Below are positions 1 to 32,151 of a stretch of 32,151 nucleotides of DNA, in pieces. The notes beneath the pieces are model-generated. The model was given only the letters and a program-made list of their open reading frames with translations, had not been told where the DNA came from and did not search any database. Both the position numbers and the translations under genes were made by a program. Numbering within the stretch: the stretch's first letter is position 1; every line of letters begins with the position of its first letter. The stretch is from a virus, in the IMG/VR virus record IMGVR_UViG_3300046370_000649, positions 1 through 32,151 of that record, one strand, 5' to 3'.

Positions 1-253
1 ATGGATTGGCAAAAAGGAGACTATCTATACGTGCCGAATATGCACGTGCTTAAAAAACTAAGAAACCCTGTTTTGGTTTCGGCGTACCTATCAATACTCT
101 ATCATTTGGGCACAGACGGCTTAGCACAAGGCAATAGAATTCACAGGGTTAAGCTTAGATACGTTTCATAAGGCTGTAGAAAGGCTTATGAAAGAGGGCT
201 TAGTCTATATGGAGCGTGGCAATTTGGGGATCAACATAGTGGAGGGGGAGTAA
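1..253 (+). pseudogene. Winged-helix replication-like protein, frameshifted
   Basis: Reading from the ATG at base 1 gives 56 residues that resemble the N-terminus of phage replication HTH proteins (VPNMHVLKKLRNPVLVSAYLSILYH split over two stretches), then a stop at 169-171. A second reading frame, open from about 125 to the stop at 251-253, continues with a helix-turn-helix-like stretch (GLSLDTFHKAVERLMKEGL). That stretch belongs naturally downstream of the first part. The frame changes between about 121 and 150. The second frame ends in TAATG, overlapping the ATG of the next gene, as expected for a real gene end in this operon. The cause could be a true disrupting indel, a sequencing error or, least likely, programmed frameshifting. 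The gene may start upstream of the window. Confidence 0.6.
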
Positions 254-1221
254 TGAAATACGCTTCTGGTACATTTGCGACAGTACCAAACATTGAGATA
301 TTAATGGGCTTAGGTAATGCAAAAGCCCAGAGCTTATACCTTGCTTTATGCAAAATGGCAAACGAAAAAGGGTGGTCTTGCCCTCGTCGTGATAGTCTTG
401 CAGAAATGATAGGTGCGAGCGTCAAAACAGTGGACAGGTGCTTAAAAGTTTTAGTGGATTGTGGAGTTTTGAGAAAGGCTAGCAGGATTAAAAAAGACGG
501 CTCCCCGACTTCTAACTCCTATGTGATTGTTGATATTTCTAGTGAGAAAAAAGAAGAAACAACAGAGGGGGGTGGGGACAACAGAGCCATAGGGGTAGGG
601 TCTGAAATGTCCCTAGGTAGGGACACCAGAGACACTAGGGTAGGGACAACAGAGCCACACAAACTAAACCCATTAGAACTAAAACCATTTAACTACTCTC
701 CCCCCTTACCCCCCAAGGGGAACGGCGAGAGTGAAGCAAAACCCGAAATTCAAAACTTTGAGAATTTCAGAAAAGCGTACCCAGGGAGAAAGCGTGGTCA
801 CGATGTGGAGCTGAAAGACTTTAAGCGAAAGCACAAGGATTGGAAAGACGTGGCTCTTACCCTTCCTGCAATCCTGCAATCACACATTGAGCAGAGAGAG
901 CGTGCAGAGAAGGAAGGATGTTTTGTACCGCAATGGAGAAACTTGAAAACGTGGCTTAACGGCAGGTGGTGGGAAGAAGAATTGAATTTTGAAGAGGAGA
1001 AAAAGAGTGGAAACGGTTATAAAAGCAGTGCCGACAAATACGAAGAAGAGCGAGCAGCCCAAGAGCGTTCAGACGCAAGGGTTCGGGAATCGATCCAGAG
1101 AGACGCTTCTTCCATGGGAGGAGAGAGAGAAGAGGCTTCTGAATGGCATGGGTTCCGATGTGAGGAAGAAAGAGAGGTACAATACATTCAAAGCAGCGAT
1201 ACGTCACATGTATATGACTAA
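253..1221 (+). CDS. Replication initiator-like HTH protein
   Basis: 322 aa. Residues about 1-95 form a HTH_36-like winged helix (SLAEMIGASVKTVDRCLKVL, then a beta wing). A low-complexity linker (about 100-165) follows, then a C-terminal domain at about 165-235 (NFRKAYPGRKRGHDVELKDF ... WRNLKTWLNGRWWEEE) that resembles C-terminal parts of phage O-type replication proteins. The tail is charged. Together with the repeat array in the linker DNA (571-658), this suggests an initiator that binds an origin inside its own gene, as lambda O does. The ATG overlaps the upstream stop and follows GGAGGGGGAG. Family-level similarity was judged by eye. The last 25 or so codons overlap the next gene in another frame. 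Confidence 0.65.
   Translation: MKYASGTFATVPNIEILMGLGNAKAQSLYLALCKMANEKGWSCPRRDSLAEMIGASVKTVDRCLKVLVDCGVLRKASRIKKDGSPTSNSYVIVDISSEKKEETTEGGGDNRAIGVGSEMSLGRDTRDTRVGTTEPHKLNPLELKPFNYSPPLPPKGNGESEAKPEIQNFENFRKAYPGRKRGHDVELKDFKRKHKDWKDVALTLPAILQSHIEQRERAEKEGCFVPQWRNLKTWLNGRWWEEELNFEEEKKSGNGYKSSADKYEEERAAQERSDARVRESIQRDASSMGGEREEASEWHGFRCEEEREVQYIQSSDTSHVYD
571..658 (+). repeat. Iteron-like direct repeats, putative replication origin
   Basis: Three close copies of a 20-mer of the form GGTAGGGACAACAGAGCCAC lie at 571-590, 616-635 and 639-658. A degenerate fourth copy (only GGTAGGG kept) is at 594-613. The starts are 23, 22 and 23 bases apart, close to two DNA helical turns. The copies at 571 and 639 match at 18 of 20 bases but lie in different reading frames, so the repetition is selected in the DNA and not in the protein. 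An A+T-rich stretch (661-695) follows. This is the layout of the lambda origin (iterons, then an A+T-rich segment, inside the initiator gene). The origin role is inferred. Confidence 0.6.
598..613. promoter_or_regulatory. Inverted repeat inside the iteron array
   Basis: GGGTCTGAAATGTCCC is an imperfect inverted repeat in the degenerate iteron position. The right arm GTCCCTA (609-615) is the reverse complement of the iteron core TAGGGAC. It closely resembles the inverted repeat at 30545-30561 (GGGACAGAAATTGTCCC). It may be an alternative binding site for the initiator; this is inferred. Confidence 0.35.
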
Positions 1222-1708
1222 AAAACTCCCGATCCACGGCGAGCGTATTTTTGACTTAACGATAGTCGCCCTTCGGAATCTCACAATAATACCAACGAGC
1301 TATGTGTTCAAGTGCTATCAAGTTGCGAGCATGGAAGGAGACAGGGAATACTTATGTGAAGATAGGGAGATACTTAAAGAATACAGAAGCATAAAACTCG
1401 AAGAAAAAAAGAAATTCGAAAAAAATAGGCACTTAAAGGCTGTAGGCTGTAATCCAGATGGAAGTACTCTTCTTATTGAAGACCCCCAGTCAAAACCAGT
1501 TTCCAAAGAAGAAGCAGAAGATTTCTTTGCAGAGCTTGCCAAAAAGTCCCAGGAAAAACACGGCTTCAACTGGAGGGGCCATAAAAAAGAGGAGTTCGTA
1601 GTAATAGAAAAACGTTGTCCTCGCTGTGATAGCCGCTTAATGACAAACGAGAAGATTTTGAGATGCACTTGGTTTGAGTGCGATTATCAGCAGGAGGTGT
1701 ACGGATGA
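1148..1708 (+). CDS. Zinc-ribbon protein of unknown function
   Basis: 186 aa from the ATG at 1148. The frame is open further upstream (first ATG at 989), but that part is buried in the preceding gene and has no good ribosome site, so 1148 is preferred, with GAAGAGG about 12 bases upstream. A K/E-rich central helix is followed by a C-terminal zinc ribbon, CPRCDSRLMTNEKILRC with a final WFEC, i.e. C-x2-C then C-x4-C. It sits in the early operon right after the initiator, a usual place for a helicase-loader or accessory replication gene, but no P-loop is present. I do not recognise the family. Confidence 0.6.
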   Translation: MGSDVRKKERYNTFKAAIRHMYMTKKLPIHGERIFDLTIVALRNLTIIPTSYVFKCYQVASMEGDREYLCEDREILKEYRSIKLEEKKKFEKNRHLKAVGCNPDGSTLLIEDPQSKPVSKEEAEDFFAELAKKSQEKHGFNWRGHKKEEFVVIEKRCPRCDSRLMTNEKILRCTWFECDYQQEVYG

Positions 1709-1872
1709 TTGTTTACAGAGATAGAACTTTTTGCCCTTTTCACGAATCTTGCAAAAGCGGAAAAGATTGCAGTATCGCTTTAAACGATGATGTAAAGAGA
1801 GGTGCGGAAAAAATAGGATTGCCCATATCGAAATACACTGAAAAACCAAAATGCCACGAGGAGGTACGCTAA
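1705..1872 (+). CDS. Small cysteine-rich protein
   Basis: 55 aa from the ATG at 1705, preceded by AGGAGGT at 1692-1698. The ATG overlaps the previous stop (ATGA). Four cysteines (CPFHESCKSGKDC and a distant KCHE) could bind a metal. It is coupled to both neighbours, with the stop reaching the next start. Function is unknown. An upstream ATG at 1678 is possible but has no comparable ribosome site. Confidence 0.6.
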   Translation: MIVYRDRTFCPFHESCKSGKDCSIALNDDVKRGAEKIGLPISKYTEKPKCHEEVR

Positions 1873-2261
1873 TGAGAGAAGCAATACTCTACTCTGAAAA
1901 CGGCCAAGAAGTCAAAATCACAGTTAGCGATAAGCTAGGGCTTGGGAAGCTGGTGGATGAGAACATAGGGCAAAGACTTCCTTTTTTGAAAGGGGCTATC
2001 TGTGTCTGCGTGTACTTCATGGGAAAATTTTACGACAAGAAGAGACCAAGTGGGGCTCAAGCAAGAGAGGTTTTGGTTCTATGCAGAAAGTGGCCGTGGC
2101 CAGAAAAAGGCTTTACACCACTTGAAATGGCTCGATATTACGATGAGGACAGGTACAAGCTGAACAGAAGGTTCTCAGATTTGGCTAAGAATAATTTGAT
2201 CCAGAGAACAAGTGAGAAGCGTGAGAAATGTGGGGTGTATAAGTTGGCAGGTGTCTTGTGA
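1872..2261 (+). CDS. Winged-helix DNA-binding protein candidate
   Basis: 129 aa. The start is the ATG at 1872, 4 bases after GAGGAGGTACG, and it overlaps the upstream stop. The C-terminal half (EMARYYDEDRYKLNRRFSDL, then a basic wing-like stretch ending in YKLAGVL) has the look of a winged helix, with a recognition helix around KLNRRFSDLAKNNLI. The N-terminal half is beta-rich. It lies in the early replication operon, so regulation or accessory replication is plausible. The family is not recognised. Confidence 0.55.
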   Translation: MREAILYSENGQEVKITVSDKLGLGKLVDENIGQRLPFLKGAICVCVYFMGKFYDKKRPSGAQAREVLVLCRKWPWPEKGFTPLEMARYYDEDRYKLNRRFSDLAKNNLIQRTSEKREKCGVYKLAGVL

Positions 2262-2464
2262 ACTACACAAAAGAAGTCTTAACGATAGAGCGTGAGTACT
2301 GGATTCCAGAAGGGGCCACGCACTTCACAGAAGAACATGGCCCTATAATGTTTCTAAAGCGAGAGAGTAAACGTTGGTGGATCGTAGACGGGCTAACAGA
2401 GGATTGGGAAGAAGCTAAAAACATCAACGATGAGCTAGTCGTTAAAATAGAATGGGAGGAGTAG
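2258..2464 (+). CDS. Small hypothetical protein
   Basis: 68 aa from a GTG start overlapping the previous stop (GTGA), so it is translationally coupled. It is acidic and tryptophan-rich (six W), with no HTH or metal motif. It looks like a small soluble beta-containing phage protein (EREYWIPEGATHFTEEHG). No function can be given. Confidence 0.5.
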   Translation: MNYTKEVLTIEREYWIPEGATHFTEEHGPIMFLKRESKRWWIVDGLTEDWEEAKNINDELVVKIEWEE

Positions 2465-2637
2465 TGGATACTAGAGGCAGGCTTGAGAAGTTAAAAAAAG
2501 AACGTAACTACTCATGGGCAGGTGTTGCTAGAGAAATTGGCATAGGCGAATCCACTCTTTTTAGGCACATGAGAAGAGGTACGCTTCCACAATCGATGGG
2601 GGCTAAGAAAAAAATGAGGGAAATGGGGGTTATTTGA
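2464..2637 (+). CDS. Small HTH protein (Cro-like position)
   Basis: About 57 aa from the GTG at 2464, preceded by GGGAGGAG at 2455-2462. An ATG at 2452 in the same frame would overlap the ribosome site. Residues about 10-40 (NYSWAGVAREIGIGESTLFRHMRRGTL, in part) are a clear helix-turn-helix with the pattern A-x3-IGI-x2-STL. It ends the early + operon and its 3' end overlaps the convergent XRE gene by 8 bases. A small regulator or excision/initiator accessory protein is possible. Confidence 0.6.
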   Translation: MDTRGRLEKLKKERNYSWAGVAREIGIGESTLFRHMRRGTLPQSMGAKKKMREMGVI

Positions 2638-2821
2638 ATCTCCGCCAATCACCCGTTTTTTCGTATTGCTCAAAAAGAAGCTGAACAGTCGCAGTAACTG
2701 GACTCTCTCCATATTCGTATTTTTGATATGCCTGCGTATTTTTGAAGCCGATTGCTTTTGACATTTGCTTTTGCGTTAAGCCCCATGCTATCCTTTTTGC
2801 TTTTATCTCATGCTTAGTCAT
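2630..2821 (-). CDS. XRE-family transcriptional regulator, small
   Basis: 63 aa: an HTH (RIAWGLTQKQMSKAIGFKNT) followed by a short C-terminal helix (TATVQLLFEQYEKTGDW). This is a single-domain Cro/C1-type DNA-binding protein, probably dimeric. It is the last gene of a - strand operon; its ATG overlaps the stop of the 98-aa gene. Overlap with the convergent early operon means the two transcripts would run into each other. It is a candidate autorepressor of the promoter at 3266-3294, or the antitoxin of a TA-like module. Confidence 0.65.
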   Translation of the reverse strand: MTKHEIKAKRIAWGLTQKQMSKAIGFKNTQAYQKYEYGESPVTATVQLLFEQYEKTGDWRRFK

Positions 2822-3114
2822 AAATCAACCTCCAAAGTTATTTGAATTTTTTTATCTAGTGCGTATAATTCAGTGTCTCTCATGTCAAAGGGACACCCGA
2901 TAATTCCTGTTTTTTCTCTAAATTCTTTCAAATCGGGATATTCTTTTTGTTTACATATATCAAGCATGTTTTCCATATTTTTTTCGTAAGCATAGCAGAG
3001 TTCAAATATTTTTTGCTTATGCTCAAGAATGTAAGATGGGAAATTATAATCTGCGTGGGAATCGGGAAGTAAAAACTTGTAATTTCCAATTTTTATTAAG
3101 ATTGCTTTTTTCAT
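2818..3114 (-). CDS. Hypothetical protein in small XRE operon
   Basis: 98 aa, Lys-rich, predicted mixed alpha/beta (ILIKIGNYKFLLP at the start). It has no recognisable motif. It starts 2 bases after the stop of the 38-aa gene and overlaps the XRE gene by ATGA, so the three are co-translated. Being paired with an HTH gene raises the possibility of a toxin-antitoxin-like or anti-repressor pair, but no catalytic signature is visible. Confidence 0.5.
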   Translation of the reverse strand: MKKAILIKIGNYKFLLPDSHADYNFPSYILEHKQKIFELCYAYEKNMENMLDICKQKEYPDLKEFREKTGIIGCPFDMRDTELYALDKKIQITLEVDL

Positions 3115-3116
3115 TT

Positions 3117-3233
3117 TTAAATAACGCCAAAAAATTGAAATTTTTTCTTTACATCATTATAAACATTAACATCTAGATCATTTAACGAACAAGAGTAACC
3201 ATTTTTGTTTTTGCTGTATCCAAATTTTTCCAT
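3117..3233 (-). CDS. 38-residue leader protein of the XRE operon
   Basis: A 39-codon open frame starting MEKFGYSKNKNGYSCS and ending FQFFGVI. The ATG at 3233 is preceded on the - strand by AAAGGAAAG. The stop is 2 bases before the next ATG, so the spacing is operon-like. It lies directly downstream of the promoter at 3266-3294. It could be a genuine small protein or a translated leader for coupling. It is short, so confidence is moderate. Confidence 0.45.
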   Translation of the reverse strand: MEKFGYSKNKNGYSCSLNDLDVNVYNDVKKKFQFFGVI

Positions 3234-3254
3234 TTTTCTTTCCTTTGTTGAATT

Positions 3255-3294
3255 GTTATAACACAATAACACATTAAAATAATGTAAAAGTCAA
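3255..3294 (-). promoter_or_regulatory. Promoter and operator of the XRE operon
   Basis: On the - strand, TTGACT (3289-3294) and TGTTAT (3266-3271) are separated by 17 bases. A 5-bp inverted repeat, GTTAT-N6-ATAAC (3255-3270), overlaps the -10 element, as an autoregulatory operator would. The transcript would begin about 20 bases before the ribosome site of the 38-aa gene. Confidence 0.55.
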
Positions 3295-3386
3295 GGGAAA
3301 TAGTGAATTTTTTTAAAAAAAAGTGAAAAAAGTTCGCAATCTGCGTTTCTAGCTCAAAAACAGGCGTTATTTCAGCAAAATACAAC

Positions 3387-3410
3387 TAGTACTCTCAATT
3401 GAGAGTACTA
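3387..3410. promoter_or_regulatory. 24-bp perfect palindrome, candidate operator
   Basis: The half-site TAGTACTCTCAA is followed directly by its exact reverse complement. The 7-base half TAGTACT recurs at 3420-3426, overlapping the -35 of the late promoter. There is no T-run, so it is not a terminator. The placement between the divergent XRE and lysis operons suggests a dimeric regulator site; which protein binds is unknown. Confidence 0.6.
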
Positions 3411-3422
3411 CTACGAAAATAG

Positions 3423-3451
3423 TACTTGAAATCTTCTACATTACATATACA
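3423..3451 (+). promoter_or_regulatory. Promoter for the lysis/late operon
   Basis: TACTTG (3423-3428) and TATACA (3446-3451) have 17-bp spacing. They lie 25 bases before the first lysis gene, which has its own AAGGAG ribosome site. A palindrome half-site overlaps the -35. The region 3295-3386 upstream is A/T-rich and I see no gene in it. Confidence 0.45.
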
Positions 3452-3476
3452 AATGAGTATGTAAAAGAAGGAGAAT

Positions 3477-3701
3477 ATGAAAGGCTACAGAACATATCAA
3501 ATACTATTACTATCAATCGTTCTTTTCGCTTTTATGCTTGTTCAGCTCTTGAGCGGCTGGGCAGGTTTTGGGCTAGAAGAACTTGAAACGTTTTTCAATA
3601 AAGGTGCTCTGGTTTGTGCTGCGGTGGCTTCCTTTTATACCGCATTCATGGCAGTTTGGAAAGTAATTAAACCTTACCCAATGAAACACGAGAGCAAATG
3701 A
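3477..3701 (+). CDS. Holin candidate, two membrane segments
   Basis: 74 aa with two hydrophobic stretches (about residues 8-28 and 44-64), a positively charged start (MKGYR) and a charged end (KHESK). This is class II holin-like in size and topology. The start is preceded by AAGGAG. It overlaps the next gene by ATGA and is followed by spanins and an amidase, which supports a role in letting endolysin through the inner membrane. Holins are not conserved in sequence, so the call rests on context and topology. Confidence 0.6.
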   Translation: MKGYRTYQILLLSIVLFAFMLVQLLSGWAGFGLEELETFFNKGALVCAAVASFYTAFMAVWKVIKPYPMKHESK

Positions 3702-3991
3702 GAGCAAACGTGAGGAATAAGATAATAGCCGCTCTTGCTGTTTTCGGTGGCCTTTTAGGACTTCTTTTGAAGTTAGCTTGGGCTTCACTTAAAAAAGAAA
3801 AAGAGAAGGTAAGGGAGCTTAAAAAGGAAATTAAGGTCAATAAGCAAGTATTTAAGTTCCAGAAAAAAAAGAGCAACGTAGAAGCAAAATTCAAAGCTGA
3901 AAGAGAGAAGTTTTATTCAGACGAACTATTAGATGCGCTTGATGAAAAGGATAAAAAGGATGAAGACGGTTATACTTCTGTGCGTATTTAG
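3698..3991 (+). CDS. Rz-like i-spanin
   Basis: 97 aa. The N-terminal membrane anchor at about residues 8-28 (IIAALAVFGGLLGLLLKLAW) is followed by a long charged coiled-coil (about 30-85), the standard inner-membrane spanin layout. The start overlaps the holin stop. The next gene, a small protein with a Cys-containing signal-like start, begins inside its last 32 bases, the embedded/overlapped architecture known for Rz/Rz1 pairs. The predicted role is fusion of inner and outer membrane in the last step of lysis. Confidence 0.65.
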   Translation: MRANVRNKIIAALAVFGGLLGLLLKLAWASLKKEKEKVRELKKEIKVNKQVFKFQKKKSNVEAKFKAEREKFYSDELLDALDEKDKKDEDGYTSVRI

Positions 3992-4202
3992 CCTATTGTG
4001 CTGTTCTAAGCGTTTAGTTGTCAAATGTGACGATATGAAGCCTTTTTCATTTCAGAAGATAGATAGGCCCAAAGAGCGTACTATACGTGTACATCAAGAC
4101 GATGCAGAGTTGTTGGTAGCTTGGTCGAATGTTTATAAAGAGGGCTGGAGCTTCTACGAAGCACAGATAGATAGTTTTAACGCTTTGTATGGAGGCGAGT
4201 AG
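3960..4202 (+). CDS. Rz1-like o-spanin candidate
   Basis: 80 aa from the ATG at 3960, preceded by AAAAAGG. The start MKTVILLCVFSLLCCSK is a short signal peptide with cysteines at 8, 14 and 15. LLCC is a poor lipobox, so lipidation is uncertain. The rest is short and soluble with one more Cys. It overlaps the i-spanin gene in another frame and touches the GTG of the endolysin. An earlier in-frame ATG (3933) would add a basic segment before the signal peptide and is less likely. Confidence 0.55.
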   Translation: MKTVILLCVFSLLCCSKRLVVKCDDMKPFSFQKIDRPKERTIRVHQDDAELLVAWSNVYKEGWSFYEAQIDSFNALYGGE

Positions 4203-4708
4203 TGAGAGAAGTAAAAAAGATAATCGTACACTGTAGCGACTCGGAATTTGGAAACGCTGCTCTTATAGATAGCTGGCATAGAGAGAGAAAATGGAGATGT
4301 ATCGGGTATCATTTTGTCATCGAAAACGGACGGCCTTCAAACGCTAAAGAGTATTATGATTTTTTGGATGGAGCTATTTCTTCAGGACGGTCTATTAGTA
4401 AATCTGGATCGCATACGTATAGACACAACAAGGACTCGGTCGCTATATGTCTGATTGGGAAAAAGATATTCACGTCTAGGCAGCAACTTAAACTTTATGA
4501 TTTAATAAATACTCTTTTAGAGATGTTCCCACATGCAGATTTGGATGGACATCGTGATTATGAAAAAAAAAAGACGTGCCCAAATTTCGATGTTAAATCA
4601 TGGTATGTGGACATGAAAGATCATATGAGAAAATATAAGAGTGAATACGTGACTGTTAAAAAGAAGAAATCTTGGATGCGCTCACTTAAAGATAAGTTTC
4701 GTTCATAA
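4202..4708 (+). CDS. N-acetylmuramoyl-L-alanine amidase (endolysin)
   Basis: 168 aa, Amidase_2/T7 lysozyme type. It cleaves the amide bond between MurNAc and L-Ala in peptidoglycan. Zinc ligands expected from the family are visible: His10 (IIVHCSDS), His117 (GHRDYEKKKTC) and Cys126. Tyr36 (GYHFVI) and Lys124 match the T7 catalytic Tyr46 and Lys128. There is no signal peptide, so it needs the holin. The C-terminus is basic (residues 145-168). The GTG start overlaps the upstream stop and follows GGAGGCG. The gene order is holin, i-spanin, o-spanin, amidase, with the endolysin last and not second. Confidence 0.9.
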   Translation: MREVKKIIVHCSDSEFGNAALIDSWHRERKWRCIGYHFVIENGRPSNAKEYYDFLDGAISSGRSISKSGSHTYRHNKDSVAICLIGKKIFTSRQQLKLYDLINTLLEMFPHADLDGHRDYEKKKTCPNFDVKSWYVDMKDHMRKYKSEYVTVKKKKSWMRSLKDKFRS

Positions 4709-4711
4709 CCA

Positions 4712-5059
4712 ATGGTAACCCTCAATCCTGCACAACTCGGCGAGATGCTGAAGAGCGAACAAAAGGCTAAAAGCACAAAGATAAGAGCCTCGGCTAGGGG
4801 TAAGACTTGCTTTGTCTGCATTCCTTCTATTTGCGATGGGGGAGGTGATACGACGGTATTAGCTCACTTGCATGGAGGCGGAATGGGTTCTAAGACTTTG
4901 GATATACATGCCGCTTACTGCTGTTCTGCTTGTCATGATGTTATAGACGGTAGAATCCCTTCTTCTTTATCGAAAGAAACTCTAACAAGGTATCATCTCG
5001 AAGGAGTTATAAGAACTCAAAAAGAGCTAGTAAGAGAGGGTTTACTTTCGTATGTCTAA
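4712..5059 (+). CDS. YbcO-like (DUF1364) HNH-type nuclease
   Basis: 115 aa. RGKTCFVC, then AHLHGGGMGSKTLDIHAAYC, then C-x2-CHDVIDGR match the cysteine/histidine layout of the phage DUF1364/YbcO family (a zinc-bound HNH/beta-beta-alpha nuclease fold). In lambdoid phages these genes sit among recombination and resolution genes. Here it lies after the endolysin and overlaps a second nuclease-like gene by 8 bases. No strong ribosome site precedes the ATG, so coupling to the amidase stop (3 bases upstream) is likely. The enzymatic role is inferred from the family. Confidence 0.7.
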   Translation: MVTLNPAQLGEMLKSEQKAKSTKIRASARGKTCFVCIPSICDGGGDTTVLAHLHGGGMGSKTLDIHAAYCCSACHDVIDGRIPSSLSKETLTRYHLEGVIRTQKELVREGLLSYV

Positions 5060-5438
5060 GATAAGCGTGTTGCATGAAGAATTCCTTAAAGGGCTTATGT
5101 ATAGAAATATAAAAGCCCCTACAGTAGAGTTTAAGTTTCATCCAAAAAGACTGTGGCGTGCTGATTGCTGTTGGGAAGAAGAGAAGCTAATAGTAGAAGT
5201 AGATGGGGGAGTGTGGAGTAACGGAAGACACAATAGAGGTTCTGGTTACATAAAAGATTGCGAAAAGAAAAATACTGCGGTTTTGATGGGATATCATGTT
5301 ATGAATATTACGCATGAGCATATAAGCAACGGATGGGCGTTTGAATGGGTTGGTAACTTTTTGAATAACAAAGATTCTGGATCAATTCCTACATATCCTG
5401 ATACCCCAAATAATAAATCGAAAACAAGGAAAAAATAG
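5052..5438 (+). CDS. PD-(D/E)xK endonuclease-like protein
   Basis: 128 aa. The core FHPKRLWRADCCWEEEKLIVEVDGG, quoted here only to mark residues about 29-53, gives the D...E-x-D pattern of DUF559/Vsr-like PD-(D/E)xK nucleases. It is followed by the GRHNRG and KDCEKKN segments seen in phage members of this group. The C-terminal tail (about 108-128) is Ser/Lys-rich and disordered. It overlaps the YbcO-like gene, so the two are probably co-translated. A role in genome processing, recombination or host DNA cleavage is possible; the substrate is unknown. Confidence 0.7.
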   Translation: MSKISVLHEEFLKGLMYRNIKAPTVEFKFHPKRLWRADCCWEEEKLIVEVDGGVWSNGRHNRGSGYIKDCEKKNTAVLMGYHVMNITHEHISNGWAFEWVGNFLNNKDSGSIPTYPDTPNNKSKTRKK

Positions 5439-5460
5439 AGGGAAAAAATAGAGGGAAAGA
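5428..5460 (+). repeat. 13-bp tandem duplication at a ribosome site
   Basis: GGAAAAAATAGAG occurs at 5428-5440 and 5441-5453, with a partial third copy (GGAAAGA) up to the ATG at 5461. Each unit carries a GAGGG-like Shine-Dalgarno core at its junction, and the first copy contains the stop of the nuclease gene. It looks like replication slippage in the leader of the sigma-like gene and could tune its translation. Confidence 0.6.
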
Positions 5461-6108
5461 ATGTCTGTTAGAACGATACCTCTAAACCTTTCTTTTGAGG
5501 AAGAATGTGACTTAGTTTCTCTTGCAAAAGAAAACGACTCCGCCGCAATAGATAAACTGTACCAATCGTGCTACGGGCTCCTTAGAAAAGAGTCTCTTAA
5601 ATTTTCCAATTACCTTGGAGGACTTGATGTTGCTATGAGTCATGCTGTTTGTGGATTTTATGCTTCAATAAGAAAGTTCGACAAAAGAAAAGGATGCAGG
5701 TTCAATACGCTTATACCTATAAATGCTTTCGATCACTTGAATAGGGAAGTTAAAAATCGTAAGAGAACTGTAAATAGAGAAAGGGGGGGCGAGCTTGATT
5801 TAAGAACAGATAAAGAAATCATGCAAGACCTTGGGAGCGTATATCAAGACTCAATAACCAATTCTAACGATGTTGCCAGGCTTTCAGAGTTTAAAAAAGA
5901 AAGTTTGTGTAAGAGTGAAATAAAACTTTTGGAGGAATTCGAGAAGTTCAATTTTAACGTGAGGACTTTTTCTTGTGAGAAAAAAGTCTCAACAGAAGAG
6001 ATGTTGCGAGTTTTAAAAGCTATTGCTTCAAAAATGGGACTTGCCTTTCCTAAGTGTGGCGAAGATTATTTTCAAGCCTCAGAAGAAGACCAAACCTCAC
6101 TTCTATAA
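5461..6108 (+). CDS. Sigma-70 region 2-like protein
   Basis: 215 aa. Residues about 25-105 follow sigma-70 region 2: a helix with AIDKLYQSCYGLLRKES, an acidic/VAMSHAVCGFYASI helix in the place of the usual DL-QEG-GL-A segment, then FDKRKGCRFNTLIPINAF (about 73-90), which parallels the FDP-KG-FSTYA-WWI core, and a basic helix (NREVKNRKRTVNRE). No clear region 4 HTH is seen in the C-terminal 100 residues. It could be a phage sigma factor or a sigma-like appropriator for late promoters. Its 3' end contains the first CTATAATAG motif (6103-6111). Confidence 0.6.
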   Translation: MSVRTIPLNLSFEEECDLVSLAKENDSAAIDKLYQSCYGLLRKESLKFSNYLGGLDVAMSHAVCGFYASIRKFDKRKGCRFNTLIPINAFDHLNREVKNRKRTVNRERGGELDLRTDKEIMQDLGSVYQDSITNSNDVARLSEFKKESLCKSEIKLLEEFEKFNFNVRTFSCEKKVSTEEMLRVLKAIASKMGLAFPKCGEDYFQASEEDQTSLL

Positions 6109-6116
6109 TAGACGTA
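6104..6116 (+). promoter_or_regulatory. TATAAT motif with start codon 6 nt downstream
   Basis: CTATAATAGACGTATG: TATAAT is at 6104-6109 and the ATG of the next gene at 6116, where transcription would be expected to start. There is no Shine-Dalgarno and no -35 consensus. It is a candidate leaderless promoter, one of several with the same CTATAATAG core. Confidence 0.5.
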
Positions 6117-6406
6117 TGAACATACTTAAAATAAAAAAATGGCATTGGCTGATACTTGTATGCTTAAGTATGACAGGGTCTGCAACCACTTTTGCATATA
6201 AGTACTTCGTAGAACCCAAAATAATCCAAATTTCTACAGATGTATGTAGTGAGCTTATATCAGAAAGGGTGCTGGATAAAGTAGAAATCTTTAAAATGCT
6301 GGATAACATTACTTTCAACATGGCTAAAATAGCTGTAATACTAAAGAAAACTGTGGACCCAGAAATATTGAAGCAGGTGGAAAAAGAAGCGGAGATGTTT
6401 AGATAA
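6116..6406 (+). CDS. Single-pass membrane protein
   Basis: 96 aa from the ATG at 6116. The start is basic (MNILKIKKWHW), one hydrophobic segment spans about residues 11-28, and the soluble region is helical (about 40-95) and ends next to the appendage gene (TAATG overlap). The frame is open upstream to 6023, but that part overlaps the sigma-like gene and reads as non-coding. There is no Shine-Dalgarno before the ATG; TATAAT is immediately upstream. Function is unknown; a membrane-anchored lysis-timing or exclusion factor would fit but is not shown. Confidence 0.55.
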   Translation: MNILKIKKWHWLILVCLSMTGSATTFAYKYFVEPKIIQISTDVCSELISERVLDKVEIFKMLDNITFNMAKIAVILKKTVDPEILKQVEKEAEMFR

Positions 6407-8046
6407 TGGCAAGCAACTCTGATGCGTCCCAACTAGGCACTTTAGTTGATGGTTTTATTCGTAAAATAACAACGAATGAACAGGCTAATACAGGACAGAC
6501 AGTAATAGCTGATAAAGACGTTATCATTATTGACGGTTCTGGAGTTATAGGAACCGAAAACTTAGATACTGCTGCGTGGGTTAGCCAAGACTCTATATAT
6601 CTATTTAGAGGAACGGGTGTGGATTTGGTAGGGAATGGATCAGGAACATCGAAGGGTAACATTACATTTAATCGAGATAAGTTCTTTAGTTTAAATACAG
6701 GCAACCTTCAAATATTTTTCAATGAAATAATTGATTGTGATTTAATTTTCTCTACTCCAAACCCGATATTCAACTTTCGTGCAAGACCTAACTTTAAATT
6801 CACAGGAAACAGAGTTGAATTTCCTTCTTCTGGAACCGCTGCGGCAATGGAGGTTCATGGTAACGGCGAGGTGAAAGACAATACTTTCATCAACCTGACT
6901 GGTGGGTTTTTGCATTTTAGCAGTGCAGTTACGAATATTGAAGTGGAGGGGCAAAATTTCATAGGCGTTTTAAACAGACTTGGCTTCACCAACGGAGCCA
7001 CAAACCTCTTAACATTCATTGATTGCTTAAAAGACGGCTCCTATTTTACTCAGTCTGGGTTACAGTCAACGGGGTATTTAAGCCGAGGCTCCAATGCGTT
7101 TATATTTTTTGCTAAGCGGCAGCAGTTTGACTTAGTAGATTCAGAAGACAATCAATTAGTAGCGAATATCACATATAAAGGTGCCGCTATCACAGACGTT
7201 AGTTACGACGCTAGTTCAGTAAACCACAAACAGGATTTGTTTAGGAGTAATCAGTCAACAGGGAGTGCAACTACTGGCCAAGTTGTTTTAACGAATTGGG
7301 TCTATTTCATTTCGGGATCTCAAAAAATAACAAGGAAGATATTTAAGTATGGCTACTTAACACAAGTATCTGAATGGGGCAGTTATGATGAGTATCCAAG
7401 GGTTGCTGGCATAATTAAAGTGCAGAGTGATAGTTCTATAGTAGAGCGAGATGCTTCTGTTGTCTCTGGCTACGACTCAAAAACAGAAATGACAGCAGAA
7501 GAGTTGTACGATTATTCGGAGTATCACAGAAACCTACCTGCTAACATTGATTCAGTATTAAAAATTTCAAGAAGTGGAACAGAACTTGATTTTGGGACGT
7601 ACGATGTAGTTTTTGATTCTTCGGCTACTAACTTCTACTCAGTTTCTGGAAACACAGTGACTCTAAAGTTGGGTTCTTTTACGGGCTCGCTTAAAACCAC
7701 AGGTACAGTTACCACTAATGGGGTAAATGTGACGGGAGGCGTGATAGATAGTAACGGAGATAGTTTTGTTGTAGAAAGAAATGGAAGTGCTTTTAGCCTC
7801 TTTTCTTCTGTTGCAGATAGGCTAGCGAATGCCAACCATGTAGCAAGCAATGTGACTCGCCACAGGTTTAACTTTACCACTCCCCAAACTCTTTACGTGA
7901 GGCTTGAAAGTAACGGGTTATTCACGTCAATCACCATTAAGCAAGGTGAAAACGAGTTTGACCTAGGGACGGCGGGTAGTATTGCTCAGCTGGAATCTAA
8001 AATAGATGAAGTAATACAAAAAAAAGGTGTTAAAGCGTTAGTTTAA
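6406..8046 (+). CDS. Beta-rich virion appendage protein
   Basis: 546 aa. The central part (about 50-250) has alternating short beta strands and Asn/Gly turns (FNFRARPNFKFTGNRVEFP, TNIEVEGQNFIGV) typical of a right-handed beta-helix. The C-terminal third (about 390-480) is Thr/Ser/Val/Gly-rich, like an Ig or fibre domain. There are no signal peptide or enzyme motifs I can place. It heads a four-gene cassette of beta-sandwich proteins just before the terminase, so a host-range or receptor-binding structure, possibly with glycan-degrading activity, is the best guess. Confidence 0.55.
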   Translation: MASNSDASQLGTLVDGFIRKITTNEQANTGQTVIADKDVIIIDGSGVIGTENLDTAAWVSQDSIYLFRGTGVDLVGNGSGTSKGNITFNRDKFFSLNTGNLQIFFNEIIDCDLIFSTPNPIFNFRARPNFKFTGNRVEFPSSGTAAAMEVHGNGEVKDNTFINLTGGFLHFSSAVTNIEVEGQNFIGVLNRLGFTNGATNLLTFIDCLKDGSYFTQSGLQSTGYLSRGSNAFIFFAKRQQFDLVDSEDNQLVANITYKGAAITDVSYDASSVNHKQDLFRSNQSTGSATTGQVVLTNWVYFISGSQKITRKIFKYGYLTQVSEWGSYDEYPRVAGIIKVQSDSSIVERDASVVSGYDSKTEMTAEELYDYSEYHRNLPANIDSVLKISRSGTELDFGTYDVVFDSSATNFYSVSGNTVTLKLGSFTGSLKTTGTVTTNGVNVTGGVIDSNGDSFVVERNGSAFSLFSSVADRLANANHVASNVTRHRFNFTTPQTLYVRLESNGLFTSITIKQGENEFDLGTAGSIAQLESKIDEVIQKKGVKALV

Positions 8047-8059
8047 CAAAGGAGAAAAA

Positions 8060-8413
8060 ATGCTAGTACCACTCGGAAAAACAGAACTAAAATTTCCACT
8101 TCAAATCGTAGATGAGAACGGACAGCCAGTGGCTCCATCCTCTACGCCTACTGTGAAGAATGTGAGAAAAAATGGAGCCGATGCGAGTGAATCAACAGTA
8201 ACTATTGCGCAGGCACAGGATGCAACCCCAGCAAATATTACGGGTCTCTATGACGTGACTGTAAAACTTACAGGAGCATCTTCTTTGGGTGCGTCTGTAA
8301 ACGATGATATTGCTATTACTTTTGAATTCTCCTATGATGGAAGTACTGGAACTGCGGTAAAGTCTTTCACAATGGCAAAACTTGGTGGTTCTGGAGTTTC
8401 TGCGAGACTGTAA
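8060..8413 (+). CDS. Ig-like structural protein
   Basis: 117 aa, preceded by AAAGGAGAAAAA. The repeated beta strands (ELKFPLQIVDENGQPV; ITGLYDVTVKLTGAS; DIAITFEFSYDG) and the high Thr/Ser/Ala content suggest an Ig-like sandwich as in phage tail appendages. No Cys and no catalytic motif. It is one of three consecutive genes of this kind, probably making parts of one virion structure. Confidence 0.5.
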   Translation: MLVPLGKTELKFPLQIVDENGQPVAPSSTPTVKNVRKNGADASESTVTIAQAQDATPANITGLYDVTVKLTGASSLGASVNDDIAITFEFSYDGSTGTAVKSFTMAKLGGSGVSARL

Positions 8414-8415
8414 GC

Positions 8416-8823
8416 ATGGAGGCAGGTAAAGCATACGAAACCACTTTAATAGTAAGTGATGATGGGGTTCTAGTAGATTATGCTAGTGCTACTGTTAGTG
8501 TTTATAGAAACGCTGTACTCACTTCTATTACTCCTGCCACTTCAAAGGTTAGTAAAGGTACATACAGGCTATCTTTTGACGTACCTTCTAACTGGGTATT
8601 AGGTGATGTGGTAGATATTCACGTAGAGGGTATTGCTAACGCTTTTGTATTTAGCATTAAATCAAGCACCACTGTTCAAAATTTAGGTGCAATTAAAACG
8701 CTTATTCAAAACGCCCCATCGCAGACCGAGACCAAATCGGCAGTAGATAAAAGCGACCCCGATGTTTCGGTAACAGCCACTGACGATGGAGAAGAAGTAA
8801 AAGTAACCGTGGAGGATTGCTAA
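8416..8823 (+). CDS. Ig-like structural protein with acidic tail
   Basis: 135 aa. The N-terminal two thirds form a beta-sandwich-like domain (ETTLIVSDDGVLVDYASATV; GTYRLSFDVPSNWVLGDVV), followed by an acidic Ser/Asp/Glu-rich tail. It starts 2 bases after the previous stop and ends TAATG with the next gene. It is similar in style, but not obviously in sequence, to the neighbour at 8060. Confidence 0.5.
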   Translation: MEAGKAYETTLIVSDDGVLVDYASATVSVYRNAVLTSITPATSKVSKGTYRLSFDVPSNWVLGDVVDIHVEGIANAFVFSIKSSTTVQNLGAIKTLIQNAPSQTETKSAVDKSDPDVSVTATDDGEEVKVTVEDC

Positions 8824-9119
8824 TGGCACAGCTTACGCCGATAAATCTCTCTCTGTACAAGGGAGAAAAGAAAACAATAATTTTCGACATAAACACAAAA
8901 GATGGCCAAGACCTAGATCTATCTAACCGCACCATGGATTTTTACTATACAGATGGCTCTACCCAAAAGCATCTCACTGTAGATAAGTCCGAGGCAGGCA
9001 AAGCCAAAGTCACTCTGCAATTCGATAAGAGTGGCGTTTACCCTTACGTATTGAAGGAAAACTTCATTGGTGGTGGCGATAGTAGAAAGGCGATGGGAAG
9101 TATTACAGTGAGGAATTAA
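8823..9119 (+). CDS. BppU N-terminal-like domain protein
   Basis: 98 aa from the ATG at 8823, which overlaps the upstream stop. The pattern LSLYKGEKKTIIFDINTKDG followed by a strand ending MDFYYTDGS and VYPYVLKENF resembles BppU N-terminal/Ig-like domains of phage baseplate and neck appendages. It is the last gene of the cassette before the terminase. An adaptor joining the beta-helix protein to the virion would fit; this is inferred from position and fold impression only. Confidence 0.5.
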   Translation: MAQLTPINLSLYKGEKKTIIFDINTKDGQDLDLSNRTMDFYYTDGSTQKHLTVDKSEAGKAKVTLQFDKSGVYPYVLKENFIGGGDSRKAMGSITVRN

Positions 9120-9122
9120 TCA

Positions 9123-9638
9123 TTGCCAAAGCTTCAAAACAAGAAACACGAACTCTTCTGCTTGGCGTATATAGAGTGTAATCTAAACGCCACAGAGGCC
9201 TACTCAAGGGTGTATCCCAAGGCGAAAGATGCCAATGGTTCCGCGGCTCGTTTGTTAGCAAATGTTAGCATTTCTAAGCGAATTTCGGAGCTTTCGGGAA
9301 AATTACTCAAAAAGAAAGAAGTGGATGCAGAGTGGGTCATAGAGCGTATGAGAAGGCTTGCAGATGGCAACTTAAATCGCATATACGTAAAGAATGGCAA
9401 GATGCTTGATATATCTGAAATGCCCGAGGAAGTGTCTTACTGCATAAAGAAAATAAAGCCAGTCATATCCATGGACATAGTTGTTGGACATGAAATAGAA
9501 CTGCACGATAAAACGAAGTCACTAGAGATGTTGGCAAGGTATCTACAGCTTTTTGATCCAGCGAAATCAATCTCCCAAAATTTAGAAGACGTGACTGATC
9601 AAGAATTAGAGCAGGAGATTAAAGAACTTGATTCTTGA
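9123..9638 (+). CDS. Terminase small subunit
   Basis: 171 aa. The N-terminal HTH region (KKHELFCLAYIECNLNATEA, then SAARLLANVSISKRI) is the classic Terminase_2/XtmA pattern (eyl-nATeAy-Ry-pk, then a-rlL-n-i--RI-el). It binds the packaging site and recruits the large subunit. The start is TTG at 9123, 3 bases after the previous stop, with GAGG about 9 bases upstream. The 3' end overlaps the TerL start by 11 bases, so the two are coupled. Confidence 0.88.
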   Translation: MPKLQNKKHELFCLAYIECNLNATEAYSRVYPKAKDANGSAARLLANVSISKRISELSGKLLKKKEVDAEWVIERMRRLADGNLNRIYVKNGKMLDISEMPEEVSYCIKKIKPVISMDIVVGHEIELHDKTKSLEMLARYLQLFDPAKSISQNLEDVTDQELEQEIKELDS

Positions 9639-11058
9639 ACAAAAAAAACGACTTTTGCTTTTAAAAAGAGAAAAAAGGAGACGTTTATGCCTACGCTCTC
9701 ACCTTGACTTTATTAAAACCTTTTGGCCCAAAAAGGATCCGTACCAAGTTGGAAAGCATACAGTAGCCATCTGCACTGCCTTGGACGAAGCTATAGAAGC
9801 ATACAGGAGAGGAGAGAGTAGCTCCTTGGTTATCAAAGTCCCGCCAAGACACGGCAAGAGCGAGATAGTGTCTAGGAACCTCCCTCTAAGATTCCTTTGC
9901 GAGTTTCCCGACAAAACGGTGCTTAACATTACCTATTCTGCATCTCTAGCCAAGAAGTTTTCCAAAGCAACTAAGGCCATTGTGCATGGAAAGATGTTCA
10001 AGAAGATATTTCCAAAAGTTGAACTAAATAAAAAAGATAACTCGGTAGAACACTGGAAATTGGAAGGTGGCCTAGGTTCAAGTAACTACATGGGTATATT
10101 AGGCAGTATCACAGGAAATGATGGAGATCTGATAATAGTAGATGACTACTGTAAAGGAAGAGAAGAAGCGGAGTCCGAGGTGCAACGTGAGAAGGTCTGG
10201 GAGGCTTTCACAAACGATATTTTAACAAGAAGGAGTCCTGTATCCATTCTAATAGTTATGGCCACACCTTGGCACTATGACGACTTGATGGGAAGAATTA
10301 AGAACAAAGGAAAGAAAGAAGGTTTTCCTGACTTCAAAGAGATAAAATTCCCAGTTTATAACGAGACTACAGGAAAATTCTTGCATGAGGAAAGGTTCCC
10401 AAGAAAAGCGTTTTACGAGAAACTAAAGGCAACAGTCGGGAAGTATGCTTATCAATCCCTCTACCTGTGCGACCCATTGCCCAGGGGCGGAAATATCTTT
10501 GACACATCAGCAGTACGCATTGTGGATAAAATGCCAAGCGACATCGTTTGGGTTAGAGCTTGGGATTTGGCGAGTTCAAGCAAGCAGAGACGTAAGGATG
10601 ACCCCGACTACACTGTTGGCGTTAAGATGGGCGTACAGTGGGTTGATGGACTGGTTCACGTTTATATAGAAGACGTTGTTCGTGGCCAGTGGGAAGCCCC
10701 CCAAAGAAACAAGGTAATAGTGAACACGGCCAAGAATGATACATCGTCGGTAAGGCAGGGAATAGAAGCTTTTGCAGCGTACAAAGATGCTTACACAACA
10801 ATAAAAGCCGTATTAAAAGGAGTAAGCAAAGTAGAAGATATACGCCTTCCAGGGGATAAGGTAGCCAAAGCCTCTCCTCTCGAGCCAGTGTTTGAGGCTG
10901 GGAACATATACCTCAAGACTGGACCTTGGAATGAATCTCTAAAGGAAGAGTTCGACAATTTTCCAACAGGCAACCACGATGACATAGTAGATGCTGTGGC
11001 CGTGGGGTACAGTATGCTGTTAGATAAGTCTAGGAGCGGAGTTTTTAGCTTCTACTAG
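9628..11058 (+). CDS. Terminase large subunit
   Basis: 476 aa packaging ATPase and headful/cos nuclease. Walker A is VPPRHGKSE (residues 71-79), Walker B is LIIVDD with Asp172/173, and the coupling motif is MATPWHYDD (211-219). The RNase H-like nuclease has Asp313 (RAWDLASS) and a C-terminal NHDDIVDAV (449-457) acidic cluster. The length is normal for the family. The TTG start overlaps the terS end, with AGGAG 12 bases before. Confidence 0.95.
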   Translation: MILEQKKRLLLLKREKRRRLCLRSHLDFIKTFWPKKDPYQVGKHTVAICTALDEAIEAYRRGESSSLVIKVPPRHGKSEIVSRNLPLRFLCEFPDKTVLNITYSASLAKKFSKATKAIVHGKMFKKIFPKVELNKKDNSVEHWKLEGGLGSSNYMGILGSITGNDGDLIIVDDYCKGREEAESEVQREKVWEAFTNDILTRRSPVSILIVMATPWHYDDLMGRIKNKGKKEGFPDFKEIKFPVYNETTGKFLHEERFPRKAFYEKLKATVGKYAYQSLYLCDPLPRGGNIFDTSAVRIVDKMPSDIVWVRAWDLASSSKQRRKDDPDYTVGVKMGVQWVDGLVHVYIEDVVRGQWEAPQRNKVIVNTAKNDTSSVRQGIEAFAAYKDAYTTIKAVLKGVSKVEDIRLPGDKVAKASPLEPVFEAGNIYLKTGPWNESLKEEFDNFPTGNHDDIVDAVAVGYSMLLDKSRSGVFSFY

Positions 11059-11061
11059 ATC

Positions 11062-11075
11062 TATAATAGAGATTA
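11062..11075 (+). promoter_or_regulatory. TATAAT motif with start codon 7 nt downstream
   Basis: CTATAATAGAGATTATG lies in the 16-base gap between TerL and portal. TATAAT is at 11062-11067 and the portal ATG at 11075, at or next to the expected transcription start. No Shine-Dalgarno is present. This is the second instance of the CTATAATAG promoter-like motif with leaderless geometry. Confidence 0.5.
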
Positions 11076-12247
11076 TGAGCATACTGAACGCATATACAAT
11101 GGGCTTTACTGACTCAGGTGGGCCACCATTCAAAAAGCAAGGTTCAAGTGATTTGAACAGAGTTGATGTTGAATCTTTAGATGAAGAATTACTAGGAGAG
11201 ATATACGATAAGCGTGGCATAGGTGGCGTGGCAGTTGATAAAATTGTGGGTAACATGATACGCCCATGGTTTCAGTTAGAAGATGAGACATTACAAGCGG
11301 CCTTTAAAGCAGATTCTGCTAGGCTTAATTTGAAACAGACTCTTTCTACGGCCCTCACATACAACGAGGTGTACGGAGGGTCCGTAATAGTTGTGGGGGT
11401 TAATCAAGGTAACTTAGCAGCCCCTTTGAATCATAAAGCTCAATCTAAGATAGAGTATCTACAGTTGTACAAGCCTTCTAATGTTTACGCTATTCAAAAA
11501 GACGATTTTAACAACCCAGAATCATTCGAGATTAACAAAAGTGATGGCGAAAAAATAATCGTTCATGCCTCTCGTGTCTTATGGTTTAAGGGTAGAACCA
11601 AGTTAAGTGGTGAGAGTGGTTTCTTCGGTTCTTCTATATACCAAAGGATTATTGAAGATTTAGAAAACTTACGTGGAGCCAATGAATCTGTATACAAGGC
11701 TTTAAAACGTTTTGCCGTCTCTGTTTTAAAGCTAAGTAAGATGGGCGAGATTTCTACAAATAAGGAAGGTAAACAAAAACTCCAAAATATGCTTTCAAGT
11801 ATCTCAATGTATCGGGATGAAGAAAATATCATCGCTTTGGACTCTGAAGATGATTTCGCAAGTCAAACTCTCAACTTGGGAAACTTGGATAAGATTCTAG
11901 CAGAATTTCGTTTATCCCTTACAGCGGTCACAGAGGTTCCTGAGTCCATTCTATTTGGAACAATGGCTGGTGGACTCTCGCAAAACAAGAAAGCAGATTT
12001 CAAACAGTTCTACGATCTCATCGACTGGAAACGTGATACTCAGTTAGAAAAGCCTGTCCAGAAATTACTTAGAATCATGATGGTAGCTGAGGATGTACAA
12101 TTCACGTTCGGAGCTTTGGAAAAAGAAGATGTAGAATTAAAATCCAAGGTTTTAAAATCTGACGTAGAGGCATATGAGAAGTTACTCGAAATGGGTGTTG
12201 TTTCAGGGGAAGAGGTAAGGGAGAAGTTAGGTTTTGAAGTTGAATAG
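11075..12247 (+). CDS. Portal protein (DUF1073 family)
   Basis: 390 aa. It resembles DUF1073-type portals: IYDKRGIGGVAVDKIVGNMIRPWF near the N-terminus (about 48-71), YNEVYGGSVIVVGV (about 108-121), then LRLSLTAVTEVPESILFG and a long helix with KADFKQFYDLIDWKRDTQ, quoted as short landmarks. It would form the dodecameric ring at the capsid vertex. The start is the ATG at 11075; it lacks a Shine-Dalgarno and is preceded by TATAAT. It overlaps the head morphogenesis gene by 14 bases. Confidence 0.85.
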   Translation: MSILNAYTMGFTDSGGPPFKKQGSSDLNRVDVESLDEELLGEIYDKRGIGGVAVDKIVGNMIRPWFQLEDETLQAAFKADSARLNLKQTLSTALTYNEVYGGSVIVVGVNQGNLAAPLNHKAQSKIEYLQLYKPSNVYAIQKDDFNNPESFEINKSDGEKIIVHASRVLWFKGRTKLSGESGFFGSSIYQRIIEDLENLRGANESVYKALKRFAVSVLKLSKMGEISTNKEGKQKLQNMLSSISMYRDEENIIALDSEDDFASQTLNLGNLDKILAEFRLSLTAVTEVPESILFGTMAGGLSQNKKADFKQFYDLIDWKRDTQLEKPVQKLLRIMMVAEDVQFTFGALEKEDVELKSKVLKSDVEAYEKLLEMGVVSGEEVREKLGFEVE

Positions 12248-13082
12248 CAAACAGAAAGCTACTGTAAACCTCCTGCGTTCCCTTGGGGTCAAGAAGGTAA
12301 AGAAACCTCCCGCATGGTCTTACCCATTAGCTGTTGAGAGGTCTTATTTGACTATGCTTAGAGAGCTTTTTTCTGATGTAATAGACAAAGCTCTCTCTAG
12401 GTATGAGAGGCTGGAAAGGCTTGCGGAGAGGTATCAACGTAAATTTGGTATTACAGATGGAGTAGAAGACGATGTCGAGAAATTTCTTGAGTTCATCGGC
12501 AAACTGCTTCTTCTCAAAAAAGTACAAGTTTCTCACTTCGAATCTAGCCTTGGCTTAGTGTTTGGAAGGTTAAATAAGGTGAGTGACAATTCCTTTTCAA
12601 GAATAAAAAAACAGTCTCTAGGCTTTGATTTTAAGGGGCCACTCATAGATGAGAATAGGTTTAAGAAACGTTTTATTAAAGAGCAGATGCGACTTGTGCG
12701 TTCCAAAAATCAAGACATTATAACTCATGTACAGCGTCGCTTTGCTAGTGGGATATATGGTGATATAAGGCATGAGGAAATACGAAAAGACCTCAAAGAC
12801 TGGTTCAATAAGAAAGACTATGAGTTAAAGCGTATCGCTAGAGACCAAGTGTCCAAGTATAATGGGAGGCTTGCACAAGAGCGAATGGCTTCTATTGGCG
12901 TGAATAAATACGTATGGCGTACGGCTAAGGATAGTAGAGTTCGCGATCATCACACTGTATTAGAAGGAAAGCGATTTTCTTTTTCCAAGCCGCCAGCAGA
13001 GGGCAATCCAGGGCAACCCATTCAGTGTAGGTGCTATGCGGAACCAGTGTTTGACTTTGTTCAAGAAAATTTAGGAGAGTAG
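12234..13082 (+). CDS. Mu F / SPP1 gp7-like minor head protein
   Basis: 282 aa. The C-terminal region is the Phage_Mu_F signature: YVWRTAKDSRVRDHH, LEGKRFSF, then PGQPIQCRCYAEPV with the conserved paired cysteines (about residues 222-270). Proteins of this family are injected or assist capsid assembly next to the portal. It starts at TTG 12234 (GGGAG 9 bases upstream; TTG at 12240 is also possible) inside the end of the portal gene. Confidence 0.88.
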   Translation: MKLNSKQKATVNLLRSLGVKKVKKPPAWSYPLAVERSYLTMLRELFSDVIDKALSRYERLERLAERYQRKFGITDGVEDDVEKFLEFIGKLLLLKKVQVSHFESSLGLVFGRLNKVSDNSFSRIKKQSLGFDFKGPLIDENRFKKRFIKEQMRLVRSKNQDIITHVQRRFASGIYGDIRHEEIRKDLKDWFNKKDYELKRIARDQVSKYNGRLAQERMASIGVNKYVWRTAKDSRVRDHHTVLEGKRFSFSKPPAEGNPGQPIQCRCYAEPVFDFVQENLGE

Positions 13083-13086
13083 ATAA

Positions 13087-14214
13087 ATGAGCCAAATGTT
13101 TAAAGATAGAGCTAGAGAGCTTACACATACCACAGGAGAGGGGTTCCTTAAGTTCGAGTCCAAAGCCACACGCGTTGGGATATTTAAATACAGAGACTCC
13201 ACAGGGGCAATTGTAAACGTTGTACGAAAGCCCGAGGATGTGTTTCAAAAGGAGAGTTTAGATAGTGCAAAAGGGAAGGCGGTTACAAATGACCACCCTC
13301 CTGTATTTGTAGATGTATCGAATTTTAAAGAGTACGGCAAGGGTATCACGGATAGTGGTATAGAGGTTGATTCAAAGTTTGTTCGCATTGCAGGGACCAT
13401 CACAGACCAGGAACTTATAGACGCTATACAAAATGGTAAAGCAGAAGTTTCTATGGGATACACGGCCGATCTAATACAAGAGGATGGTGTCTATGATGGA
13501 GAGGAATATAAGTACAGACAAACAAATATAAGGTACAATCATCTTGCGATAGTTGATAGAGGTCGTGCGGGGAGAGAGGCTAAGATACTATTCGATTCAG
13601 AAAACTTTTTAGTCGAATCTATAATAGATGAGAAGGACAAAAAATCTAAAAAAAAGGAGAAGGATAAAATGTCTAAACAATACATAGCAGATAGCGGAAT
13701 CGGGTACGATGTGCCAGAGGAAGTTATCGCTGACCAAGCTCTGCTAAAGAGCAAAGTTCAAAAACTGGAAAACAAGTTAGCTGATTCCGAAAAGTCCAAC
13801 ACAAAGCTAAAAGCTGATGTGGACATCAAGGACAAGGAAATTGCAGAGCAGAAAGAAAAAATACTTACCGATGAACAAATCGAAAAGAGAGTATCAGAGA
13901 AATTGGAAGCTAAAACAAAGCTTATCGATTCTATTTCTGGGAAAATTGAAATTAAGGATGCCTTTTCCAAAACTGAACGAGAAATAAAAGAGGCTTTCTG
14001 TGATCATGTTCTTGGAGAAACAGACTTCAAAGACAAGGACGATGTGTATGTAGATGCTTTCTTTGATGCTGCCTTGAAAAAGGCGGATGAAACAAAAGAA
14101 GGATCAAACTTTACCGATGGCCTAGATGGCTCTAGCAATATTGGCGGGATGGATTTCTCTGATAGCGAAAAAGCACGTAAAGACATGATCAAATCTTACA
14201 AAGGAGATGAGTAA
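13087..14214 (+). CDS. DUF2213 prohead protease/scaffold protein
   Basis: 375 aa. The N-terminal domain (about 1-180) is DUF2213-like: a beta-rich fold with TNDHPPVFVD, SMGYTADLI, and YNHLAIVDRGRAGREA, the His and Asp/Arg segments typical of this presumed prohead maturation protease. A Lys-rich linker then leads to a long coiled-coil (about 215-270) and an acidic C-terminus, as in scaffolds. An internal start at 13669 probably gives a separate scaffold. It stops at the ATG of the decoration gene (TAATG). Confidence 0.8.
   Translation: MSQMFKDRARELTHTTGEGFLKFESKATRVGIFKYRDSTGAIVNVVRKPEDVFQKESLDSAKGKAVTNDHPPVFVDVSNFKEYGKGITDSGIEVDSKFVRIAGTITDQELIDAIQNGKAEVSMGYTADLIQEDGVYDGEEYKYRQTNIRYNHLAIVDRGRAGREAKILFDSENFLVESIIDEKDKKSKKKEKDKMSKQYIADSGIGYDVPEEVIADQALLKSKVQKLENKLADSEKSNTKLKADVDIKDKEIAEQKEKILTDEQIEKRVSEKLEAKTKLIDSISGKIEIKDAFSKTEREIKEAFCDHVLGETDFKDKDDVYVDAFFDAALKKADETKEGSNFTDGLDGSSNIGGMDFSDSEKARKDMIKSYKGDE
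13620..13625 (+). promoter_or_regulatory. Internal CTATAATAG motif before nested scaffold
   Basis: CTATAATAGATGAG lies within the protease gene, 43 bases before the internal scaffold start. It is one of five exact CTATAATAG copies on the + strand. Promoter activity is inferred from motif recurrence; no -35 consensus is seen. Confidence 0.3.
13669..14214 (+). CDS. Nested in-frame scaffold protein
   Basis: 181 aa, in the same frame as the DUF2213 protein. The ATG at 13669 is preceded by AAAAAGGAG (GGAG at 13656-13659), a stronger ribosome site than that of the full gene. The product would be the coiled-coil (KVQKLENKLADSEKS, IAEQKEKILTDEQ) plus the acidic C-terminus, without the protease domain. 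This parallels lambda C/Nu3, where the scaffold is made from an internal start. A CTATAATAG motif lies 43 bases upstream. Confidence 0.6.
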   Translation: MSKQYIADSGIGYDVPEEVIADQALLKSKVQKLENKLADSEKSNTKLKADVDIKDKEIAEQKEKILTDEQIEKRVSEKLEAKTKLIDSISGKIEIKDAFSKTEREIKEAFCDHVLGETDFKDKDDVYVDAFFDAALKKADETKEGSNFTDGLDGSSNIGGMDFSDSEKARKDMIKSYKGDE

Positions 14215-14639
14215 TGGCACAAACTACTTACAATCAAAAAACAGGCGTTTCCGCTGGGAAAACCAAATCGCACCACGCTTCAATCTCTAGGCCTACAAAA
14301 GTGGCTTTAGCGTTTGGGATTTTTGCCAAAAATGACGGCGGGGAGCTGGCTCTTCCAGACAATGCAAGCAATGAAATACTAGGAATGGTATTGTACCGCA
14401 GAAATGTTGAGGAGAACACAGAGGCTCCAGTAAATACAGATACGGCGGTACTTACACGTGGTGTAGGTTATGCTTCTACTGCGGATATCTCTGTGACATA
14501 TAACAGCAAGGCTTATGTAGTAGTTACTGGAGCAGATGCTGGAAAAGTAACAGCGACCTCTACTGGTAATATTGAAATTGGACTTTTCGATGGGCCTGTT
14601 GATAGTGGTGTAGTTCCAGTTCGGATTAACTTGGTTTAA
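14214..14639 (+). CDS. Capsid decoration/cement-like protein (DUF2190-like)
   Basis: 141 aa, beta-rich (PTKVALAFGIFAKNDGGELA; AVLTRGVGYASTADISV; GNIEIGLFDGPVDSG). Small Gly/Ala/Thr-rich proteins of this type between scaffold and major capsid genes are commonly head decoration or structural cement proteins. The ATG overlaps the scaffold stop, with AAAGGAG upstream. Family assignment is by position and composition. Confidence 0.65.
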   Translation: MAQTTYNQKTGVSAGKTKSHHASISRPTKVALAFGIFAKNDGGELALPDNASNEILGMVLYRRNVEENTEAPVNTDTAVLTRGVGYASTADISVTYNSKAYVVVTGADAGKVTATSTGNIEIGLFDGPVDSGVVPVRINLV

Positions 14640-14656
14640 AATAAAAGGAGAAAAAA

Positions 14657-15550
14657 ATGATTCCATTCAAAAGACAATTAGAACACATCATGGCACAGGC
14701 GTACAAACGCAAAGAACCTTCTGTGATGTATAATGAGCTATTTCCTATAAATACAGAGGTTGGAGAAGGTGCTGAATCCTTTACCTATCGGGTGTATGAA
14801 GATGAGGGGATTGCAGAGTTCCTGAGCTCCTATGCAAAGGATGAGTTCCCTGCTGTAGGAACAATTGGAAAAGAAGTAACAGCTCCTGTTAGGCATATTG
14901 GTGCGCAGTATGGATTTTCTGAACAGGACTTGCGTGCAAGCAAAATGGCAGGTAGTAAAATCTCTGCTTCTCATGCTTTAGCCGCAAGACGTTCTCATGA
15001 AATCAAGAAAGATCAAGTAGCTTTTTTTGGGGATAAGGAACGTGGTGTTGTTGGTGTGCTTACACAAGCTAACATTCCAGAATCTAACACAACAAATGGT
15101 GCTTGGGATGCAAGCGGCAAAACTGCGGAACAGATTTTGGAAGACCTTAATTCAATGCTAGAAGCTATGACCGATGATACAAACGGCAAGGAAGTTCCAA
15201 ACCGATTAGTTCTGCCCCCAAAAGCATTGTCTATCATGAAGAACACCAAACTAGCAGATTCGGACTCTACTGTTTACAAGTTCTTCACAGACAATAATCC
15301 AGAGATTAAAGTGTACTCGTCGCACTTACTCAAAGGAGTTACGGAAGTTCCGAGTGGAACTGTGTCTGCTACCAACGTAGCGTTGTTGTACAGTTATGAT
15401 CCAAGTGCTTTAGAGTATGTAATCCCAATGCCTTTTAAGCAGCATCCTCCTCAAAAGGAAGGATTGCAGTATACTGTTTACACGGAGGAACGTTTAGGTG
15501 GCATGAAGATTGAGCGGCCTTTATCCATTCACATTATGAAGGGGTTGTAA
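14657..15550 (+). CDS. Major capsid protein (DUF2184 family)
   Basis: 297 aa. The pattern of an N-terminal helix (MAQAYKRKEPSVMYNELFP), VRHIGAQYGFSEQDLRAS, EIKKDQVAFFGD and GVLTQANIP is characteristic of DUF2184 HK97-fold capsid proteins. The C-terminal part ends with ERLGGMKIERPLSIHIMKG. It is preceded by a strong AAAAGGAG ribosome site, as expected for the most abundant virion protein. Confidence 0.88.
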   Translation: MIPFKRQLEHIMAQAYKRKEPSVMYNELFPINTEVGEGAESFTYRVYEDEGIAEFLSSYAKDEFPAVGTIGKEVTAPVRHIGAQYGFSEQDLRASKMAGSKISASHALAARRSHEIKKDQVAFFGDKERGVVGVLTQANIPESNTTNGAWDASGKTAEQILEDLNSMLEAMTDDTNGKEVPNRLVLPPKALSIMKNTKLADSDSTVYKFFTDNNPEIKVYSSHLLKGVTEVPSGTVSATNVALLYSYDPSALEYVIPMPFKQHPPQKEGLQYTVYTEERLGGMKIERPLSIHIMKGL

Positions 15551-15551
15551 A

Positions 15552-15797
15552 ATGAAAGTCACAAACAACAGAAAAAATAACATTCGTGTATGCGGTATTC
15601 TTTTCAAACCTGGTACAAACGAGGTTTCTGAAAAGGAAGGTAAAGAACTAATGGCTGATGAAGCCTTTAACTCAACCGTTGGCTCTGGCGTGTTTACAAT
15701 CGAAGACAAGCCTAAAGCTAAAGCAGAGGGGGGCTCGAAAAAAGACAAGCCCAAAGCTAAAACAGAGGGAAAGCCTGCTCAAGGAGATAGTCAGTAA
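15552..15797 (+). CDS. Small head protein with Lys/Ala-rich tail
   Basis: 81 aa. The N-terminal domain (about 1-50) resembles short phage proteins found after the capsid gene (GILFKPGTNEVSEKEGKEL). The tail contains two copies of DKPKAKxEG. It starts 1 base after the capsid stop. It is a possible head-tail joining or capsid-associated protein; no precise role can be given. Confidence 0.5.
   Translation: MKVTNNRKNNIRVCGILFKPGTNEVSEKEGKELMADEAFNSTVGSGVFTIEDKPKAKAEGGSKKDKPKAKTEGKPAQGDSQ
15705..15768 (+). repeat. 25-bp imperfect direct repeat in coding sequence
   Basis: Two copies of GACAAGCCTAAAGCTAAAG-type sequence (15705-15729 and 15744-15768) start 39 bases apart in the same reading frame and encode DKPKAK(A/T)EG. 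In-frame spacing suggests a protein-level duplication in a disordered tail. Confidence 0.7.
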
Positions 15798-16141
15798 TGA
15801 CTCTTTCCGCGGAAGGTTGGGTTCAAGCTAGAGCACCCCAGTTATTGGGACATGCTCGGCTTGAGCCTTTATTTATCGCCTATTCAGAGGAGTACTGCTC
15901 CTCTGTTTATGGAAGTTTACGAAACAAGGTGATAGCTTTGCATGCTATGCACGTTCTCACATTAGAGAAGGTGAATAATGGAACAGAGCTGGATTCTGGG
16001 GCCAGCACTTCTATCAAAAGACATAAGATCGGCGATGAGGAAGTGGAGTACAATACAGAGGGCGGGGACCTTGGGCGAACTGAATATGGCCGTGAACTTA
16101 TGAGACTAAAACAATCCATTCCAACACTGGTTATACGTTGA
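15797..16141 (+). CDS. Head-tail connector (DUF4054 family)
   Basis: 114 aa. The segments LEPLFIAYSEEYCSSVYGSL, KVIALHAMHVLTLEK and LGRTEYGRELMRLKQSIP match the DUF4054 adaptor family, which binds under the portal. It overlaps both neighbours (ATG on the previous stop; TTG of the next gene inside its end). Confidence 0.75.
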   Translation: MTLSAEGWVQARAPQLLGHARLEPLFIAYSEEYCSSVYGSLRNKVIALHAMHVLTLEKVNNGTELDSGASTSIKRHKIGDEEVEYNTEGGDLGRTEYGRELMRLKQSIPTLVIR

Positions 16142-16464
16142 TATTAAACGATAAGGCATACTTGGTAACTACCTCTGAGACAAAGAACTCTAGAGGCATA
16201 TTGGAAAAATCTGAGGCTAGTCGCACAGATATTGCGTGCAGCGTTCAAGATATGACAGGTGCAGAGCTTAGGCACTTAGTTGGCCCCAGTGTTGAGTCGG
16301 ACTTCCTAAAGGTTTATACAAATCACTCTATGGACTTTTTGGGGCACGGGAATAAAAAGACAAAGGTTGAGTGGAAAGATAGAACGTATCGTATCCATAA
16401 GTATTACGCTAGGAGGCTTGTAACGGGTATTTACAAATTCATTATGGTACTAGAGGGTAAATAG
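16138..16464 (+). CDS. Head completion/stopper-like protein
   Basis: 108 aa from a TTG that overlaps the previous stop (TTGA). It is beta-rich, with a C-terminal DRTYRIHKYYARRLVTGIYK. Its length, position between the DUF4054 and gp10-like genes, and style match neck stopper proteins of the gp16/HK97 gp9 group. Sequence evidence alone is weak. Confidence 0.55.
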   Translation: MILNDKAYLVTTSETKNSRGILEKSEASRTDIACSVQDMTGAELRHLVGPSVESDFLKVYTNHSMDFLGHGNKKTKVEWKDRTYRIHKYYARRLVTGIYKFIMVLEGK

Positions 16465-16937
16465 TGGGCATTGTAAGTATCAAAGAGAAAAGAGGTAGGG
16501 ATTTAAAAGCTACCATGGAGGCTGTGAAATCTATAGCCTCTTCTTCTGTTGAAGCTGGTTATTTTGATGAAAAAGCAAAGAGGAAGCCCAAGGCTGGAGA
16601 GAGAGGAACTCTCACCTTAGCACAGGTAGCCAAGTATAACAACGAAGGGACAAAGAAAATTCCTGCACGGCCATTCATGAAGACAGCAATGCAGACATCA
16701 TTTGCAAAAAAGAACTCGAAGAAGATTAAAGCACAGTTGGCAGGGTTAATACAGGGAAAGGGTGCTAAGGGTATTCTACAGGCATTGGGTGTGCTAGGCA
16801 CGTCTTCTATACAACACAATATAAGAAATGGAGATTGGAAACCGAACTCTCCATCTACAGTTAAAAAGAAAGGTAGTGATAAACCTCTAATTGATACATC
16901 ACAACTACTACAGGGCGTAAGGGATAGGATAAAATGA
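16464..16937 (+). CDS. Neck/tail completion protein (HK97 gp10-like)
   Basis: 157 aa. IPARPFMKTAMQTSF near residue 66 and GDWKPNSPSTVKKKGSDKPL followed by DTSQLLQGVRDRI are hallmark segments of the gp10/virion morphogenesis family (PARPF ... G-W-P-s--T---Kgs--PLidTg-L). The GTG start overlaps the previous stop. Confidence 0.78.
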   Translation: MGIVSIKEKRGRDLKATMEAVKSIASSSVEAGYFDEKAKRKPKAGERGTLTLAQVAKYNNEGTKKIPARPFMKTAMQTSFAKKNSKKIKAQLAGLIQGKGAKGILQALGVLGTSSIQHNIRNGDWKPNSPSTVKKKGSDKPLIDTSQLLQGVRDRIK

Positions 16938-17455
16938 TTAGAGAAGCGATTTACGAATGGTTAACGCTCCTTTGCAATGACACAAAGACCGCCTTAAAAA
17001 AGCAGTCCCTAGTCCCCGTGTGGGTCAATACAGAGGATTCCGAGCAAGAAGACCATGTTTACTTGGATATTGGGAACTATACAGAAGAGTATAACTTCTA
17101 CAATCAAGCTAAAGCTAAACGTAGTGATAAGATAATATACAAGGTTCCAATAGTCCTCAATGTGTATAGTCGAGGAGGCCAAGATATAGACGGGAATTAT
17201 TGGCAGGCTGACGAGTGGACGGAGCGTATTGCATTACAGTTACACCACAGGATTAAATCTTTACACCACAGGGACACGATTGAGAATAAAGGTGTGTCTA
17301 TTGCAGAAGTATTTGATATTGAGGACTTGAGCAGTATAGAAGATAGCGAGATATGGCAAGGAAGGCACAAGTTTGATTTTTCTGTTCGGTTCAAGTCTAT
17401 AATAGAGGAAGAAGAAGTAGAAACATTTACAAGTGTCAATGTATCAAGAGGTTAA
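16934..17455 (+). CDS. Tail terminator-like neck protein
   Basis: 173 aa. It has phage neck terminator style: an N-terminal helix (IREAIYEWLTLLCNDT), beta strands (YKVPIVLNVYSRGG), a helix with WTERIALQLHHRIKSL, and a final strand RHKFDFSVRFKSII. It is the last gene before the sheath, the usual place of the terminator that ends tail tube growth. ATGA overlap with the previous gene. Confidence 0.65.
   Translation: MIREAIYEWLTLLCNDTKTALKKQSLVPVWVNTEDSEQEDHVYLDIGNYTEEYNFYNQAKAKRSDKIIYKVPIVLNVYSRGGQDIDGNYWQADEWTERIALQLHHRIKSLHHRDTIENKGVSIAEVFDIEDLSSIEDSEIWQGRHKFDFSVRFKSIIEEEEVETFTSVNVSRG
17398..17403 (+). promoter_or_regulatory. CTATAATAG motif before the sheath gene
   Basis: TCTATAATAGAGG lies inside the end of the terminator gene, 55 bases before the sheath ATG. 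It would be well placed to boost sheath and tube transcription. It is one of five exact copies of the motif; activity is unproven. Confidence 0.3.
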
Positions 17456-17458
17456 TAT

Positions 17459-18721
17459 ATGGCAACAAATAATAGAGTGGTAGTCAATATCTCGGAAATT
17501 CCCAAGGTATTGAAGGCGGAGTCTTTGAGAACTCCTTTAATCTTATCAACTAATAAAGGGTTTACTGGGCTTGTCAAGAAGTACGGCTCTTTGTCTTCTG
17601 TAGCAGAGGATTTTAGAACTGATTCCGAAGAATACAAAGCGGCTTCTGCTATGTTCTCCCAAGAGTTAGGAGAACTTTATATCGGAAGGCGTGCGGTAAA
17701 TGAGGAAAGTGTAATAACAGTCGATACAGCTGTGAATTCAACAGTGTATGACGTTACCGTTGATGGTGTTAAGAATTCTTACACATCTTCGTCTAGTGCT
17801 ACAATAGCAGATATTGCCACAGGACTTGCTAGTGCTATCGGAAATGGTGCGAGTGCTAGCGGTGCTACTGTGACTTTAAGTGCGAGCACTATTAAGGTTG
17901 GAGATAGGCTATCTGTAGCACATACAGAAACTAACAGTGACATTACTGTAGACTTGAACGCTATCAAGGCATCTAGTAACAACTTCTATGGACTAGTCGT
18001 ATTAGATAGAACGGTAGCGGACGTTCTTAATGTTGCAGCCTGGGCAGAAGCGAATGAGAAGGTTTATTTTACTTCTACAGGTGTTGTGGATGTTGCAGAC
18101 GAAAGTAAAAACGACGATGCGGACTCTATTGCCAAACAACTTGGTGATTTAGGTTATAAAAAGACTTTTGTGTTCTTTGACCTTCATGCTTCTGAGCAGT
18201 GGATTGAGGCGGCAATCATGGGCAAATTTTTCTCATACCAAGTAGGGAGTTATAACCCTGATTTAAAGAGCTTAGTGGGTGTTAAGGCTTCTGATATTAG
18301 CGATTCTCAACGTTCAAATTTAGAGGAAAAGAATGTAGGTGTTTACAATGTAGAAGGTAATTACAGTAGGACTCATAATGTTAAATCTGTATTTGGAAAC
18401 TGGTTTGACCAGGTTCAGAACCAAGACTGGATTGTGGTACGCATCTCCGAGTCAGTTAACTCTCTAATGGATCGAGTCAAGAAAATTCCTTACACAAATA
18501 TAGGACTGGTTCAAGTTAAAAGTGCAATCGACTCAGTGCTTGCTAATGCAGTTTCTTTGGGTATTGCTTCCGATAATCCCGCCTACTCAATTACCCTCCC
18601 TTCTTTGAGTGATGTGACAGATTCTGATAAGGCAAATAGGATTCTTAACGGAGTGAAATTTTCCCTAACACTACAGGGAGCTATTAACAAGATCGTAATC
18701 GAAGGCGAAACGAAAGTATAA
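17459..18721 (+). CDS. Tail sheath protein (DUF3383 family)
   Basis: 420 aa. It has DUF3383-type features: an N-terminal strand (RVVVNISEIPKVLKAES), GSLSSVAEDFRTDSEEYKAA, an inserted Thr/Ser/Ala-rich beta domain (about 80-165), GYKKTFVFFDLHASEQWIEA, and a C-terminal AINKIVIEGETKV handshake strand. It forms the contractile outer tail. It is followed by the tube gene, so a contractile-tail virion is well supported. Confidence 0.85.
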   Translation: MATNNRVVVNISEIPKVLKAESLRTPLILSTNKGFTGLVKKYGSLSSVAEDFRTDSEEYKAASAMFSQELGELYIGRRAVNEESVITVDTAVNSTVYDVTVDGVKNSYTSSSSATIADIATGLASAIGNGASASGATVTLSASTIKVGDRLSVAHTETNSDITVDLNAIKASSNNFYGLVVLDRTVADVLNVAAWAEANEKVYFTSTGVVDVADESKNDDADSIAKQLGDLGYKKTFVFFDLHASEQWIEAAIMGKFFSYQVGSYNPDLKSLVGVKASDISDSQRSNLEEKNVGVYNVEGNYSRTHNVKSVFGNWFDQVQNQDWIVVRISESVNSLMDRVKKIPYTNIGLVQVKSAIDSVLANAVSLGIASDNPAYSITLPSLSDVTDSDKANRILNGVKFSLTLQGAINKIVIEGETKV

Positions 18722-18731
18722 GGAGTAAAAA

Positions 18732-19196
18732 ATGGCAAAAGAATTTAGTAGAAATATAAAAACACTGGCTTGCTTTTTAAATGGAATTCCAGTACCCGAT
18801 TTATTGGATGTTATTATTAAGCGTAATGATCCCGAATCATTTAAAACGACAGAGGATACGAGAGGTAATACTAATATCGAAGCGAATCATAATCGAAGCG
18901 GAACTATTACAGTTGTGATTCCTAGGGGCAGTAGTGCTAACGACTATTTATCTGGAGTTATGAATGCCCAGGAGCTTTCTGGCAAGCCTACAAAATTCCC
19001 AGTTCTTGTTGAGAATGTGGATGATGAACGTACGGCTTTTGGAGCCCAAAGTGCATTTATTAAGTCTTGGCCCGAGGAGTACAAGTTTACAGAAATGGAA
19101 GAAGCATCTTGGATGATTTATTGTAATGACCTTACTCCGTTTATGGGTGGCAGTAATGATGATACGTATGACCCTAGTGAATTTGGAGTAGGATAA
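18732..19196 (+). CDS. Tail tube protein (DUF3277 family)
   Basis: 154 aa. FSRNIKTLACFLNGIPVPD at the start and a middle GTITVVIPRGSSANDYL match DUF3277-like tube proteins found right after DUF3383 sheaths. It forms the inner rigid tube. Ribosome site AAGGAG 8 bases upstream; the stop overlaps the next ATG (TAATG). Confidence 0.8.
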   Translation: MAKEFSRNIKTLACFLNGIPVPDLLDVIIKRNDPESFKTTEDTRGNTNIEANHNRSGTITVVIPRGSSANDYLSGVMNAQELSGKPTKFPVLVENVDDERTAFGAQSAFIKSWPEEYKFTEMEEASWMIYCNDLTPFMGGSNDDTYDPSEFGVG

Positions 19197-19648
19197 TGAT
19201 TGAGGCTAAAGAATTTTTGCTTGATATTGAAGACTCCGAAAAGAAGCATAGCCTAGTAATTAAGAAGTTCCCTGCGATGAAGGCAGGGGCTTTAATGGCT
19301 AAGATTGGGAAGGTTATCGGCCCTATTGCAAAGGGAATAGATATCGGCTCGGATGGGTTTAATAAAGAGGCTATTGCGGATATTATACCCGATGTGCTAG
19401 AGCAGGTTGGAGATGAAAAGTTCTTTGAACTCGTTGGGGAGCTACTGAAAAACAGTTCTTTAAACTCCATTCCTTTAGATTCGGAAGAGAACATCGAAAG
19501 GGCTATTGGTTCAGATTTCCTTCTTCTAGTTGAGGTAGTGGCTTTGGTTTTGAAAGAGAATTTTTTTTTCAAAGGGGCCATTGGAAGGCTAACAAAAGTA
19601 CTAGGGACAAAAAAGATTCCCTCCAAAGAAGAATTGAGCGTGAACTAG
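19196..19648 (+). CDS. Tail assembly chaperone, short form
   Basis: 150 aa in the zero frame. It is mostly helical, with an N-terminal beta strand (FLLDIEDSEKKHSLVIKKF) then GALMAKIGKVIGP. The place between tube and tape measure, and a second frame reached by a -1 shift, fit the gpG/gpGT chaperone pair that guides tube assembly around the tape measure. The zero-frame stop is at 19646-19648. Confidence 0.75.
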   Translation: MIEAKEFLLDIEDSEKKHSLVIKKFPAMKAGALMAKIGKVIGPIAKGIDIGSDGFNKEAIADIIPDVLEQVGDEKFFELVGELLKNSSLNSIPLDSEENIERAIGSDFLLLVEVVALVLKENFFFKGAIGRLTKVLGTKKIPSKEELSVN

Positions 19649-19854
19649 AACGCTCCGCCAGCAGTCAGCTGCTATTCCATTCAAGATTTCTACGAGTAGT
19701 GACTGCTGGCCTTTGTTCTTATACAGAGCTTAACACATGTATACCTTTGGAAGATTTTGAGATCATGGAGGCTCATTTGGATATGAAGGATAAGGTAGAG
19801 CTTATGAAGCAAATTGAGGAAAAGAACGAACTTGAAAGAATGAAAGCTAAATGA
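19196..19854 (+). CDS. Tail assembly chaperone, -1 frameshifted long form
   Basis: 219 aa if ribosomes slip -1 at A AAA AAG (19609-19615). The -1 frame is open without interruption from 19534 to the stop at 19852-19854. The added 79 residues run from DSLQRRIERELERS to the end and include PLEDFEIMEAHLDMKDK, followed by a charged helix, which is typical of the second domain of gpGT-type chaperones. This explains the otherwise empty 200 bases before the tape measure gene, whose ATG overlaps this stop. The long form was read by hand from the sequence. Confidence 0.75.
19609..19615 (+). promoter_or_regulatory. A AAA AAG slippery site for -1 frameshift
   Basis: In the zero frame the codons are ACA AAA AAG, giving X XXY YYZ = A AAA AAG, the most efficient bacterial -1 heptamer (as in E. 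coli dnaX). A second in-phase slippery run, T TTT TTT, lies at 19561-19567 and could also be used. Confidence 0.75.
19657..19710 (+). other. 11-bp stem-loop downstream of the slippery site
   Basis: GCCAGCAGTCA (19657-19667) pairs perfectly with TGACTGCTGGC (19700-19710) around a 32-base loop. It starts 41 bases after the slippery heptamer, farther than the usual 5-9, so a direct stimulatory role is uncertain. A pseudoknot with the loop, or a role in mRNA stability, is possible. There is no clean T-run, so it is unlikely to be a terminator. Confidence 0.55.
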
Positions 19855-21524
19855 CCCTTTTAGATTATTTTATAAAAATTGCGTTTGATGTGGACGATAA
19901 GGATCTTGCTAAAGCAAGTAAATCCATCGATACGCTTAAAAGCAATGTGTCGGATAGTCTTAATAGGGTAAATCGTGGAGTAGGCCAGATAGGTCAAGGG
20001 ATATCACAAATAACCACTCCTATTAGTGCAGGTCTTGCGTTGGTGTCGGGGTTTTCTTTAAAAACATACGCCGATATTGAGCAAATAAACATGGCTTACG
20101 AGGTAATGCTTGGTAGTGTGGAAAAGGGAAAAAAACTTACCAAAGACTTAATAGACTTTGCATCAAAAACACCATTCGAGATAAAAGGTATCCAATCAAG
20201 TGCAAAACAGCTTTTAGGTATGGGCTTTGAACTGGAGGAAATTATACCTTCCCTCAAGGCAGTAGGAGATGTTTCTGCTGGTGTAGGTGCTCCACTTGAA
20301 AGGCTTATACTTAACCTTGGTCAAGTCCGCACTCGCGGAAAACTCACAGGTCAAGAACTTAGAGATTTTGCTGTGAACGGGGTTCCACTTATTGAGGAAT
20401 TAGCCAAACAGTTTGGTGTAGCCAAGGAGGAAATAGCAGGAATGGTATCCAAAGGACAGATTTCCTTTGAAGATACGATGAAAGCTTTTACCAATATGAC
20501 TTCCGAAGGTGGTAAGTTTAATAACATGATGTTCCGATTATCTGGAACTCTTGGCGGACGGTTCTCGAACTTTTTAGATAATATCACAAAGATGATGATA
20601 GATTTCGGGGAGAGCCTGGACAAAGCCTTTGATATCCGAGGAAAATTAAATAAGGCAAATGAGTTTCTCGAGAGTATTCAAAAGAAGTTTAATGACTTAT
20701 CGGATACAGAGAAGCGATTTGGTTTTGTCAAATTGGCTCTACTAGCTCTAATCCCTATTGTAACGCTTTTTGCCTCCACCTTTGGAAGTGGTCTTCTGAA
20801 AATAGGTAAGGGGATGTATAATGTGTCTAGTGGTATACTTAGGCTGGGTTTGAATATAACCAGATACCCCGTGGTTGCCTTTAAGAAATTGAGAGCCGAA
20901 GCGTTGGCAAACAAAAGGGCTATGTCTTTGTATGGAACTACAGCAAAAACTTCTATAAATCTTACAGGTATAGCCTTGAAAGGTCTTACATTTGGACTAA
21001 AGGTAGCCAAGATTGCGGCTAAATTGTTTTGGGGTGCAATGACCTTTGGTGTAGGCCTTGTAGCCTTGGAAGCAATAAGTTTGCTAATTGAGGATGTGAT
21101 TGTTTGGCTTGATGGTGGAGAGTCTGCTTTTGGAGATTTTTACCAAAAAATAGTTGATGGAGCCAAAACGGCTTTTGGATTTTTAAAAGGATTCTACACA
21201 GGAATGATAGACTTCTTTATAGGAATGATTGCAAAGCCTCTTGAAACATTGCAGAAGGTTTACAGTAAAGTAGCTGGTGTCTTAGGCTTGCCAGAGATGG
21301 GAGACATAAAAGCTTCTATAACCAGTGCTTTTGCGACACCTTCCATACCTTCTGGAATTGCTGTAGGTGGAATGGGTGGTGCTGTAATTACGAACATGGG
21401 TGGATTAACGATTAATACCGCACCTGGAACCTCTGATGAGCAAGCTAAAGAAATTATGCAGAAGGTCTCCACCAGTCTTGGACAAGAAGTAAAGCGAGTG
21501 AACAGGGTGAAAGAGAATGACTGA
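19851..21524 (+). CDS. Tail tape measure protein
   Basis: 557 aa. The N-terminal region is a helical coiled-coil with the tape-measure domain (YADIEQINMAYEVMLGS, DFASKTPFEIKGIQSS, GVGAPLERLILNLGQV, GKLTGQELRDFAVNGVPLIE). Hydrophobic segments lie at about 290-310 and 385-410 and the C-terminus is Gly-rich. At roughly 1.5 angstrom per residue this predicts a short tail of about 80-85 nm. The ATG overlaps the chaperone long-form stop. Confidence 0.93.
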   Translation: MTLLDYFIKIAFDVDDKDLAKASKSIDTLKSNVSDSLNRVNRGVGQIGQGISQITTPISAGLALVSGFSLKTYADIEQINMAYEVMLGSVEKGKKLTKDLIDFASKTPFEIKGIQSSAKQLLGMGFELEEIIPSLKAVGDVSAGVGAPLERLILNLGQVRTRGKLTGQELRDFAVNGVPLIEELAKQFGVAKEEIAGMVSKGQISFEDTMKAFTNMTSEGGKFNNMMFRLSGTLGGRFSNFLDNITKMMIDFGESLDKAFDIRGKLNKANEFLESIQKKFNDLSDTEKRFGFVKLALLALIPIVTLFASTFGSGLLKIGKGMYNVSSGILRLGLNITRYPVVAFKKLRAEALANKRAMSLYGTTAKTSINLTGIALKGLTFGLKVAKIAAKLFWGAMTFGVGLVALEAISLLIEDVIVWLDGGESAFGDFYQKIVDGAKTAFGFLKGFYTGMIDFFIGMIAKPLETLQKVYSKVAGVLGLPEMGDIKASITSAFATPSIPSGIAVGGMGGAVITNMGGLTINTAPGTSDEQAKEIMQKVSTSLGQEVKRVNRVKEND

Positions 21525-22146
21525 TGTGCTTGTTCGATTAGCTTCTGAAAAGAACTACACCGCAGGAGATGCTCTAATATTTTATGGAGCTAAGTCCTCT
21601 AATGTAATATTCGAGAAGTCAACCACAGATAATCCCATAGAGTCTGGAGAAGTGCTGACAGATTCCACCTATATAGCTCCAGTCGTTGTGGATATGACTG
21701 TTCAAATAGCTAACACTGTAATGGTGCGTGATGGCTTTCAAATTATATCCGATCAAGTCGCGAATGTCACAAACATAGTGGGAGCATTTTCACAAGAGAG
21801 GGATTCTAGGGTTTCTGATGAAATCGAGAGCCTATTAAATGCTTTCAGAGACCAAAATACTCTACTTACACTCCACGTGGGATACACCATACTGGATAAT
21901 ATGGTTCTTACCAAGGTAGAAATAGGAGACGGCGAGGGCTCCACTGATGGAGTAGAAGTAAATCTTTCTTGGAAGCAAATACGCCTAGCAACAAGTGGGG
22001 CGACTCAAATATCCGTTACCAAGGAAAACGAAAAGGCAGGGGCCAAGAAAGATGGGGGGAAAGTTGAAGGTAAAGACGTAGCTGAATCTGATCAGTTGAA
22101 AGTTCGATCCACTCTTAGCAAGATAACAACAAGAATAGCAGGATGA
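21517..22146 (+). CDS. Dit-like baseplate protein
   Basis: 209 aa. The beta-rich N-terminal domain has ANTVMVRDGFQIISDQVANV and FRDQNTLLTLHVGYTILDNMVLTK, with the EVNLSWKQIRLATS strand typical of phage baseplate proteins with a Dit-like N-terminal fold. The Lys/Gly-rich C-terminal tail (165-209) looks flexible. It overlaps the tape measure stop by 8 bases. It likely forms the ring joining tube and hub. Confidence 0.65.
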   Translation: MTDVLVRLASEKNYTAGDALIFYGAKSSNVIFEKSTTDNPIESGEVLTDSTYIAPVVVDMTVQIANTVMVRDGFQIISDQVANVTNIVGAFSQERDSRVSDEIESLLNAFRDQNTLLTLHVGYTILDNMVLTKVEIGDGEGSTDGVEVNLSWKQIRLATSGATQISVTKENEKAGAKKDGGKVEGKDVAESDQLKVRSTLSKITTRIAG

Positions 22147-22403
22147 TTGAGATAACCTACGACCAAGAGGCTTACTTGCTTGAGCAGTCTATAGACTTAG
22201 GAAGTGTCACTTACAACCTAAGGTTTAAAAAGAACTCTTACGATGGAGCCACATACTTAGATATAAGAGACAGTGAAGGTTTAGAAGTTGCTTTGGGAGT
22301 GAAGATAGTTCCCGATGTTGACCTACTGGCTCCTTATCCAAGCAAAGGCAAGCCTAGCGGAACCCTAATAGCCCTAGAAGACGGGAGACTTTTTTACCAA
22401 TGA
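22143..22403 (+). CDS. Baseplate plug protein (Pam3 gp18-like)
   Basis: 86 aa. Its size and features (GSVTYNLRFKKNSYDGATYL, ending GKPSGTLIALEDGRLFYQ) match the small all-beta plug domain family named after cyanophage Pam3 gp18, located between the Dit-like and hub genes. ATGA overlaps on both sides couple it to its neighbours. The family memory is good, but no search was run. Confidence 0.65.
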   Translation: MIEITYDQEAYLLEQSIDLGSVTYNLRFKKNSYDGATYLDIRDSEGLEVALGVKIVPDVDLLAPYPSKGKPSGTLIALEDGRLFYQ

Positions 22404-23206
22404 AATACGGGAGACATGTATCAATAAGAGTGGGGCCAGCAGGTGCTACAGGTGTAGAAGTAAAGGGGCTTACTATTGCCTTCGATGTGTTTAAATCCAT
22501 AGAAGTAAAAAACAACAAGGCCACAGTTACTGTTTATAATTTATCAAATCCTACAATAGATAGTTTCTTCCAAAAAGACCATTTACTGTACCTATACGCA
22601 GGATATGAAGACCCTGCTCCTCTTGTCTTTAGCGGTGAAATTACAGACGTGGAAACTGCCAGGGAGGAAGCAGACAAAGTGACAAAGATAGAGTGTTTCA
22701 ACGGGCAAAGTGTGTTGAAAAAAGAAAAGCCCGAAATCTCTATGGCTCCAAATACTTCTAACACGGATATTGTGCAAACATTAGTAGATGGAATGGGGAT
22801 CCAGTATGATGTGTCTAGCCTTGGGATAGAAGGAAAAGCTAAACAAGGGTATTCTTCCAACGGGAACTATGAAGAAGAGCTTAGGCAGATACTATCCCCT
22901 TTGGGTTTTGAGTTCAACTTAGATGATGCAGGGATTCAAATATTCAAGAAAAATCAAATAAATCTATCCGTAGAAGCGGTGGTTGTATCCAATGAAACGG
23001 GACTCATCTCTGGGCCTCATGCAAAAAAGAAAGACGATAAGAATAAAGTATGGAGCTTTAAGAGCCTGTTAGAGCCCAAAATATTTTCTGGGGGCTATGT
23101 GGTTCTTCCAAACCAAACAGGCAAAGCTAGGGTGCTTAGCGTGAAGCACGTTGGAGATAATAGAGACGGCGAGGCTTACAGTGAAGTAGAGGTGGAGTAT
23201 GTCTAG
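22400..23206 (+). CDS. Baseplate hub protein (gp27/gpD-like)
   Basis: 268 aa. SIEVKNNKATVTVYNLSNPT (about 34-53) is the usual hub opening, followed by YAGYEDPAPLVFSGEITDVE, a central domain TNTDIVQTL-like region, and a C-terminal GYVVLPNQTGKARVLSVKHVG then EAYSEVEVEYV. It would form the trimeric hub that holds the spike. The position between the plug and spike genes supports this. Confidence 0.78.
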   Translation: MKYGRHVSIRVGPAGATGVEVKGLTIAFDVFKSIEVKNNKATVTVYNLSNPTIDSFFQKDHLLYLYAGYEDPAPLVFSGEITDVETAREEADKVTKIECFNGQSVLKKEKPEISMAPNTSNTDIVQTLVDGMGIQYDVSSLGIEGKAKQGYSSNGNYEEELRQILSPLGFEFNLDDAGIQIFKKNQINLSVEAVVVSNETGLISGPHAKKKDDKNKVWSFKSLLEPKIFSGGYVVLPNQTGKARVLSVKHVGDNRDGEAYSEVEVEYV

Positions 23207-23813
23207 TGGTGACTTAGCGGAATCAATCGTACAAAGCGTGTGGAGTGTTCTTGAAAACGTGAATACCTGTACCATGGGCGTGGTGGTTGATTACGATAAG
23301 GAGAAGCGTACAGCCACAGTACGATCAGCAATAAAGAGAAAGCAGGGAGACAAAGAGACACAAAGGCCAAATGTGTATACAGTACCTGTGGTCTTTCCAA
23401 GCTCTTCTGCGTTTACTTTAGAATTTCCCATACAAGAAGGAGACGATGTTCTTCTAGTGTTTTCTCAAAGGAACCTAGATAACTGGAAAGAAGGTGGTCC
23501 TGGACACGCTCCGCCGAACAATAGAAAGTTTAACTACGGGGATGCTATCGCTATCCCTAGCCCTTTTTCTGCTGTTAAATCAAAGCCCACAACTAAACTA
23601 GAAATAACGGATGCGGGGTTGTTTAAAATTGAGAACAGCAATGCCTCTTACAAAAAAATAAGCGATGAAATAGTAGATGTTTTAAAGCAGATCCAAACAG
23701 AACTCACTACAGGGCTAGGTAATATGGGAGTGCCCATTGCATATTCGGGCCTTGTAGATTTGGGTAGCAAAATAAGTACATTAGAAACAAGCATTCAGCA
23801 ATTTACGGAGTAA
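23199..23813 (+). CDS. Baseplate spike protein (Gp138 N-terminal/gpV-like)
   Basis: 204 aa. The OB-fold N-terminal domain has MGVVVDYDKEKRTATVRSAI, then VPVVFPSSSAFTLEFPIQEG, DDVLLVFSQRNLDNWKEGG and an H/P-rich loop, the Gp138_N signature. The C-terminal part forms a short beta spike, then a helix. It is the membrane-piercing tip of the tail. It overlaps the hub stop by 8 bases. Confidence 0.85.
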   Translation: MSSGDLAESIVQSVWSVLENVNTCTMGVVVDYDKEKRTATVRSAIKRKQGDKETQRPNVYTVPVVFPSSSAFTLEFPIQEGDDVLLVFSQRNLDNWKEGGPGHAPPNNRKFNYGDAIAIPSPFSAVKSKPTTKLEITDAGLFKIENSNASYKKISDEIVDVLKQIQTELTTGLGNMGVPIAYSGLVDLGSKISTLETSIQQFTE

Positions 23814-23815
23814 TT

Positions 23816-24031
23816 ATGGCCTTAGTAAAACAAACCATAGAGGATGCGAAAATAGCCACCGCAAATGAGATGGATAACCTCACAGATGGAAATTTTTCCA
23901 ACTCTATAGGCAAGCAGATGTTAGATATATTCGCTAAACACTTAGCAACTCAAATAGACTCGTATGTAAAAGATGGAACTCTAAATGGGTCATCCGCAAC
24001 TGGGGGGCCGATAACAGGAAGTCTAGTCTAA
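23816..24031 (+). CDS. Small baseplate-associated protein
   Basis: 71 aa. A helical N-terminal part (ANEMDNLTDGNFSNSIGKQM) and a Gly/Thr tail ending GGPITGSLV, like small proteins found between spike and gp25 genes in several myophages. It starts 2 bases after the spike stop. A role as spike cap or baseplate assembly factor is inferred from position only. Confidence 0.5.
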   Translation: MALVKQTIEDAKIATANEMDNLTDGNFSNSIGKQMLDIFAKHLATQIDSYVKDGTLNGSSATGGPITGSLV

Positions 24032-24034
24032 CTC

Positions 24035-24047
24035 TATAATATAAGTA
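24035..24047 (+). promoter_or_regulatory. TATAAT motif with start codon 6 nt downstream
   Basis: CTATAATATAAGTATG: TATAAT is at 24035-24040 and the ATG of the gp25-like gene at 24047. It lies in a 15-base gap with no Shine-Dalgarno. It is the third case of leaderless geometry; the core is CTATAATAT and not CTATAATAG. Confidence 0.45.
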
Positions 24048-24376
24048 TGAACCTAAAGCTAGATGAAAATGGTGATTTGGATGTGTCTATTGGGCTTCAA
24101 AAAACAAGCTCTATAAACCAAGCTCTTTCTCAGCGACTTAAGACTTTCTTAGGAGAGTGGTTTCTAAATCAAAATGATGGATTTATTGACATTAATACGA
24201 TGTATGAAAAAGGTGCAGATCCTTTTTTACTCAAGTCGGCGGTCGTAGATCAGGCTTTATTGGTGGAGGGCGTGAACAAGGTATCTGGTGTATCTATAGA
24301 AATAGATAACTCGAGGCGCGAGGCTAGAATAAGTCTAAAGATAAATGATAACGAAAATGCAGAGGTAGTGCTTTGA
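24047..24376 (+). CDS. Baseplate wedge protein (gp25/gpW family)
   Basis: 109 aa. SINQALSQRLKTFLGEWFLNQNDGF (about residues 22-46) is the conserved gp25 core with the EWF motif, followed by DINTMYEKGADPFLL and a final beta pair (VSIEIDNSRREARISLKI). It starts sheath assembly at the baseplate. ATG with no Shine-Dalgarno. Confidence 0.85.
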   Translation: MNLKLDENGDLDVSIGLQKTSSINQALSQRLKTFLGEWFLNQNDGFIDINTMYEKGADPFLLKSAVVDQALLVEGVNKVSGVSIEIDNSRREARISLKINDNENAEVVL

Positions 24377-25506
24377 CACTTATTAGTGATAGTGGATTTT
24401 CTACCAAAAGTTTGGTGGAGATAAAATCTCAAATTGAAGAAAAGGTAAAAGGGAATGAGCTTTTAAAAGACCTAGACCTATCCAGTAGCACTGTGGAAGG
24501 AAATTTGGTGGGTGTTATAGCAGAAGTGGTTAGTGACTTTTACGATGAGTTACAAGCAGTTTATAACTCTAGGTTCGTGGGTTCGGCAGGTGGCGTTAGT
24601 CTGGCCAACTTATTCAACAATACAGGATACTTCCGAAAGCAAGCAACCAAAGCTATAGGGGATGTTTTGGTGGAGCTTGAATTGGGGGATACGCTACCTG
24701 CCCAGACTGTTTTCCAAAAAAGTGATGGCACTGTATTCTTGTCTACGGCTTCTTTAACTGCGACATTGGGAGAGCAGAGTTTACTAGAAGATGGTAAATA
24801 CTTCTTTACTGTCACACTAGAAGCCAGAGATAGTGGATACATTACTATGCCATCGGGAAGTATTACAACTTCTGCTTCCACCTTAGCCAAATCAATACGC
24901 CACACTTCTAATGGTATTGAAGGTGAAAATGAGGAAACGGATATACAATTTAGGGATAGAGTACTTTACTCTCCGCTTAGTTATTCTGCGAATCTAATTG
25001 GTGTAATGGCACGTATCAGAAGTATCTCAAACGTGAAAGACGTTGTATATATCCAGTCCTCTGTCACTAGCATTGAATTTGTTGTTCAAGGTGGAGATCA
25101 GCAGGATATTATAAACGTACTAGGGCAAAGCATACCTCTTGGCTTATCCATGATAGGTTCTATTACTGGAACATATGAGCAAGATGGAGTTTCGCTTCAA
25201 ATAGCATTCAATAGGCCTACAGAGAAGAATGTAGAAATACAGGTAGAGATAAACGAAAGTGATGGTGGAGATTATGAGGACTTTATCAAAGATTGTTTAG
25301 CCAAAGATTTTGCTCTCACTATCGGTAAGAGTTTTCACACTAATAGAGTATACGGATGCGTGTACCAATCAAGTGGGATTACTAGGGCCACAGTAACGGC
25401 TAGAATAAAAACTGATGGAAACACTAATCCTTATTCTACCTCTGATATATCCGCAGGAAACAAAGACTTATTAGTAGTATCTAAGGAGAATATAGTTGTT
25501 ATATGA
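24373..25506 (+). CDS. Baseplate J-like protein (gp6-like)
   Basis: 377 aa. It matches baseplate J: an N-terminal helix, SSTVEGNLVGVIAEVVSDFY (about 38-57), ANLFNNTGYFRKQATKA, then GIEGENEETDIQFRDRVLYSP (about 178-198) and a C-terminal alpha/beta domain. It is a wedge component controlling sheath contraction. The TTG start overlaps the gp25 stop (TTGA); the end overlaps the next gene by 11 bases. Confidence 0.88.
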   Translation: MTLISDSGFSTKSLVEIKSQIEEKVKGNELLKDLDLSSSTVEGNLVGVIAEVVSDFYDELQAVYNSRFVGSAGGVSLANLFNNTGYFRKQATKAIGDVLVELELGDTLPAQTVFQKSDGTVFLSTASLTATLGEQSLLEDGKYFFTVTLEARDSGYITMPSGSITTSASTLAKSIRHTSNGIEGENEETDIQFRDRVLYSPLSYSANLIGVMARIRSISNVKDVVYIQSSVTSIEFVVQGGDQQDIINVLGQSIPLGLSMIGSITGTYEQDGVSLQIAFNRPTEKNVEIQVEINESDGGDYEDFIKDCLAKDFALTIGKSFHTNRVYGCVYQSSGITRATVTARIKTDGNTNPYSTSDISAGNKDLLVVSKENIVVI

Positions 25507-26041
25507 TTCCTACAGATATAGAGTTATATCTCAATACAAAAATAAGCCTAAAATACAGGCTTTATTTGAGGTTTTCGTAAATGCTTTTGAGGAAGCCAAA
25601 GCTACTATTGGCTCTTTGGATAATAAGAATGATATTAGCCAAATGACTCTCCCAGAGCTTTTGAACGAATCTAGTTTGATACAAGTAAATGCTAATGGGA
25701 AAACTAAGGAAGAACTTAGGGAAATCATTACTAGACGTAGATTGGTGATCAATTCAAATTTGTCTGTATCGTATATCATCCAGTCTATAGATGATGTATT
25801 TAGTGGTTCTACACTTATGTATCTAATACAGTCTCCTACGGGAGAGAATCGCTATGCCTATAAAATTGGGATTCTATCTAGTTCTCTAGCTTCTCAAGAG
25901 TTGATAGATGATTTCAAGATATTGGCAACTGGAAGTATCTCTTTTCTTTTTGAGCAACAGTTGGGGGGTGATGATTTATTTTGGCATCCAGAGAGCTGGC
26001 AAAGTAATGTTTTGAGAGCCTCTGTTTCCAAAATAATCTAA
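25496..26041 (+). CDS. Tail/baseplate protein (gpI or DUF2612-like)
   Basis: 181 aa from a TTG start inside the gpJ end. SQYKNKPKIQALFEVFVNAFEEAKATIGSL is split here by its pattern only: an N-terminal helical region with LTRRR-like EIITRRRLVINSN, and a C-terminal beta part ending ESWQSNVLRASVSKII. Its position after gpJ and before the fibre is that of gpI/DUF2612 proteins, which join the fibre to the baseplate. A terminator follows. Confidence 0.65.
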   Translation: MLYDSYRYRVISQYKNKPKIQALFEVFVNAFEEAKATIGSLDNKNDISQMTLPELLNESSLIQVNANGKTKEELREIITRRRLVINSNLSVSYIIQSIDDVFSGSTLMYLIQSPTGENRYAYKIGILSSSLASQELIDDFKILATGSISFLFEQQLGGDDLFWHPESWQSNVLRASVSKII

Positions 26042-26052
26042 AACGCCAAGTC

Positions 26053-26133
26053 TATAATAGGTATAACTCCTTGTGAGTGAATGATTGGTTGGGAGCTGAG
26101 GGGGAAACCTCTCACTCCCTTTTATCATTTTTT
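26053..26133 (+). ncRNA. Candidate short RNA between tail genes
   Basis: A CTATAATAG core (TATAAT at 26053-26058) is followed within about 75 bases by a good intrinsic terminator. There is no ATG at the expected start and no long frame, unlike the other copies of the motif. If active, it would give an RNA of roughly 60-70 nt from about 26065. It could equally be a non-functional promoter copy in the 3' untranslated region of the baseplate gene. Confidence 0.35.
26091..26133 (+). terminator. Intrinsic terminator after baseplate genes
   Basis: GGGAG (26091-26095) pairs with CTCCC (26115-26119) and TGAG (26097-26100) with CTCA (26111-26114), with one bulged C. The T-rich run TTTTATCATTTTTT follows. 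It separates the tail operon from the fibre gene. Confidence 0.75.
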
Positions 26134-26177
26134 GCAAGGAAAAAATCAATCATTTCAAAAAAAAAAGGAGAAATATA

Positions 26178-27332
26178 ATGACATTTCAAAAGCCTAGTGA
26201 ATTACCCAAGTTCGCAGAGCAAGATATAGACAATGATGTAGACGGAGCACCAAACAAACTCGCCCCATCGGATGACGTTAAAAACAAAGGCATGGCTTTC
26301 CTACAAAGTGCGGGTCGCAGGGGTAGTACCCAAGTAATAAACTGGTTTAATGGTCTTGTTTATAAGTGGCTGGGCTACTTGGACGAACAGCGAGAAGCAC
26401 ACGCTAATACACTTACCCAGCATAATAGCAGTATTGCAAGCAATACATCTCATAGCCAAGCAACAGGCAACCCACACGGGACCACTAAGGCTGACGTAGG
26501 TCTTGGGAATGCAGACAATACGTCCGATGCAGATAAACCCATTTCTGCAGCCCAGCAAGCTGCTTTTAACGCAAAAGCTGACAAAACCGATACTATGGTC
26601 AAGCTCTTTAATTTCCAGGAGGAGACAAGTAGCAACTACTCGACTTGGGGTGTGAAAACATTACCAGACGTGGCCACGGGGAATGCTAGGAAGACGGGTT
26701 CGTACTTGTTTGTGATGGGTTCAGAAAAATTGGATCCCGTGATGTGCGTCCTTAACTTAACAAGGGATGGTGTCGGGACTTGGAAGCACAGCCTAGAGGT
26801 TATTTCTGGTGATGCCACTTACCTCAAAACATACTATAAAGAGCATATCAATCTAAGTGGACGAGATATTTTTGATTACAAAATTCTCTTTGAATTCCCC
26901 GACGCTAGTTACTATGAAGGGGCGTATATCCAGATGTACCACCTTGCGGGAGAGAAAGGGGAGTTTTTTGGCGGAGATGAGGCTTTCGAGGAATTAACTG
27001 TGGGTACTGGGTATACGCAGGTTTCTCATAAAAAAAAGTTTGAGACTGTTTACGCAGGAAGACTTGTAAGCACAGGTAATGTAGTAACGTATTTTGGAGA
27101 GCCATTAGCAGTAAATCAATACGACCCAGGAGATTATGGAATTCAGCACGATTTAGGGCATACTGATTACACTGTTCATTTGACTCCAGTTCCGCTAAGT
27201 GGAAACGGGAATGTGCTCACTTATAACATAAAGAGTAAAGCGGCGAGTTCTGTCTTTTTTGAATTGCTAAACGGAGAGACGGGTAACAGGATCGATTACG
27301 ATGTAGAATTTGAGATTCGAGCGGCAGTTTAG
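26178..27332 (+). CDS. Tail fibre protein
   Basis: 384 aa. GNPHGTTKADVGLGNADNTS (about residues 96-115) followed by DADKPIS is the widespread phage fibre repeat. The N-terminal part (about 1-60, including QVINWFNGLVYKWLGYLDEQ) would attach to the baseplate, and the C-terminal half is a beta-rich receptor-binding region (about 150-384). It has a strong AAAAAGGAG ribosome site and its own terminator. Confidence 0.82.
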   Translation: MTFQKPSELPKFAEQDIDNDVDGAPNKLAPSDDVKNKGMAFLQSAGRRGSTQVINWFNGLVYKWLGYLDEQREAHANTLTQHNSSIASNTSHSQATGNPHGTTKADVGLGNADNTSDADKPISAAQQAAFNAKADKTDTMVKLFNFQEETSSNYSTWGVKTLPDVATGNARKTGSYLFVMGSEKLDPVMCVLNLTRDGVGTWKHSLEVISGDATYLKTYYKEHINLSGRDIFDYKILFEFPDASYYEGAYIQMYHLAGEKGEFFGGDEAFEELTVGTGYTQVSHKKKFETVYAGRLVSTGNVVTYFGEPLAVNQYDPGDYGIQHDLGHTDYTVHLTPVPLSGNGNVLTYNIKSKAASSVFFELLNGETGNRIDYDVEFEIRAAV

Positions 27333-27340
27333 AGGATCGA

Positions 27341-27365
27341 AGGGAGGTTTGTCCTCCCTTTTTGC
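27341..27365 (+). terminator. Strong intrinsic terminator after the tail fibre
   Basis: A perfect 7-bp stem, AGGGAGG (27341-27347) with CCTCCCT (27353-27359), a 5-base loop and a T-run. It closes the late operon. Confidence 0.88.
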
Positions 27366-27410
27366 GTTTTTTATCAAAAAAACAGAGCATCCGTGTTTTT
27401 ATGACTTAAT

Positions 27411-27416
27411 TATACT
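27411..27416 (+). promoter_or_regulatory. Possible promoter for the small DUF2335 operon
   Basis: TATACT lies about 20 bases before an AAGGAG ribosome site, directly after the late terminator. No good -35 is visible at 16-18 bp. A promoter is needed here because of the terminator upstream. Confidence 0.35.
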
Positions 27417-27446
27417 ATTTTCATAGTTGTAACAAGGAGTAACTCT

Positions 27447-27644
27447 ATGGGAAATTTATTAAAAGGTTTGGGTAGAATCTTTGATTTCACAGGTGAGACT
27501 TTTAGTAAAGAAGATTTGATAAAAAATTATTCTTCAAAGTCTGGATCTCAGATAGATAAAGATGCTATGAGGAATGATTTTTACAATGTTGGGTCTGACA
27601 TGAGAAAAGCTATGAAAAGAGTTCGATCAGAAATAAATGTCTAA
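27447..27644 (+). CDS. Small hypothetical protein
   Basis: 65 aa, basic, with no membrane segment. The start MGNLLKGLGRIFDFTGETFS could be amphipathic. Strong AAGGAG before the ATG; its end overlaps the DUF2335 gene by 8 bases. Co-expression with a membrane protein suggests they work together. Family not recognised. Confidence 0.55.
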   Translation: MGNLLKGLGRIFDFTGETFSKEDLIKNYSSKSGSQIDKDAMRNDFYNVGSDMRKAMKRVRSEINV

Positions 27645-28011
27645 CAGCAATAGAAAAAGAAGCGTAAAAAAGAAGGGCGGAGATATTGAGGCTGTTGAGC
27701 AATACTCTAGTCCACTTCCACCTTCGGACGAAGTTCAAAAATGGTCTGAGCTTTTACCTGATGCAGCAGAAAGAATACTGAAAATGGCGGAGGACCAAGC
27801 TCCGCACAGAAGGAAGTTAGAGGTTAGAATAACCACCCTTACCTTTACGTTTCAGTTTTTTGCGATAGCTATAGGAGGGGCTGTTTGTATTGGGCTTATA
27901 TATATTGCTTATTTGTGCATCATGAATGAGGTTTACGATACAGGAACAATCGTAGCAAGCCTAGGAATATCACCTATAGCTATACAGTTTATAAGACGTT
28001 CAATAAAATAG
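27637..28011 (+). CDS. DUF2335 membrane protein
   Basis: 124 aa. SSPLPPSDEVQKWSELLPDAAERILKMAEDQ, marked here only in part by LPDAAERILKMAEDQAPHRR (about 41-60), is the DUF2335 signature (ELLPGAAERIL-MAE-Q--HR). Two membrane segments follow (about 68-93 and 100-115). Members occur in prophages and mobile elements; function is unknown. It is placed as a lysogenic-conversion (moron) gene between the fibre and the immunity region. Confidence 0.75.
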   Translation: MSNSNRKRSVKKKGGDIEAVEQYSSPLPPSDEVQKWSELLPDAAERILKMAEDQAPHRRKLEVRITTLTFTFQFFAIAIGGAVCIGLIYIAYLCIMNEVYDTGTIVASLGISPIAIQFIRRSIK

Positions 28012-28071
28012 TTGGATCATTCAAGGAACAGGATCGCCTTTGTCTATTATGATAAAGGCAATATAAACGCT

Positions 28072-28755
28072 CTAATTGATATTATCAACGCCCCACACCA
28101 TTGTTTCAGAGTCCCAAGGCTTGGCCACGAACTTTTCATCAAAGATGATTTTCAGACTATCAAATTTGAATTCTGATGCAAGTCTAGGCCAATGTTCATG
28201 AAGGTATTGAGTATTTACCACAGGAACATAGGCAAGCGTATCCGCATTAGGATGATTGAAATTATAAGAAGAATCTGTAAAAGCTATAGAGTCTAATAAA
28301 ATTAGCCATCCTCTAGTTGTATCACTATTCAATACATACGAACCTTCGAAATTGAAACTATTATCAATAGTATCTTTCTGTTCAGGGTCAATATTTCGAC
28401 CTCTGTATCCGTCTATATTTTTATCTACCCCTATTATCCCATTTATACTTTTAAGCAATGCCAACGCATCAAGGGAATCTTGCTCACTGCTAAACCTATC
28501 GCTCTGATAGCCGCTGTCTGCTGTTTTAAAGAGAGCTTTGTCCTTAGACACTAAGTTTACTGTGTAGTACCTGCCCAGAGCGTCTATAAAGCTCACTGTT
28601 GGTACTGTGTCTGTATCCATAGTGTCCTTAGTTGTATCCTCAGGCGTTCCCGTGGTATCCTGTACCGTGGGGTTATCTTCTATAGCTTCTGTTACGCTTT
28701 CTTTACACCCTAGGAAGAGTGCTAGGGCTGTGAGTAGTAGTGTTATGTGTTTCAT
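28072..28755 (-). CDS. Lipoprotein, probable moron gene
   Basis: 227 aa from the ATG at 28755 (AAGGAG before it on the - strand). An in-frame ATG further upstream would only add residues before the signal peptide. The signal peptide MKHITLLLTALALFLGC has a lipobox at Cys17, followed by a Thr/Asp/Glu/Pro-rich linker (about 25-52) and a soluble domain rich in Asp/Ser/Tyr. Lys at +2 is compatible with outer-membrane sorting. It lies 28 bases after the P63C gene in the same operon. A prophage-expressed surface lipoprotein could block phage adsorption; this is not shown. Confidence 0.65.
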   Translation of the reverse strand: MKHITLLLTALALFLGCKESVTEAIEDNPTVQDTTGTPEDTTKDTMDTDTVPTVSFIDALGRYYTVNLVSKDKALFKTADSGYQSDRFSSEQDSLDALALLKSINGIIGVDKNIDGYRGRNIDPEQKDTIDNSFNFEGSYVLNSDTTRGWLILLDSIAFTDSSYNFNHPNADTLAYVPVVNTQYLHEHWPRLASEFKFDSLKIIFDEKFVAKPWDSETMVWGVDNIN

Positions 28756-28783
28756 GAGGTTTCTCCTTGTTATAGTTCCATTT

Positions 28784-29647
28784 CTAAGAGTTTTCAATCG
28801 GAAACAGGTTTGGTTGCGTTAACCTGACAAATGCACTCTTAAACTGATTCATGTTATCTGATATTTCCATGAGACTCATTACTTTTCCCATCTGTAGCCT
28901 CATTTGTTGCAAACCTAAATCCGAAGACAGGTGCTGGTGCTGCCTATTTTTTCTTTGACCTTTCTCATTTTTAGGGTTTACTTTATTTAAGCCCTTTAGA
29001 ACTTTACCAGATTCCAAAGGGTTGTATATATAAGTATTTATGAACTTCCCATAATATATGGGTCTATTTCTAGATGTGGTTTCATTGTTATTATAGAGTC
29101 TATCTAACTGTTTAAAGAAGTCATCTGGAAACTCTTTAATCCATTTACGAGCCTCCTCCTCAATGTATCTATCTAGTAAAACTCTTAAGGCGTCATACTT
29201 TCTATCGTACTGGAAACCTGTTGCCTCATCTATGACCGCATTGATACCTACTTTTGCAAAAGCCCTAAGTATCATGTTTGACATTTGCAGTTGCAAGCTA
29301 AATTTTTCGGGAAGTATTCCTTGTTCACTAGCTTTTGAGAAAATAGAAGCGATATCTATCAAAGTCTCTGCTTCGTAACCAAATGTTTTAGGGGCTGACC
29401 CTCCAGCACCTTGCCTTTTAAACTCCAGGTGATTGCTTAAAACACCGGACTTTTCTGGGCTTACTTTTTCTACAAAATCGTTGTTTTTGAGCAATTTAGG
29501 CAATGCATCGCCAGAATCACCGGAGGAAAAACCAAAACATTTCTGAATCCCTCTTCTTGATAAAACTCGCGTTCCAGATTCTAGGACGTAACATTCTATC
29601 TCTACTTTACCGATATTAAGTTTTCCTTGGTATTTAACATCTTCCAT
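28784..29647 (-). CDS. P63C-domain protein
   Basis: 287 aa. IDEATGFQYDRKYDALRVLL followed by DRYIEEEARKWIKEFPDDFF (about residues 139-178) is the P63C domain, known from phage and phage-derived regulatory proteins. The N-terminal part (about 20-60) has VLSRRGIQKCFGF, similar to Bro/antirepressor-like N-termini. A Gln/Lys-rich C-terminus follows. The gene has AAGG before its ATG and its own promoter. A regulatory role is presumed from the family. Confidence 0.75.
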   Translation of the reverse strand: MEDVKYQGKLNIGKVEIECYVLESGTRVLSRRGIQKCFGFSSGDSGDALPKLLKNNDFVEKVSPEKSGVLSNHLEFKRQGAGGSAPKTFGYEAETLIDIASIFSKASEQGILPEKFSLQLQMSNMILRAFAKVGINAVIDEATGFQYDRKYDALRVLLDRYIEEEARKWIKEFPDDFFKQLDRLYNNNETTSRNRPIYYGKFINTYIYNPLESGKVLKGLNKVNPKNEKGQRKNRQHQHLSSDLGLQQMRLQMGKVMSLMEISDNMNQFKSAFVRLTQPNLFPIENS

Positions 29648-29665
29648 AAATGCCTTCTTATCTTA

Positions 29666-29694
29666 ATTTTATTTTATAATGGGTTGAGCACCAA
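29666..29694 (-). promoter_or_regulatory. Promoter of the P63C-lipoprotein operon
   Basis: On the - strand, TTGGTG (29689-29694) and TAAAAT (29666-29671) are 17 bases apart, about 19 bases before the P63C ATG. TATAAA overlaps the spacer. Moderate match to consensus. Confidence 0.4.
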
Positions 29695-29730
29695 TACTAA
29701 GTCATTTTAAATTATTAACTTAAATATTTC

Positions 29731-29753
29731 AAAACCTTTAAAACAGGGGTTTT
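29731..29753 (-). terminator. Weak terminator-like hairpin after the TA pair
   Basis: AAAACC (29731-29736) pairs with GGTTTT (29748-29753) around an 11-base loop, downstream of the antitoxin on the - strand. The stem is A/T-rich and the tail is not a clean T-run, so this is only a possibility. Confidence 0.25.
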
Positions 29754-29772
29754 AGGTCCCATGCTTTCTGTA

Positions 29773-30132
29773 CTAAATAAAATGCTCCACGCTTGTCCCA
29801 AGTTGTTTAGCTAGTTTTTTGGCTACAGCTTTAGAAATAGGATAAGCATTACGCTCATATTCAGATATGCGGCTACCAGAAACACCTATAGCCTCTCCTA
29901 ATGCTTTTTGTGTTAGCTCTCTATTTTTACGAATGCAGCGAATGCTTTCGCCTGCAGACATTTTCTTGTAATCCTCAAAGAGTTCCGTATCTCTCCAATT
30001 CACAAACTCCCCCTCTTCTTCGACTTCAACTGTATAGTTTCGCTTAAGAAAGGTTAAAATTTTTGCAGGGATTTTTTCCCCACTCAATTTAAGCTTATCA
30101 TGCGTACGGGGCACTTCCACGTGAACCAACAT
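29773..30132 (-). CDS. HigA-like antitoxin, XRE family
   Basis: 119 aa. Residues about 60-119 form an XRE HTH (CIRKNRELTQKALGEAIGVS, then SRISEYERN and a terminal helix). The N-terminal 55 residues would cover the toxin. Its ATG follows GAGGT and lies inside the toxin gene (35-base overlap), the toxin-first order of higBA. It is expected to neutralise the toxin and repress the promoter at 30375-30403. Confidence 0.75.
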   Translation of the reverse strand: MLVHVEVPRTHDKLKLSGEKIPAKILTFLKRNYTVEVEEEGEFVNWRDTELFEDYKKMSAGESIRCIRKNRELTQKALGEAIGVSGSRISEYERNAYPISKAVAKKLAKQLGTSVEHFI

Positions 30133-30367
30133 ATTCTACCTCTATTTTTATTGTTCCTTTTTCGTATCTCCAGCAAGCCACCCAACTGTGAGACAAGTGG
30201 CAGTGGTATTCATTTTTACCAAGTTTTGAGTAGTTTTTCCATTCCGAAAGAAAAGGCCCAATGTTTTCTAAATCTCCTAAAAGTTTTAAAAAGGTCTTTT
30301 GCTGTTCTTTGGGCATTCTCTTGTAGCCTTTTTGAGCTTTTTTGTTTACTAAAACTTGATATTTCAT
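30098..30367 (-). CDS. RelE/HigB-like toxin
   Basis: 89 aa. It has the RelE-fold pattern: helices (KKAQKGYKRMPKEQQKTF), then strands EYHCHLSHSWVACWRYEKGT and IKIEVEYVGSRGSAPY, with the basic/aromatic C-terminus of the mRNA interferase group. It likely cleaves mRNA on ribosomes. The ATG lies 7 bases after the -10 element with no Shine-Dalgarno (leaderless geometry). It is followed by its antitoxin. Confidence 0.75.
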   Translation of the reverse strand: MKYQVLVNKKAQKGYKRMPKEQQKTFLKLLGDLENIGPFLSEWKNYSKLGKNEYHCHLSHSWVACWRYEKGTIKIEVEYVGSRGSAPYA

Positions 30368-30374
30368 AGTAACA

Positions 30375-30403
30375 AATATACCCTGTTATAGGTTATTTTT
30401 CAA
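30375..30403 (-). promoter_or_regulatory. Toxin-antitoxin promoter, leaderless geometry
   Basis: On the - strand, TTGAAA (30398-30403), a 17-base spacer, and TATATT (30375-30380), the best sigma-70 match in the window. The toxin ATG begins 8 bases after the -10 hexamer ends, so the transcript should start at or one base before the start codon. Confidence 0.65.
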
Positions 30404-30544
30404 TAGAAATCTAAGAAAAAGTGCGTTTATTTTATCTGATTTTAAAACCCAAATACTAGACCTGCCAATGTGTCTTAAATGTGACGTTTTTCTTACAAAA
30501 ATGGGACTTTTTTAAACAAAAAACCTTGTACGTTATTTTGCAGA

Positions 30545-30561
30545 GGGACAGAAATTGTCCC
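30545..30561. promoter_or_regulatory. Inverted repeat resembling the iteron-region repeat
   Basis: GGGACA-GAAAT-TGTCCC, 6-bp perfect arms, in the roughly 260-base gene-free stretch 30368-30629. It closely resembles 598-613 in the iteron array and contains the iteron core GGGACA. A terminator is less likely, since only a short TTTT follows. The rest of the stretch is A/T-rich with no visible gene. Confidence 0.4.
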
Positions 30562-30617
30562 AGTTTTGTTGGATAGCACAAAAAAGCGTTTCGCAGATTT
30601 GAAATTATTTACTTTTG

Positions 30618-30641
30618 AATACTGCTAATATGAGCAGTATT
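30618..30641. promoter_or_regulatory. 24-bp inverted repeat, candidate operator
   Basis: AATACTGCT (30618-30626) and its exact complement AGCAGTATT (30633-30641) flank 6 bases that contain the first possible ATG of the 49-aa frame. It lies near the far end of the repressor operon. A short TTTTT follows on the + strand, so a weak terminator cannot be ruled out. Confidence 0.45.
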
Positions 30642-30779
30642 TTTGTTATGGAAAAAGACGGGCACAAAGAGTATAACGAGGAGCTATTGAGGCTATGGAG
30701 GGAGTATGCACAGTACCTCACATCCGCCGAGGAGGAGGAGATAGAGAGGATATTAACGGAAGTGGAGAGGAGAGGCTAG
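30630..30779 (+). CDS. Possible 49-aa acidic protein
   Basis: An open frame MSSIFVMEKDGHKEY then a charged helix (EEEEIERILTEVERRG). It ends 4 bases inside the convergent membrane protein gene. Neither ATG (30630, 30648) has a Shine-Dalgarno. The amino-acid content looks like a real helical acidic protein, and the 24-bp inverted repeat overlaps its start. Convergent placement with the repressor operon could make it a small lytic-switch gene. Confidence 0.35.
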   Translation: MSSIFVMEKDGHKEYNEELLRLWREYAQYLTSAEEEEIERILTEVERRG

Positions 30780-31651
30780 TCTAGTAGAGAAGTTTGGGGT
30801 TTTCCCTTCAATTCTATTAATTGGTATTTTTTAGGCTCCCCATCAACTACCTGAACTACCACATCTCCCCAAATAGTTCCAAGTACTTTATTTTTAGGGA
30901 TATTAGAATTTACAGACATCGGAACCCTGTTAGGACTAATGTCTGAAATAATAGCCCCCCAGCCCTTTTTCTCACTATCTAAGTCTGTAGCTCTTATGGC
31001 TATCTCTACATTGAAGTATGGTTTAGAGTCGGGTTCCAATTCCTTATCAAGAGCTTTAATATCAGTCTCTAAAGGTAAGTTTACTTTTTGAATCTCATTG
31101 GAACTAAGTAAATTTTCTCTATTCAAAAATACCCCAGCCCCCCTGTCTTTGGCCTTAGAAAGAATACTAGTTGCAGCTTTTAAAACACCAGGCTTTTCTG
31201 CGTGTTTTCTGTAGATAGTCTCTAGAGACTCTTTATCCAAGTTTAGGTTTATGTTGGAGTTTTTAATATTTATACCTTTGTTTCCAAATTTTTGGACAAT
31301 AACATAAACCAAGAATCCACCTATCACAACACCAACTATACCACCAATCGTCATTGCATCACCTTCTAAAAGTTTCTCTCTAATACCACCAAAAAAATCA
31401 CGTTGATGTTGTTCATCTTCAAAAGCTAACAAGAAAATAATCTTTTCCCACAAGCTTCCCGACTCAATACCCGCTATTTTCGTCTCGCACTTTACCTTTG
31501 TTACTCCAGCAAAAGTAGAGTAACAATCTTTTACGAAAGGTTCAAGCCCTTCTATCGCTTTAAGCGAGGTTATTAAATCTTCAACTGTAGGTTGAGAACT
31601 AAAATCAAACCCCAACTCTATTATAGCTTCTTTCTGTATCACAACTCCCAA
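30776..31651 (-). CDS. Membrane protein co-transcribed with the repressor
   Basis: 291 aa. An N-terminal soluble domain (about 1-98, with a GSLWEKIIFLLAFEDEQH segment), one membrane segment (about 100-121, TIGGIVGVVIGGFLVYVIVQ) and a C-terminal alpha/beta domain of about 165 residues. It overlaps the repressor gene by 13 bases and is therefore expressed in the lysogen. Its position directly after cI recalls rexAB of lambda. Function not recognised; an exclusion or immunity role is inferred from position and topology. Confidence 0.6.
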   Translation of the reverse strand: MGVVIQKEAIIELGFDFSSQPTVEDLITSLKAIEGLEPFVKDCYSTFAGVTKVKCETKIAGIESGSLWEKIIFLLAFEDEQHQRDFFGGIREKLLEGDAMTIGGIVGVVIGGFLVYVIVQKFGNKGINIKNSNINLNLDKESLETIYRKHAEKPGVLKAATSILSKAKDRGAGVFLNRENLLSSNEIQKVNLPLETDIKALDKELEPDSKPYFNVEIAIRATDLDSEKKGWGAIISDISPNRVPMSVNSNIPKNKVLGTIWGDVVVQVVDGEPKKYQLIELKGKPQTSLLD

Positions 31652-32142
31652 AACTCCTTCACAACGGAACGTATAGCCTTTAAAGGGTCTTCCATATCGC
31701 CACCCAAACGCTTATAACCCACGCCCTTTGCTATCTGCCTTAGTAGAGGCTTCTTAGTAACCGCTGCGGCTTGCTCTAGGCCCTTTTTAGCGTACTTACC
31801 TGCTATTAGCTCATCTAGCAGCGTTACTGCGTCTAGAACGTCGTCTACAGTGGGCACCACGTCTTCGGGGCCTTTTACAGAGTCGAGGGTTTGCAACTGT
31901 AAAGGATTACTTGACTGTTCGCCTCGGAGCATGGGGCCTTCGCCTGTGAGTAGCCATTCTCTATTGGCACCTCGTTCTACCAGCTTCTTTATAAGTGATG
32001 GGGGGAGTTCTCTGCCGTTTTCGTAGTTCCTATATGTAGGCTGTAATAAATTGAATGATTTTGCCATTTCGGTTTGTTTAAACCCGAAGCCTTCCTCACG
32101 TAGTTTTTTTAGCCTTTTTGAAATAATTTCATTTTTTTTCAT
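31639..32142 (-). CDS. CI-like phage repressor without protease domain
   Basis: 167 aa. An XRE HTH (about 8-58: GFKQTEMAKSFNLLQPTYRN, YENGRELP) followed by ERGANREWLLTGEGPML, the hallmark of phage CI/Bacteriophage CI repressor-type proteins. The C-terminal part (about 95-167) is helical and lacks the S24 Ser-Lys protease residues, so it is unlikely to be self-cleaved through RecA. It would maintain lysogeny. Its promoter and operators would lie beyond the window edge 9 bases away. Confidence 0.75.
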   Translation of the reverse strand: MKKNEIISKRLKKLREEGFGFKQTEMAKSFNLLQPTYRNYENGRELPPSLIKKLVERGANREWLLTGEGPMLRGEQSSNPLQLQTLDSVKGPEDVVPTVDDVLDAVTLLDELIAGKYAKKGLEQAAAVTKKPLLRQIAKGVGYKRLGGDMEDPLKAIRSVVKEFWEL

Positions 32143-32151
32143 AAAATACCT

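Follow-up and report, generated by a model that had tools for sequence, protein, structure and literature searches.

The comparison of sequences gives good support for programmed −1 frameshifting in the tail assembly chaperone (TAC) gene of a contractile-tailed phage, and the best explanation, to which we assign a probability of about 75%, is that a −1 slip at a U-run of this gene yields a 219-aa fusion protein. The frameshift was supported because of the family membership of the chaperone, the gene order, the conserved −1 domain, and the codon-level selection in relatives. The window (the whole stretch of DNA analysed) was a virus record of 32,151 bases. The first-pass annotation had also proposed a −1 frameshift in the chaperone, and this part was upheld by the homology, the open frames, and the selection in relatives. 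However, its headline slip site, A AAA AAG, was probably wrong, and the conserved U-run was the likelier site. The correction moves the likely slip site from A AAA AAG to a run of nine Ts.

Gene Order and Relatives

The tail genes were arranged on the plus strand in the order of sheath, tube, chaperone, and tape measure. The tail sheath (17459–18721) belonged to DUF3383/phrog_205 (phrog_205, E = 2e-89; PF11863, E = 1e-26). It was followed by a probable tail tube or structural protein (18732–19196; phrog_280, KPP10_Orf10-like), which matched phrog_280 with E = 8e-17 and PF11681 slightly under the cutoff. The chaperone gene sits between the tail tube and tape measure genes, as in the lambda G/GT strategy. 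The tail tape measure protein (19851–21524) matched PF20155 (E = 8e-27) and phrog_9959 (E = 2e-61). It was short (557 aa) and matched the first part only of long tape measure profiles.

In direct searches of IMG/VR, the chaperone, tape measure, and terminase of the window retrieved no close relatives, and the phage records contained no close relative of the chaperone. Because the chaperone was without a close relative in the collections, homologs were gathered via the sheath protein. The sheath-linked loci were searched with an iterated profile, which gave 114 genes with the TAC N-terminal domain, including that of the window. The approximately 113 homologs adjoin DUF3383-type sheaths, and the relatives were distant, with a sheath identity of about 30%. 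In a quick look, D6E and vB_EauM-23, which have the sheath in common, showed no matching −1 extension of the window type.

The Chaperone and Its −1 Extension

The gene at 19196 (19196–19648, plus strand) would encode the short chaperone TAC-N of 150 aa. The zero-frame product was a PF21822 (Phage_TAC_15) tail assembly chaperone, with 48.7 bits against a cutoff of 22 (E = 1.4e-12), and it also matched phrog_1613 (E = 6e-11). The scan for PF21822 used the fusion protein as the query, and the match was at residues 21–125. The −1 frame was open from 19534 to 19851, between a preceding stop at 19531 and TGA at 19852–19854, which bears out the uninterrupted frame that had been reported to 19854. Across 19648–19851, the −1 frame was open in 0.4% of dinucleotide shuffles.

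The −1 frame encodes TAC-C (19570–19851, plus strand), a C-terminal domain of 94 aa, for which AlphaFold2 gave a helical fold with a mean pLDDT of 87. The extension alone matched phrog_3976 (E = 2e-5) and phrog_4364, which are families of unknown function. The chaperone-like character noted for this domain in the first-pass annotation was confirmed, as the −1 product matched the C-terminal domain of the homologous chaperones of relatives. The −1 ORFs of the relatives run 37–83 aa beyond the zero-frame stop where the contig is long enough, and most of these extensions share a common domain with the consensus ...IWRPIxAGxxTLxEVxxG...LxDLxxxNALLD.... With a profile of 92 relatives, from which the window had been left out, the window −1 domain scored 35.4 bits, which places it in the family of the −1 domains of the relatives. 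Searches of PDB sequences gave nothing convincing. In a fold search of BFVD, the −1 domain had weak matches only, the best being an uncharacterised phage protein (TM 0.71, E 0.02).

Location of the Slip Site

The nine Ts at 19561–19569 contain two zero-frame heptamers, T TTT TTT (19561–19567) and T TTT TTC (19564–19570), and a slip on either would give the identical protein, ...KENFFFQRGHW.... This run was the longest T run in the window and also the longest among the 95 homologs. It aligned with the slip element of the relatives, at the Phe-Phe position, and the T9C run (19561–19570, plus strand) is the most likely −1 frameshift site. The T TTT TTT at 19561 had been regarded as an unusual extra; the run is present, but this role does not fit, since the U-run is the conserved site of the family. 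Most homologs had a U-run or a CCCUUUN heptamer at the aligned position, and the remainder had at least U UUY. The slip elements in the homologs were TTTTTTC (31), CCCTTTG (23), TTTTTTT (16), ten other heptamers, and T TTY only (32).

The −1 frame was open from the slip element to the zero-frame stop in all 95 of the non-redundant genes (window included), compared with 41.9 expected from synonymous-codon resampling, although the related genes are not independent and the joint probability is not to be taken literally. Stops in the −1 frame were found 3–18 nt 5′ of the slip element in many genes, but never between the element and the zero-frame stop. In 19 independent close pairs, 68 of the 134 changes in the overlap fell at the −1-frame wobble position, versus 28 and 38 elsewhere. 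Upstream of the slip element, 165 of 254 control changes were at the zero-frame wobble position, and downstream of the zero-frame stop, 178 of 259 were at the −1 wobble position. This frame-specific test covers the close pairs of relatives, the window itself being without a close relative. With the family profile built without the window, the scores were 35.4 bits for the U-shift product and 27.6 bits for the A-shift product, a difference of 7.8 bits; this test is weak alone because the sequences of the profile were shifted at the U-run element. In the window, the probability that the −1 frame stays open by chance over the approximately 40 nt from the U-run to the A-run is 58%; therefore, the window alone does not decide between the two sites. 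Taken together, the openness, wobble, and profile tests point to the U-run/CCCUUUN element as the place of the frame change in the family.

In the proposed mechanism, a minority of ribosomes would slip back one base on U UUU UUU UUC (19561–19570) and read the −1 frame to 19851. The slip product would be the 219-aa fusion of TAC-N and TAC-C, with ...KENFFF followed by QRGHWKANKS.... The likeliest mode would be ribosomal −1 slippage by tRNA-Phe on U UUU UUU UUC. By analogy with lambda gpG/gpGT, TAC-N would form a coat on the tape measure, to which the rare fusion would bring the tube subunits. We infer that slippage takes place in this phage and that it is ribosomal, as well as how efficient it is and what the two products do. 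More than a quarter of the homologs are without a canonical heptamer, and the window is without a strong structure after the U-run; both observations speak against this mechanism.

The relatives that keep T TTY only, more than a quarter of the total (L003, L013, L030, L047, L114, and others; for example, GAT TTT ACC), also have the conserved −1 domain. The bare U UUY in these genes suggests that single-tRNA slippage may suffice.

Alternative Explanations

The A AAA AAG heptamer is located in the zero frame at 19609–19615 (plus strand), where it had been reported, 37 nt before the zero-frame stop, and it is a possible secondary or chance site. If slippage occurred at the U-run and also at A AAA AAG, two 219-aa fusions differing over 13 residues would be formed. 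Both heptamers precede the stop in the zero frame and lead into the same −1 ORF, but the relatives gave no sign of a matching second site, and such dual use is unlikely. A AAA AAG may nevertheless have a minor role as a second site.

The same fusion would also be obtained by ordinary translation if RNA polymerase slipped on T9 and added a U in some transcripts. With nine Ts, the run reaches the homopolymer length of a transcriptional slippage site (roughly nine A or T, or longer), and the avoidance of slippage-prone runs appears at nine in many bacterial genomes (PMC1088944). The length of the run, unmatched among the 95 homologs, also favours polymerase slippage. However, the homologs mostly have 4–7 Ts or CCCTTTG. 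The conserved or ancestral mechanism is unlikely to be transcriptional because most of the runs in the relatives are too short or not homopolymeric. Polymerase slippage as the source of the fusion is accordingly rated as quite unlikely, but it is to be taken seriously as a possible addition to ribosomal slippage in the window.

A −1 shift mainly at A AAA AAG, with the U-run idle, is less probable again. A AAA AAG is well known in bacteria as a strong slippery heptamer, it lies in the zero frame 37 nt before the stop, and a small hairpin starts 20 nt downstream. However, it was present in the overlap of none of the homologs scanned, and the conserved boundary of the relatives is the U-run. There were 10 in-frame copies in the 9495 codons of this genome, so the heptamer is not unusual, and the profile favoured the U-shift product by the 7.8 bits given above. 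Moreover, a shift at A AAA AAG would skip the −1 Trp (FQRGHW) that aligns with the common Trp of relatives. A peptide spanning KK-DSLQ, as suggested in the first-pass annotation, does not tell the sites apart because KKDSLQ is present in both the U-shift and the A-shift fusion products. Reporter or mass-spectrometry experiments directed at A AAA AAG would probably be misleading.

Finally, the absence of any frameshift, with the −1 region being an independent small gene or decayed sequence, is extremely improbable: databases do hold such C-terminal parts as separate families (DUF6889, phrog_4364), but all 95 genes keep frames that are fusible at the same place, and separate initiation would drop the first 43 of the 94 domain residues because the first ATG, GTG, or TTG in the open −1 frame is the GTG at 19699.

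RNA Structures and Other Stimulators

The perfect 11-bp stem that had been described 41 bases downstream of A AAA AAG was present, with arms at 19657–19667 and 19700–19710, starting 41 nt past A AAA AAG and 86 nt past the U-run. It was not unusual, as the window contained a single perfect inverted repeat of 11 bp (loop ≤60), versus 0.73 expected in shuffled windows. With a further 5-bp stem, it is predicted to form a stable RNA hairpin past the zero-frame stop (19657–19710, plus strand; MFE −25.6 kcal/mol, z −3.8), and this extended 16-bp hairpin ranked among the 0.1% most stable 60-nt stretches. The relatives had no conserved structure at the place of the window stem. A role of the stem as a frameshift stimulator was rejected as unsupported on account of its chance-level frequency, its distance from both sites (86 and 41 nt), and its position, which is not conserved.

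Directly 3′ of the window U-run, no strong structure was found (z +0.4), and there was a weak four-pair hairpin only. No structure was found within 20 nt of A AAA AAG, and the window had no stimulatory stem 5–10 nt past the heptamer of the kind that marks the canonical −1 PRF cassette. No stimulatory structure proved to be conserved in the family, the mean z being −1.0 after the site and −1.3 after the stop, versus −0.5 for the control. The region had no match in Rfam. No clear Shine–Dalgarno-like stimulator was found in the window, and one lay upstream in just 16 of the 95 genes.

Individual relatives carried a hairpin approximately 3–8 nt past the slip element, which was strong in L055 (z −5.8), moderate in L044 (z −2.5), and weak in L002 (z −0.9). 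In L055 (6847–6910), the hairpin has about 15 bp and starts only a few nt 3′ of the slip element, which makes it a well-placed candidate stimulator.

Comparison with Known Systems

The chaperone frameshift of lambda G/GT and its wide conservation have been reviewed (PMC5009743). Like the window, lambda encodes short and frameshift-extended chaperones (gpG/gpGT) before the tape measure protein. Lambda is a siphovirus, unlike the window, and the likeness is shown by the gene order alone. In P2-like phages, T6G, T7G, and T7C slippery sites have been described (PMC3931495). P2 gpE/gpE+E′ (T6G) resembles the window in the contractile tail, the U-run site, and a −1 extension that overlaps the next tail gene, and this likeness is one of layout and site class only.

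Related to the window are Pakpunavirus (phage Adele) and the Felix O1-like phages (Andersonviridae), which have a homologous DUF3383-type sheath. In December 2025, a poly-T (GTTTTT) −1 frameshift was proposed for their chaperone on the basis of sequence (PMC12846349), and the annotation of Moogle from 2015 already included a chaperone frameshift (PMC4319497). The sheaths of Pakpunavirus-type Pseudomonas phages and of Moogle were homologous to the window sheath. As in the window, the poly-T motif of these groups is near the end of TAC-N, and the −1 frame continues without a stop as far as the tape measure gene. The window differs from these groups, in which the motif is GTTTTT, by its T9C run, one extra Phe codon, a further A AAA AAG, and the lack of any close relative in sequence. 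Accordingly, the window chaperone is a new, divergent example of the known TAC frameshift, and a U-run site had already been proposed for related phages.

Tape Measure Overlap and the DUF6889 Families

The overlap with the tape measure gene that had been noted was found at 19851, where the ATG lies within ATGA together with the −1 stop. No clear Shine–Dalgarno sequence was found before this ATG in 19836–19854. In 34 of 90 relatives, the −1 stop and the start that follows were likewise offset by one base. Because the ATGA overlap is without a clear Shine–Dalgarno sequence and the offset recurs in these relatives, the sequence suggests that tape measure translation may be coupled to shifted ribosomes. 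A wider model, in which the T9 switch is partly transcriptional, with polymerase and ribosome slipping at one site and tape measure synthesis coupled to shifted ribosomes, seems quite improbable.

Elsewhere in the window, an A10 run was observed at 4563–4572 within the ORF at 4202–4708 (in-frame A AAA AAA, AAG). The neighbouring frames close soon after this run, and no extension product was apparent.

When the −1 extensions of L002–L119 were compared with family models, DUF6889 (PF21829) matched 20 of 61 and phrog_4364 matched 46 of 61; phrog_16972 also matched. The Pfam model PF21829 had no match in the window. No mention of DUF6889 was found in the papers searched. DUF6889/PF21829, phrog_4364, phrog_16972, and phrog_3976 look like frameshift-encoded C-terminal TAC halves of phages with DUF3383 sheaths. 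The link of DUF6889 to the frameshift-encoded half of the chaperone may be a useful annotation.
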